Shown here in pieces: positions 1 through 64,000 of a stretch of DNA of 64,000 bases. The stretch comes from Lampris incognitus (lineage: Eukaryota; Chordata; Actinopteri; Lampriformes; Lampridae). The stretch lies in the NCBI RefSeq assembly GCF_029633865.1, contig NC_079211.1, positions 9,848,295 through 9,912,294 of the forward strand. Direction: 5' to 3'. A program made the translations under genes and the position numbers. Positions within the stretch are counted from its first letter, which is position 1. Every line of letters starts with the position of its first letter. Under the pieces are notes generated by a model that saw nothing but the letters and a program-made list of their open reading frames with translations, did not search any database and was not told where the DNA came from.

Positions 1-2035
1 CAGAGTGTACTAGTACGTGTACAATGTGCAGTACAGTTTAATACAAAATGGCTGGATTTATTTGATAGTGTTAAACATTCATTTGAATGACAGCCTGCAG
101 AAAGAAACTGTTTTTATATCTGGTTGTTTTGGGGTACAGTGCTCTGTATCGCCTACCAGACGGGAGGAGTTGGAACAGGTTGTGACCAGGGTGTGATGGG
201 TCTGCAGTGATATTGCCTGCCTGTTTCCTGGTTTTTGAGGTGTATAAGTCCTGAATGGAGGACAGGTTGGCACCAATGATTGTCTCTGCAGACTTAACTC
301 TCCATTGTAGTCTGTTCCTGTCCTGTTTGGCAGCAGATCCAAACCAGACAGTGATGGATGTGCAGAGGACAGACTGAATTATTGCAGCATAGAACTGAAT
401 CAACAGTTCCTGAGGCAGGTTGAATTTTTTGAGCTGGCAGAGAAAGTACATCCTCTGCTGGGCCTTTTTGATGATTGTGTTTATGTTGGATGCCCACTTT
501 AGGTCCTGGAAAATTGTGAAACCCAGAAATCTGTAAGTTTTCACTGAAGACACTGTGCTGCTGAGTATGGTGAAGGGGGGCAGTGTTGGGGGACTCCTCC
601 TGAAGTCCACTGTCATCTCCACTGTTTCGAGCGTGTTCAAATCCAGGTTATTACAGCCGCACCAGAGGGCCAGCTGATCAACCTCCTGTCTATACGCAAA
701 CTCGTCACCATCCCGGATAAGGCCAATGATGGTTGCGTCATCCAAAAACTTCAGGAGTTTAACAGACGGGTCACCTGAGGTGCAGTAATTTGTGTAGAGG
801 GTGAAAAGTAGAGGGGAAAGCAAGGTGCAGTAATTTGTGTAGAGGGTGAAAAGTAGAGGGGAAAGCACACATCCCTGGGGGGGCGCCCCTGCTTATTGTC
901 CAGGTGTTGGATGTGATTTTCCCCAGTCTCACTAGCTGCCTCCTGTCTGTCAGGAAGTTTTTAATCCACTGGCAGATGGGGGTTGGTACAGTGAGCCAGA
1001 TAAGTTTGGAGTTGAGGATATCTGGGACGATGGTGTTGAACGCTGAGCTGAAGTCTAAAAACAGGACCCTTGGGTATGTCCCTGGGGAGTCGAAGTGTCG
1101 GAAGATATAGTGCAATCCCTCGTTGAATGCATCATCCACTGACCCGTTTGCTTGGTAGGCAAACTGCAAGGGGTCGAGCAGGGGGTCTGTGATTTCCTTC
1201 GGGTGGGCCAACACCAGTATCTCAAAGGATTTCATGACCATAGACATTAGGACAATGGGCCTGTAGTCATTTAATCCCGTGACACAGGGTTTGGGGACTG
1301 GGATAGTGGAGCTCTTGAAGCAGGAGGGGACTTCACACAGTGCTAGTGATCTGTTGAAGATCTGTGTGAACATGGGAGCCAGCTGGTCAGCACAAACTTT
1401 AAGACAGGGGGGTGACACGCCATCGGGGCCTTGTGCCTTTCTGGTCTTCCGTCTCTGGAAGAGCTGGCGCACATCCTCAACACAGATCCTGAGTGCGAGT
1501 GGGGGTTTGGTGGGGAGGGTAGAGTGGCTGACAGGGAGTGCAGTTGGTTATGTAATGTGGCTGGAGAGGGTGAGGGGTGTGAAAGTTTGCTTTTCAAACC
1601 TGCAGTAAAACCCAATTAGGTCATCAGCCAGTTGATAGTTTCCTAGAGTCTGGAGGGATGGTCTCCTGTAGTTGGTGTCTTTCAAACCACTCCAGACTGA
1701 TGAGTCGTTGGCAGAAAAGCTGTTTTTCAACTTTTCAGAGTAGCACCTTTTTGCCACTCCAATCTCCTTTGTGAGTGCATTTCTGGTTTTGTTATACCGG
1801 ATCCTATCTTCACTCCTATAGGCTTCCTCTTTAGCCTGATGAAGCTGTCTGGAGTTTTGCTGTGAACCAGGTCTTATTGGTTAAAGGTACAGAAGGTTTT
1901 TGGTGGGCACACACGTCCTCAAAAGCTGATGTAAGTTCATCCAGGTCTGTAGATACAGCCTCAAAAATACTCAAGTCAGTGCAGTCGAGGCAGGCCTGGA
2001 GCTCCAGTTTTGAAAACATGTGACATTACCGGAAG
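1..2035 (-). mobile_element. decayed LINE, reverse-transcriptase half
   Basis: The minus strand encodes broken pieces of a non-LTR retrotransposon ORF2. From about 2019 down to 1548 come pre-RT segments. From 1472 to 880 the RT fingers/palm can be read: GPDGVSP, then NDYRPIVL, then LQFAYQANGSVDDAF, then FLDFSSAFNTIVPDIL. From 868 to 71 the thumb and C-terminus follow, with LLPSGRRYRALYPK near the end. The catalytic segment reads KLLKFLDDATIIG. The frame is broken between pieces, so it is dead. The motif set fits the Jockey/CR1/L2 group as seen in fish; I cannot fix the family. It lies in a calnexin intron on the same strand as the gene. Confidence 0.85.
778..867. repeat. 45-bp in-frame tandem duplication inside LINE RT
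   Basis: Two adjacent, essentially identical 45-bp units (778-822 and 823-867) duplicate 15 codons reading LLSPLLFTLYTNYCT on the minus strand, just before the RT catalytic motif. Confidence 0.9.
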
Positions 2036-2351
2036 GAAGTCACAGTAGCCGATTCATTTGAAAGGTACACCAGTTTTTCTCACCATTCTACCAGCCAGCT
2101 AGATGTTTACCACACAACAGGACCAAGAAATGATGCTCAGTTACTTGTTTTACTGTCTCCTTGAGTGCCCTGACATGACAGCCACAGATCGTCTTTGGGT
2201 CTTGCGGCCATTTCCCACCTTAGTGGCATCCTGTGCTGTGTCTACCCAATAGGAAAATCACGGCAATTCACATGAATTGACATGCTATGATTCTAAGGTC
2301 GACATGATGTAGGTCTCTGTGTTAATCAATACAGTGGGGATCTATACCTAC

Positions 2352-2410
2352 CATCGTATTTGGCAATGTCTTCATCAGCACCTTCCTTCTTGGCACTGGA
2401 CAGCACCCAG
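2352..2410 (-). CDS. canx: calnexin coding exon (third coding exon)
   Basis: A 59-bp exon read on the minus strand from an AG acceptor at 2412-2411 to a GT donor (GTAGGT) at 2351. One leading C completes AGC (Ser) with the two bases AG left by the exon at 5876-5803. Then come 19 codons reading WVLSSAKKEGADEDIAKYD and a trailing G. The W-x-L-S-x-AKK...IAKYDG pattern is the start of the conserved calnexin/calmegin globular lectin domain, which normally continues with KW. Phases in and out match the family. The next exon is outside the window. Confidence 0.95.
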
Positions 2411-2744
2411 CTGGAGCCAAACAGAGGAAAGGAAACAGACACCAGTCATTACAGGGTATTCTTTACTGTCACTATGGTTATGCAGTTAGGGTGACATGTC
2501 TTATGCAATCCAGTAAAGATAATTTTCAATGATATCACAGACTTTGAGCAACAGTTACAAACATGTCTGAAGATCTAAAACGTTTTCTTCAAAGTCGGGA
2601 CATACAAAAGAAAAGAAAACCTTGTGTTTCTTATGTTCTTATGGCTGTCAATCAATTGAAAAAAAAAGTAATCGCACAATTTGCTGTGATTAATCACGAT
2701 TGCTTTTTTTCTTAAGGATGAAGCTTGTAATAATGTATATCATC

Positions 2745-3160
2745 ATCATCATTATTTTGTGCCGCTTATCCGGGACCAGGCCGCAGTGGTAGCAGGTTGA
2801 GGAGGGCTGCCCAGATATTCCCTTCCCCGGCCACATCCACCAGGTCCTCCTGGGGGATCCCAAGGTGTTCCCAGGGCAGCCGGGATATATAATCCCTCCA
2901 ACGTGTCCTGGGTCTGCACCAAGGTCTCTGCCCAGTTGGTCGTGCTCAGAATACCTCCACAGGGCGGCGCCTAGGAGGCCTCCTAACTAGATGCCCGAAC
3001 CACTTCAACTGGCTCCTTTCAATGTGAAGGAGCAGCGGCTCTACTCCAAGCCCCTTCTAAATGTATGAGCTCCTCGCCCTATCCCTAAGGGTGTGCCCAG
3101 CCACCTGGCGGAGGAAACTCATTTCCGCCATTTGTATCTGCCATGTCATTCTTTTGATAC
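2745..3160. repeat. (ATC)n-ended LINE 3'-region-like repeat
   Basis: It begins with a short (ATC)n run, then GTGCCGCTTATCCGGG, then text typical of the 3' region of a common fish LINE (GGGATCCCAAGGTGTTCCCAGG, GGAGCAGCGGCTCTACTC, GGAGGAAACTCATTTC). I recognise the word pattern as a widespread teleost repeat of probable RTE/Rex origin. The family name is tentative. Confidence 0.55.
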
Positions 3161-3419
3161 TTGAATTGCTCCACTTGAGGCTGTAACTCACTCCCTACCT
3201 GGATATACTCCCAATGATGGATATTGAAAAGTAAAAATCACAAAAGGAATGTAGAATCAACACAAAGGACGTATTTTTAAATTCAAACACTATTGTTTAA
3301 TAGCATCTTTTTGACTTTGAACACAGATTCTCCAAGCGTGAACTACAGATTACCAATAAAACCATCAAGGCCATCAAAATTGACTGTCAACTTGAAAGGC
3401 ACATTTCTTTTTCTAATTA

Positions 3420-3735
3420 TTTTTCCACCTTTTTCTCCCCAATTGTACTTAGCCAATTACCCCATCCCTCTGAGCCATCCTGGTTGCTGCTCCACCCCCC
3501 TCTGTCGATCCGGGAGGGCTGCAGACTACCACATGCCTCCTCCGATACATGTGGAGTCACCAGCGCTAGTGCAGCGACCAGGACACATACCCACATCTGG
3601 CTTCCCACCCGCAGGCATGGACAACTGTGTCCACAGGGACGCCCGACCAAGCCGGAGGCAACACAGGGATTCGAACTGGCGATACGTGTGTTGGTAGGCA
3701 ATGGAACAGACCGCCATGTCACCCGGACATGGTGG
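3420..3735 (-). mobile_element. tRNA-head SINE, internally deleted
   Basis: Same family as the full copy at 5337. The tRNA-like head lies at the right end (GGGATTCGAACTGGCGAT is a box B complement), and the tail CCCCAATTGTACTTAGCC at the left. About 100 bp are missing between GTGGAGTCACCAG and CGCTAGTGCAGC. Confidence 0.85.
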
Positions 3736-5336
3736 CATAGGCATATTTCTTATATGCACTAACAGAAATGACAAAACCCAAGGCTTATATGTTCACGTGC
3801 CAGTTGAATTTCAAAACACCGAGACTATTAAAATTAGATAACAGTTGAGAAGGCAATAATTTCTTGCATGCACTAATATAAATGATAATTAACAACAAAA
3901 AATCTGTTCCATGTTCAAGTGCAAGTGGAATTTCAAGTGTCATAAATTCACGACGTTCATTACGTGTTCATAATGATGCCTCACAGAACCCCATATGCAC
4001 CCCAATGGCACAGCATAGTAGAATATCTAATATTGTCCATGGGGGTATGAGGGCTGGGAACAAATATAACCTACTGCTGTGAGAAGGCGGAGATGAAGGT
4101 TACACACTGAAACAGTCCAGCGAGGAGCAGACTGCACCGACAAGCAGGAGGAAAGAGCGCACAACCGAATCCCCCGGTACAACTGTGGCACCGCCTCGCA
4201 CAGCCACCACAGGAAGTCAACGAAATACAGCTGCGCTTCTTGCGTTAATTTTTATTACCGCATTAAATATTTCAACTTCGGCACAAAAAATTGACACGCT
4301 AATTTTGACAGCAATAATTATTTAAAATGTAAAACAAATTGAATAAAATTCAAAAGACATGATGTTAACTGATGTACAAAGGACAGTACAACTCACCATT
4401 AAGCTATAAAGCAAGAGTTGAGCCAATATATTCTGGGGAAGACAAGGTTCCTACACATTTCCCATGTCACTCTCCAGACTCATCCAAACTGGATTTGAAT
4501 ACTGTGGTCAGTGTTACATGGAATCTACACTGACAATGACAGAGTAATACGACTGTCACACTAGACCATATCACTCTGTAGCTGAATATTACTCTGTACT
4601 ACAAATATGACCGTAAATTTAGACAACTGAAGTAAGGGTTGCAGTACTAGAAGATGGACCCAGCGTAATGACTGGGACTTGACTTGGCATCAGATGATGC
4701 GATGTGGACTTGGGATCTTCTTTTTTTTTTTTAAGGCTGGTCAAGTCCAGGACTAAATTTTTCATCTTGAAAAATAATATCAAACGTCCCTTGAGGAGAT
4801 CAATAAAATGCAGTCTAATCTGTTTCTTTATTATTTTTCAATTACATCTGAAATTTTAGAAAATTAGAATCTGAAACATTCCTTCCTTGGCAGAGGAAAA
4901 AAAAGCCTAATTAAATATTACAGTGCAGTGAAATTTGGACTTTTCAGTCAGTGCTGGTGTTCTGGTGTCAGCCTTTATGCAAATTTTAGCCCCAATGGTC
5001 TTGAATCGGACTCGCCACCTTAAAAGTCTCGGACTTGACTTGGACTCAATCCGCTAAAGACTTGGTCTGGCCTTGGTTTCACCTTGGGTGGTCTTGACAA
5101 CAAGGCTAATTAAAAGGTTTCTGGGCAAGACACTAAAGCACTATATGAACACTATTAAAAGACAGCATGGGTAAAAGCGCCACCTATAAGCCTTGAGTGC
5201 AAATGCAGGACGACAGTGTCTCAACAGCTAAAGGAAATGTATTGTCATATCAGATCTAGATATCACTTACTGTTTTGTATACATTTCTCAACAACCTATG
5301 GCCTCACAGACATTTTATTTATTTACCCCCTCCACC

Positions 5337-5756
5337 CCCGTTTTTCTCCCCAATCGTACCTGTCCAATTACCCCACTCTTCCGAGCCTTCCCGGTCGTTG
5401 TCCACCCCCTCTGCCGATCCGGGGAGGGCTGCAGACTACCACATGCCTCCTCCGACACATGTGGAGTCGTCTGCCGCTTCTTTTCACCTGACAGTGAGGA
5501 GTTTCAAAAAGGGGTGGTAGCGCGTGGGTGGATCATGCTATTCCCCCCAGTCCCCCCTGAACAGGCACCCCGACCGACCAGAGGAGGCGCTAGTGCAGCC
5601 ACCAGGACACATACCCACATCCGGCTTCCCACCCACAGACACGGCCAATTGTGTCTGTAGGGACGCCCGACCAAGCCGGAGGTAACACAGGGATTCCAAC
5701 CGGAGATCCCTGTGGTGGCAGGCAACGGAATAGACTGCCACGCTACCCGGATGCCC
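5337..5756 (-). mobile_element. tRNA-head SINE, near full length
   Basis: Reference copy, about 420 bp. Read on the minus strand it starts with a tRNA-like head. Box A is TAGCGTGGCAGT-like, with box B about 40 bases later reading GGTTGGAATCCC; other copies have the better GGTTCGAATCCC. A long tRNA-unrelated body follows (CTCCGGCTTGGTCGGGCG, CCTCCTCTGGTCGGTCGGG, GAAACTCCTCACTGTC), and it ends in GTACGATTGGGGAGAAAAACGGGG. Internal Pol III promoter boxes and dispersed copies in both orientations make it a SINE. The body contains no ORF. I do not assign a published family name. Confidence 0.88.
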
Positions 5757-5802
5757 CGTTTGTTTACTTATTAACCAGACCCCTGGGAAAACGTGGGCTC
5801 AC

Positions 5803-5876
5803 CTGTCTAGCGTCCCCCGGTCAAAGGACTCAGCGAAGAAATGTTCCCCAACTGGCTCCGGTGCTTTGTAGATCAC
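5803..5876 (-). CDS. canx: calnexin coding exon (second coding exon)
   Basis: A 74-bp exon on the minus strand, between the acceptor CTGTCCAG and the donor GTGAGC. It begins in phase 0 with GTG and reads VIYKAPEPVGEHFFAESF followed by DRGTLD, leaving AG for the next exon. The order 'KAP-x-P-x-GE-x-(Y/F)FAE-x-FD-x-GTL' is the calnexin family signature at the start of the luminal lectin fold. It joins in phase to the signal-peptide exon (ends K, phase 0) and to the exon at 2410 (completes Ser). Confidence 0.95.
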
Positions 5877-6228
5877 CTGGACAGATGGACAGGAAGAGAG
5901 AGTTGACGCCGTACCTGGGTTTACGATGGTCCTACAGAAATCAACTTGGGAATTAAAATGTCCCGTTTATGAAGATAAACAAATTCTATCTTATCCTTCA
6001 GACAAGGAATTAAATTGGTCAGAGACATGTTCCAACTGTGCAGCAACTTCCCATAATGCACTAGTCTATCCGTGTGCAGGTCAGTGGATCAGTTTCCACT
6101 CTCAGCCCAGTCTCCTGATAGCAACCGCTTAATCACCGTCTGACCTGCCGTCACTAAACACACGTGCAATGGGGTTCACTTTAACGCTGTTTATTTACAT
6201 TGCAAGTGCGCAATTCTGTGTTTGAACT

Positions 6229-6611
6229 AGCGATGAACTATTGATTAGTTGATTATTTGATTAACGGAAAAATCAAATGATAATTTTGGTAATTGATTGA
6301 TCATTTTAGTCATATGTGAAGCAAAAATACCACACATCTGCTGGTTACATCTTCACAAGTGCTATAGTGAAGGCAAGACTCTGCTCGTCTTCCTCTGATT
6401 CATATTACTATAAAACTGATACTGAAGGACTTTTCTGGCTGCAATTCAGACTACGTAAACAGTTTTAAGACATTACTTTGGGCTTTGTGAACTTGTGAAG
6501 GGTATTTGTCATCATTTTAGACATTTTAAAGACAAAATGATGACTCGATTTATTGACGAAATAATCGATATATTAATTCAAAAGAAAAATAATCATTAGT
6601 CTCAACCCTGG
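6229..6611. mobile_element. hAT-like MITE
   Basis: The ends (AGCGATGAACTATTGATTAG on the left and AATAATCATTAGTCTCAACC on the right) match the common fish repeat that reads GGGNTGNAACTAATGATTATTTT from its terminus. Flanks TTTGAACT (6221-6228) and TTTTAACT (6612-6619) look like an 8-bp target duplication with one change, which fits hAT insertion. No coding capacity. It lies in calnexin intron 2. Confidence 0.6.
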
Positions 6612-6763
6612 TTTTAACTAAGTTGGATGAGGTTGTAAAAGAATTTCACAACACAATATTCCTGTGCAGGTTAATGTCTATCAGACTGGGTCATTGTATC
6701 TGTGCATCACTAGGGGATGGGCCACGCCTAAAAGAGTGGACCAGTGGTATCCGACATACTTAC

Positions 6764-7012
6764 TTTGGGGGTGGGGGGTGCTTCGGGAGCAGTTGAAACC
6801 TCCTCCCACTCTCTCTCCCTTTCAAGGTCCTCCTCTTCAGCGTCACCTGCTCCTGTCAGGCCCAGGTCCAGGTCATCCTCCACGTCCATGTCATCGTCCA
6901 GGATGTCTTCTACTAGGTCCTCAGCCTGGGCTTGAGCCACAGCAGGTATTCTGAGACAGAAGAGGCTCACAGCGAGCAGAGCAGCAACACACAGCCCCAC
7001 CTTCTGCTCCAT
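6764..7012 (-). CDS. canx: calnexin first coding exon: start codon, signal peptide, acidic stretch
   Basis: On the minus strand the exon begins at 7015 after TTCTCTGCAG, and the ATG is at 7012-7010. There are 83 codons in all, ending CCC AAA before the donor GTAAGTATG. Residues 1-30 (MEQKVGLCVAALLAVSLFCL, then RIPAVAQAQA) form a typical signal peptide with a cleavable hydrophobic core. Residues 31-52 are strongly acidic (EDLVEDILDDDMDVEDDLDL), followed by a Glu/Arg-rich spacer and APPTPK. Calnexin precursors have exactly this layout before the lectin domain, and the start in the second exon fits. The upstream Cys/Val run in the same frame is only the translated (TG) repeat of the intron. Confidence 0.92.
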
Positions 7013-7023
7013 AATCTGCAGAG

Positions 7024-7025
<2 letters not shown>

Positions 7026-7094
<69 letters not shown>
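7026..7094. repeat. (CA)n microsatellite next to calnexin acceptor
   Basis: An uninterrupted run of about 34 CA units. In the transcript it is (UG)n ending ten bases before the exon, so it occupies the branch-point/polypyrimidine zone of intron 1. Confidence 0.97.
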
Positions 7095-7097
<3 letters not shown>

Positions 7098-8316
7098 GGT
7101 CATAACTTGAACAACTGATGAGTGACTTGTGACTTTCAGTACGTCTTGTGAACTTAGTTGTGTTTCTGACCAAATCTGAATTTTAATCAGAGGAAGAACT
7201 GTGACATTATCTGATTATCAGAGGAAGAGGATATGTGTGTGTGTGTGGTTTTTTTGTTTGTGTTTTTTTTTGGGGGGGGGGGGGTTTAGGGGTAAAGAGA
7301 GGGCCAGGCGCCGAGACAGAAAGAATATTGTGAACACATCTTTACTGAACTTTATCATGATGGGGATTATTAAATTGATCATTTTAGGGACACCAATATG
7401 TCCATCACTAATCAATATCGGGGCTATATTCTTGTACAGCGGGTGTTGGCATGACATGGTTGAATAAATTCCAGGTGAATCAGTCCCCGCTCAACCATCT
7501 ACTCTGTTTGACCATCTGTTCGGTTCCACGGCACCTTTCTGACCGTTCACCACCAAACAGGACGCAGTTCATCCGTTAGACCAGATTGAGGGCTACTGAC
7601 AACACATGGTGGTCTTGTTTGGCTCAGAAATGAGGAACAGACTATGATTGCTTCATATTTCTTGCCCTGCAACCCAGAACACAGCTGCTCATTTCAGACC
7701 AGCACACAGAAGCCGAGGCTGGGGGGCATCCCATAATCCACCACTGGCTAGCTAGCGGTACTACTTTACCGGCCAGCTTCGTTAAAATACTACCTTCAAA
7801 TAATGGTTACCTGCAACAGCGGTGGGTAGAGAACACTAAAGCACCACCCACACACACCATTTAACCCCATGTGTTTGGTCACTTCCTGGGGTGACTGGGT
7901 TCACAGAGACACACGAACAAATCGTGGCGTTCATCTCTTATAGTCTTCCCGCCCAAATCATCATCATGCAATTTCTTTTCATGTATTTTCTGACAAAAAA
8001 CCACTGCCAAATTCAAAAATGTAGTTAAAGCTGAAATGGGGTGAACATTGTCGCATACAGAAAAGGAAGGAAGCTGGATGTAATGATGGGTGCTGTTTGC
8101 TGGGCTGGGTCTGTACAGTTCGGACCAGCGGTGATGGACGCTGTACATGTGGCCTCCTGCCTCTGTTGCCACGGCCACCGTCACCGGGTGCTAACCAGGG
8201 TTTTTTCCTGCACGCCTATTGTCATAGCGACAAACAAACACCCGGAGGACATGCAGCCTCAGCTTTTTACTCTTAATGAGATTAAACCCCGTGAGATTAC
8301 ACTGCTGCACCCCCAG

Positions 8317-8317
<1 letters not shown>

Positions 8318-8356
<39 letters not shown>
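8318..8356. repeat. (AC)n microsatellite
   Basis: About 19 AC units, ending at ACACAATTC. Confidence 0.95.
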
Positions 8357-8358
<2 letters not shown>

Positions 8359-8771
8359 TCACTGGGAGTTCATTCACCATATAATCACTCACAACTACAG
8401 GTTACTCATTACACCGACACACTAAGCCACATAAAAGGACTGGGCTGTACTTACTTACATACAGCCATTGGGGAGGTGGTGGTGGAACTGGTCGTGGGGG
8501 CTCATATAAGGCCTTTATTACCAGATAACCCCCAAGTTCCTCTCATAAAACTAACCAGCATTTTGGCTCAGGTCTCAGCGTTTACATTAACCTGCTACGC
8601 ATATCACACACAAAGCAGACTGTGAACTAATAAGATTAACTTCCAGGGGATTAGCATTCCTAGACGGCTCAACAGGCTAACACCCCCCATAGCTCTGCAG
8701 AGTAAGGATGACAAGCACTAAATATCTATTTAGCATTCAGCTGCCTGGCCAATGACCGCTGACTTAATGGT

Positions 8772-9013
8772 TACTTCCGTTTTTTTTCTCCCCAATTGTA
8801 CCCGGCCAATTACCCCACTCTTCCGACCCGTCCCGGTCGCTGCTCCACCCCCTCTGCCGATCCGGAGAGGGCTGCAGACTACCACATGCCTCCTCCCGAT
8901 ACATGTGGAGTCGCCAGCCGCCTCGTTTCACCTGATAGTGAGGAGTTTCGCCAGGGGGACGTAGCACGTGGGAGGATCACACTATTCCCCCCAGTTCCCC
9001 CTCCCCCCTGAAC
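8772..9013 (-). mobile_element. tRNA-head SINE, head lost
   Basis: Tail and body of the family are present, from TCTCCCCAATTGTACCCGGC to CCCCCTGAACAG. The tRNA-like head is missing, as in a 5'-truncated retrotransposed copy. Confidence 0.85.
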
Positions 9014-9707
9014 AGTCATACAATGTCATATAAAGCCAAAACTGGTTCTCAAAGAGTACGCCCTCAAATATTTCAGAACTCATTTTGGGAGAAATCTCAA
9101 GTAACAGATTCTCATTATCTATATATTGTATTAATTTAGACAAAGAAATTGTGAATCAAAATATAATCGCCTCATTTCATACCACAAAGAAATTAAAGCA
9201 CGATATTGAATCATTGCCCAGCTCCAACTACCAGCCACCGTGACAGCAAACCAACCCCAATTTACAGGACCGATCCCAACTGCACCAGCTCTCTTTTGAA
9301 GGGTGGAAGTATCAAAATGGTTGGCTGGTGAATTTGGGGGCTGCCAAGGCAGGCTGGTGATACTGCGTGGCCTCGGGGAACAGGGTGTGTGTACTGGCAC
9401 CGAATATAACACCAAGAATAGTGATCACACTCATGACAAGATGTCCCTGCTAACAAGAACGCTATATCCCACACCAACGGATATGAGGCCACCTAATCTC
9501 ATCCCTGCACCCTCTGCCAATAAAACCCCCATCGTCACTGTGTGGCCCAAGGGAGCCAAATGGAGGAGACAGACTCAGTAAGTCTGGACAGAGATTGGCT
9601 GACCCAGGCTGCAACTGACAACTGATAAATCCTCAGTGAGTATGTTTACATTGGTAAGGCTCAAACTAGGGATGCACAGTTAATAACGTTAAAAAATCCT
9701 GATCTCT

Positions 9708-10037
9708 GCGTCGAGGTACCGTAGCGGTCTATTCCGTTGCCTACCAACACGGGGATCACCAGTTCGAATCCCCATGTTATCTCCGGCTTGGTCGGGCATC
9801 CCTACAGACACAATTGGCAATGTCTGCAGACGGGAAGCCGGATTTGGGCATGTGTCCTGGTCGCTGCACTAGCCCCTCCTCTGGTCAGTCAGGGTGCCTG
9901 GCGACTCCACATGTATCGGAGGAGGCATGTGGTAGCCTGCAGCCCTCCCCGGATCGGCAGACGGGGTGGAGCAGCGACTGGGACGGTTCGGAAGAGTGGG
10001 GTAATTGGACGGGTACAATTGGGGAGAAAAGGGGGGG
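9708..10037 (+). mobile_element. tRNA-head SINE, internal deletion
   Basis: The head is at the left (GTAGCGGTCTATTCCGTTGC, box B CAGTTCGAATCCCC). A deletion joins GGGTGCCTGG to CGACTCCACATG, removing the central body. It ends in ACAATTGGGGAGAAAAGGGG. Confidence 0.87.
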
Positions 10038-10456
10038 GGGGGTCCTAAAAATAAAATTCTGGATCTCGATTCATTTCTCAAAGCACTTCTAATTTTAGGT
10101 TGCAGGGATTCTGCAGCATGTGCATATGGAAAACCTGTACGTAAAACCAAGCGCCCCCTTATTCGCTGTGACCAATGACTGTGTGCCACATAATCACAAG
10201 CATGCAGCATGTTGAAAAAAACAAGCAGACGAGGAAGAGTCTCCAAAGGCATTCTCTCAGAAACTACATGACTGGCGAGGCCTGGCGATTCTCATCCTCA
10301 GTGAGCCACGTTCAAATAACACAACTTGAAAATGGCCTGCAATGCATACACAAGTCTATTTTCACACAGCAGGGATGGCAACTACAGCGGTTAAGTTTAG
10401 GGTAAAGGTCAGGTAGGAGTTCAAGTTACTGTTTCAGAACGGACATCTTTAAATAA

Positions 10457-10510
10457 ATATATATATGTATGTGTGTGTGTGTGTGCGTGCGCGCGCGCAC
10501 GCACGCGCGC
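10457..10510. repeat. alternating purine-pyrimidine tract (AT, GT, GC)
   Basis: TATATATGTATG passes into (GT)n, then GCGTGCGCGCGCGCACGCAC and GCGCGC. It is alternating purine-pyrimidine almost throughout, the classic Z-DNA-prone pattern. Confidence 0.9.
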
Positions 10511-12832
10511 AAGGATGTGCAAAAAATGCAATATAAAACAAATTAGGGCCATTAGTCACATCAGACTAAAACTTAGGCTAAAACTATTATTGCTCAATAG
10601 AAAACAAAATCTAGCCAGGTCCTCTTTTTTATGACAACTCTTGAAGAAGAATGCTCTAGCACATCTGACAAATAATATAATTCAGTCTGATTTCATGACT
10701 TCTTGGACAACTACCTTATTTCCCACCTAAAACCACCCTAATCCTTGCTAGTAACAATGTTTTTGCAAATAAAGCTTTTACAGTTAAAAGCTGAGGACAT
10801 CAGTGAGCAGGGAAGCAGCAGCCTGAGGGGGTCCTGAGGTTTGTACTACTATTTTGACTAAGTCAGGCCTTTATTTTAGATTGCAGCTGGTATTCTGAAC
10901 ATTAACGACTCTGGACGCAGGCCTATATTCATGTCTTCTTCTGTCATGGCAAACCGTATCAAACAAATCTACAAAAAGTTTGCCTGGCGAAGCAGCAACC
11001 ACGCCACCGGACTGTAATGGCGCTAATCTACCACCAGACCTGGACAAACTCCGCTCGGTATTGACCACCGACCTGACCAGTACTCTAACTTAAGACGCTT
11101 AAAACAACTATCGATGAGGAACTGAAGCCTCTTTCCGCCACACTGGAGGAGACTGTGTCCACCACCGAGTCCCATACCCAGAAGCTGGCAGATGTGGACA
11201 CAGTGCTGTCAGATCACAGGCGGGTTGGGCCACATATCAAAATTTTCCTACCGGCCACCACCGTCAGCCAACAATCAGCGAGTGACACCCCCCCCCCCCC
11301 CTCAGCTTGCTAAGCAATAGGCTGTGAAGACAGGCTGAACAGCTGTCTGACACGATTTACAAAATAATAAAAAAAATTGAAAAAGTCTGATGGCGACAGA
11401 GAAGGACACGTTCGCTTGCAGCCTCCAAATAAACGAACAGGTGGGGAAAACACAACGATGCTATTAAATGATCAGGGTGCACAACTGTGCATGCAGTTTT
11501 TGGTCTAGTTCTCAAATGTGATTTATGAAGCGATGTTGCCTTTCAGCACCAATTGATCGCACAGCAACCACTAAAGATGGCTTAATTGTCATTTAGTCAA
11601 AGTGTGCGAGTTAAAATTTCACGTGCTCACGTTTGTGTAAGTGGCAGACATTACACTGCCAAATCTGCCAAATCTAGCAACAATCCATTTAGCGGTTACT
11701 GTGTTCCAAAAATGAAGTGGTCTATAGATGATTATTTTAAAACCAAAATGAGGGGAGGTGTAGGAGGCTGGTGGGGAGGGAGAGCCAATGAGAGGTTCCA
11801 ACTCAGACACCAACTGATGATGAAAGTGCAGGCAGGGAGAGACCGACTGAGCCAGTGAAGATGAAAAGTGCTACTTTCAACCACATTGGCTAACGTGGTA
11901 CCCGTGGTTGTGGTACAAGGGAAAGCTATGCTGTGTGTGTATTATAAGCATTGTGGCCTGTCTGTTGCAGGCAACTCTCAACTTGTTACTTGGTATACAC
12001 AGTTTAAGCTTGAAACTTTGAAGTTCAACAACAACAATAATTAACTAATTTCCCTGCAAGGGACAATAAAGATACTTTGACAGTAAGGAACAAAATCTGC
12101 AGGTACCGATGCATGACCCGAAACACTGAGCCCTCCTGACTACTTTTCAGCAGTTAGATGAGAGTAATCGCTCAGTGGAGGAGAACGAAATGGTCATCAA
12201 GTTCAACACCGCATATAACAGTGAAAGAAGAACTCCTGTTCACAAAATTAAAATCTTAATATCAAATTTAAACTTAATATTCACATTAAAATATTGTGCA
12301 AGTATCAAGTCGGGTCACTGTCAATCTTTACATCAATGCAAAACTAGGGTATGCAAATTAATACAACTATTCATCAGTATGCAAAGTTATTGATATTGAA
12401 TTATATCACGCTGTACAAGAAAGAAAAAAAAAGTGCGAGCCAATCATGTGCTGGTGTGACCAACTGAGAAGGTTGGTAGCGGAAAAGTTTGTCTGGAGCC
12501 CTGTCAGGGGTCAAAATATTTCTCACTCCGCCAACCTAACCAGACGGCATAAGGATGGAAAAAAAAAAATCACTCACCGATATGCCACAAATCCTCGCCC
12601 TGAGCTGTATAAGGAACGCATGACCCTGCAAACTGAATTTGATTTACTCTCAACTAAATGAGCAGAGAGCGTATGCTTTTACAGTCTCGTGGGAACTAAT
12701 ATGGTGGTAAGGCAGCTCGTCTGCTTGCACACCAGCTGAAACGTCAAGCTGTTTCACATCTGATCCCTCAAATTAGAGACTCCTCTGGTAACCTGCTGTC
12801 TGACCCCGCTGATGTCAATGTAACGTTTAAAT

Positions 12833-13526
12833 CCGTGCTACTCAACATGCGGCCCAAGGTTAATATTATTGCGGCCCTTGGTTGCATTCTTATTGTCATA
12901 GCAACTGCCAATAAAAATCTGATATTCTCATTTCAATGAACACAAACCATTTCTAAACTAAATTCTTACTGACCACAAGAGGGCGATCATGCATACTGTG
13001 CTTATTTAGCAATCGTGGGCTCAACAAAGAAGATAAGACAACCGCTAACTGTGCAAGAAGTCTATAATATGATACTAACACTAAGATGAATATCACTTTT
13101 TGAATGAAGCTTTTCATGACTCTTGTTTGTGCTTGTCTTTTACTGTATTACAGGCCTGGATGAATAGCAGCTCGCCAGTCAAGCCATGCAGTTGAGGTCA
13201 GCTGATGTCCTTTTTCAGTTTATCTGTGAAAAACACTTAAATATTTGTATTTTATTTTTCCATTTGTTCCAAGAGAATAAACTTATCTGATACTCAGGCC
13301 TGATTTCAATTTAGTAGGCATATTTATTTTATTAACCATTGAATTTTATTGCAAAAGCAATCTAAAACTTACATTTAATGAATAAAACCTACTTATTTTA
13401 TCATTTGATATCCATGTGGCTTGAAAACACGACAAAATAGTTCATTACCAAATTAGGGTTGCGGCCCTTTGACAAAGCTGTATCTTGCGGTATGGCCCCT
13501 GAGCTATGTAAAGTTGAGTAGCCCTG
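12833..13526. mobile_element. hAT-type MITE in the L1 (GTYTAAAT target duplication)
   Basis: A 694-bp insertion whose ends (CCGTGCTACTCAAC and GTTGAGTAGCCCTG) are inverted repeats of the type CAGGGCTACTCAAC. It is flanked by GTTTAAAT (12825-12832) and GTCTAAAT (13527-13534), an 8-bp duplication with one change. Removing it restores the L1 frame VNVTFKSFNS. The subterminal GCGGCCC words are typical of fish hAT elements. No transposase is seen. Confidence 0.85.
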
Positions 13527-14329
13527 GTCTAAATCATTCAACTCTACTATTCTCAAATCAGATTCTCCTACCCAAACAATTACTCCAGACTGATTTTTTG
13601 ACAATTTGGCAACACCCACCATTGACCCTGCAACTGCAGGTGATTTGGACTCATCACAGGAGCTAGATGAAGTAACAAGAGCAACTAAGTCAATGCAGAG
13701 TAATAAACCCCCAGGCCTGGATGGCTATCCAAATGTGTTTATTAAGAAATTCTGCAATAAACTAGCCCCACTTCTTTTGGATATGTACAATGAGTCAATG
13801 GAACACCAACCACTTTCGTTCAAGCATCAATCTCACTGCTACTTAAAAAGGACCCCACTTCCTGTGGATCCAACATACCCTTGTCCCTTCTAAACGTGAA
13901 TGTCAAGGTGTTAGCAAAGGTGTTGGTAAGTCGTCTGGATGTGATCCTCCCTGTATTCGTCTTGGAGGAAGAGAAAGGATTTATTGGAGGTCACTACTCT
14001 TTCTTCAACATATGCACCCTTATGAATAGCCTTTACTCTGGGCAAACCTCAAAACGTCCTGCACTTGTTAAATCGTTAGAAGCAGAAAAGGCATTCATTA
14101 GAATAGCGTGGGAATATCTCTTTGCTGCTCTTAAAAACACTTGGCTTTGGTGACCATTTCACCTCATGGATCCGTCTTCTATATACTAACTCCTATATAC
14201 TATATACTAACTCCTCTGCATTAATGATATGCGATCTGATTATTTTGCACTGTCATGTGGGACTCATCAAGGTGGCCCTTTAAGTCCCCTTTTATTCGCT
14301 TTAGCGATAGAGCCCCTTTAAGTAGCCGT

Positions 14330-14541
14330 GCGTTCCTCCCCCCTATTCCATGGAGATTTTTAAGATTACTTTTTTGGCATTTTCCGCCTTTATTTGATAG
14401 CGATAGTCGAGAGAGAGACAGGAAAGGCAGGGGAGAGAGAGGGGATGTCATGCAACAAAGGGGCCGAACCCAGGCCACTGTGGTAAGGATTCAACCTTGT
14501 GTGGTACACACTCTACTAGGTGATCCACCGGGGTGCACCCA
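14330..14541 (-). mobile_element. second tRNA-derived SINE/MITE family, inside the L1
   Basis: Read on the minus strand it opens GGTGCACCCCGGTGGATCAC, then CTAGTAGAGTGTGTACC, and has box B-like GGCCTGGGTTCGGCCCC. It ends with TCTCTCTCGACTATCGC and a TATCAAATAAAGGCGGAAAA body. It interrupts the L1 just before VSFYADD. I recognise the words as a widespread fish repeat with a tRNA-like end, distinct from the 420-bp SINE. The exact left boundary is uncertain. Confidence 0.7.
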
Positions 14542-16735
14542 TCGGGTATCTTTTTATGCAGATGACCTGTTACTTTACGTTACGAACCCTGCAGCTGCTA
14601 TTCCCACTATAGTTGATGAATTTGGCTCTTTTTATGGTTATAAGTCAAATCCTCAGTAAAGTTAATGTTTTCCCATTAATATAACTGCTTCACAGCACCA
14701 GCAGTCAAACTTGCCTTAACGCATAAGCCAATCAGGGTTCAAATATCTTGGGGTTAATATTACTTGCTCTCAGGGAGCTCTTTTTTCTGCAAAATTCACT
14801 CCCCAACTTTCTCAAACAAAATCTGACTTTCAGAGATGGAATAACCTCCCTTTGACTCTAGTCGGCACAATTAATGTAAAAATTACTATTTCATCAAAAT
14901 GTCAATTTCAATCCATCCCGCAATGTTTACCAAAGTCATTTTTTTCCATTCTTTAAATAAATTCATCACATTTTTTTTAGGCAGGGAAACTTCCTAGAAT
15001 TAGTATAAGTGTACTACAGGAAAGTACATTTGGGGGTGGCCTTGCCCTGACAAATTTCTGGTACTGTTACTTGGGAGCGAGCATCAAAAACTTTTTATTC
15101 TGGTTTCATGTAGCTGACACCTGACCTGACAATCAAGGCCATCATGCATGCCAACATCTCTCCCTGTGCTACTATGTTCCTCATACCCTGTTTCTCTATC
15201 CCAGTACACAACAAATACAGTTGTGTTGACCTCCCTAAAAACCTGGTATCAGCTCCAGTGTCGATTCAAATTCACAGCTGCTTCGACTTTAGGTCCCATC
15301 ACTAATAATCACCTATCCCCCCCTTGTTTTGGACTCCTGTTATCCTTGTGGAAATGAAATGGAATTACCGGCTTTCAAGACCTTTATCATACTTTCTCTG
15401 GCTTTGTATCCCTGTCGAGCAAACAAGATTTGCCATGCTCTCATCTTCTCTGTTATTATGTATCCCCTCATTTTCCCTCATTTCCTTCACCACCAACTCT
15501 GTTGCCTTGGGAGGAACTGCCCACATTTAGGCGCAGCCAGAAATCATTAATCTCTCGGATTTATCTCTGCCTTATGTCATTTAACAATAAATCAGTTGTC
15601 AAAGCTAAAGCTGCTTGGGTGAAAGACATGAATGTTGAGCTTTCCAACAACTGATGGGGTGAGGCAATTAAAAGGGTAAACTCTACTACTTCATGTGCAC
15701 TACCGGGTCTTATACAGTTTAACATCCTTCATAGGATCCAATAGTCCAAGGCCAAATTAGCAAAAATAGACCCAAATGTGAATAGCAGATGTAACTGTTG
15801 TAGCCAAGCCCCTGCAGACCTTAGCCATAGGTTTTACTTTTGTCTAAAATTACAAAGATTTTGGGGCATCATTTTTAAAACTTTATCTAATATTCTGAAC
15901 TGACTCTGCAGTCATGTCCCTTGATTGCCATCTTTGGGGTCCCTGCAGACACGGCAACCTTACGTCCCAATCAGGCAGATGTAATTGCATTGTTTTCCCT
16001 CCTCGCACAAAGGAGGATTCTACTCTTGTGGAAATCATCTAGACCTCCATTAGCATCTTCCCGGTTGGGGGACATGATGTTATTTCTCAAACTTGAGAAA
16101 ATCAAATTTACACTGAAGAGGCCCAGTTGAGAAATTTAATGTCAGGTAAAAACCCTTAATATCACATTTCAGCAAGCTAAAGGGAAAAAAAGCTTCTGAT
16201 TGATCAGCCATAACCATCTTACCAGTATAATGTTCCAAGGATTACTTTTAATCCCAAGTAACTTTTTTTTTCTCATTATTTCCAGTTTATCTTTTTATTT
16301 ATTTTGCCCCTTTTTTGTCCTTGTCATTTTGTTTATTTACCGCTAGTTTGATGTCCCCATAATGGCTTTTTGCACATCTGTTGAGTCATATAAAGATCCA
16401 TGTCATATATACATATATATTTTCTTCTTCTTTCAGCTTATTCCATTTCTCAGGGGTCAAGAGAGTGGATTTTAGTTTCCATCGTTCCATCATAGTGTGC
16501 GTGTGCTAAATCTTGTGTCCTACATGTATGCAACTTAAGTAGCCTGTGTATGTTCTTCCACTTCTCTATATTTTTCACATCTCTTATCATTCTGTATTTG
16601 TTATAATTCTAGTCAACTTTACTAATAGCTATTTGATCCTATGTATGCCCTGTAAGTTACTTGTATTTAGTTTGGTTTATTAATATTATTTCCAATGAAG
16701 ACCCAAGGATTGTTTGGGGTGGGTGGGGGGTGATG

Positions 16736-16774
16736 TTCCCACCCTCCCCCTCTATATGAGGGGGAGGGTGGGAA
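16736..16774. repeat. perfect 17-bp inverted repeat, 5-nt loop
   Basis: TTCCCACCCTCCCCCTC, loop TATAT, then its exact reverse complement. It lies in the L1 3' untranslated region, next to G-rich GGGGTGGGTGGGGGG. Confidence 0.97.
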
Positions 16775-19351
16775 GGAGGGAGTGGGGTAAGAGTGATGAG
16801 GATTACTGTTAATGTAATTCACCGTTAATGTAATTGTATTAAAATTCCATAAAAAATTTTAAAAGTAGCATATCTGGTGAAATTGTGTAGCTCTTTAATT
16901 CATTAATATAGTAATACATATCACAAAAATCATAAATACACAATGCAGATTTTTTCCAATATTGCTCAGCCCTAATTCAGGTACTAATTTATATAGATAT
17001 TTTTTTAAATAATTTTGTTTATATTTCATATCAATGAATTCCTATTATGCACACACTGCATGCTGTACAAAATAATGCATTAAATAAACGTGTCTTTACA
17101 AAATTAGTGTGTCTAAGCATCCTGATTTCAACTCCAAGGCAAAAAAAATTGTGTTTCGCTTCTAATTGAAAGACATGCAGCCGCCCAGTAGCTCAAACAA
17201 AGTGGCTGCTGTATTTGGATCATTTTTTGTTTTGCTTTGAGCAATGTAAAACTGTTTTTCCACCACGTTCTTGTTATCAGCGTAGCTGCTTTTCTTCTCG
17301 ATTAGGGGCGAGAGGGTCTAAGACTCACAGCAGATTAAATCCTTAACCCTTCTTTCATTTCTATCGTTTTGTTTCCTTGTTTTTCCAGGCGTACCTGAAC
17401 TAAACTAGACAGAGACCAGGAATGGAGGCCTCCAGCAGCCCCAGATATCTGAGGGAACGCTGGGACTGAGAGACTGATCAGCCCATACTCAGCTCTCTGG
17501 TTAGGGGAAAAGGATTGGAAGAGTGCCTGACGCCTGGAGGCTAAAACAGGCAGTTTATGCGTTGGAGGGGTGGGGAGAGAGAGGGTAAGAGGGACCGGTG
17601 GATGAGAGGAGGAGGCGCCATATTTCACTCTCTCCCTACAGAACACAAGACAAACCCTCATCACATACTCCCTCCCCCATTTCCCATTATGACTCAGTGG
17701 GCCACATGTACTCAAGAAAGGGATGTGTAAATGAGGACGGAAGGGCCTATCCACCTGTCAATCTTTGACTATTCAACCCATAATACTCCTTGGTGCCTCC
17801 ATCAATGCATCAACTGGCACAAGGAACCAGATGACCCAGTGCTAAAGCTGTAAATCTATAAACATATCTACCAGCCAGCCTTCACAATGTCCTCTCGGAT
17901 GAGATTACTACATCAGCACGGACATTTTCTTTAACACACCCATTACGTGTGTGTGTGTGTTTAGAAGATGGCAGGAACTATCCTATCTCTGAGGTCTATC
18001 CTCTAGCCACAGATTCCAGATTAGATACTAAGAATCCCAGTGGGGTCATCGAATTGGTGCAGCAACTGGGCATACCAATAGTCTCAAGATCTAACCTCTG
18101 AAAGTTTTACGACTATCCAATGAAACTAGCACTGTAAGTGACATGTGTATTCATGCTGGAGGCTCAAATTCCAAGTCAATGTGTTACATGCAAACATGGA
18201 AAACGAGAAAGCATAGGAGCGAGGTGAGCAAGTTACTATTTAAATACTTGTAACCAGTAACTACCCTGTTTCTTCTGTTCACTGACCTACAAGGATATAA
18301 ACGCCTCAAATGCTAAATACATTTCGGTCACATCCATTTCTGATGTCCACTCACTGACAACAATGCCTGAAGGTTTCCAGTCTAAATGACAGGAGCTGAA
18401 CCCAAAGAGATGGAACCGAACGGCTTTTGGCTAACACGTTACATGAAATTCTGCTGTGTCTGAGAAAAGAGGGGGGGGGGGAAACATGCTGGGTAACTCC
18501 TTGCCATACCTGCAAAACTTGTTCCTGCAAAACACAAGTTGATATGTGTTTAAACTGAGGGGGCAGGGAGAAAGCTCCAGATTCACCCGAGCAGAATATG
18601 AATATTGTAACACTCAAGAGCCACAAAAAAAAAAAATTCTGCCTTAAGTGATGTAAAATCTTTTCATTGAAATTTAGACACTACCCATGCTTTCAGGAGA
18701 TGTGACAAGAGTGGATTCTTTACAGATGTCAGTCATCTTTTTTCTGCCATAGTTAACTGCCAGGAAGCCTGGGTCCAAACCAAAGATCATAAACCGGTTA
18801 AGAGGTATCAGACAGCATGGGCGTCTTTCTGCCTGCAACCCCAGCAGCATACTTTTGGCTACCAGGTTACGTTAAAATTAGGGGGGGTTTTTTGTTTGTT
18901 TTTTTAAAGTTGGTTACATTGACTAGCACATTATGAGTTACAGCATAAACACTATCTTGATTCTTCTATTCACCTCCTCACGAGGATCTGGTGCACTTCC
19001 ACTGAATGCACTCGGCATGAATCAAATGCACCACTGACCACGACATGGTTACTATGTAGCAAATGTGCAACAAGTGCCACTCCACACAGAACTATAATGA
19101 TTACTAGTGCTTGTACAACCACTCCTTCATATGACACTACCATAATTAATGTGCAACAACTGCGCTACCACTACTTGAAATAGCAAAACTATATGATCAT
19201 GTAGGGAAAGAACGACTACTCCTTCGTGTAGTGCAACTAAGATATGATGACTATTTAGCCAACATACTGCTGCTACCTCTTCACAAATTATTGCAATGAC
19301 ATGGCTAATGTGTAGCGCTCTGCGATGCACTCGGATTCATGCGCCAATTTC

Positions 19352-19416
19352 GTGCTCTCTGCTGAGTCGCCCCGGATAAGGGCGTCTGCCGAACGAGCTG
19401 AAACATAAATGAAAGT
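19352..19416 (+). repeat. SINE/LINE 3'-tail-like fragment
   Basis: AGTCGCCCCGGATAAGGGCG followed by TCTGCCGAA resembles the conserved 3' tail (CGCT.TGGATAA.AGCGTCTGC) shared by many fish SINEs and their partner LINEs. Only the tail is visible. Confidence 0.45.
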
Positions 19417-19724
19417 TTCAGTGCATTAATTCAGAGTCGTCGAGATAACCGTGAGACGAACAGCCCCGCAACAGGCAGCCAAGGTTGACCGCCTAACTAG
19501 CTAAGCCTGGTCGGCCTCTGCTGATTAGCCGCCGTTAGCCAGACGGTCCAAGCGTGTCTTGAGTTGGCAGAGGCGTAAGCGCGTCTTCCGGGACGCCATA
19601 TACAACGGAAACCCAGCGGACAGAAGGGTGCGAACGGCGGGGAAAGGGACGTCACCTTTCAATCAAACGCCATCTGAAACGTGAACGTGAATTAAGAAAT
19701 GACATTAGCGCGCCGTTGACTTAC

Positions 19725-19810
19725 CTCCGCTTCTCCGACGCGACCACCTGGAACTACAGGCAGATCACGTGTCGCTTTTGGGGGGCAGGCGCCTCGGGCG
19801 ACCGGGGCCC
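19725..19810 (-). other. canx: calnexin exon 1, 5' untranslated
   Basis: The minus strand shows a textbook donor, GCGGAG|GTAAGTCAAC, so the exon ends at 19725. The surroundings are CpG-rich and the first ATG of the protein sits three bases into the next exon, so this exon is non-coding. CCAAT boxes on the same strand (19832-19828 and 19885-19881) suggest a start near 19750-19810. The 5' boundary is an inference. Confidence 0.7.
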
Positions 19811-20060
19811 GCCTTCTTTTGCCGCCGATTGGTCAGCACGGCGGTCGTTTCCGCGTTTCCCCGTCCGCCGTCGGCAGATTATTGGGTGGGTAAAATGTTC
19901 GTCGACATGAATGGTTTCCGCCTCCGATGTGCACCTCGTGGACGGCGGTGGTTGGTCCAGCGGTAGGCGGAAGTGTGTGCTCATTAGCGGGAGGAAACAA
20001 TATGGAGGGCGGGCTGAGCCCTGTCGGTTGAGCCGTCTTCCCAGCGTGTGGTCAAGATAC
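19727..20060 (-). promoter_or_regulatory. CpG-rich calnexin promoter with CCAAT boxes
   Basis: CpG dinucleotides are dense from about 19540 to 20060, unlike the flanks. On the minus strand there are two CCAAT boxes (19832 and 19885). No TATA box is obvious. The position fits the promoter of the exon that ends at 19725. Confidence 0.7.
19937..19955 (-). promoter_or_regulatory. ERSE-like element
   Basis: On the minus strand: CCAAC, nine bases (CACCGCCGT), CCACG. The ER stress response element is CCAAT-N9-CCACG, so spacing and right half are exact and the left half has one mismatch. Calnexin encodes an ER chaperone, so the site is functionally plausible. Activity is inference. Confidence 0.5.
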
Positions 20061-20363
20061 GTCCGATTTGATATTTTACCGGGTTTTTTTTTTTAATCTT
20101 TAAACTCAGCGGCGATGAAAAAAATATACGTGAAAAAAATACCTGTGATCTTTTCAAAATTACCTCACGCTCAAAGCAAAACTGTTGGACGCCGTACAAG
20201 AGCGTTTTGCAGAGGACCCGTATTTAAAAGATCTCAAAGAAACCAGCATCTGTTTCTGAACGATCGGGATTTCACCCCTACCTAAAAAGACCCCGGGCCC
20301 GGTTTTTAAACTCTACATGTTGTCAAGATAAACACCCAGTTGAGATACTAGTGCCTTACATGT

Positions 20364-20502
20364 TGCAGCGAATTCGGGGGGGGCAACGCAACTACAGAAA
20401 GCTGCCGCGGACGGGAAGCGAACCCGTAACCCCCGCACCGCAGGAGACAGCGCTAACCGCTCGACTAAAGGCTCAGATCTTCTTATTCATGCACGCTACG
20501 AT
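20364..20502 (-). mobile_element. tRNA-bearing miniature LTR, copy 1
   Basis: On the plus strand it opens TGCAGCGAATTCGGGGG, carries the complement of a perfect T-arm (ACGGG-TTCGCTT-CCCGT on the minus strand) and of box A (TAGTCGAGCGG), and runs to CATGCACGCTACGAT. Possible 4-bp duplication ATGT (20360-20363 and 20503-20506). The right terminus is degraded and lacks the hairpin seen in the other copies. Confidence 0.65.
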
Positions 20503-20568
20503 ATGTTACGTTTACACTGTGTATGTTCTACACTGTTGATAGAGAGACACTGTGGAAAGTGCTAGACG

Positions 20569-20774
20569 CAGGGGTGTCAAACTCCAGGCCTCGAGGGCCG
20601 CAGTGTCTGCAGGTATTTGTTGCAACCGTGCACTACACCACCTGATTTAACTAATTAGCTCACTTCCTGGATCAAAGAGGGAAAGGAACTAGTTTGATCA
20701 GGTTGTGTAGTGCACGGTTGCAACAAATACCTGCAGACACTGCGGCCCTCGAGGCCTGGAGTTTGACACCCCTG
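20569..20774. mobile_element. foldback hAT MITE in the LINE
   Basis: A 206-bp element with long inverted arms, about 75 bp each, starting CAGGGGTGTCAAACTCCAGG and ending in its reverse complement. CAGGGGTGTCAAAC is a known hAT-Charlie-type terminus. Flanks are TGCTAGAC plus one extra base on the left and TGCTAGAG on the right (8-bp duplication, one change). Excision would restore LWKVLETYG. Confidence 0.9.
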
Positions 20775-20852
20775 TGCTAGAGACTTATGGCTGCCCCCAG
20801 AAACTGATCAGCATCATCAGACTTTTCCACGTTGATATGACAGGGAAAGTAT

Positions 20853-20988
20853 TGCAACCGGTTATTTTCTCGCCCGGTTGCGGGATTCGATACGAGGTGT
20901 ACTGCACCACAAGGCGACATCACTAACCGCTCGGCTAAAGGGTCAGACCCGTTAGCTAGGGGCTAACGTGTCTTATTAGTAGTTTACA
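20853..20988 (-). mobile_element. tRNA-bearing miniature LTR, copy 2 (solo)
   Basis: 136 bp, plus-strand ends TGCAACCGG...AGTTTACA, with perfect GTAT duplications (20849-20852, 20989-20992). On the minus strand: hairpin GTTAGC/GCTAAC-like, then GGGTC-T-GACCC, then TTTAGCCGAGCGGTTAG (perfect box A) and a box B-like ATCGAATCCCGC. It sits in the LINE codon run GKVS, which reads through if the element and one duplication are removed. No primer site or internal region follows. Confidence 0.88.
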
Positions 20989-21681
20989 GTATCAATTGGA
21001 GGAGACCTCAGCGATGCTTTCAACATCAAGCATGGAGTGAAGCAGGGGTGTGTGCTTGCGCCGACCCTATTCGCGTTATATCTCGCTGCAGTCCTAGAAA
21101 CAATGTCAGCCAACTTGAGGGGTGGCTTGTACATCAGGACCCGAACAGATGGAAACCGCTACAGTCTTGCGAGACTCAAGGCGTCTACCAAAACAACAGA
21201 ACTCTGTGTTCGAGAGCTTCTCTGTGTAGATGACTCAGCTCTGGTTGCCAGTGGTCCTGGAGAAATGCAAGAAATAGTAGACCGCTTCTCTTCAGCAGCT
21301 ACCCTCTGCGGCCTGAAAATCAACATCTCCAGACAGAGCTTCTGTACCAGCCTCTCCCTCAGAAAAGCCCCGAAGAAGGTCAGCCCAGTATTTTGGTTGA
21401 TGGAGCAACTCTGAAGACCACTGAGTGCTTTACCTACCTGGGCAGTGCTGTGACAGATATAAACTCCTCTGACTTAGAAGTGGACAGAAGAATCCAAGCG
21501 GCCGCAAACGACTTTGGTCCCACCATGACAGGCTGACAACAAAGATCAAGGTCTACAACACAGATGTTCTCCCGTCTCTATTATACTCCACCGAATGGAT
21601 GACCCTGTATCGCAAGCACATCAAGAAGCTCACCACCATACAGCTCCGTCATCTGCTGTGAATCAAATGGGAAGACAAGGT

Positions 21682-21763
21682 GCAGCATATCAGCTCCCTC
21701 ACGCCTCTGGGCGCACTCACTTCCGATGGCCTCACGGTCTCTCCATCCCACTTCTGACACCAA
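21682..21763 (-). mobile_element. miniature LTR element, internal segment 2 with tRNA-Leu(CAA) primer site
   Basis: Plus strand 21745-21762 reads ATCCCACTTCTGACACCA. This equals the 3' end of vertebrate tRNA-Leu(CAA) plus CCA, so on the minus strand it is a primer-binding site one base after LTR copy 3. The segment is about 82 bp with a purine-rich GGCGTGAGGGAGCTGA at its far end. The following LTR is not visible; the LINE resumes. Confidence 0.75.
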
Positions 21764-21893
21764 TGCAGCGAATTAATTTCCGCCCGCTGCGGGATTCGAT
21801 CACGCGTTGTACTGCACCACGAGGCGACATCGCTAACCGCTCGACTAAAGGGGGCCGATCCCTTGGCGTTCGGCCAATAAGTCGTCTTGTACA
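21764..21893 (-). mobile_element. tRNA-bearing miniature LTR, copy 3
   Basis: 130 bp, plus-strand ends TGCAGCGAATT...CTTGTACA. On the minus strand it carries hairpin TTGGC-cgaac-GCCAA, then box A TAGTCGAGCGGTTAGCG and box B-like GATCGAATCCCGC. It lies between internal segments 1 and 2, so it is the 3' LTR of one unit and the 5' LTR of the next. Confidence 0.8.
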
Positions 21894-21983
21894 GTAGTCA
21901 CCTCCTCCTATTCCCGCGCTCTGAAGAGACTTAGGAGGATCTGCAGGGCTCCGGACACTTTCGGATCCCACCGCTGCCACCAA
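21894..21983 (-). mobile_element. miniature LTR element, internal segment 1 with tRNA-Leu(AAG) primer site and polypurine tract
   Basis: 90 bp. Plus strand 21965-21982 reads ATCCCACCGCTGCCACCA, the 3' end of vertebrate tRNA-Leu(AAG type) plus CCA. On the minus strand this is an 18-nt primer-binding site one base after the LTR. At the other end GGGAATAGGAGGAGGTGA lies four bases before LTR copy 3, as a polypurine tract should. No reading frame fits in 90 bp. Confidence 0.82.
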
Positions 21984-22138
21984 TGTAACCGAGCAAATTT
22001 GGGGACAGCCGGGAACCGCCACAAGCCGGGACGCGAACCCGTGTTTTCTGCACCGCGGGCGACTACGTTAACCAGTCGACCAAAGGGTCCGACCCGTTAG
22101 CCAAGGGCTAGCGAGTCTATTTACCCGTGCATGTTACA
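21984..22138 (-). mobile_element. tRNA-bearing miniature LTR, copy 4
   Basis: 155 bp, ends TGTAACCGAG...GCATGTTACA on the plus strand. On the minus strand: hairpin GCTAGCC-ctt-GGCTAAC, GGGTC-G-GACCC, box A-like TTGGTCGACTGGTTAACG, then a perfect T-arm CGGG-TTCGCGT-CCCG. It differs strongly from copy 3 although both flank the same internal segment, so the unit is recombinant or chained. Confidence 0.85.
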
Positions 22139-22330
22139 ATACATTTTATTTGTGGGCGCCTTTCGGAGCACTCAAGGACACCTTACAGAACAGTTAACAA
22201 AAACCAAGCAGCCCTGTATCAGACAGCATAAGATCAACACAAAGCAGGGTATACAATAAAAAGTAAATGCAGCAGATAAGTATAAAATCCTCTTCAGCAC
22301 GGATTTGAAGGTTGAAAGAGAGTCATGGTG
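22139..22330 (-). mobile_element. L2-like LINE 3' fragment
   Basis: Shares GGGCGCCTTTC, GCACTCAAGGACACCTTACA and GACAATAAAAAGT words with the longer copy at 39772-40320. It lacks the coding part and is truncated. Confidence 0.65.
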
Positions 22331-22415
22331 CGTCTGTAACAGCATCTGTAACCAGGCATGTTGGCAATAATCAAAAATCCAGTTTAGACCGTTACTCTGC
22401 ACTGGAGGACGCTAG

Positions 22416-22552
22416 TGTAAACTACTAATAAGACACGTTAGCCCCCTAGCTAACGGGTCTGACCCTTTAGCCGAGCGGTTAGCGATGTTCGCCTTGTGGT
22501 GCAGTACACCCCGTATCGAATCCCGCACCGGGCAAGAAAATAACCGGTTACA
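22416..22552 (+). mobile_element. tRNA-bearing miniature LTR, copy 5
   Basis: 137 bp in forward orientation: TGTAAACTACTAATAAGACA, hairpin GTTAGC-cccct-AGCTAAC, GGGTC-T-GACCC, box A TTAGCCGAGCGGTTAGCG, box B-like GTATCGAATCCCGC, end AACCGGTTACA. Flanks CTAG and CTGT do not match, so this copy may be a recombination product. Confidence 0.82.
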
Positions 22553-23045
22553 CTGTTGTTTTTTTTGGACAATGAACTTCGCGAAGGAAATGATGCGACC
22601 AACACACGTCATAAATAGTGACATGACGCGCACGATCACGCGCAAATTACGAGACGGTCATGTTGACCGTCCATGGTCGTTTTAGGTAGATCTTATCGTA
22701 ACTTCTTCTTTTTTTGTGTGTGCGATTGATCCAAAACTCATTTTAATGCAAATATGTGCAATTTTAGGAGGATTCAGGGAGCGGCAGGTCTGTGTCTTTT
22801 CTTTTCTTTTTTTCGCAGTTATTAAACTTTTGAAAACCCCAAACGGCCATAATGACCGTCTTGGTCGTTAAAGCAGTAAAAACATTTATCTAACTGCTAT
22901 TGTATGTAGGTTTAATGACTAATTAGACTTAATGTCAGTCATGAAGGTGGTCCGTGGTTGTAGGCATGTGGGCAATCTGAATGAATGAATCCTTTGTTCC
23001 CTCAGCCCTGCATGTGGGTTAGCTATCGGATAGGTGAGCCATCGG

Positions 23046-23275
23046 TTAAGTCCATCCATCCACCCATCCATTATCCAACCTGCTTATCCTAATTATGGTC
23101 GCGGGATGCTGGAGCCTATCCCAGCAGTCATTGGGCGGCAGGCGAGGAAACACCCTGGGCAGGCAGCCAGTCCATCACAGGGCCCACACACATTCACACC
23201 TGGGGACAATTTAGTACGGCTGATTCACCTTTGGACAACCCCGGGGTTCGAACCCAGGACCTTCTTGCTGTGAGG
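23046..23275 (+). repeat. (CATC)n-headed short interspersed repeat
   Basis: A CCATCCATCC run, then ATTATCCAACCTGCTTATCC, GATGCTGGAGCCTATCCCAG, CACCTGGGGACAATTTAGTA. This family recurs at 31743, 31979, 39308, 45824, 48309 and 52266, and is probably the 3' end of a LINE or a SINE. Confidence 0.8.
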
Positions 23276-23301
23276 TGACTGCGCTAAGTCAGTTTTATTT
23301 G

Positions 23302-23437
23302 TGTAACCGGTTATTTTCTTGCCCGGTGCGGGATTCGATACGGGGTGTACTGCACCACAAGGCGACATCCCTAACCGCTCGGCTAAAGGGTCAGACCCGT
23401 TAGCTAGGGGGCTAACGTGTCTTATTAGTAGTTTACA
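23302..23437 (-). mobile_element. tRNA-bearing miniature LTR, copy 6 (solo)
   Basis: 136 bp, plus-strand ends TGTAACCGG...AGTTTACA, flanked by TTTG on both sides (23298-23301, 23438-23441). Removing it and one TTTG restores TTTTATTTGTATGGCCCAAT, a common fish repeat string. It differs from copy 2 at only a handful of positions. Confidence 0.9.
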
Positions 23438-24294
23438 TTTGTATGGCCCAATATCACAGATTCAAAATTTACCACAGGGGGCTTTACACTAATACAACAT
23501 CCTGTCTTTAGACCCTCGCATCAGATAAGGAGCAACTCTAAAAAACAAAAACAAAAATTGGAGAAAAACAGGAAGAAACTTCAGGGAGGGCAACAGAAGA
23601 GGGGGGGGGGATCTCTCGCCCAAGACAGACAGACGTGCAATGGATGTTGTGTGTACACAACTGACAAAATACACTGAAAAAGGATCATCGAATTATGATG
23701 GAATTGTAAGATGTATGATGAGAAGCAGGCCAAGCAGTGTCCAGATGCCACCGGAACGGCCTAAAGTGAGGTTGAGGTTGGGGTTAGGTAGAGGTTAAGT
23801 CAGGTTAGGTTAAGTTTAGGTAGGTTCAGTGAAATAGGGTCGAGGGAGGGCACGTGGACACGCTCCCATCTGAATATGTGCCATATGACAGGCATCTTGG
23901 CTCTTTGCATTAAGTCAGATCATGGTGTAGTGGGCCTTAGTCATCTTTCAGTAGCCTCCAACCATTGTCAGTAATATGGTTTATGCACATCGCTCAGGCC
24001 GTGCTCTTTCCAATAACCAAAATCACGTAACAGCATTTGTCCATGAGAAACAGTTGATTCTACATGCAGTTGTACATGGGAGGACAAACCATTCTCCATA
24101 TTAGTAAACGCCTGTCCTTCTGCAACTTTTATTACATGTGACAGATTAAAATACAATTTGGGGCGGGGGCTATTAAAGTTTAAAATATTCATTTGCAAAA
24201 CTAGTGAGAGGTTATTAAGAATTAAAATGTCCCTTTGCAGGAAAAAAAAAATCATTAAATATCATGTATTGCTGTGAAGGTATTAAGCAGGATC

Positions 24295-24352
24295 CTGTGC
24301 AAGGGGCGTCGTTCCGGCTACGCGGGTTCGATTCCCGGCTGCCCCTGAATTC
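24295..24352 (+). mobile_element. tRNA-bearing miniature LTR, 3' fragment
   Basis: Only the T-arm (CGGG-TTCGATT-CCCG, box B GGTTCGATTCC perfect) and the end CCTGAATTCGCCGCA remain, matching the 3' half of copy 7. Confidence 0.65.
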
Positions 24353-24424
24353 GCCGCAAACGCAAATCCAATTACACGCGGGAGGGAGCCAAAACTCATG
24401 ATGGGCTTGACCATAAATTGGTAT

Positions 24425-24575
24425 TGTAACGTGCATGGATGAGAAGACACGCTGGCCGCTGGCCGGCGGGTCCGACCCTTTAGTCAAGCGGTTAGCGAGG
24501 TCTCCTGCGGTGCGGGCGATACGGGTTCGCGTCCCGGCCGTGGCAGTTCCTGTGGTTGCCCCCGAATTCGCTACA
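24425..24575 (+). mobile_element. tRNA-bearing miniature LTR, copy 7 (solo)
   Basis: 151 bp, TGTAACGTGCATGGATGAGA...CCCGAATTCGCTACA, flanked by perfect GTAT duplications (24421-24424, 24576-24579). Inside: hairpin CTGGCC-gct-GGCCGG, GGGTC-C-GACCC, box A-like TTAGTCAAGCGGTTAGCG, T-arm CGGG-TTCGCGT-CCCG. No primer site follows, so it is a solo LTR. Confidence 0.9.
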
Positions 24576-25407
24576 GTATTAACAACGAAGTCAAACGCCC
24601 GAGGGGGACGTACAAGAAAAGGAAGGGGGAAGCTTTGGGGTGAGCAGGTCCACCCTCGCCCTCCGTCTTCTCTCTTCCCCCATCGAGGTCTCCTTCCTAC
24701 CGCCGGCCATTCATGGCTCGCGGGAAAAACCGGCTCCATCCTTTGTTCGGATTCGGATCTTTGTTCCCCGTAAGCTTAGTGATCTACCCCTCCATTGACG
24801 CACGGTATCATGACGACACGCTGAACCGAGCTGGCTTGAACCGAGGTGAACTCGACTGGAGATGAAGGTTGTTCTGCTGCGGGGCTTCGCCGTCGGATGC
24901 CCCGGGACGAGCCTGTCGGATCCTGTAAATATTTAAAAACGTTTAAAAGCGTGCAACACTTTAAATCTCTCGAGGGTTTGGACGTGTTTCCTCTCGCATC
25001 TCTCCATATTAAGTAGGCCAGCAGGGAGCCACCCCCTCCGGGCTGCGGAGGTATGCAGAATATGCGAGACCCTGACCCACGTGACCGGGGACCGCCAGGA
25101 CGAGCCTCCTGAAGCCCAGCCTTCCCTGCTGCTGTACACAACCGTGTGCAGCTACTTACCTACTGGCACGGAGGACCTTGTGGTTCTCATGTTGACACAG
25201 AAGACCTCACAGCGACTTTTCTGTGCAGTGATTCTCTAACCGAACCTCGGGTCACTCACGTCGAAGGAAACGCTGGACTTTCTTCGAAATGAGCAGCTGT
25301 GGGAAAACAACTGAACCCTTTGAAAAAACCGCCTTTGTCAACATGCAATCAAAGATTTAGAAGTTTGTTAACAGTTGCATGGAACCAGCTGACGTAATCC
25401 CCCCCCA

Positions 25408-25763
25408 CACCCTTTTCCTCCCTAATTGTACTTGGTCAATTACCCCACCCCACCCCCACCCCCTCCGGGGAGGGCTGCAGACTACCACATGCCTCCTCCG
25501 ATGAGTCGCCAGCCGCTTCTTTTCACCTGACAGTGAAGAGTTTCACCAGGGGGATGTAGCACGTGGGAGGATCACGCTACCCCCCCCAGTCTTCCCTCCC
25601 ATCCGAACAGGCGCCCCCGACCGACCAGAGGAGGCGCTAGTGCAGCGGCCAGGATACATACCCACATCCGGCTTCTCACCCGGAGACACGGCCAATTGCG
25701 TCCGTAGGGACGCCCGACCAAGCCGGAGGTAACACGGGGATTCGAACCGGCGAGCCCCGTTGC
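25408..25763 (-). mobile_element. tRNA-head SINE, head cut
   Basis: Tail TCCCTAATTGTACTTGGTCA at the left, box B complement GGGATTCGAACCGG near the right, then the copy stops before box A. A short gap removes ACATGTGG in the body. Confidence 0.85.
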
Positions 25764-27682
25764 TTTCAAAATCAACAAATGGATAATTTCTGTATTTAGC
25801 CATGTTTTCAAATTCTCGCTGACATCTGATGTCACTCTATTTGTCTCCTCTTCAGCAGACTTCCCATTTGAGCTTAGAGGTTTCTAGAAGCTCCACTGGG
25901 TTTGAGTAACTCTCCTGCAGCGTTCGGGGGGGAGGGGGGGTCTCCTTTTTTTCCCAATTTGCATCAGTTAAAAGTGCAAATGGTCAGGCCCTTAACATTG
26001 CCCAAAACAAGTTCACATGCCCAGCTTGTTCTAACATGTTGCCTAATCTCGGTGTTTGGTTGTATCCAGCGATGAATCCCGTTTGCCTTTGTGGAGAAAG
26101 GGGAGCTCGGAGCTTCGGGCGTCAGTTTCAGCCTCCGCGTGTGAGGCCAGTTCGCAGACGAGCGCTGAGAGCAACTGCGGCTCGGTGTGGTCCAGCCGTG
26201 CAAAACCGCTGGTTCAAACATGACAACCGCTCTGCAGGACTCCATTTCAAATTTCTGGCTTTATTACAATTCACAGATTGGATAGAAGGTAACATCATTA
26301 AATATAGTTTATCTAAAGGATACAAAATACAACACAAGATAATAGCAATGCATTCCAGTGCATCAAACAAGAAAGAAACCTCCGGATGTTTCCTGGTTTA
26401 GGCAGCTTGGGGAACGGTCCGTCTGTCGGCCTACAGTTCGTCGGGTCTGGGGGCTGGCGGGGGGGGGTTGGGTTGGGGTATCTGGTACTGTTCCATTTAC
26501 CCAGGACGGGTTTGCAAACACGCCAGCCGCCTCCGCTGAGGCTCCGGGTCTAGCACGGCGTTTGGCACAACCCCCCCAGTTTGGACTGGTCCGAGTTGGG
26601 CGAGCTCTGCTCACGCGACCGGAAGGGGGAGCCACCGGACCGGTGCCAAAGTGAATTCAGTGACGGGCTTTTAGGGTTTTGTGCTATCAGCCGGGTCCCC
26701 GTCACCCACCCGCCCTGACCGGAAGCCGAACCCAGCGAGGGTTCGCGCTGACCGGCGGAGGCTCGAAGCGGCGTCCGTCTGACAAACAAAACAACGAAGT
26801 TGAGAGAACGAGCCACCAAAGCATGTGGAGGGGAGGGACAGAAAGAAAAATAAACAAAAAACCCAAAACTGATCAGTTATGTAGATTTTAATTTAATGTG
26901 TTCAACGTGCGGGCTTTCCCGCCGGCCCCCGCCGGATTTGGGAAGCCGTACTGCGGTCAGTCAGCCAAGCTCCTCCTCTTCCGGTTCCGGGCGGCCGCAG
27001 ACCGACGTTCGAACGACGTCTTCCGGCAGCAAGACTCGGTGAAAAGTTGAGCAGGAAAACCAAAAAAAAAAATCAAAAAATCAACCAAGATCATCACGCC
27101 ACCTTCATTTCTCAGTAGTTTCAACCCATGATGACCGACAGGCGACGCTCTCAAAAAGGGGTCAGAGGTCACAGCGTAGGATTGTTCTACGTTAACGGCT
27201 GTCGCTACATTTTATTTTGTTTGATCAATCTCTTGATTAAGCTGGCGGGGCGGCCGCCAGCCTGCCGGCCAGACAGGAAACAGATTTGAGAAAACGTTCA
27301 GATTGATGTTTCCCGCCCCTCTGCGGAGCCCCGGGTCCTCCGGGGGCGTCTGCCTCCCATCTGCTCCGAGCGCACGTGGGCCTCCGCCGGCTAACCGAGT
27401 TTCCCCCTGTCACATTAAGGCAGATTGCTAGCTGATGCTGAGGGGAAACTACGTTAGCACAAAAAAAAACAACAAAAAAAACCCCATCCAGCATATCTCT
27501 GACCGGAACAGACATTTTATAACCAGATTGTCCAGGGGTCCAGCCTTTCCCTGCGGCGGCTAACTTCTTTTTATTTCAAACCGACAACTGCGTACTTCCT
27601 GGTGTAACACGTGTACTTCTCCCAGAACAACTGCAGCGTTCCTGACTGGCTGGACTGTTCTTGTATGTACAGAGCAACACAC

Positions 27683-28784
27683 CGAGAGAGAGAGAGAGGG
27701 GGGGGGAGGGGGGGAGAGGGAGGGGGAGGGAGGGGGGGAGAGAGGGAGAGAGATGGGGGTAGAGAGACGGAGAGATAGTGAGAGGGGGGATGGGGGGCAC
27801 TGTACTATCTGTAAAGATCAACACACCGAGAGAGAGAGTGAGAGAGAGAGGGGGGGGGGGCTAGAGAGACAGAGGGATAGTGAGAGAGGGGATGGGGGGG
27901 ACTGTACTATCTGTACAGATCAACACACCGAGGGAGAGAGAGGGGGGGGAGAGAGAGGGAGGGAGAGAGAGGGGGGGGGAGAGACAGAGGTATAGTGAGA
28001 GAGGGGATGGGGGGACTGTACTGTGTACAGATCAACAGACCGAGAGAGAGAGAGAGCAAGAGAGAGAGGGGGGGGGGTAGAGAGACAGAGGGATAGTGAG
28101 AGAGGGGATGGGGGGGACTGTACTGTCTGTACAGATCAACACACCAAGAGAGAGAGGGGGGGGGGAGAGGGGGGGGTAGAGAGACAGAGGGATAGTGAGA
28201 GAGGGGATGGGGGGGACTGTACTGTCTGTACAGATCAACACACCGAGAGAGAGAGGGAGAGAGAGAGGGGGGGGGAGAGAGAGGGGGGCTAGAGAGACAG
28301 AGGGATAGTGAGAGAGGGGATGGGGGGGACTGTACTATCTGTACAGATCAACACACCGAGGGAGAGAGAGGGGGGGGGAGAGAGAGGGAGGGAGAGAGAG
28401 GGGGGGGGAGAGACAGAGGTATAGTGAGAGAGGGGATGGGGGGACTGTACTGTGTACAGATCAACAGACCGAGAGAGAGAGAGAGCAAGAGAGAGAGGGG
28501 GGGGGGTAGAGAGACAGAGGGATAGTGAGAGAGGGGATGGGGGGGACTGTACTGTCTGTACAGATCAACACACCAAGAGAGAGAGGGGGGGGGAGAGGGG
28601 GGGTAGAGAGACAGAGGGATAGTGAGAGAGGGGATGGGGGGGACTGTACTGTCTGTACAGATCAACACACCGAGAGAGAGAGGGAGAGAGAGAGGGGGGG
28701 GGAGAGAGAGGGGGGCTAGAGAGACAGAGGGATAGTGAGAGAGGGGATGGGGGGGACTGTACTGTCTGTACAGATCAACACACC

Positions 28785-28820
<36 letters not shown>

Positions 28821-28827
28821 GAGAGAA
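27683..28827. repeat. GA-rich minisatellite with 428-bp higher-order unit
   Basis: (GA)n and G runs alternate with a block GAGGGGATGGGGGGGACTGT plus ACTGTCTGTACAGATCAACA, at about 100-bp spacing. Blocks starting at 27928 recur at 28356 (offset 428) and 28141 recurs at 28570 (offset 429), showing a large duplicated unit. Confidence 0.9.
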
Positions 28828-29120
28828 GAGATCATCCATATGATTGTGTGTACATTTAAATGCATATATCCACATACACGGGTTATCGTGAGAGTATATT
28901 TGTGGGGTAATTTGCCGGCGCGTTGTCTTTTTCCACGCGGAGGGGGTCGGTCAGCTCGCCGAGGACTGTATGAGGCCGAGTCCTCGATTTAAAGAACGGC
29001 GATTTCATTCTCAGAAATTGATCCCAAAAAAAGAAAAGAAAAGAAGGCGGCAATCTTGTCACAGCCAGTTGACAATTACCAGTGTTTTCAACATACACCT
29101 TATGTACACATAAATACAGA

Positions 29121-29126
29121 TTTATT
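29121..29126 (-). terminator. mgat4b polyadenylation signal candidate
   Basis: AATAAA on the minus strand, about 415 bases after the stop codon, followed by TGTGTACATAAGGTGTATGTTG, a GU-rich downstream element. This is the nearest signal to the stop. Confidence 0.6.
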
Positions 29127-29541
29127 CTTTTTACTAAATACAGCATTCTGTCTAAAGTTATTATCTCTGTGTCGTTTTTCTTCTTCGTCTCCTTCGTCTT
29201 CTTCTTCTTCTCGCACGCGCTCCAGGCGTGTTGTTGGGAGAGCTCCCCGGGCCGGCTGCTCTAGATATCTGGGAGCACCCCGTCTTTGTGTCCCTCTCAC
29301 GTTTGTCCGTCTTTTCCAACCCTGCAGTAGCGAGGTTTGCCCAGCGGAAGGAGTCCTCGTACCGCGGTGGGAGATAGTCGTCAGCAGACAGGCCGGGGGG
29401 TGTGGGGGGGGGGGGGGGTGAGAGTCTGGCCGGCTGCTGTCAAGGCTCCGTTCGGCAGAGCAGAACGGTCTGTGGCTATCTGAGGTATTGCTTTGGGTGG
29501 GTGGGTTAGTCGGGTTGGGGGCGGGGGTGGCGGAGGAGGGG

Positions 29542-29565
29542 TCACTCCGCTTTCTTGATGAAGAT
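29542..29565 (-). CDS. mgat4b: mgat4b terminal coding exon
   Basis: After the acceptor CTCTCCTGCAG the exon reads ATC TTC ATC AAG AAA GCG GAG TGA: IFIKKAE and stop. GnT-IVb proteins end in (E)IF(L/I)KKA(D/E), so this is the natural C-terminus. It starts in phase 0, matching the exon that ends ILSE at 30740. The exon continues as 3' untranslated sequence. Confidence 0.93.
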   Translation of the reverse strand: MFIKKAE

Positions 29566-29727
29566 CTGCAGGAGAGAGGGGCGGAGTCAGTGTGGGGCGA
29601 TGGTGTCGGCATACAAGAGATGAGGAAAAAACAGGAAACACTTTCTTTGCCAACACACTATGTGACCGTGAGCTGCACAGGCGGGAATCGGAGCTTTCCT
29701 CCGTGTCACTGACACACAACGTCCACA

Positions 29728-29754
29728 CACACACACACAAACACACACACACAG
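29728..29754. repeat. (AC)n microsatellite
   Basis: CACACACACACAAACACACA type run in the intron-exon neighbourhood of mgat4b. Confidence 0.9.
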
Positions 29755-30043
29755 GGGACATGCACATGGCACAAGAGATGTATAGGACACAACGCTACAC
29801 AGGACAAAATGGAATAACATCAAATTAAACAGTGCAGACAATATTAGGTAGGTATGCATTAGGACTAGGAATTGGCAGGCACCCGCTGATTCAATATACT
29901 TTCACTCTCACACACTTTATTACCCCACCCCCCCACCCCCCACCCCCCACGGGGGAACTGTTGTTGCATATGCAGAAAGTATGCAAAAAGACACTACACC
30001 GCTTACAGTGCATGCAAAAAAAAATAAAATTTTGGGGGGCGGA

Positions 30044-30448
30044 TTTTTCTCCCCAATTGTACTTGGCCAATTACCCCACTCTTCCGAGCCCGTCCCGGTC
30101 GCTGCTCCACCCTCTCTTCCGATCCGGGGAGGGCTGCAGACTACCACATGCCTCCTCCCATACATGTAGAGGCACCGGCCGCTTCTTTTCACCTGACAGT
30201 GAGGAGTTTCACTGGGGGGGACGTAGCGCGTGGGAGGATCACGCTACCCCCCCCCCCGTTCCCCCTCCCCCCTGAAGAGGCGCCTCGATCGACCAGAGGA
30301 GGCGCTAGTGCAGTGACCTGGACACATACCCACATCCGGCTTCCCACCCACAGACATCCCTCCTCGGATCGGCAGAGGGGGTGGAGCAGCGACCAGGACA
30401 GCTCGGAAGAGTACAAATATAATTGGGAAGAAAAAGGGGGGGGGGGGG
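30044..30448. mobile_element. chimeric inverted tRNA-head SINE
   Basis: 30044-30356 is a minus-orientation copy (tail left, body right, stopping at CCCACAGACAT before the tRNA head). It is joined directly to a plus-orientation tail piece (30357-30448: CCTCGGATCGGCAGAGG to AATTGGGAAGAAAAAGGGG). The two outer parts are inverted repeats of about 85 bp. The head is absent from both. Confidence 0.82.
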
Positions 30449-30739
30449 CATCAGCACCAAAACACCGCAGCTGCCCGCCGTCCTTAGCACGGGGTCACCG
30501 GAAATGCTGCTTAATCAAATAAAGTTGTCGCTTCGGACATAAATATAGTGAGATAAGTTTATCAGCCCTCTCAAAATAGACCAGATGGTCCAACCCGCGG
30601 CAGTGTTAGCACGGTACTGGAGGTTAGCGGTCCGGCTCCCCGGGATCCAGTGATCGATGCCGGTTTAATTATTTACATGGTGTTGAAAGAGAAACCCAGG
30701 AGAAGGGTGGATCCTGGCAGGACCGCCAGACTGACTCAC

Positions 30740-30852
30740 CTCACTGAGGATAACCCAAACCGGCGAGTCCGTCATCACCGAGAGACGAAGGGCCTCCAGG
30801 GGCCCGAAGGTAGGGTCCACCTCCCCCTCCGCTATCCCGTTTTGGAACGTTC
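30740..30852 (-). CDS. mgat4b: mgat4b exon encoding TFQNGIAEGEVDP region
   Basis: 113 bp between acceptor CTGTCTTCCAG and donor GTGAGT. Two bases complete GGA (Gly), then 37 codons read TFQNGIAEGEVDPTFGPLEA, LRLSVMTDSPVWVILSE. This is the highly conserved C-terminal segment of GnT-IV (G-x-AEG-x-VDP and SPVW(V/A)IL), part of the C-terminal lectin-like domain described for the 4A paralogue. It ends in phase 0. Confidence 0.96.
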
Positions 30853-31742
30853 CTGGAAGACAGGGGACACGGGAGTGGCATTAATACGACCGGTGAACCG
30901 AGGAGCTCTGACCTGGACGCTGGACGAGTGGAGACCACCGACATTACAGCTCTTTGGTTTTGTTTGTTTTTTCTCATTTCCATTGTGCGTTGGAAATGCG
31001 AGGTGTGCTTAGTGAAGGATCTTCACCGTGACTGTTCATCTGCCCGCGGTCTGACTGACGCTCATTGTCATTCCACTCGCACCCGCACGACGAGGAACAA
31101 ATCAGCCCAGGAGAGCCGCCAGGGAGGCTCGGCCGTGTACCTGTTTTATCAGGGGGACGGTCTCCCACCAGGGTCAGACCCCCCCCCACCCCCTTACCCG
31201 TTATCCTGGCCTGGGTCTGGGTCCATCAGTACCCTCACATGAATTACTCCTTACCCTGTCCAAGGTCCTTATTCGCCCTTTATTTTATTTTTTACATGTG
31301 AAGCACCTCATGAACCTTGTTTCTACGTCACTCACAAACTGACACGCAGTCGGCGTTCACCACCTGAGCAGATTCGGGGTGTCGGAGGGTGACCCCCCCC
31401 CCTCTGAAAATGATTGAGTGAGTGCATCTGAAAACATATGCTGTTGCAAAACATTAAAGATTTTGCATTTTTTCAATTCACATATAATATAATATAATCC
31501 AATTATAATTCAATTATAATAATTATAATTGTCAATGACAATTTTTCCTGCCCACCCCCCCCCTACTATTCTCTCTTAGCCTCGCTCTCGTATTCTGATA
31601 TGGTCCACGTGGTTTCATTCCAGGTAGGATTTCACAGAAACACCATCGACTGAGATGCAAGTAACCCGCCCCCTATCACCTTTAACATGCTTGAACAAAT
31701 CAGTCTCTAGATATAAGTTTTTAAGTGGTTCTGATGTGTCGG

Positions 31743-31853
31743 CCCTGTGACGGACTGGCGACCTGTCCAGGGTGTCAGAAGGCGGGGAGACTGGGACAGG
31801 CTCCAGCATCCCGCGACCCTGATTACGACAAGCGGCTCGGAAGATGGACGGAT
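31743..31853 (-). repeat. (CATC)-family short repeat with target duplication
   Basis: 111 bp, ending AGATGGACGGAT, flanked by perfect GATGTGTCGG on both sides (31733-31742, 31854-31863). The 10-bp duplication indicates target-primed insertion. Confidence 0.88.
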
Positions 31854-31978
31854 GATGTGTCGGCTTTGCTTTTCTGTGATGTCGGTTAGCTTAAAAAAAC
31901 AAGATTCGCATAAGCTAGCTTTAGCTCTGCTGAGCTGGTGCAAAAGCATCTATTTTACAATGTTAATGTTAAGCATGG

Positions 31979-32101
31979 CCCTGTTATGGACTGGTGGGCC
32001 TGTCCAGGGTGTCTCCCCGCCTGCCGCCCAGTGACTGCTGGGATAGGCTCCAGCATCCCTGTGACCCTGAGAGTAGGATAAGCGGTTTGGATAACGGATG
32101 G
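31979..32101 (-). repeat. (CATC)-family short repeat, second copy
   Basis: 123 bp with flanks AAGCATGG (31971) and AAGCATCGG (32102), a near-perfect duplication. It lies only 125 bases from the previous copy, in the same orientation. Confidence 0.85.
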
Positions 32102-32585
32102 AAGCATCGGTCAGGATATGATGTCAATAATATTATAACGCTGGGTATAGCTTCTTGTGATGTGTGTTGCTTTGCAGTGATTTAATTGGGGGAGGTGTCC
32201 ACCGTAGTGGGTAATTAGCTGAGAAGTTGTTCGGGGTGGGTAAAAGAGGGGGGGCGTGTAAACCGCAACATTTTCACAGAGGATGACTGAGACTTGAGGA
32301 GAGAGAAGACAGCAGATTGTGCTATGGCGAGTTTGCTAATAGGGAGTTCAAGTAACAGGGAGAGCCGGCGGGTTAGCCACCCTGTTAGGCTGTTTTTACC
32401 GGGGTCACCACAGCCTCCGGTGAGCTGTTGCTGCGGCAAGGGAACAAATCTGGGCTCCGTTGAGCTAGCAAACAAGAACACCGTCTCTTCGCCATTCTTC
32501 CTCCATCTGCCTAGCTAGCTAGCCCGTAACGCTACAACATGTTAGATACTCAACTGAAAATGTGAAGCCAAAACTAGACCTTCGG

Positions 32586-32823
32586 GCGTCCGGGTAGCAT
32601 AGCGGTCTATTCTGTTGCCTACCAACACAGGGATCGCTGGTTCAAATCCCCATGTTACCTCCGGCTTGGTCAGGCGTCCCTACAGACACAATTGGCCGTG
32701 TCTGCGGGCGGGAAGCCGGATGTGGGTCTGTGTCCTGGTCGCAGCACCAGCGCCTCCTCTGGTCGGTCATGGCGCCTGTTCAGGGGGGGTAGTGTGATCC
32801 TCCCACGCGCTACGTCCCCCTGG
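32586..32823 (+). mobile_element. tRNA-head SINE, 3' part missing
   Basis: Head clear: GTCCGGGTAGCATAGCGGTC with box A TAGCATAGCGG and box B TGGTTCAAATCCCC. The body stops at CGCTACGTCCCCCTGG. Confidence 0.88.
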
Positions 32824-34430
32824 GAAATCCGTTCTCATGTAAAGTGTGTTGCATTACTTTTTTTATGCACAAATTATACGATATAAAAAAGTTTAATCGA
32901 TCGATCGACCGACCGATTAAAGCCTTGAATCGTCCTGATAACCTTCCCCCCCCCCAGAATCCCACGTTCTCGTTCTGTGCTTCCAAGTGAAGCCACCAGT
33001 ATCAAGGCGTTCCGGTCGGTGTTCATCCGAGTCCACAACATGGAGGGTTGACGGAGGCCGGGAGAGGAGGAGAAGCTGCTGTCTGACTTCACGGGGCAGC
33101 AGGACGAAACCATCAAATACCATAAAGTAATAACGCCAAATTTAATACGTCAATAAATTGTCTACCGAAGTGATGTTGTGTCAGATTGCTACCGATTCTG
33201 CCAAGTCGTTATGAACCCTTTACGGACGAGATAAAGCTTTATTCATAATTCATCATGTCAGTTTAGTAGAAATCAGATGTAGAGGACAGAACATCCATCC
33301 CTTCTTCTCTACTTCCTTCCGTCCCTCCCTCCCTCCCAGCAGTCAGTCTGGCGCTCCTCTCAACTTATGAAGGATCGCTGGTCGAAAGGAAGGGATCGAT
33401 TTGAATTCAGTATGGGGTCGATATGAACCAGAGGGAGCAAACAGTTTTGAAACGTTTAGAATATTTTCTGCACGTGTAAACACAATTTCCCCCTCGGCGA
33501 GTGGTGTTTATACAGCGGTTACCGTCACCGTCATTACTTTCTCTGAATGACGGCGCTTTTCAAGGTCTTTTCCAGCACTGCATCACGGCAACACCTTTGG
33601 GAACACCGTCTACCAACCAGCCACAGGTCTTGTCAGACATCATCATAGACATCATCATCATCAGCGAGGCCGGAGGAAGATGTGGGTTGAAAATGTCCGA
33701 CGGAGCCGCTGAAGGCGATTTGATGGGCTGAGAAACTTTGAAACAATCTGTTTCAAAGTCAAACTGGTGGGGGGCAGGCGAGGTGGGGGGGGTGTGTGAT
33801 ATATATGAATAACCCAAACCGAATGACCTTGAAGTCACAAGACCACTTCTCTATCCTTCTGGGGAGAAGTGCCCCCCCCCACCCCTCCCCACTTAAATCT
33901 CCCTTATCTGTACGGCCTCCAGTCATCATCCGCACACAGGGGCTGCAGATAATCCCAGTGTACTGAATGGTCTGCTGATAGAGCTGTGCTGGCGGAAGAG
34001 GGGTGTATGTGTGTGTGTGGGTGGGTGGTGTTCTATGCATGAATGTTTCCATTATGTGTGTTTTTATATATGTGTGAGCTTGTGTGTGTGTGTGTGTGTG
34101 TGTGTAAGCTGGCTCTGTGTTGCATAGCAGAAAACAAAAGAGAAAGAATGTTGGCTGCAGATTATGGCCTAGATGCTAAAAGGGAGCGAAATCACTGCGG
34201 CGAGTTCCATTCACCAGCATCGTGTATGAAGCCACACCTCATGTGAACGTACTGGCATCCTTTAAAGCTCTTTTCACCATATACTCTTGTCTGTAGTGTG
34301 TTGTGATAAAGTGATATGTCATTCAAATTATTTATAACATTTCCTTCACTATTACGTTTTAAAATATGCTGGATCCTGTTGTTTGTGTACCACTTGTGTC
34401 AGTATGTATTCCCTTTGCTTGGTGATCGGC
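32824..34430. other. mgat4b intron stretch, nothing identified
   Basis: Mixed sequence with a (TCGA) patch at 32897-32912, C and G runs near 32948 and 33790, and a (TG)n at 34080-34106. No repeat family or exon recognised. Confidence 0.5.
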
Positions 34431-37400
34431 AGATGGCAGCGCAAACTCACGTTTGCAGCGGCCTCACCCAGTACCATCCATGCTAGTGTCTCGGTCCATG
34501 TCTGTGTCTAAGTTTGTGTCTTTGTTTAATGGCTGGGAGAGCTGACGTTGAATTGACTGGGGGAGCTTGGTCTGCCGCGTCCGGTGGGCCCAGGGACCAC
34601 TGCCCTGCCTAGATCTGTGGCCAAGGAGGAGGCACCGAGGGCGGTCTGACAGGAGATGGAAACGGGGCAGGCTAAGCTAACTGCTAGCCCATGCAGACCA
34701 GCAGTTCAGACAGTCATCCTGGTTGGCATTTGTTCGCTTGGACAGTGATTCTTTTTTCTTGCTTAGTTTGGATATATGTGTTCTTAGTTTGAATATATGT
34801 GTTCTAGCTTGGATATACGTGTTCTTAGTTTGGATGTATGTGTTCTTAGTTTGGATATATGTGTTCTTAGTTTGGATATATGTGTTCTTAGTTTGGATGT
34901 ATGTGTTCTAGTTTGGATGTATGTGTTCTTAGTTTGGATATATGTGTTCTTAGTTTGGATATATGTGTTCTTAGTTTGGATATATGTGTTCTTAGTTTGG
35001 ATGTATGTGTTCTAGTTTGGATATACGTGTTCTAGTTTGAATACGTGTTCTTAGTTTGGATATATGTGTTCTTAGTGTGGATATATGTGTTCTAGCTTGG
35101 ATATATGTGTTCTAGTTTGAATACGTGTTCTTAGTTTGGATATATGTGTTCTTAGTGTGGATATATGTGTTCTAGTTTGGATACATGTGTTCTTAGTTAG
35201 GACATATGCGTTCTAGTTTGGATATATATGTTCTAGTTTGGATATATGCGTTCTTAGTTTAGATATATGTGTTCTTAGTTTGGATATACGTGTTCTTAGT
35301 TTGGATATATGTGTTCTTAGTTTGGATATATGTGTTCTTAGTTTGGATATACGTGTTCTTAGTTTGAATATATGTGTTCTAGTTTGGATATATGCGTTCT
35401 AGTTTGGATACATGTGTTCTTAGTTTGGATATATGTGTTCTTAGTTTGGATATACGTGTTCTTAGTTTGGATATATGTGTTCTTAGTTTGGATATACGTG
35501 TTCTTAGTTTGGATATATGTGTTCTTAGTTTGGATATACGTGTTCTTAGTTTGGATACATGTGTTCTAGTTTGGATATATGTATGTGTTCTTAGTTTGAA
35601 TATATGAGTTCTTAGTTTGGATAAATGTGTTCTTAGTTTGGATACATGTGTTCTAGTTTGGATATATGTATGTGTTCTTAGTTTGAATATATGAGTTCAT
35701 AGTTTGGATAAATGTGTTCTTAGTTTGGATACATGTGTTCTTAGTTTGGATATATGTGTTCTTAGTTTGGATACATGTGTTCTTAGTTTGGATATGTGTT
35801 CTAGTTTAGATATATGTGTTCTTAGTTTGGATATATGTGTTCTAGTTTAGATATATGTGTTCTTAGTTTGGATATATGTGTTCTTAGTTTGAATATATGT
35901 GTTCTAGTTTGGATACATGTGTTCTAGTTTGGATACATGTGTTCTTAGTTTGGATATATGTGTTCTAAGTTTGGATACATGCGTTCTTAGTTTGGATATA
36001 TGCGTTCTAGTTTGGATATATGCGTTCTTAGTTTGGATATACGTGTTCTTAGTTTGAATATATGTGTTCTTAGTTTGGATATATGTGTTCTTAGTTCGGA
36101 TATACGTGTTCTAGTTTGGATATATGCGTTCTAGTTTGGATACATGTGTTCTTAGTTTGGACATACGTGTTCTTAGTTTGGATATACGTGTTCTTAGTTT
36201 GAATATATGTGTTCTAGTTTGGATATATGTGTTCTAGTTTGGATACATGTGTTCTTAGTTTGGATATATGTGTTCTTAGTTTGGATATATGTGTTCTTAG
36301 TTTGGATATATGTGTTCTTAGTTTGGATATATGTGTTCTTAGTTTGGATGTATGTGTTCTAGTTTGGATATACGTGTTCTAGTTTGAATACGTGTTCTTA
36401 GTTTGGATATATGTGTTCTTAGTGTGGATATATGTGTTCTAGCTTGGATATATGTGTTCTAGTTTGAATACGTGTTCTTAGTTTGGATATATGTGTTCTT
36501 AGTGTGGATATATGTGTTCTAGTTTGGATACATGTGTTCTTAGTTAGGACATATGCGTTCTAGTTTGGATATATATGTTCTAGTTTGGATATATGCGTTC
36601 TTAGTTTAGATATATGTGTTCTTAGTTTGGATATACGTGTTCTTAGTTTGGATATATGTGTTCTTAGTTTGGATATATGTGTTCTTAGTTTGGATATACG
36701 TGTTCTTAGTTTGAATATATGTGTTCTAGTTTGGATATATGCGTTCTAGTTTGGATACATGTGTTCTTAGTTTGGATATATGTGTTCTTAGTTTGGATAT
36801 ACGTGTTCTTAGTTTGGATATATGTGTTCTTAGTTTGGATATACGTGTTCTTAGTTTGGATATATGTGTTCTTAGTTTGGATATACGTGTTCTTAGTTTG
36901 GATACATGTGTTCTAGTTTGGATATATGTATGTGTTCTTAGTTTGAATATATGAGTTCTTAGTTTGGATAAATGTGTTCTTAGTTTGGATACATGTGTTC
37001 TAGTTTGGATATATGTATGTGTTCTTAGTTTGAATATATGAGTTCATAGTTTGGATAAATGTGTTCTTAGTTTGGATACATGTGTTCTTAGTTTGGATAT
37101 ATGTGTTCTTAGTTTGGATACATGTGTTCTTAGTTTGGATATGTGTTCTAGTTTAGATATATGTGTTCTTAGTTTGGATATATGTGTTCTAGTTTAGATA
37201 TATGTGTTCTTAGTTTGGATATATGTGTTCTTAGTTTGAATATATGTGTTCTAGTTTGGATACATGTGTTCTAGTTTGGATACATGTGTTCTTAGTTTGG
37301 ATATATGTGTTCTAAGTTTGGATACATGTGTTCTTAGTTTGGATATATGCGTTCTAGTTTGGATATATGCGTTCTTAGTTTGGATATACGTGTTCTTAGT

Positions 37401-38425
37401 TTGAATATATGTGTTCTTAGTTTGGATATATGTGTTCTTAGTTCGGATATACGTGTTCTAGTTTGGATATATGCGTTCTAGTTTGGATACATGTGTTCTT
37501 AGTTTGGACATACGTGTTCTTAGTTTGGATATACGTGTTCTTAGTTTGAATATATGTGTTCTAGTTTGGATATATGTGTTCTAGTTTGGATACATGTGTT
37601 CTTAGTTTGGATATATGTGTTCTTAGTTTGGATACATGTGTTTTAGTTTGGATATATGTATGTGTTCTTAGTTTGAATATATAAGTTCTTAGTTTGGATA
37701 AATGTGTTCTTAGTTTGGATATATGTGTTCTTAGTTTGGATACATGTGTTCTTAGTTTGGATATATGTGTTCTTAGTTTGGATATGTGTGTTCTAGTTTG
37801 GATATATGTGTTCTTAGTTTGGATATATGTGTTCTTAGCTTGGATATATGTGTTCTTAGTTTGGATATATGTGTTCTAGTTTGGATACAAGTGTTCTTAG
37901 TTTGGATATATGTGTTCTAGTTTAGATATATGTGTTCTTAGTTTGGATATATGTGTTCTTAGTTTGGATATATGTGTTCTTAGTTTGAATATATGTGTTC
38001 TAGTTTGGATATATGTGTTCTAGTTTGGATACATGTGTTCTTAGTTTGGATACATGTGTTCTTAGTCTGGACATATGTGTTCTAGTTTGGATATATGTGT
38101 TCTTAGTTTGGATATATGTGTTCTTAGTTTGAATATATGTGTTCTAGTTTGGATATATGTGTTCTAGTTTGGATACATGTGTTCTTAGTTTGGATACATG
38201 TGTTCTTAGTCTGGACATATGTGTTCTAGTTTGGATATATGTGTTCTTAGTTTGGATATATGTGTTCTAGTTTGGATATATGTGTTCCTGTAGTTTTTGG
38301 ATATGTGTTTTTGTCTTTGTGTTGCACTGCTGTGAGCTGGGGGAAACGATATTTCATTTAACTTCTTGTACACAAGTTCATTAAGTGAAATGACAAATAA
38401 AGTGTTCCTGATTCCTGATGTAGAT
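34430..38425 (+). mobile_element. retroelement-like unit hosting the satellite array
   Basis: The array is bracketed by non-repetitive ends. The left is GATGGCAGCGCAAACTCACG followed by GC-rich leader-like text. The right is GTTGCACTGCTGTGAGCTGG, AAATGACAAATAAAGTG and TTCCTGATTCCTGATG, which looks like a LINE 3' end with AATAAA. It could be one non-autonomous element whose middle expanded. Boundaries and family are inferred. Confidence 0.5.
34760..38290 (+). repeat. 20/21-bp satellite with 1347-bp higher-order duplication
   Basis: About 170 units of TTAGTTTGGATATATGTGTTC and variants (TACGTG, GAATAT, one-base-shorter CTAG form). Variant order at 35001-36280 is repeated at 36348-37630 with constant offset 1347, almost without change; one difference is ACATGCGTTC near 35990 against ACATGTGTTC near 37325. 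The Cys-Val-Leu-rich open frames here are repeat artefacts. Confidence 0.95.
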
Positions 38426-38510
38426 TTAACCTCTGACCTTCTGTCGTGTCTCATTTCACCTCCCAGCGCTGTTTGGAAAGCGCCATGTCGTTCTCCGACT
38501 CATAACTTAC

Positions 38511-38598
38511 CGATTCTGATGAAGCCGTCCTCTGTTCGGTGGTAGTGGGGGGTTTTCTCCCGTCCCTCTCTCAAGGCCTCTTTCTCGCCCTGGATATT
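38511..38598 (-). CDS. mgat4b: mgat4b exon encoding NIQGEKEALREGR region
   Basis: 88 bp between acceptor GTGTGCTCTACAG and donor GTAAGT. It reads 29 codons, NIQGEKEALREGREKTPHYH then RTEDGFIRI, plus a first base G that joins GA of the exon at 30852 (Gly). EALxEGR and DG(Y/F)xxIG are GnT-IVb C-terminal landmarks. (TG)n lies directly upstream of the acceptor. Confidence 0.95.
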
Positions 38599-38608
38599 CT
38601 GTAGAGCA

Positions 38609-38611
<3 letters not shown>

Positions 38612-38651
<40 letters not shown>
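38612..38651. repeat. (CA)n microsatellite next to mgat4b acceptor
   Basis: About 20 CA units. In the transcript (UG)n ends roughly 13 bases before the exon at 38598. Confidence 0.96.
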
Positions 38652-38653
<2 letters not shown>

Positions 38654-39307
38654 TCAAATGGATGGCTGAAGTGCTTGAGGCAAAAAACAGTTCACTCCAG
38701 GACAAGTTGGGGTTGCGTGTCTCGTGTTAGAAAATGCCCCCCCCCCATGAATAACAGTGACCACAGGGTCAAATGACCTCTGACCTCTCACACAGAGAAT
38801 CTTTTTTTGTTGTTTTTGTTTGTTTTGTTGTTCTGGCCTGGTTTTCGGTGTTCAGTCGGTCCTAGCCCGTGTGTCCAGCAGAGAGCTCTTTCATACGGCC
38901 ACCAGCAGTGCTGCAGGGGAAGTGCTCGCACAGCGCCGGGCGAAAAGCAGGTGCCGGGCGCCGTCGTCCACAGATGTGATGTCAAATAAACAGCGTTTCT
39001 TTTGCGGTCAACTCGATTTATTGATTCATTTTCCTACGTTTGTTTTCATTCCTCCGCCCTGTTTTGACTGAGTAGATCTAATTCATTTGTCTCCCCTCTG
39101 GCCCCGCCCCTGCTTCATCCTCATTGGTCAGAGGGACCGGGAGTGACACCGACGAGCTGTGTACTTCAGCAAGAGTTGAAATCAGACCGGCATCTTTGGG
39201 AGCCCGGGTGAGACGGGTTGATTACGTCGCCTGCTCCCACAGCGGAAATCTCCCATCAACCCCTCTGTTTCCCGGCGGCTCAAAGACACTGTGTTTTACT
39301 CCAACAT

Positions 39308-39510
39308 GCCGTTCCATTATCCAAACCGCTTATCCTGCTGTCAGGGTCGCTGTGATGCTGGAGCCTATCCCAGCAGTCACTGGGCCGCAGGCGGGGAGAC
39401 ACCCTGGACAGGCCGCCAGGCCATCACAGCCCCCCCCCACCCCCCCACACACACACCCATTCACACCTAGGGACAATTTAGTACGGCAGATTCATCTGAC
39501 CTACACGTCA
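39308..39510 (+). repeat. (CATC)-family repeat, long copy
   Basis: CCATTATCCAAACCGCTTAT, GATGCTGGAGCCTATCCCAG, then CCATTCACACCTAGGGACAA and GTCATGTGGGAGGAAACCG. It extends further than the other copies. Confidence 0.8.
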
Positions 39511-39771
39511 TGTGGGAGGAAACCGCTCAAACATGAGAACATGAAATATGCAATGAGAGGACATACTGATAAGCTTTTTCACAAATGGCAACCCTTTTTA
39601 TCACCTTTTACTGACTTGCGGGTCCTGCCGGACTAAGGGCTGGTTTTTTAAATTCTGGTCTGTGGACGTGTACCCTTCACTCTAAACGAGTCGGGGGGGC
39701 TATGCGACTGTCGGTGTGGTTCGGTTCGTAGGGTTTTGTATTTTTGTTTTCTTTTATAATAATAATAATAA

Positions 39772-40320
39772 ATGTTATGCGGGCGCCTTTCACAGCACTC
39801 AAGGACACCTTACAGAACACAGTTCAAAACAAGCAGCGCTGCATCGGGCAGCATGAAATCCAAACAAAGCAGGGTAGACAATAAAAAGTCAACACAGCAG
39901 ATAAGAATAAAATCATCTGCACAAAACCCAGTGAAGCGTGGATCAGACTGAATATGCCAGTTTGAAAAGGTGGGTTTTGAGACGGGATGTGGCGGTTGAA
40001 AGAGAGTCATGTTGCCAGTGTCTTGTGGGAGAGCGGTCCATAGGCGGGGGGCAGAATGACTGAAGGCTCTAGACCACATGGTAGCGAAGCGGGCCGATGG
40101 TGTAGTGAGCAGAAGAGGATCTGAGAGGGCGTGTGGATATGAAGGAGTTCAGAAAGGTACGAAGGAGCTAGGTTATTAAGGGCCTTAAAGGTGAGGAGCA
40201 GGATCTTGAAGTCAATACGGTATTTAACAGGGAGCCTGCTGAGGAACAGGAGTGATGTGATCTACGGAAGGAGTTCTGGTGATGATACGGGCAGCTGAAT
40301 TCTGGACCAGTTGAAGTTTA
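39772..40320 (-). mobile_element. L2-like LINE C-terminal fragment
   Basis: The minus strand reads AARIITRTPSVDHITPV near 40290, then SRAFSHSAPRLWTALPQD at 40075-40020. The pattern N(S/A)AAR..T...DHITP ... RAFS..AP.LW..LP is the C-terminal end of fish L2-type LINE ORF2. Stops interrupt it. A 3' part continues to the AATAATAATA run at 39760. Confidence 0.75.
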
Positions 40321-40332
40321 TGAAGACACTAA

Positions 40333-40753
40333 TGCCCCTTTTCCACTGCATGGTACCGGCTCGACTCGACTCAACTCTACTCGGATTTTTTGGTTCCCCA
40401 TTGGGCACAAGTTAGGGATAGTACCTGGTACCAGGTACTTGTTTTGGTACCACCTCCATCGAGGTTCCGAGTGAGCTGAGCCGATACTAAAAGGTGACAT
40501 GAAAATACCACCATGAATAAATAAAATAAAATAAAATAACTAAAATCCAAATATAAACATATGTATATTTATTTAAATATAAATAACATCTTAAAAAAAA
40601 CCAAACTAGTCAACACGCCCAGAAATGACCGGCGGGGCTTCGCCGTGAGGGGATACTACCTGCAGTGGAAAACGAAATCCCAAAAAGTAAAGCGAGTAGA
40701 GTCGAACAGCGTAGAGTCGAGTTGAGCCAGTACCATGCAGTGGAAAAGGGGCA
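40333..40753. mobile_element. MITE with TGCCCCTTTTCCACTGCA termini
   Basis: 421 bp. The left end TGCCCCTTTTCCACTGCATG and the right end are exact inverted repeats over the first 20 bases. Inner arms (GTACCGGCTCGACTCGACTC against GAGTCGAGTTGAGCCAGTAC) are imperfect. No transposase. A target duplication is not clear (flanks CACTAA and CAATAG). Confidence 0.85.
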
Positions 40754-41239
40754 CAATAGTACACTTTACGTGTACTACTTGAGTGGTACTACCACTTTTC
40801 TTTTCTATGGTAATTTTTAAAAAATGTAAATCTGAATGCTGCTTGTTATGTCATCTGATACTGTTTTCAATAAAAATATTTTTGCAAAAAAAAAAGAAAA
40901 GCTGAAATTGTTGAAACTTTGGAAAGAGGAAGTGCACTCATGGCACCAGGCTCTAAAGAGGTCTGGTCCATGCAGTGGGTAGAGAGTGCTTTTTGATAGA
41001 AAACAATTCCAAAATACGGGAAGTGATTTTTTCTTTTCTTTACAGGTCTCTGGTGGACCCACTTCCTCGTCGTCTCCTACCTCCTTGTACCCTCCCCCCT
41101 AGCATCCCCTCCTCTCCTCCGACTTGGTAGTCTGGGAAGATGTTCTCACCTCTCTTATCAGTCTGTTTGTATGTCTTTATGTCTGTCCAGTTTTCTGCCT
41201 GTCTGCCTGTCCACCTGCCCTGCCTGCCGTCCTATCTGT

Positions 41240-41264
41240 TTCTGTCTGTCTGTCTGTCTGTCTG
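41240..41264. repeat. (CTGT)n microsatellite
   Basis: Six CTGT units in a wider pyrimidine/TG-rich stretch starting at 41160. Confidence 0.85.
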
Positions 41265-41345
41265 TCACTCATCTGTGTTTCCTTGTCCAGTAAATTACCT
41301 GTCAGAGTGCAGACAGCATCCACTGTTTTCTGCAGATCAAGTATC

Positions 41346-41915
41346 TACACTGCGTGTGTGTGTGCGTGTGGGCGTGCATGTGTGTGCGTGGTTGCATGTG
41401 CGCGCACATGTGGTTGTGCGTGCATGTGTGTGTGTGGGTATGTGCATGTGGTTGTGTGTGCATGCGCATGTGGTTGTGTGGGTATATGCGTGTGGTTGTG
41501 GGTGCATGTGTGTGTGGAGGGTATGTGCGTGTGGTTGTGCGTGCATGTGTGTGTGGGGGTATGTGCATGTGGTTGTGTGTGGGTATGTGCATGTGGTTGT
41601 GTAAGTACGTGCATGTGGTTGTGCGTGCATGTGTGTGTGTGGGTATGTGCATATGGTTGTGCGTGCATGTGTGTGTATGTGCATGTGGTTGTGCGTGCAT
41701 GTGTGTGTGGGTATGTGCATGTGGTTGTGCGTGCATGTGTGTGTGGGTATGTGCATGTGGTTGTGCGTGCATGTGTGTGTGGGTATGTGCATGTGGTTGT
41801 GCATGCATGTGTGTGTGGATGTGAGCATGTGGTTGTGTGTGCATGTGTGTGAGCGTGTGGTTGTGTGTGCATGTGTGTGTGGGCGTGCATGTGCGTGGTG
41901 TGTGTGTGTGTGTGT
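41346..41915. repeat. TG-rich minisatellite, about 36-38-bp units
   Basis: Units such as GCATGTGTGTGTGGGTATGT plus GCATGTGGTTGTGCGT recur about 14 times with length variation. The long Cys/Val or His/Thr frames in both directions are artefacts. Confidence 0.93.
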
Positions 41916-42727
41916 GTTGACAGGAGGAGGCTGGTCCCCACAGGCAGCAGTCTCCCTCTTTCTCCACGTCTGCCTCTCCTCAGTAGATAATTCCGCTCCT
42001 CTTTGATTCCTCTCTTCTTTTCGCCTCCTCCTCCCCCCCCCCCCTCTGCTCCCCATCTCTCCGCCACAGGTGTCCTCCCCTGTGCGGCGCCACACTGAGG
42101 CTTTAACACAGCGGTGGTCCGCTTCAACTCTCCCCCCGCTGGGAGGTGACACAGAGATCTACGCTACACTTGCCAGATTTGCTGTGACTGGAATATGGAG
42201 ACGAGGAGAGGGGAAAGGAGCAGAGAGGAGATCCATATTTGACGGTCCCTGGGTTTGGGGGTTTTTATGAAGCAGCTCTCTTTGAAATGAAGGAGCCGAG
42301 CGTGTTTTTGGCACAAAACCAGAGGAGGCAGGTGGACAGCGGATTATTGATCCGTAGTTTCATATCTAACATCATGCTTTTTATATGAGGCTGTAAAACT
42401 GTATTATACTGGTTTTTTTTTTATTGTTTTCGACCTGAGTTTTATGAGACAAACAGAGAGCTAACAGGACATTGGAGTTTGTACATTATCAGCTGCTTTC
42501 TTCTGGTTCACTGGGATGAGATTCGTTGGTCAGGGTGAAAGACCGAAACCTGGTACCTGATTTATTAAAGCTGAAATCTGCAATTTTCTCCATCAATAAG
42601 TCATTGCTGCTATCCATTTTGATAATTGTGATGTGGTGGCTGTGTTGGACAGACAGTCAGTCTTCCAGCAGAACAGTGTTGTGATGTAGTTTACAGCAGT
42701 AAACAGTTCCCACCCTTGTAGAAATGG

Positions 42728-43112
42728 ATCCTGGGTTGGGGATCGAATCCCCATGTCACCTCCGGCTTGGTCGGACGTCCCCACAGACACAACTGGCCGT
42801 GTCTGCGGGTGGGAAGCCGGATGTGGGTATGCAGCCTGGTCGCTGCATTAGCACCTCCTCTGGTCGGTCGGGGCACCTGTTCGGGGGGGGGGGGCTGCGG
42901 GAATAGCATGATCTCCCACGTGCTACATCCCCCTGGTGAAACTCCTCACTGTCAGGTGAAAAGAAGCGGCTGGCGACTCCACATGTATCGGAGGAGGTCT
43001 GTGGTAGTCTGCAGCCCTCCCTAGATCGGCTGAGGGGTTGGAGCAGCGACCGGGACAGCTTGGAAGAGTGGGGTAATTGGTAATTGGGGAGAAAAAGGTG
43101 GAAAAATACCCC
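42728..43112 (+). mobile_element. tRNA-head SINE, box A half lost
   Basis: Starts inside the head at GGGGATCGAATCCCCATGTC (box B kept) and runs the full body to AATTGGGGAGAAAAAGG. Confidence 0.87.
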
Positions 43113-43475
43113 CCACCCCCCCCAAAAAAAGGAACCTGGGACCAAAGCTAACACAAACTACATCACACTATATGGGAACACTGTTGTCTGGTCATAGTGA
43201 TTGTCATGGCCACATTGGCATCACGTTTCAGTCTTTTTCCTGTTTAAGTAGGAACATTTTTGCTGCTTACCCGGTCAGGACATTTCACCAGTGGTATATG
43301 GACACTGGAGAGTGTCTCCAACCATGGTAGATACCAGTTAGTGTCATGCAATCTGGTTCCATGGTCCAGACGGATGAGATATATTTTTATTGCTGGAGAA
43401 GAATCATGGATTTCAGCCTTAACAACCTGACATAACTGCAGTTAATCTGACCGGGGACCAGCGGGGGAAACTCAC

Positions 43476-43554
43476 GTCGAACGGCAGGACCTCCACAGAC
43501 GTGTTAAAGAGCTTATCCCCTGGATGCTCGATGTTCCCGCTCCTGAAGAAATAC
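43476..43554 (-). CDS. mgat4b: mgat4b exon encoding FFRSGNIEHPGDKLFNTS region
   Basis: 79 bp between acceptor GGTTTTTCAG and donor GTGAGT. The leading G completes AGG (Arg) with AG from the exon at 44551. 26 codons then read YFFRSGNIEHPGDKLFNTSV, EVLPFD. SGN-x-EHP-x-D-x-L-x-NT-x-VEVLPF is diagnostic of GnT-IV, and the FFRSGNIEHP version is the B isoform. Confidence 0.97.
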
Positions 43555-44550
43555 CTGAAAAACCGACAAATGATGCACATTAACGCTCCAGCCCACAGCA
43601 CCCAGGACAGAAAACGCCTGGAGGAAAAGCTAGAATTTATTTGTCATTTAGAAAATTGTTCTTATTCACGTTGCTTTTTCCATTTATTTTATTTATGAAG
43701 TGATGGGAAAAGAGTTCTTCTTTGCAAGTTTAACAGCCCCTCGTATCTCCTGACACAGCTCTGCTTTAGCCCACTGGACACAGTAGTTACGAACCCGCCA
43801 GACTCGCTGTCACATTCTGTCGGTCTGGGGCTCAAACGCTCAGACAATATACATCAGAGAGGAAAATCTCCTCAACCCAAGAACTCAGTGAGTGAAAAAA
43901 ACACCCCCTGATATTCAGCGAGACACAAACAAGCTGAACTGAACTGACTGGACAGCTTTACTTGAAAAGAAAGTCAAGCGATGTCAAGTGGACTGGAGCA
44001 GGACGATAGTGGACTAAATGGCCTGTTAAAGCTGCCACAAGGGGCTTGTCATTGACGATTTATCAGTCTCAACTTAATTCTGATGTCTCTGTATGACTGA
44101 CATAACCAGAAGAGACCATCAGCAGGAAGATTAGAAATCGCTGTGCAACGATTTCAAATGCTTGTCTCCAGGTAAGATCTCCTGGGAAATCTAACAAAAA
44201 CTACATGAGGCACACAGATGGGCTGCACATCCACAATTAGAGATAAATTGCCTCATGGCTGTAAATCTTACAAACTGCTGTTTTTGCGAAACACTACTAC
44301 ATCTTCAACCAAATGCAGCAACTATCACAGACTGAACGGAGATCTTTGCAACAAAAGGCAACGCTTATGTGAAATGGAGCCGTTCCTCTGCGTAACATTA
44401 CCGCTTTTGTCCACAAGGGTGCACAAAGTCAACAAAAATCCCAAACTCCCAATAGCAGCTTTACAATGGACTTCTACACCAGGCCATTAGAATGGACCGC
44501 ACCGTAACACTAGACCTCCACGGGACCACGCTGTCACCCTGCACACCCAC

Positions 44551-44744
44551 CTCCCGATCCGGACCGGGGTGAAGAAGCGTATCCGTATGAAGTCTCCTGC
44601 CACGGGGGTGAAGGCCCAGAAAAAGTCCTCCCCCAGGTAAGCCTTCTCCAGGGTGAAGTGCTGGTATGTCTTCAGGCTGGTCGTCACCTCTGCCAGGGGG
44701 TTGGCGTGGCCTTTATGGAGTGTCTGTTTCCCGAAGTCCTTGTC
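44551..44744 (-). CDS. mgat4b: mgat4b exon encoding [20 protein letters not shown] region
   Basis: 194 bp between acceptor GTGCATTCCAG and donor GTGGGT. 64 codons in phase 0 run [64 protein letters not shown], leaving AG. [20 protein letters not shown] and EDFFWAFTP are characteristic of the GnT-IVb C-terminal half. The intron on its 3' side (43555-44550) holds nothing I can name. Confidence 0.97.
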
Positions 44745-44873
44745 CTGGAATGCACCATCATGCACAGACCACCATTAAATCACCTCAACATGAAAACATC
44801 TCAACATGACATCGTTAAAATACCACATCATCCCAACATGACATCAGAGCATTACATCATTACATAGGGCATA

Positions 44874-45767
44874 TACCAAGGTGATGCGCTGTCCCAGCTG
44901 CTGTTCTGCATAGGCCTGAACCCCCTCAGCCAGATCATCGCAGAGTGGATATGAATACAAGTTCAGAAGTGTGGTAACCATCAGTCATCTCCTCTACATG
45001 GATGACATCAAGCTGTATGCCAAGAGTGAACGAGAGATCGATTCACTGATCCACCCCACCAGAATATACAGCGATGACATTGGGATGCCATTCGGACCGG
45101 AAAAGTTTGGCTGAATGATGCCAAAGAGAGGGAAGGTGATCATGATTGAAGAGGTGCAGCTACCAGAAGGCAGGATTGCAGACATACATGTTATAGGTAT
45201 CTTGGTATCCCACAGGCCAATGGGAGCCATGGCGTAAAAGCAAGGGGGTCAGCCACAGCCAAATAGCTTCAGAGAGTAAGACAGGTCCTGAGAAACCAGC
45301 TCAATGGTAGGAATGAGATCCAAGCCATCAACGTGTACGCCCTACCAGTCATCAAGATACCCAACTGGGATAATAAGCTGGCCACAGGAGGAATTAGAGG
45401 CCACAGATATCAGTGCCAAAGGTGGTTGAGAATGGCAGGGCTAAGATCCTGTAGGAATTCAATTTGCAGACTGACAAGCAGGTACTGGCTAACCAACCAG
45501 ACATTGTGGTGGTCGACAAGGAACAGAAGACAGCAGTCGTGATCGATGAAGCAATCCTGAGCGACGGCAACGTCAGGAAGAAAGCGCACGAGAAGCTAGA
45601 GAAATACCAAGAGCTGAGGGAACAACTAGATCGGATGTGGAAGGTGAAATCCACAGTAGTCCCAGTGGTAATAGGAGCACCTGAGGTCTCTGTCCAGAAG
45701 AGTGCAGTCCTAGGAACAGCTAAGATACTGTGCAGAACCCTCAAACTCCCAAGCCTCTGGTAGAGGA
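44874..45767 (+). mobile_element. LINE with restriction-like endonuclease (R4/Dong-like), decayed
   Basis: The plus strand encodes GDALSQLLFCIGLNPLSQII, then ISHLLYMDDIKLYAKSER (YMDD at 44995-45006), YLGIPQANGSHG, VLRNQLNGRNEIQAINVYAL. In another frame it encodes LANQPDIVVVDKEQKTAVVI, KKAHEKLEKYQELRE, VQKSAVLGTAKILCRTLKL. The PD...D...AVVID string is the C-terminal restriction-like endonuclease of R2/R4-type LINEs. Frameshifts, stops and a deletion after VVPVVIGA show it is inactive. It lies in an mgat4b intron, antisense. Confidence 0.82.
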
Positions 45768-45823
45768 CCCGAACTTGAGGAAGACACACACCACCTGAAA
45801 AAGGTGAGAGGGCTACCTATATA

Positions 45824-45932
45824 TGGACTGGCGGCCTGTCCAGGTTGTCTCCCCACCTGCTGCCCACTGACTGCTGGGATAGGCTCCAGCAGCCCGTGAC
45901 CCTAACTGGGATGAGCGGCTTGGATAATGGAT

Positions 45933-45937
<5 letters not shown>
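45824..45937 (-). repeat. (CATC)-family short repeat
   Basis: GGACTGGCGGCCTGTCCAGG to GGATAATGGATGGAC, directly followed by an (AT)n run. Confidence 0.82.

Positions 45938-45988
<51 letters not shown>
45938..45988. repeat. (AT)n microsatellite
   Basis: About 25 AT units; an (AC)n run follows at 46014-46033. Confidence 0.95.
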
Positions 45989-45990
<2 letters not shown>

Positions 45991-46958
45991 AGCCAGTATC
46001 TCTGGAGAGGTTACACACACACACACACACACAGAGTTATCACCACTGTCGACAGACGACAACATGACGTGAAATGTGATTCATTCATGACTGCCAGCAG
46101 TGACAGAAGATACACTTACTATTCTTTATGACCATCACCGCTTGTGTCACAGAAATATGTCTTTAAACACATTCACCGGCCAAGAAAACCCATGAAAATA
46201 ACATCTGAGTATGCCTGCACCAAAGAGCCCTTGATTATTATTCATATCCTCTGATGTGTGGCTCTACAGTCTGAATGAAACGGCGGAGGTTTCAACGGTA
46301 CGAAGTCACAGGAACATTTAACGATCCATTCTAACGAAATGCTGTTGGGATGAATACGGCCCATTTCTGCTCCGCTAATTTCAGTCCCAATTTATTTTTT
46401 TCGGGGCCAGGACTTTTCTGACATGCAAAAAACCCCAACGGCCAGACTGTCTGCAGTCTGGCAGGTTAGCAGAATTAAGGCTTTATCCAAAGAAGGGCTC
46501 CTCGGAGCACGGGCTCCTACGGTTTAATGTCTACATGGAGGAAGCAGCGGAGCGGCACAGCCCGATCAATAGCCAATTGATTGAGCTAGATTGCAGAACC
46601 AGTCAGCCGGGCTAATATCCATTGCTCTTAACACAGCAATAAGAGGCATTAAGCCTCAGCGCTGCAGGCCGGGTGGCAGGCTGCAGAATCCTCCATCTGT
46701 AGTCTGAGTGGAGCGAGACAGCCGGGAGACTGGGCCAGCTTCGCCTCTCATTTCTCCACAGGAGACACGCTGCCGCCTCACATTCGCACAGCTCCACACA
46801 TACATTCACCCCCGAGAGACGGCGGTCTTCGAGAGTAAACGTGTGCACGGCGTCTTGCTCGAGGGCACCCTGGATGTTGGTAGTTTAGGGAAAGAGAAGT
46901 ATTATCCACTCATACCACAGCTTTGCAGCACACACACACGTGCACACACACACTCTAC
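45989..46958. other. mgat4b intron stretch, nothing identified
   Basis: No repeat family or exon recognised apart from a short (AC) run at 46014-46033 and another at 46930-46950. Confidence 0.5.
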
Positions 46959-47066
46959 CTTGAGTTTCTGGATCTTTCCGGCAAGCGAGGAGTGGGTGCC
47001 AACATGTTGGAACAGAGACGGCTTGAAGCGGATCCTCAGGTTGGCTTTCTGTCTGTCACAATGTTT
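46959..47066 (-). CDS. mgat4b: mgat4b exon encoding [20 protein letters not shown] region
   Basis: 108 bp, phase 0 at both ends, between acceptor TTTATCCAACAG and donor GTAGAG. 36 codons: [36 protein letters not shown]. [22 protein letters not shown] is a landmark of the end of the GT54 catalytic domain in GnT-IV. (TG)n follows the donor and (CT)n precedes the acceptor. Confidence 0.97.
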
Positions 47067-47129
47067 CTGTTGGATAAAGAGAGACGGTGAGAGGGAGAGA
47101 GAGAGAGAGAGAAACTGATGTTTGGATTA

Positions 47130-47215
47130 TTTCCCCTCAATATTTGGACACTTGCTTTGGCAATATGTACACTATTACATCATGGCAATAAAGCCATTTC
47201 AATTTGAATTTGAAA
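47130..47215 (+). mobile_element. LINE 3' tail (AATAAAGCCATTTCAATTTG)
   Basis: GCAATAAAGCCATTTCAATT then TGAATTTGAAAG looks like a retroelement 3' end with a polyadenylation signal, grading into GA/GATA repeats. A similar tail is at 62820-62960. Confidence 0.6.
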
Positions 47216-47795
<580 letters not shown>

Positions 47796-48296
47796 TGTTT
47801 GTCTTTCACAATACTTTTTGCTTCATGGACAGAAAGAAAGAAAGAGAGAGAGAGAGAAAGAGACTGTGGATGCTTTGCCAACCATCTAGTCATGGTCAGT
47901 ACTGATGCCAACAGGGTCTGGTCTGGTGTGTTTAGCAGCAGCAGACGGGCTGCGAGACTGCGGGAGGAAATAAAAACCTGCTCAGGTCATGACGCGCCTC
48001 CTGACTGAAGGAGAGACCGTTTTCCCCCGCACCGCTCGCCGAGCCGAGCCCAACACTCGTGTTCAGCTCGTTCTGTCAAAGCCAAGGGCAAAGTTCACCA
48101 GCCTACGCCAGACAGAAGCTTGCTGCTGTGCTTTCCTTTAGCATAGAAGGAAAGAATAACCCCGCAAGAGCCTTCCTGCCGGCGGCCGTGAAAATGTACG
48201 ACCCCCCCCCCCATAACACTGACCCCAGCGATCCGGGAGGATGTATATCTTCTACAGCACCGCTATACATTCATTTATTACTTAATTATATGTGAT
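47796..48296. other. mgat4b intron stretch, nothing identified
   Basis: No exon or known repeat recognised; a C run lies at 48201-48211. Confidence 0.5.
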
Positions 48297-48308
48297 ATAC
48301 GTCTGTCG

Positions 48309-48388
48309 CCCAATGACTGCTGGGAGAGGCTCCAGCATCCCCGCGACCCGGAGTGAGGATAAGGATAAACGGGTTGGATAATGGATGA
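48309..48388 (-). repeat. (CATC)-family short repeat, truncated, with target duplication
   Basis: 80 bp flanked by ATACGTCTGTCG (48297-48308) and ATACATCTGTCG (48389-48400): a 12-bp duplication with one change. Confidence 0.85.
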
Positions 48389-48445
48389 ATACATCTGTCG
48401 GCTTGCTATTACCTGCAATATACAACGTCCAATAACTGTGAATAA

Positions 48446-48874
48446 CTTTTTTTCTCCCCAATTGTACTTGGCCAATTACCCCGCTCTTCCGAGCCGTCCC
48501 GGTCGCTGCTCCACCCCCTCTGCCGATCCGGGGAGGGCTGCAGACTACCACATGCCTCCTCCCATACGTGTGGAGTCGCCGGCCGCTTCTTTTCACCTGA
48601 CAGTGAGGAGTTTCACCAGGGGGGACGTAGCACATGGGAGGACTACGCTACCCCCCCCCCCAGTTATCCCTCCCCCCTGAACATGGCGCTCCGACTGACC
48701 AGAGGAGGCGCTAGTGCAGCGTCCAGGACACATACCCACATCTGACTTCCCACCCGCAAACACGGCCAATTGTGTCTGTAGGGACGCCTGACCAAGCCGG
48801 AGGCAACACGGGGATTCGAACTAGCGATCCCCGTGTTTGTAGGTAAGGGAATAGACCGCTACGCTATCGTGAGG
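48446..48874 (-). mobile_element. tRNA-head SINE, near full length
   Basis: Tail TCTCCCCAATTGTACTTGGC at the left. Head at the right with box B complement GGGGATTCGAACTAGC and box A region AATAGACCGCTACGCTA. Confidence 0.9.
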
Positions 48875-48946
48875 CGTAAATAACTTTACTCTGTGCAATA
48901 ACTGAACATGTGGACATGCTGCTGCATATTTTTCTAAATGTGCATC

Positions 48947-48949
<3 letters not shown>

Positions 48950-49011
<62 letters not shown>
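48950..49011. repeat. (TA)n microsatellite
   Basis: About 30 TA units leading directly into the AT-rich minisatellite. Confidence 0.95.
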
Positions 49012-49016
<5 letters not shown>

Positions 49017-50598
49017 CCTACATCTCTTTTGTATATAAATATAACCTACATCTCTTTTTTATATATAAATATAACCTACATGTCTTTTTAATATATAAAT
49101 ATAACCTACATCTCCTTTTCATATATAAAGATAACCTACATGTCTTTTTATATATGGATATAACCTACATCTATTTTTTATATTTGAATATAACTTACAT
49201 CTCTTTTTTATATATAAATATAACCTACATCTCTTTTTTATATATAAATATAACCTACATCTCTTTTTTATATATAAATATAACCTAAATCTTTTTTATA
49301 TATAACTATAACCTACATCTCTTTTTTATATATAAATATAACCTACATCTCTTTTATATATAAATATAACCTACATCTCTTTTTATATATAAATATAACC
49401 TACAACTCTTTTTTATATATAAATATAACCTACATCTCTTTTTTATATATAAATATAACCTACATGTCTTTTTATATATATAAATATATCCTACATCTCT
49501 TTTTTATATATAAATATAACCTGCATCTATTTTTATATTTGAATATAACTTACATCTGTTTTATTTATAAATATAACCTACATGTCTTTTTTATATATAA
49601 ATATAACCTACATGTATTTTTTATATATAAATATAACCTACATGTCTTTTTATATATATAAATATATCCTACATGTCTTTTTTATATATAAATATAACCT
49701 GCATCTATTTTTTATATTTGAATATAACTTACATCTTTTTTATATATAAATATAACCTACATGTCTTTTTATATATAAATATAACCTACATGTCTTTTTT
49801 ATATATAAATATAACCTACATGTCTTTTTATATATATAAATATATCCTACATCTCTTTTTTATACATAAATATAACCTACGTCTATTTTTTTATTTGAAT
49901 ATAACTTACATCTCTTTTTTATATATAAATATAACCTACATCTTTTTTATATATAAATATAACCTACATCTCTTTTTTATATATAAATATAACCTACATC
50001 TCTTTTTTATATATAAATATAACCTACATCTCTTTTTTATATATAAATATAACCTACAACTCTTTTTTATATAAAAATATAAACTACATCTCTTTTTCAT
50101 ATATAAATATAACCTACATCTCTTTTATATATAAATATAACCTACAACTATTTTTTATATATAAATATAACCTACATCTCTTTTTTATATAAAAATATAA
50201 ACTACATCTCTTTTTCATATATAAATATAACCTACATCTCTTTTATATATAAATATAACCTACATCTTTTTCATATATAAATATAACCTACATCTTTTTT
50301 ATATATAAATATAACCTACAACTCTTTTTTATATATAAATATAACCTACATCTCTTTTTATATATAAATATAACCTACATCTTTTTTATATATAAATATA
50401 ACCTACATCTCTTTTTTATATATAAATATAACCTACATCTCTTTTTCATATATAAATATAACCTACATCTCTTTTTCATATATAAATATAACCTACATCT
50501 CTTTTTTTATATATACATATAACCTACATCTCTTTTTCATATGTAAATATAACCTACATCTCTTTTTCATATATATAAATATAACCTACATCTCTTTA
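49012..50598. repeat. AT-rich minisatellite, 27-30-bp units
   Basis: About 55 units of ATATATAAATATAACCTACA plus TCTCTTTTT with length changes in the T run. Higher-order blocks marked by ATATTTGAATATAACTTACA recur at 49175, 49535, 49715 and 49885. Tyr/Ile/Leu-rich frames are artefacts. Confidence 0.95.
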
Positions 50599-51985
50599 CT
50601 TGGGGCCAAGCAGCAAAGCTGCGCAGGCACCTTGTTGCTACCTTTTCTTATCACGCAACTTCTTCTTCTGGCTAGGGTGTATGGAGGATGGCCCCTAGAA
50701 CGGTATGGTAAAAAGCTGTGAAGTTCGGCAAACTTACTGGGGACTGTCCCATGATTAATTTTCAACAAGTTTCATGTCTGCACCTCAAGTGCTTTAGCGC
50801 CACCAAAGGGTCAACGTTGGATGTACATTTATGCATGTAACTTTTGAACGGTATGCCCAAGTTCCAAAAATGAGGTACTCTTTTATTCCCCCAAATTTGT
50901 TACAGTTGATCTTCAGACAAAGCCTCACCAAAAGCGATTACATGGATTTTTAATTTTTGAAACCGTGTGACCTTTACAGCCGATCAAAATCGGCGGTGAA
51001 GCCGGCAAACAAAACGTGAGGTCATATCTCAGCAACTGTTTGACGTATTGACACCAAACTTGGTATATGGACTCAGGACCCCTACCTGAGGTTGTGGTGG
51101 TGGTGGGGGGGATGCATCATTTGACCTCTGGGGGGCACTGTAATAACCAAAAACGCATTGTCTCTATTAACTTCTGATGAGTTTGCCTTAAGAAAGTATT
51201 TCTTGTATCAACTCAAACCTCTGGGTCCTACTCGGGTTGCAATTACTTTGTGGAAGGATTCGGCTGGCAGTTTTCCTGGTATTCCCGTTATAGAATTTCG
51301 CCGAAGAGGTTTCCTGTGGGAATTTAAAGTGCGTAGGACAGATCTGCACTTCTGCACTTCTGCCAAAAGGACGTCTAACTCACTGCTGCAAGAGCAGTTT
51401 TCGACACACGTGCACAAGAAATACGTCAAAACGTAGGAAAACTTGTGGAGTCGCTCACGAGGGAAACATGTTGGACCTGAAGTTTGTCATTTTTGTGATA
51501 CGAGCATTTGCTTGGAGGGTGCGTGCCCCATAGTCGAACATTACACGACGTGATCTCTAAATGCCACAACACAATCTTCCAAATTTCCACCATTTTAAAA
51601 TCGCTATAAATGCTAAATGCACGCTCTATTTGGACACAATGTTCACCGGCTTCTTGTGACGCCCACAACGTAAACATCTGAGCTGCATGAGATATAGTTT
51701 CGGAGACATGAGCGTTTGCTCGGAGGGTGCGCCTCCATAGAACATGTATTGACACCAAGCCATTCTGATCAACGCACACAAACAGATGAACAAATATGGC
51801 GCACTGTAACGCCCTCAATTCTCACTCGATCCGGACACTTGATGCGGCAAACTATCTGCCGGCTTCTTGTCGCTCACCATGTCAAAATCTATGCTGTGCG
51901 ACTTCGAGCATTAGTTCGGTGGGGACACGCCAATAGAAAATGTAGTGATTATGCTACATTAGCCCTACATGATGTGTGACTGACA
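50599..51985. repeat. unassigned repeat-like region with three ~200-bp modules
   Basis: Begins GGGGCCAAGCAGCAAAGCTG right after the minisatellite. From 51440 three diverged modules follow, each ending in GAGCATTTGCTTGGAGGG-like words (51507, 51710, 51907) preceded by a CGCTCAC.../CTTCTTGT block. No coding motif recognised. An open frame at 51158-51436 is not convincing. Confidence 0.5.
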
Positions 51986-52265
51986 CTAGAGAAGGAGCTC
52001 AGTCCTAAAGTCCAAGCCCCCTCCCATGGGTGACTTGGGTTTGATTCCTGTTCAATCATGAATTTTTTTTTTTAGGGAGCAATTTAAGACACGATTATAG
52101 TTAGTTATTAATTTAACAATTAAATAATAACATTAAAATAAATGACACATTGACGTGATTGTTCTGAAATGAACAGCGGGAACCATTTTGATTTATTGGG
52201 GGCCAATCAGCGAAACTCTGTCTGGGATTTTATGAAAAAGTTTACAAATTTTTCACAGACCACAC

Positions 52266-52420
52266 ACCCATCCATCCATCCATCCATCCATTATCCAAAC
52301 CGCTTATCCTGCTCTCAGGGTCGCGGGGATGCCGGAGCCTATCCCAGCAGTCATTCAGGGGTAGGTGGGGAGACACCCTGGACAGGCGTCAGGCCATCAC
52401 AGGGCCCTCACTGGTTCGGT
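52266..52420 (+). repeat. (CATC)-family short repeat
   Basis: CCATCCATCCATCCATCCAT then TATCCAAACCGCTTATCC, GGAGCCTATCCCAGCAGTCA and GACACCCTGGACAGG. Confidence 0.85.
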
Positions 52421-52603
52421 TAACCCTGACCCATAAACAACCGAACCCTAACCTCCTCTGTGACGTGGGCAGAAATGTCCTGAATTTTGTCTCTGTTGGG
52501 AGGAGAGAGACCAGGCAGAGCTTCTTATCCTGTGTAGGTCGGTGAACTTCATGGTAGACCCACGACTATTGCATGGAAAAGGTTAGCAGGCGGCGCTACT
52601 TAC

Positions 52604-52734
52604 TGCGTCCTTCTCCGGATTGCACACCTTGACCCACATGATGTGATCCAGCAGCCAGTCGATGGGCTTGTCTTTGTAGAACATTAACATGAACTCAACG
52701 ATGAGCGACAGGTCCAAGGACTTGAACATTTTAC
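52604..52734 (-). CDS. mgat4b: mgat4b exon encoding [13 protein letters not shown] region
   Basis: 131 bp between acceptor CTTTCTTTGCAG and donor GTAAGT. GT completes a Gly codon from an exon outside the window. 43 codons follow: [58 protein letters not shown] and [10 protein letters not shown] are near-invariant in GnT-IV catalytic domains. This is the most upstream exon found; no further exon was recognised to 64000. Confidence 0.97.
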
Positions 52735-53300
52735 CTGCAAAGAAAGAGAAGAATTTGTGTTGAGTTTAGCACGGTCTAGTCACCTTAATCCCATCTGGTC
52801 TCAATTTAATTTTGTTTTTGGAGCAATTTGGTCCAATATCGTGGAGTTTAGTTTCGCTCTGATCAGATCTACTTTCAGTTTTGTGGATGAGTCGAAGCCG
52901 AGCCGAGCGACGCCACGGTAGACGTTCTGCATCCCAGGCTGCAATCACATCACCTCCCACTAAGAGGCAACGGTGGACTATAGGTTTGTATGTGGCATTG
53001 ATCAAAGGGTTGCCAGTTCAAATCCCAGGATCAGTGGGAGAACCCGGGCAGGGAAAGCGATGCTCTGTCATACGGCGCCTCTGAGTGGTCACATCACCTT
53101 TTTTTTTCTTTCTTCTAGTTTGTGCGCTCGTCTTACTAAATCACTCGTCCTTCGAGTTCGGTAAAGTTTGAAATATCTTCACGGATTCGAACTTCCCGGA
53201 TCAATAACACATCAGTGAAATGCAAAAAAAAATAAAAATAATAATAATTAGAATCAGAATCTACTTTACTGGCCAAGCATACCTATGCACATGAGGAATC

Positions 53301-53727
53301 CCCCCCCCCCTTTTCTCCCAGTTGTACCCATCCAATTACTCCACCCTTTCCGAGCCGTCCCGGTCGCTGCTCCACCCCCTCTGCCGATCCGGGTAGGGCT
53401 GCAGACTACCATATGCCTCCTCCCATATATGTGGAGTCGCCAGCCGCTTCTTTTCACCTGCCAGTGAGGAGTTTCACCAGGGGGATGTAGCGCGTGAGAG
53501 GATCACGCTATTCCCCCCAGTTCCCCCCCCCGGACAGGTGCCCCCACCGACCAGAGGAGGCGCTAGTGCAGTGACCAGGACACATACCCACATCCGGCTT
53601 CCCACCTGCAGACACGGCCAGTCGTGTCTGTAGGGACGCCCGACCAAGCCAGAGGTAACACGGGGATTCGAACCAGCGATCCCTGTGTTGGTAGGCAACG
53701 GAATAGACCGCCACGCCACCCGGACGG
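53301..53727 (-). mobile_element. tRNA-head SINE, full length
   Basis: From CTCCCAGTTGTACCCATCCA to CCACGCCACCCGGAC. Box B complement GGGGATTCGAACCAGC and box A region GACCGCCACGCCA are both present. Confidence 0.9.
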
Positions 53728-53929
53728 AATGTGACTCCAGGTCACAGCAGCTTGCATACACCACTCATAATAAAACCAAAAAAACAGAAGAAATGACTGG
53801 AACAACAGCACATTGGAGGGAAACATTATGTCAATACTACACAGCGTCGGGTCACGGTTGAACAGACAGAGCGACATGCGTCTTTAAGAACTGTGTTATT
53901 TCCTCTGGTGGGGCCAATTAATATGCTGC

Positions 53930-55700
53930 GTGTGTTTGGGTAGTTCGCGGTTTAATTTTGCTCCGTTATGAAGTCCCCGAGGACAACGGAAAGTGAATCC
54001 GTGTCTTTTTGTTCCGAGCCGGTAATCCGGTCAGCCGGGGTTTGCAGTGTGCCACTCACGCCGGCCTGGGGTGGGATGTAAACGCCAACCAGGACCAAGG
54101 ATGAAAACTCCCACGGCGAGTAAAACGGCTCACCGTTTTTGAACAGTGAGTCCAAGTCTGGGCTGCAGTATTCACTTAAGACCGTGACATCCCTACTCTC
54201 CACCCTTCGTTCATGTAGCAGCACATTGCTCCACCCTTCACTCACGTAGCAGCACTTTTCTCCGCCCTTCACTCACGTAGCGGCACTTTTCTCTGCCCTT
54301 CATTCCCGTAGCAGCACATTTCTCCACCCTTCATTCATGTAGCAGCACATTTCTCCACCCTTCGGTCACATAGCAGCACATTTCTCCACCCTTCATTCAC
54401 GTAGCAGCACATTTCTCCGCCCTTCACTCACGTAGCAGTACTTTTCTCCACCCTTCGTTCACGTAGCAGCACATTTCTCCACCCTTCGTTCACGTAGTAG
54501 CACATTTCTCCGCCCTTCACTCACGTAGCAGTACTTTTCTCTGCCCTTCATTCACGTAGCAGCACATTTCTCCACCCTTCACTCACGTAGCAGTACTTTT
54601 CTCCACCCTTCGTTCACGTAGCAGCACATTTCTCCGCCCTTCGTTCACGTAGCAGCACATTTCTCCACCCTTCACTCACGTAGCAGTACTTTTCTGCGCC
54701 CTTCTTTCACGTAGCAGCACATTTCTCCGCCCTTCGTTCACGTAGCAGCACATTTCTCCACCCTTCACTCACGTAGCAGTACTTTTCTGCGCCCTTCTTT
54801 CACGTAGCAGCACATTTCTCCACCCTTCACTCACGTAGCAGTACTTTCTCTGCCCTTCACTCACGTAGCAGCACATTTCTCCGCCCTTCATTCACGTAGC
54901 AGCACATTTCTCCACCTTGCACTCACGTAGCAGTACTTTTCTCCGCCCTTCGTTCACGTAGCAGCACATTTCTCCACCCTTCGTTCACGTAGCAGCACAT
55001 TTCTCCACCCTTCACTCACGTAGCAGCACATTTCTCCGCCCTTCACTCACGTAGCAGCACATTTCTCCGCCCTTCGTTCATGTAGCAGCACATTTCTCCA
55101 CCCTTCACTCACGTAGCAGTACTTTTCTCCACCCTTCTTTCACGTAGCAGCACATTTCTCCACCCTTCGTTCACGTAGCAGCACATTTCTCCACCCATCA
55201 CTCACGTAGCAGCACTTTTCTGCGCCCTTCTTTCACATAGCAGCACGTTTCTCCACCCTTCACTCACGTAGCAGCACATATCTCCGCCCTTCACTCACGT
55301 AGTAGCACATTTCTCCGCCCTTCGTTCACATTGCAGCACATTTCTCCACCCTCCGCTTTCCCCACCGGCACCGTTACGCGGTCCATTTAGTGTGGGTGGA
55401 GAGCTGGCAGATGTAGCCTGCCGATGGGGGCGGCTTCGCCGAGCCAGGTTTCAGTGAAACCAGGGGCAGGAGAACAGGCCAAGTCCCCGGTCGTCCCGTT
55501 GACACGCAGCCGGTGGATTCCGCTGGGCACCGGGCGGGGATTCGCCAGGCGAGCGCGGATCACAATCCCCCGCCGTCGGAGCCTCACCGGCACACTGGCC
55601 CGCTTCCCCCGTTCCGGGTTTGGGAAAACCGATGAGAAACTGATCTGGGGTTAACTGGCTGATGTTCAGCAGCTCTCTCCCCTGGTGAACGTGACCGGGT
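53930..55700 (-). mobile_element. decayed LINE endonuclease domain split by a minisatellite
   Basis: On the minus strand, 55593-55376 reads VRLRRRGIVIRARLANP, GFTETWLGEAAPIG, LHLPALHPH, MDRVTVPVGKAEGG. After the minisatellite, 54190-53952 reads DVTVLSEYCSPDLDSLFKNG, EPFYSPWEFSSLVLVGVYIP, PQAGVSG, LGDF. TETWL, C-SPDLE, FYSPREF, GVYIPPQA and LGDFN are the APE-type endonuclease landmarks of fish LINEs. It could be the same family as the RT half at 1-2035. Confidence 0.85.
54195..55365. repeat. 31-bp minisatellite inside LINE endonuclease
   Basis: About 37 units of CACGTAGCAGCACATTTCTC plus CACCCTTCGTT with variants (CACTC, GTACTTTTC, CGCCC). The minus-strand reading YVNEGW matches the LINE motif expected at this exact place in the endonuclease. 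Confidence 0.93.
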
Positions 55701-55819
55701 TTGAGTAACCGGACACACAGAGAACCAGCCAACAGAAAGAGAGCGCTAGAGAGCGCTGTACCGAGGCCGCCATCTTGTATGTCACTGACAAATACATGGA
55801 AATACGGTTTCGAACTCAG

Positions 55820-55858
<39 letters not shown>
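55820..55858. repeat. (AC)n microsatellite
   Basis: About 19 AC units. Confidence 0.95.
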
Positions 55859-55862
<4 letters not shown>

Positions 55863-55910
55863 AAGGTGCACATGCACACAGGTCGCCAATGGCATGCGTC
55901 CTCGGGGGGG

Positions 55911-56280
55911 GTCCGGGCAGCATGGCGGTCTATTCCGTTGCCTACCAACATGCGGGTGGGGAGGCGGATGTGGGTATGTGTCCTGGTCGCTGTGCTAGCG
56001 CCTCCTCTGGTCAGTTTGGGGGCGCCTGTTCAGGAGGGAGGGGGAACTGGGGCGGGGAGGGGGGGGGGGATAGCGTGATCCTCCCACGTGCTACATCCCC
56101 CGGGTGAAACTCCTCGCTGTCAGGTGAGAAGAAGCGGCTGGCGACTCCACCTGTATGGGAGGAGGCATGTGGTAGTCTGCAGCCCTCCCCGGATCGGCAG
56201 AGGGGGGGGGGGGGGAGCAGCGACCGGGACGGCTCGGAAGAGCGGGGTAATTGGCCGGATACAACTGGGGAGATAAAGGG
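55911..56280 (+). mobile_element. tRNA-head SINE lacking box B
   Basis: Head starts GTCCGGGCAGCATGGCGGTC. A deletion after CCTACCAACATG removes box B and the following 60 bases. The rest of the body is complete to ACAACTGGGGAGATAAAGGG. Confidence 0.88.
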
Positions 56281-56639
56281 AGAAACGAAAGGATCGTCTC
56301 GCTCGAAATGAATTTAATTGTAAGTCACGTTCGCGGCCCGGCCCAGCGTGAAGTCAGCACATCTCCGAGGACGGACATAATGACTAACGGACCCAAAAAC
56401 GGCGTAATTGATCGTTCTCCGCAGCGTTTGACGTGATCAATAACTCCCGCCGAGATATTTTATTTCTTCAGATGAACCAACCGATAAATAATAAATAACC
56501 GTTTCTCCAGACAAAGACGTCTCTGAGCCCATTACCACGGTGATGGGCCCCTTCATCTCTGCTGCTGCCCACTGTGGAAAACGTCACAGCCCTGCAGAAA
56601 GCCTGGCGGAAAGACACGGCACCGATTCCCTCGGGGTGG

Positions 56640-57051
56640 AGTACCCATCCAATTACCCCACTCTTCCAAGCCGTCCTGGTCGCTGCTCCACCCCCCTCTG
56701 CCGGTCCAGGGAGGGCCGCAGGCTACCACGTGCCTCCTCCCATACACGTGGAGTCGCCAGCCGCTTCTTTTCACCTGACAGTGAGGAGTTTCACCGGGGG
56801 TCGTAGCACGCGGGAGGATCACGCTATTCCCCCCCAGTTCCCCCTCCGCCCTAAACAGGTGCCCCGACCGACCAGAGGAGGCGCTAATGCAGCGACCAGG
56901 ACACACAACCACATCCGGCTTCCCACCCGCAGACACGGCCATTTGTGTACCGTAGGGACGCCCGACCGAGCCGGAGGTAACACGGGGATTCGAACCGGCG
57001 ATCCCCATGTTGGTAGGCGACGGAATAGACCGCCACGCCACCTGGACGCCC
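56640..57051 (-). mobile_element. tRNA-head SINE, near full length
   Basis: From AGTACCCATCCAATTACCCC to CGCCACCTGGACGCC, with box B complement GGGGATTCGAACCGGC. Confidence 0.9.
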
Positions 57052-58360
57052 CACACACACACCTTTCTAACATGGCTCCATCAAAGCAATGTGGGGTGGA
57101 TTCTCCCGCAGCCCTGCTTGCATTTATGTCAGTGGTCGGGGTGGCGGGGTTCCTCATCATGAGGTCACATCCTGCCATTTGGTGGAGGCGATGGACCGTC
57201 CTAACTTAACGCTTCACAGGGAACGGAGCCCTCAACCCTGGCTCTGTTAACGCCTTGTTCAACCCACTGAGCTGCAGAGGCCTTCCTGCAAAAGAGCGCC
57301 ATCTAGTGAGGGACATTCTCCAGTTCTGGATTAGTCTAGCCTAACGAGGCGGTCACATTAGCAGGAAAGTATGCAGTTTCACTGCGAGTACAATTCACTT
57401 CCACTCAAAAACGTGCGAAGGGTGAAGACGTATCATCAATACTGCACTTCACCTTCACACAGAGTTCATGATGAACTTTCACCCGCGAATTTGCACCATC
57501 AGCCAATGGCAAGACTTTCTTGAATGACCTCAACAACATTCCAATATGGAGGACTCTCTTGTGGCTACCTAGCTAGCAAGTTATGGCTAACTAACGTTCA
57601 GTCATGTGTCACAGCAGTGATCCACCACGCACTTAATGAGGTGCAAAAGCAGAGAGCAAAGCAAACGTTCGCACAATTTTCCACTACTGTGACCTATCCT
57701 TAAACAGATGTGACAAACTCATGTAGCGCTCTGGTTGGTGCCAACCACATCTGGTCGGACACATCCTGCCCTTCCCCCTCACAGCTCCTTGTACTACATT
57801 TTTCAACTAATCCCTACGAATGGTTGCATTTCAGCAAGGATAACTACGACGGAGAATTCGGTCACACTCCCTTCAAGGCCTGTTTGACTAACTTTGTCGG
57901 CTTTGTCAAAGATTTCCTCGGAATATGTCTTTAACACTTCATTCTGAGCCTTTGTTCCTCGCCTGTTTACCAGCTGGCTACGGTAAAAGCCTGGTTTTCC
58001 CGACTACGACTCTCCGTCTGGAGGGAGTTAGCAAAGGCCAAGTGCATCACTAGCTCTGATGGGGCCCCTAAGTTCTTCCAAATCTGAAACACATTGCAGT
58101 TTCATGGTAGCATTAAACGGATTGTGCTCATTCCTAATCTATTTAATGACCACAACGGCAAATTCGGTAAACGTCAACATGTTTTGATGGTGTTTTGACA
58201 GGTTCTCCATTGCTGACACACCCAAACCACCAACATGTTGCTCACAAGTTCAGGTTCCACTTAAAGAGTTTGCCACTCGACGCACCGTCACATGAAGTCC
58301 CGCCTACCAGAACAGTGATTGGTCTCTTTGAAACAAGACCGCCCTGTCTGTTTCGACGCC
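57052..58360. other. mgat4b intron stretch, nothing identified
   Basis: Ordinary mixed sequence. No motif, repeat family or splice-flanked frame was recognised. Confidence 0.5.
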
Positions 58361-59068
58361 CCCCCCCGCTTTTTCTCCCGAATTGTGTCTGGCCAATTAC
58401 CTCGCTCATCTAAACCATCTCGGTTGCTGCTCCACCCCCTCTGCCGACCCGGGGAGGGCTGCAGACTACCACATGCCTCCTCCAATACACGTGGAGTCGC
58501 CAGCCGCTTCTTTTCACCTGACAGTGAGGAGTTTCACCAGGGGGACGTAGTGATCCGGGGAGGGCTGCAGACTACCACATGCCTCCTCCAATACACGTGG
58601 AGTCGCCAGCCGCTTCTTTTCACCTGACAGTGAGGAGTTTCACCAGGGGGACGTAGTGATCCGGGGAGGGCTGCAGACTACCACATGCCTCCTCCAATAC
58701 ACGTGGAGTCGCCAGCCGCTTCTTTTCACCTGACAGTGAGGAGTTTCACCAGGGGGACATAGTGATCCGGGGAGGGCTGCAGACTACCACACGCCTCCTC
58801 CCATACATGTGGAGTCGCCAGCCGCTTCTTTTCACCTGACAGTGAGGAATTTCACCAGGGGGACGTAGTGATCCGGGGAGGGCTGCAGACCACCACATGC
58901 CTCCTCCCATACATGTGGAGTCGCCAGCCACTTCTTTTCACCTGACAGTGAGGAGTTTCACCAGGGGGACGTAGTGCGTGGGAGGATCACGCCATTCCCC
59001 CCAGTTCCTCCTCCCCACCGAACAGGCGCACCGACTGACCAGGGGAGGCGCTAGTGCAGCGACCAGGG
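58361..59068 (-). mobile_element. tRNA-head SINE with internal 5x106-bp tandem repeat
   Basis: Tail TTTCTCCCGAATTGTGTCTG at the left; body continues to GGCGCTAGTGCAGCGACCAG; head missing. The segment GATCCGGGGAGGGCTGCAGA to GGGGGACGTAGT is present five times. Confidence 0.92.
58446..58975. repeat. 106-bp tandem repeat, five units
   Basis: Units start at 58446, 58552, 58658, 58764 and 58870, all exactly 106 bp. Units 1-3 share CAATACACGTGG; units 4-5 have CCATACATGTGG. Confidence 0.97.
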
Positions 59069-59929
59069 CAGTTGGGCAGCCACACGAGTCTCTCGACACC
59101 TTACGCTGAAACTACCTTTCCACTCTCGTTTTATCGCAAGCCGATTAGATTTATATTCTTCCTCAAAGGTGAGATTTCTCCCAAACCTGCACCTACTACC
59201 GCCTCACACACACACACACACACACACCCCCCCTCGTCTCCGGGTAGCAGCTCTCGGCCGTGTTCAGCACATTAAATCACGCGCTCCTGATGAAGATGGA
59301 GGGAGCTGCCTGCCGACGAAGCACCCGCGGGGGAACTTGTTCCCGATGCAGCCGTGAATCACGCCGTTAAAGCCGCACCGGCTAACTTTTTTTTTTTTTG
59401 CTTTAACACATCATCATTACATTCATTTCGGTGGCAGGGCGTGGTGGCCGGGGGGGGGGAAACGACACCGCCGCCATTCACATCAGTTTCCTCGAGGCCA
59501 GCCCTCCCAGGAACTAGAGGAACTGCTTTATGACACGAACATAAGTGCAGCAATATCCCTTCACCTCGCCTGTGAGGGCCTTTTCTGCTGCGATAGGGCT
59601 TTTTGAGCTATGGCTTGTAAATAAAAGCGCATATCTTCATGCCGTGTGATGAAGAGGAGGGGGGGGGGAGCCTCTTGTGGTTTAAAAAACCCTCGGAAAT
59701 CCCCAAAAGGTTCCCTCGTGGTACTTTAAGATGATTACGATGGTGTGTTTTTGCTCAGGCTGATCCTGAAATGGAGGGGGGGGGGGTGTTATTACGGTGT
59801 GCCAGTGATGAGGATCATCCTGCTGGATAATGAGGTTGATTGTAATCGTGTTGTGATTTCTCTGGTGTAAATCGTCATGACGGCGACGGCGCGGCAGCGG
59901 GGGCGCGGCCCGCTGACCGAGCCTGTTTT
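59069..59929. other. mgat4b intron stretch
   Basis: Holds an (AC)n at 59206-59227 and homopolymer runs (T at 59388-59399, G at 59451, 59660 and 59776). No exon or family recognised. Confidence 0.5.
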
Positions 59930-60314
59930 TCTCCCTCTTCCGAGCTGTCCCGGTTGCCGCTCCACCCCCCCCCCCCCTCCGGGCAGGGCTGCGGACTACC
60001 ACATGCCTCCTCTGATGCATTTGGAGTCGCCAGCCGCCTCTTTTCACCCGACAGTGAGGAGTTTCGCCAGGGGGACGTAGCGCGTGGGAGGATCACGCTA
60101 GTCCCCCTCCCCCCTGAACAGGTGCCCCGACCGACCAGAGGAGGCGCTAATGCAGCGACCCGGACACGTATCCACATCCGGTTTCCCACCCGCGGACACA
60201 GCCGATTGTGTCTGTAGGGACGTCCGGACCAAGCCGGAGGTAACGCGGGGATTCGAACCGCCGATCCGCGTGTTGGTAGGCAACTGAATAGACCGCCGCG
60301 CCACCCGGACGCCC
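59930..60314 (-). mobile_element. tRNA-head SINE
   Basis: Tail shortened (TTTCTCCCTCTTCCGAGCTG); body and head complete, ending CGCGCCACCCGGACGCCC with box B complement GGGGATTCGAACCGCC. Confidence 0.9.
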
Positions 60315-60929
60315 TTAGGTTCGTTTTTTTTACACTCTGGAAGCTAGATTAACATTAATGCATGTACCGTATGGCCTTAGATCTCAACCTGGGCTCCCGA
60401 CCCTCATGGGGGTCTCATGTGTCCATGTGGGTCATCGTGGAAGCAATGACCCAAAATGGAGTCAAACATCAAATGATCAGCATCTCGTACCGTCTCGCTT
60501 GTTTTGTTCCAAAAACTGCCTGAAAAGGCAGCACTAAAAGTGCTTATGTGGGCTTGGAGACTCTTCAGGACGTTTGGGGCAGTTACGGGGGGGGGGGGTT
60601 GGGGCTTGGGGGTGTTTTGAGAGGAGGGTGAAGCCAGTTTACCCGCGTTGTGGACCTGGACCTTCTAACCTCCCTAATCCCTCTTGAAGGGACCCGAAAA
60701 CCTACTTCACCATGACCCGGCACCTTTAAATCCCTCCTTAAACACGTCAGCACTGGAACACACCAACAACACCAGGCTCAGCACAATGTGTGTGTGTGTC
60801 TGTGTGTGTGTGCGCACTTTCAAACCTCACATACATACAGCTTAGATTGTGCCTTTGAGCAAGGCACTGAGAGCCATTCTGCTTGTTTAAGATGATTGCA
60901 GGGATCCCACATATTTTCCATGCTGATTT
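60315..60929. other. mgat4b intron stretch
   Basis: Nothing recognised except a G run at 60588-60598 and a (TG) run at 60787-60813. Confidence 0.5.
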
Positions 60930-61340
60930 TTATCCCCAACTGTACCCGGCCAATTACCCCACTCTTCTGAGCCGTGGCTGCTCCGCCCCCTCTGCCGCTC
61001 CGGGGAGGGCTGCAGACTACCACAGGCCTCCTCCCATACATGTGGAGTCACCAGCCGCTTCTTTTCACCTGACAGTGAGGAGTTTCGCCAGGGGGACGTA
61101 GCGCATGGGAGGATCACGCTATTCCCACCAGTCCCCCCCCCCAAACAGGCGCCCCGACCGACCAGAGGAGGCGCTAGTGCAGCGACTAGGACACATACCC
61201 ACATCCGGCTTCCCACCTGCAGACACGGCCAATGTGTCTGTAGGGACGCCCAACGAAGCCGGAGGTAACACGGGGATTCGAACCGCCGATCTGCATGTTG
61301 GTAGGCAACAGAATAGACCGCCACGTTACCCGGACGCCCC
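60930..61340 (-). mobile_element. tRNA-head SINE, near full length
   Basis: From TATCCCCAACTGTACCCGGC to CGTTACCCGGACGCCCC; box B complement GGGGATTCGAACCGCC. Confidence 0.9.
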
Positions 61341-61749
61341 AGTAAAATAAATGTTTGACTGATTCAGCCATCGTTCTACGTGTAAAAGTTCCTTGATTGG
61401 AGGCTGGAACAACAGGTACCACTGGTACCTGAGGACCTGATTGAGAACTCCTGAACTAGTCCATATCAACCATAACAATGTTATTCTACAACTAAGATCC
61501 CAATATGTGAAATATAGGATCTACTGATACATAAAAAGTAGACTTTCAAAGACAGAAATAGAGGGTGGAAGGGAGACAGAGAGATACAGAGAGAGAGACT
61601 GATAGAAAGAGAGAGTGACAGAAAGAGAGAGGATAGAAAGAGAGCGATAGAGAAGCTTGGAGATAAAGACAGCGTTTATAATAAGTGGCGGGCATGATGT
61701 TGTGAAGTTGACGTTAAACTGACTCATGACACACTAATCTGAACCCAAA
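61341..61749. other. mgat4b intron stretch
   Basis: Mixed sequence with GA-rich patches (61560-61650); no exon or family seen. Confidence 0.45.
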
Positions 61750-62158
61750 GAAAGACAAGCGAGACGAGCGAGAGGCACAGAGAGAGACACAGACAGAGAA
61801 AGAGAGAGACACAGAGAGAGAGAGACAGAGAGACAGAGAGAGAGAGCTAGAGAGACAGAGAGAGAGAGCTAGAGAGAGAGACCGAGAGACAGAGAGAGAG
61901 AGAGCTAGAGAGAGAGACCGAGAGACAGAGAGAGAGAGACATAAAGAGAGAGAGAGAGAGACAGAGAGAGAGAGCTAGAGAGAGAGACAGAGAGAGGGAG
62001 AGAGACAGAGACAGAGAGAGAGAGCTAGAGAGAGAGACAGAGAGAGGGAGAGACAGAGACAGAAAGAAAGAGAGAGAGAGACAGAGACAGAAAGAGAGAG
62101 AGAGAGACAGAGACAGAAAGAGAGAGAGAGAGACAGAGACAGAAAGAGAGAGAGAGAC

Positions 62159-62189
<31 letters not shown>

Positions 62190-62286
62190 CAGAGACAGAA
62201 AGAGAGAGAGAGACAGAGAGAGGGAGAGACAGAGACAGAAAGAAAGAGAGAGAGAGACAGAGACAGAAAGAGAGAGAGAGAGAGAC

Positions 62287-62327
<41 letters not shown>

Positions 62328-62396
62328 CAGAAAGAGAGAGAGAGACAGAGACAGAAAGAGAGAGAGAGAGAGAGACAGAGACAGAAAGAGAGAGAG

Positions 62397-62427
<31 letters not shown>

Positions 62428-62566
62428 CAGAGACAGAAAGAGAGAGAGACAGAGACAGAAAGAGAGAGAGACAGAGACAGAGACAGAAAGAGAGAGAGAG
62501 TCAGAGAGAGGGAGAGAGAGACAGAGACAGAAAGAGAGAGAGAGAGACAGAGAGGGAGAAAGAGAC

Positions 62567-62597
<31 letters not shown>

Positions 62598-62805
62598 CAG
62601 AGACAGAAAGAGAGAGAGACAGAGACAGAAAGAGAGAGAGAGAGTCAGAGAGAGGGAGAGAGAGACAGAGACAGAAAGAGAGAGAGAGACAGAGAGAGGG
62701 AGAAAGAGACAGAGACAGAAAGAGAGAGAGAGAGAGACAGAGAGAGGGAGAGAGACAGAGACAGAGAGAGAGCGACAGAGAGAGGGAGAGAGAGACAGAG
62801 ACGTA
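61750..62805. repeat. GA-rich array with GACAGAGACAGAAAGAGAGA units
   Basis: About 1 kb of purines. CAGAGACAGAAAGAGAGAGA recurs dozens of times, with longer blocks containing GAGAGCTAGAGAGAGAGAC (61840-62040) or GTCAGAGAGAGGGAGAGAG. Confidence 0.95.
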
Positions 62806-62819
62806 GCTGACGTAGCTGT

Positions 62820-62952
62820 GTAGGTTGTGTTATTGCATGTGTTGGTGTATATATGTTCTGTATTCGTGCACTCTCATTGTCCTTTATGTGAAAATGCTTT
62901 GCAATAGAAATGTATATTTGTCATGCTAATAAAGGCACATTTGAATTTGAAT

Positions 62953-62960
<8 letters not shown>
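62820..62960 (+). mobile_element. LINE 3' tail before GA repeat
   Basis: TTTGTCATGCTAATAAAGGC then ACATTTGAATTTGAATTTGA carries AATAAA and grades into (GA)n, like the tail at 47130. Confidence 0.6.
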
Positions 62961-62992
<32 letters not shown>

Positions 62993-63060
62993 CAGAGAAA
63001 GAGAGAGGGTAGAGAGACAGAGGGATAGCCAGAGGGGGGATGGAGGGGGGACTGTACTGT
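62961..63060 (+). repeat. single copy of the 27.7-kb minisatellite block
   Basis: GGTAGAGAGACAGAGGGATA, then GGGGGATGGAGGGGGGACTG and TACTGTCA correspond to the block repeated at 27683-28827. Confidence 0.8.
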
Positions 63061-63183
63061 CATATGTGGTAGGTCTTCAACAGACCTGTCATACATAAGT
63101 ATCTCTGAACGCCTCCCTGCCCTTACTGAAACAAGTACCCATCTTACAGCCCTCCATCCTGCAGACGATAACAACCCCCCCCC

Positions 63184-63359
63184 ACACACACACACACACA
63201 CACACCCGCACACACACACACACACGACAGGGATTTAAGTGATGAGCAAAGGGCTTGTGTGTGTGTGTGAGTGTGTGTGTGTGTGTGTGTGCGGGTGCAT
63301 GCATAAGAGAAAGAGAGTACACAGTAATGAAAACCATCACACACACACACACACACACA

Positions 63360-63398
<39 letters not shown>

Positions 63399-63400
63399 CA
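63184..63400. repeat. (CA)n, (TG)n, (CA)n cluster
   Basis: CA runs at 63184-63225, TG at 63256-63292, CA at 63338-63360 and 63369-63397. Opposite runs within 200 bp can pair. Confidence 0.93.
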
Positions 63401-63563
63401 AAAATACAGAGGGAGGAAGAGGAGGAACGATTGGAAAAGAGAAAGAACGACCAAAAGAAAAACGGAAACAGAAAAAAAGACAGGCGACTTTTAGGAGCGG
63501 CTTCATTATAAAACATCGAGGGAAAGGAAAATAATTCCACCATCAGCTGGCGAGTGTGTCAAG

Positions 63564-63564
<1 letters not shown>

Positions 63565-63640
<76 letters not shown>
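63565..63640. repeat. (GA)n microsatellite
   Basis: About 37 uninterrupted GA units. Confidence 0.97.
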
Positions 63641-63642
<2 letters not shown>

Positions 63643-63891
63643 ATGGAGTGATAGAAACTAAGTGATGAAGAGAGGGAGAAGAGCTACAGACAAACAGGAG
63701 GGGTGAGATGAAAGGGAGAGGGGGAGGGGTGGTGCTGCGGGGGTTCGGGCGGGGGGGGGAACAGGCATCAGTCTCTAGATAAGTCGGGCCCCTGGTGGCG
63801 CTCAGGGACCTATTACAGCCAAGTGGAGCAGCAGAGGCTCATGGGAAGACAGACGGTGGCACTGTAATTTTTTGAGAGAGTGCGTGATTAT

Positions 63892-64000
63892 GAGAGAGAG
63901 AGAGTGTGTGTGTGCATGTGTGTGAATGTGTGTGTGTGAGTGAGAGTGTGTGTGTGAGTGTGTGTGTGAGAGTGTATGTGTGTGTATGTGTGAGTGAGAG
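63892..64000. repeat. (GA)/(TG) mixed repeat at window edge
   Basis: GAGAGAGAGAGAGTGTGTGT grading into TG with GA interruptions; continues past the window. Confidence 0.9.

Follow-up and report, generated by a model that had tools for sequence, protein, structure and literature searches.

Helenus-like TRIMs with tRNA-like promoter motifs in their LTRs in the genome of Lampris incognitus

The window analysed here (64,000 nucleotides of Lampris incognitus contig NC_079211.1) carries seven LTR copies (c1-c7) and one LTR fragment between positions 20364 and 24575 (Table 1). The copies are 130-155 bp long and all start with TG and end with CA, as the first-pass annotation had described, and its three perfect 4-bp target duplications (TSDs) proved exact at c2, c6, and c7, i.e., at three of the seven copies. 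These three are solo LTRs with duplications, so that the window contains at least three such LTRs. By eye, the flanks of c1 differ by one mismatch, and no TSD was found at the flanks of c3, c4, or c5. The insertion site of c2 lies within a LINE reading frame. As a separate observation, two globin exons matched haemoglobin chains, and the best single-stretch matches included 9tpz, 3bcq, 1out, and 1spg, the last three of which we take to be fish haemoglobins; for the alpha globin exon, the top-ranked matches were engineered double chains, each aligned in two stretches.

Table 1. Positions of LTR copies, interior pieces, and target duplications in the window
Feature	Position	Strand	Description
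LTR c1	20364-20516	-	153 bp, TG...CA; nearest subfamily B (c7); flanks ACAG/ACAT
TSD GTAT of c2	20849-20852, second copy 20989-20992		exact 4 bp
Solo LTR c2	20853-20988	-	subfamily A; exact TSD GTAT
Type B interior fragment behind c3	21684-21763	-	one base, PBS TGGTGTCAGAAGTGGGAT at 21745-21762, B-like remainder
LTR c3	21764-21893	-	body nearest subfamily A (83% over 99 bp)
Interior linking c4 to c3 (type A)	21894-21983	-	one base, PBS TGGTGGCAGCGGTGGGAT at 21965-21982, purine-rich end AGGAGGAGGTGACTAC
LTR c4	21984-22138	-	subfamily C; T-arm CGGGTTCGCGTCCCG
LTR c5	22416-22552	+	subfamily A
Solo LTR c6	23302-23437	-	subfamily A; exact TSD TTTG
LTR fragment	24270-24362	+	resembles 3' half of B-like LTR; T-arm CGGGTTCGATTCCCG
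Solo LTR c7	24425-24575	+	subfamily B; exact TSD GTAT

The host-genome search proposed in the first-pass annotation recovered complete LTR-PBS-interior-PPT-LTR units of subfamily A outside the window. One such unit of 371 bp (L026:5640-6010) was used as a query, and the best 40 of 3198 candidates, query included, aligned over 365-371 of its 371 bp; full length here is partly a product of selection, because only the best candidates were scored. Two additional matches were short and secondary. Twenty elements fetched from the 39 scored others were all 371-377 bp long and all had paired LTRs, with 91.9-98.5% identity between LTR1 and LTR2. The primer-binding site (PBS) followed LTR1 after one base in every element and was exact over 20 bases in 17, with variants in L034, L042, and L051. 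A purine-rich stretch preceded LTR2 in all 20 elements, as CGGGGAGGGTGACGAC in 14 and as variants in 6, although CGGGGAGGGTGACGAC is interrupted and not a clean purine tract. The 4-bp TSDs were exact in 15 elements, had one mismatch in 3, and were missing in 2, whereas random re-pairing of the flanks gave a mean of 1.3 exact matches and a maximum of 7 in 10,000 re-pairings. The plan of subfamily A is an LTR of ~135 bp, one base, an 18-nt PBS, a purine-rich stretch, and a second LTR, within an outer 4-bp TSD. The interior totals 102-107 bp, which is too short to encode a mobilising protein. The window copy c2 showed a median identity of 96.3% (best 97.8%) to LTR1 of the 20 complete elements. 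First-look candidates in the host genome number thousands, and 3 of 14 10-kb loci picked irrespective of matches (L019, L020, and L022-L033) contain element sequence, in one case just a short fragment, corresponding to ~20 per Mb with a very wide error.

A second subfamily, B, was sampled as 20 copies fetched from 39 scored others, in which two-LTR copies were read as far as the beginning of LTR2. Its LTR is ~151-157 bp and its interior 117-121 bp long, and its leucine PBS differs from that of A. This PBS was present in 9 of the 20 copies, and the start of the second LTR was reached in 6 of those 9; a full B element is estimated at about 430 bp. The B PPT is of GAAGGAGGGGGGTAG type, and a purine tract precedes an LTR in 1 of the 20 copies. 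Another 10 copies were solo LTRs, whose TSDs were exact in 4, had one mismatch in 5, and were exact in 1 on the assumption of a mutation in the final base of the LTR. Mosaics also occur. The window contains, in order, c4, an A interior, c3, and a B interior. The interior between c4 and c3 is 92% identical over 65 bp to that of a complete A element, and the sequence after the c3 PBS matches the interior of one subfamily-B copy at 92% over 73 bp; the 3' tip of c3 is, by eye, unlike subfamily A. A relative of c4 at locus L006 (85% over 144 bp) has a type B interior behind it, and L072 is a mosaic that combines a B-type 5' LTR with a 3' LTR closer to C. The window fragment aligned with c7 at 65% over 89 bases.

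The 18-nt leucine-tRNA PBSs that had been noted one base past two copies, c3 and c4, were found there and recur genome-wide, in all 20 A copies and 9 of 20 B copies, rather than at this locus only. At ≤3 mismatches, 0.23 (c3) and 0.05 (c4) chance matches were expected. The box-A and PBS search patterns were taken from the window itself, and such chance figures therefore show merely that the matches are not scattered; independent tests come from genome-wide recurrence and a match to published tRNA-Leu primers. The type A PBS presumably corresponds to tRNA-Leu(AAG). Among 33 loci of the same genome there were five exact PBS matches, four of them directly behind such an LTR, including the window's own two; the fifth (L012) has a short LTR-like stub before it and an A interior and LTR after it. 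A search of IMG/VR viral contigs for the LTR end plus PBS gave 0 matches. The type B PBS consists of TGG followed by the initial 15 bases of tRNA-Leu reverse primers given in the accessible text of PMC5377358 and PMC11495624.

The tRNA-like character of the LTRs was partly borne out. The box-A pattern TTTAGYCGAGCGGTTAG (≤3 mismatches) gave six matches in the window, compared to 0.10 expected in a shuffled window, all inside c1, c2, c3, c5, c6, and c7; box A had been ascribed to each copy, and c4 was not among the matches. The T-arm CGGG-TTCGCGT-CCCG, noted earlier for one subfamily, was present in c4 and c7. By contrast, neither ARAGORN nor Rfam at its cut-offs called a tRNA in the window, and to this extent the tRNA likeness had been over-read. 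Leaving aside one match of the same clan, a permissive Rfam scan of 20300-24620 gave two matches, an 18-nt one in which the T-arm of the LTR fragment aligned with the tmRNA model (24321-24338, E 0.014) and one to a hairpin. These negative calls agree with the report, in the accessible text of PMC10886601, that elements of this kind mostly do not encode a functional tRNA. No particular source tRNA is claimed for the LTR, since a comparison with 13 tRNAs gave different best matches by copy.

These motifs bear on how the element is transcribed. The Pol III promoter proposed for the LTRs is consistent with relaxed box A- and box B-like motifs separated by 40-46 bp, the spacing of tRNA genes, in 17 of 17 LTRs from several diverged subfamilies, and with the absence of TATAAA and of the poly(A) signals AATAAA and ATTAAA from all 17. 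An ordinary Pol II TRIM, with a tRNA-like stretch that survives as an inert relic, would differ in the transcription step only, and would account for the partial tRNA likeness and for the counts of strict motifs: strict box A (TRGCNNAGYGG) and G-TTCG--TCC each occurred in 7 of 17 LTRs, and none of the 17 had strict box B (GGTTCGANTCC). Conservation of the boxes is likewise unexceptional, because box A in the five window copies compared exceeds the mean conservation of the LTR yet is equalled by 12.5% of windows, and box B is equalled by 34%. TTTT was absent from all 20 complete A elements and from 11 representative LTRs (3.0 expected; matched by 1.6% of shuffles), but these sequences are not independent of each other, and a single copy would lack TTTT by chance with P about 0.6 in one subfamily and 0.5 in the other; this absence carries little weight and was rejected as Pol III evidence. 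On balance, the motifs and their spacing argue that a Pol III step probably occurs in the element's transcription, and the inert-relic alternative seems rather unlikely.

Two further readings concern the structure itself. tRNA-derived SINEs that a LINE mobilises by target-primed reverse transcription would explain the box A/B-like motifs and T-arm, and the window contains what we take to be a tRNA-derived SINE-like stretch (23230-23300). However, this stretch shows no clear similarity to the LTRs (z -0.2, 2.0, and 3.1 for c6, c7, and c4), so that its role as LTR donor is unsupported, and the two-LTR units with PBS and purine-rich stretch, the TG...CA ends, and the constant 4-bp duplications, in place of long variable ones, refute the SINE reading. 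MITEs of an integrase-bearing, Ginger-like DNA transposon, a group with TGT...ACA ends and 4-bp duplications, would fit the TGTAA...TTACA ends of some copies, but inverted identity by eye covers just a few bases at the tips, and the reading is refuted by the direct terminal repeats enclosing a PBS and purine-rich stretch in the 20 fetched elements. The original view that these are LTRs, not SINEs or MITEs, thus holds beyond the window.

We conclude that the copies are LTRs and belong, together with the accompanying interior pieces, to non-autonomous TRIMs of Helenus type (probability about 0.95, a figure for the TRIM structure). The elements were matched to this kind by its published description. 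Besides the PBS and purine tract, they carry an AAGCGCG-N4-CGCGCTT hairpin. RNA polymerase III would initiate at the tRNA-like box A/box B in the 5' LTR and transcribe through the element, and a leucine tRNA would prime reverse transcription. The enzymes and integrase would be supplied by an autonomous LTR retrotransposon, probably of the Gypsy group, the source that Kojima favours for animal Helenus (accessible text of PMC10886601), although no such partner was found; recombination between LTRs would leave solo LTRs. Such elements spread tRNA-like promoters across genomes and may mislead SINE and tRNA annotation. This analysis recovered, independently and from raw sequence, a type of mobile element that was named only recently, with strong structural proof. 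Through the mosaics and the absence of any visible Pol III stop, Helenus RNA production and priming become testable in fish cells.

The elements had been put forward as a possibly unnamed vertebrate analogue of Cassandra. In fact, Kojima 2024 (Biology 13:119, PMC10886601, accessible text) named tRNA-bearing TRIMs Helenus and reported their presence in Ostariophysi, zebrafish included, as well as in sturgeon and coelacanth, with vertebrate families including LTR-11_DR (zebrafish), Helenus-1_CaAu, and LTR1_LCh, and two families in coelacanth. By title, it was the only report of tRNA-bearing LTRs among the papers listed in a search of open-licence literature. As far as that text goes, Helenus shares with these elements the TRIM structure, tRNA-like box A/B in the LTR, PBS, PPT, 4-bp TSD (in animals), leucine among vertebrate primers, solo LTRs, tandems, and high copy number (thousands for LTR-11_DR, as for our first-look candidates); its size range of 311-1263 bp includes both A and the B estimate. 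Two subfamilies with different leucine primers and mosaics in one fish genome are unmentioned there, and a modest novelty is left in these features together with the lack of T4 inside. According to the same source, Ajax, a nemertean TRIM, likewise has a Pol III-type promoter and a leucine PBS, but its promoter is 5S-derived and its TSD is 5 bp. Cassandra of plants is likewise a small element whose LTRs contain a Pol III-type promoter, but its LTR carries 5S rRNA sequence and its transcript ends in the 3' LTR (PMC10886601, accessible text). Here, the whole window gave no match of any kind at the Rfam cut-off, 20300-24620 gave none to 5S rRNA at E up to 10, and the complete A elements lack TTTT. 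If read-through occurs, Pol III transcripts must, without a T4 stop, pass the 3' LTR into flanking DNA. We tentatively suggest, as a doubtful proposal, that two coexisting Helenus subfamilies swap LTR and interior modules in a read-through replication cycle unlike the terminated one of Cassandra.

In the window, seven LTR copies and a fragment are present as the first-pass annotation described, with TG...CA ends in all seven, lengths of 130-155 bp, and exact 4-bp target duplications around three. Copies c2, c5, and c6 (numbered by position) are 97-99% identical and define subfamily A, and the body of c3 is A-like; c7 (subfamily B), c1, and c4 (subfamily C) form looser groups. By eye, the c2 insertion splits the LINE reading frame on the plus strand (see Table), and the flanks GGGAAAGTAT and CAATTGGAGG read through once the insert and one GTAT are removed. 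All six matches to the box A pattern lie inside copies (0.10 matches expected), and the two 18-nt primer sites claimed earlier each lie one base from an LTR; 0.23 and 0.05 matches with up to three mismatches were expected. Because these search patterns were derived from the window itself, tests outside it are stronger.

The genome around the window measures 1.48 Gb, and its globin exons suggest that the host is a teleost. Sampling of 10-kb pieces yielded a complete subfamily A element in locus L026 (see Table), and a genome search with this element gave 3198 first-look candidates. In the best 40 of these, the query included, each match spans 365-371 of 371 bases, and the 39 others are 91-92% identical to the query; two short secondary matches appeared besides these 40. 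Only the best candidates were scored, so the full length of the scored matches is partly a result of selection. The LTR-PBS-interior-PPT-LTR units that the first-pass annotation proposed to seek were recovered: in all 20 elements fetched from the 39, a primer site (PBS) lies one base past the first LTR (17 exact, 3 changed) and a purine-rich stretch (PPT) precedes the second (14 identical, 6 variants). The paired LTRs are 91.9-98.5% identical (median 97.0; n = 20). Target duplications of 4 bp are exact in 15 of 20, have one mismatch in 3, and are absent in 2, compared to a mean of 1.3 and a maximum of 7 matches in 10,000 random re-pairings of the flanks. The left-hand duplication copy reads NTAN in 12 of 20. 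One of the two elements without a duplication, L051, looks like part of a tandem, because its left flank, GACGAC, is the end of the stretch that precedes the second LTR.

A search with the c7 LTR gave 2613 first-look candidates for subfamily B; of the best 40, which include the window copy, each aligns over no fewer than 149 of the 151 bases. Twenty of the 39 scored others were fetched; L059 and L071 share flanks and so count as one duplicated insertion, leaving 19 independent insertions. The primer site TGGTGTCAGAAGTGGGAT lies one base past the LTR in 9 of 20 copies, a purine tract lies ahead of the LTR in 1, and 10 are solo LTRs. Six of the nine primer-site copies reach the start of a second LTR after a 117-121-bp interior (L073 by eye), two are interrupted by other sequence, and one was followed no further; the two-LTR elements were read only as far as the second LTR, short of the far end. 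Duplications around the ten solo LTRs are exact in four, have one mismatch in five, and in L062 are exact only if the last LTR base is counted as mutated. In five of seven B-like copies with a one-mismatch duplication, the 5' copy ends in G (L056, L057, L060, a copy in L012, and c1; ATAG/ATAT three times, ATAG/ATAC, and ACAG/ACAT); L068 and L069 are the two exceptions. G also precedes the LTR in the purine-tract context, and the terminal G is possibly an end nucleotide left unremoved at integration.

Mature tRNAs end in CCA at the 3' end. The type B primer site reads TGG followed by the 15 bases with which published reverse primers for tRNA-Leu begin (PMC5377358; in fly, PMC11495624). The type A site probably corresponds to tRNA-Leu(AAG). 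Relaxed box A and box B motifs spaced by 40-46 bp occur in all 17 LTRs compared, some of which are partial and some near-identical. The strict box A pattern occurs in 7 of 17, and strict box B (GGTTCGANTCC), AATAAA, ATTAAA, and TATAAA in none; no complete tRNA was found. Among five window copies, box A conservation is 0.91 compared to 0.74 for the rest of the LTR, but 12.5% of windows score as high as box A, and the conservation of box B (0.84) is nothing special. TTTT is absent from the 20 complete A elements and the 17 LTRs, although this absence is statistically weak. By analogy, Pol III transcription of these elements appears likely.

Type A and type B interiors are related (80% over 93 bp) and occur in mosaic combinations with the LTR types. 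The order in the window is c4, type A interior, c3, type B interior: the interior after c4 matches A at 92% over 65 bp (score 48.5, compared to 14.0 for B), and that after c3 matches B at 92% over 73 bp (61.0, compared to 18.5 for A). Likewise, L006 combines a C-type LTR with a type B interior, and in L072 the 5' LTR is of type B (93%) and the partial 3' LTR resembles C (85%) more than B (80%). Such mosaics could have arisen by template switching or by recombination within tandems. Tandem remains were seen in L009 (see Table). Both subfamilies carry a 7-bp hairpin, AAGCGCG-N4-CGCGCTT, shortly 5' of the purine-rich stretch (interiors of L026 and L012 in A; L058, L059, L071, and L072 in B; variants by one or two bases in L063 and L073), which may act in packaging or pairing and be common to these elements and their helper.

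The window also holds a near-palindromic MITE, which we take to be hAT-like; the best 39 others of 3371 first-look candidates in the genome are 95-98% identical to it. A weak Rfam match to MIR2863 inside it (44.6 of 94 bits) is probably due to its hairpin shape. Two LINE-like frames presumably encode reverse-transcriptase-like motifs, and large minisatellite arrays have units of 21, 30, 31, and 106 bp.

Table. Positions of features in the window and at other loci of the genome
Feature	Position	Strand	Details
Complete A element	L026		LTR 131 bp, interior 105 bp, LTR 135 bp; flanks CTAA/CTAT
B-like copy	L012:2094-2243		
Tandem remains	L009:1-300		purine tract, LTR, primer site, 47-bp interior, purine tract, LTR start
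MITE	20569-20774		88-nt arms, 95% complementary; ends CAGGGGTGTC; tgctaga on either side (by eye)
LINE-like open reading frame	71-1547	-	
LINE-like open reading frame	20983-21414	+	LINE split by c2
Minisatellite array	34762-38296		
Minisatellite array	49004-50597		
Minisatellite array	54197-55352		
Minisatellite array	58449-58976		

The genome-wide units thus bear out the earlier structural reading of these copies as LTRs of a tRNA-bearing miniature element. The hope that such an element would be new to vertebrates is already answered by Kojima 2024 (PMC10886601), whose account describes Helenus as TRIMs (non-autonomous miniature LTR retrotransposons) with tRNA-derived LTRs, a PBS, and a PPT, 311-1263 bp long, with 4-bp duplications in animals and His, Leu, or Lys primers in vertebrates. 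In zebrafish, LTR-11_DR numbers 5575 LTR and 2618 interior copies and likewise occurs in tandem arrays; its relatives span Ostariophysi, and Helenus is also reported from sturgeon, paddlefish, and coelacanth (PMC10886601). Every Helenus feature of this published description that was tested was found in the present elements. We conclude that they are one or more members of the already named Helenus kind.
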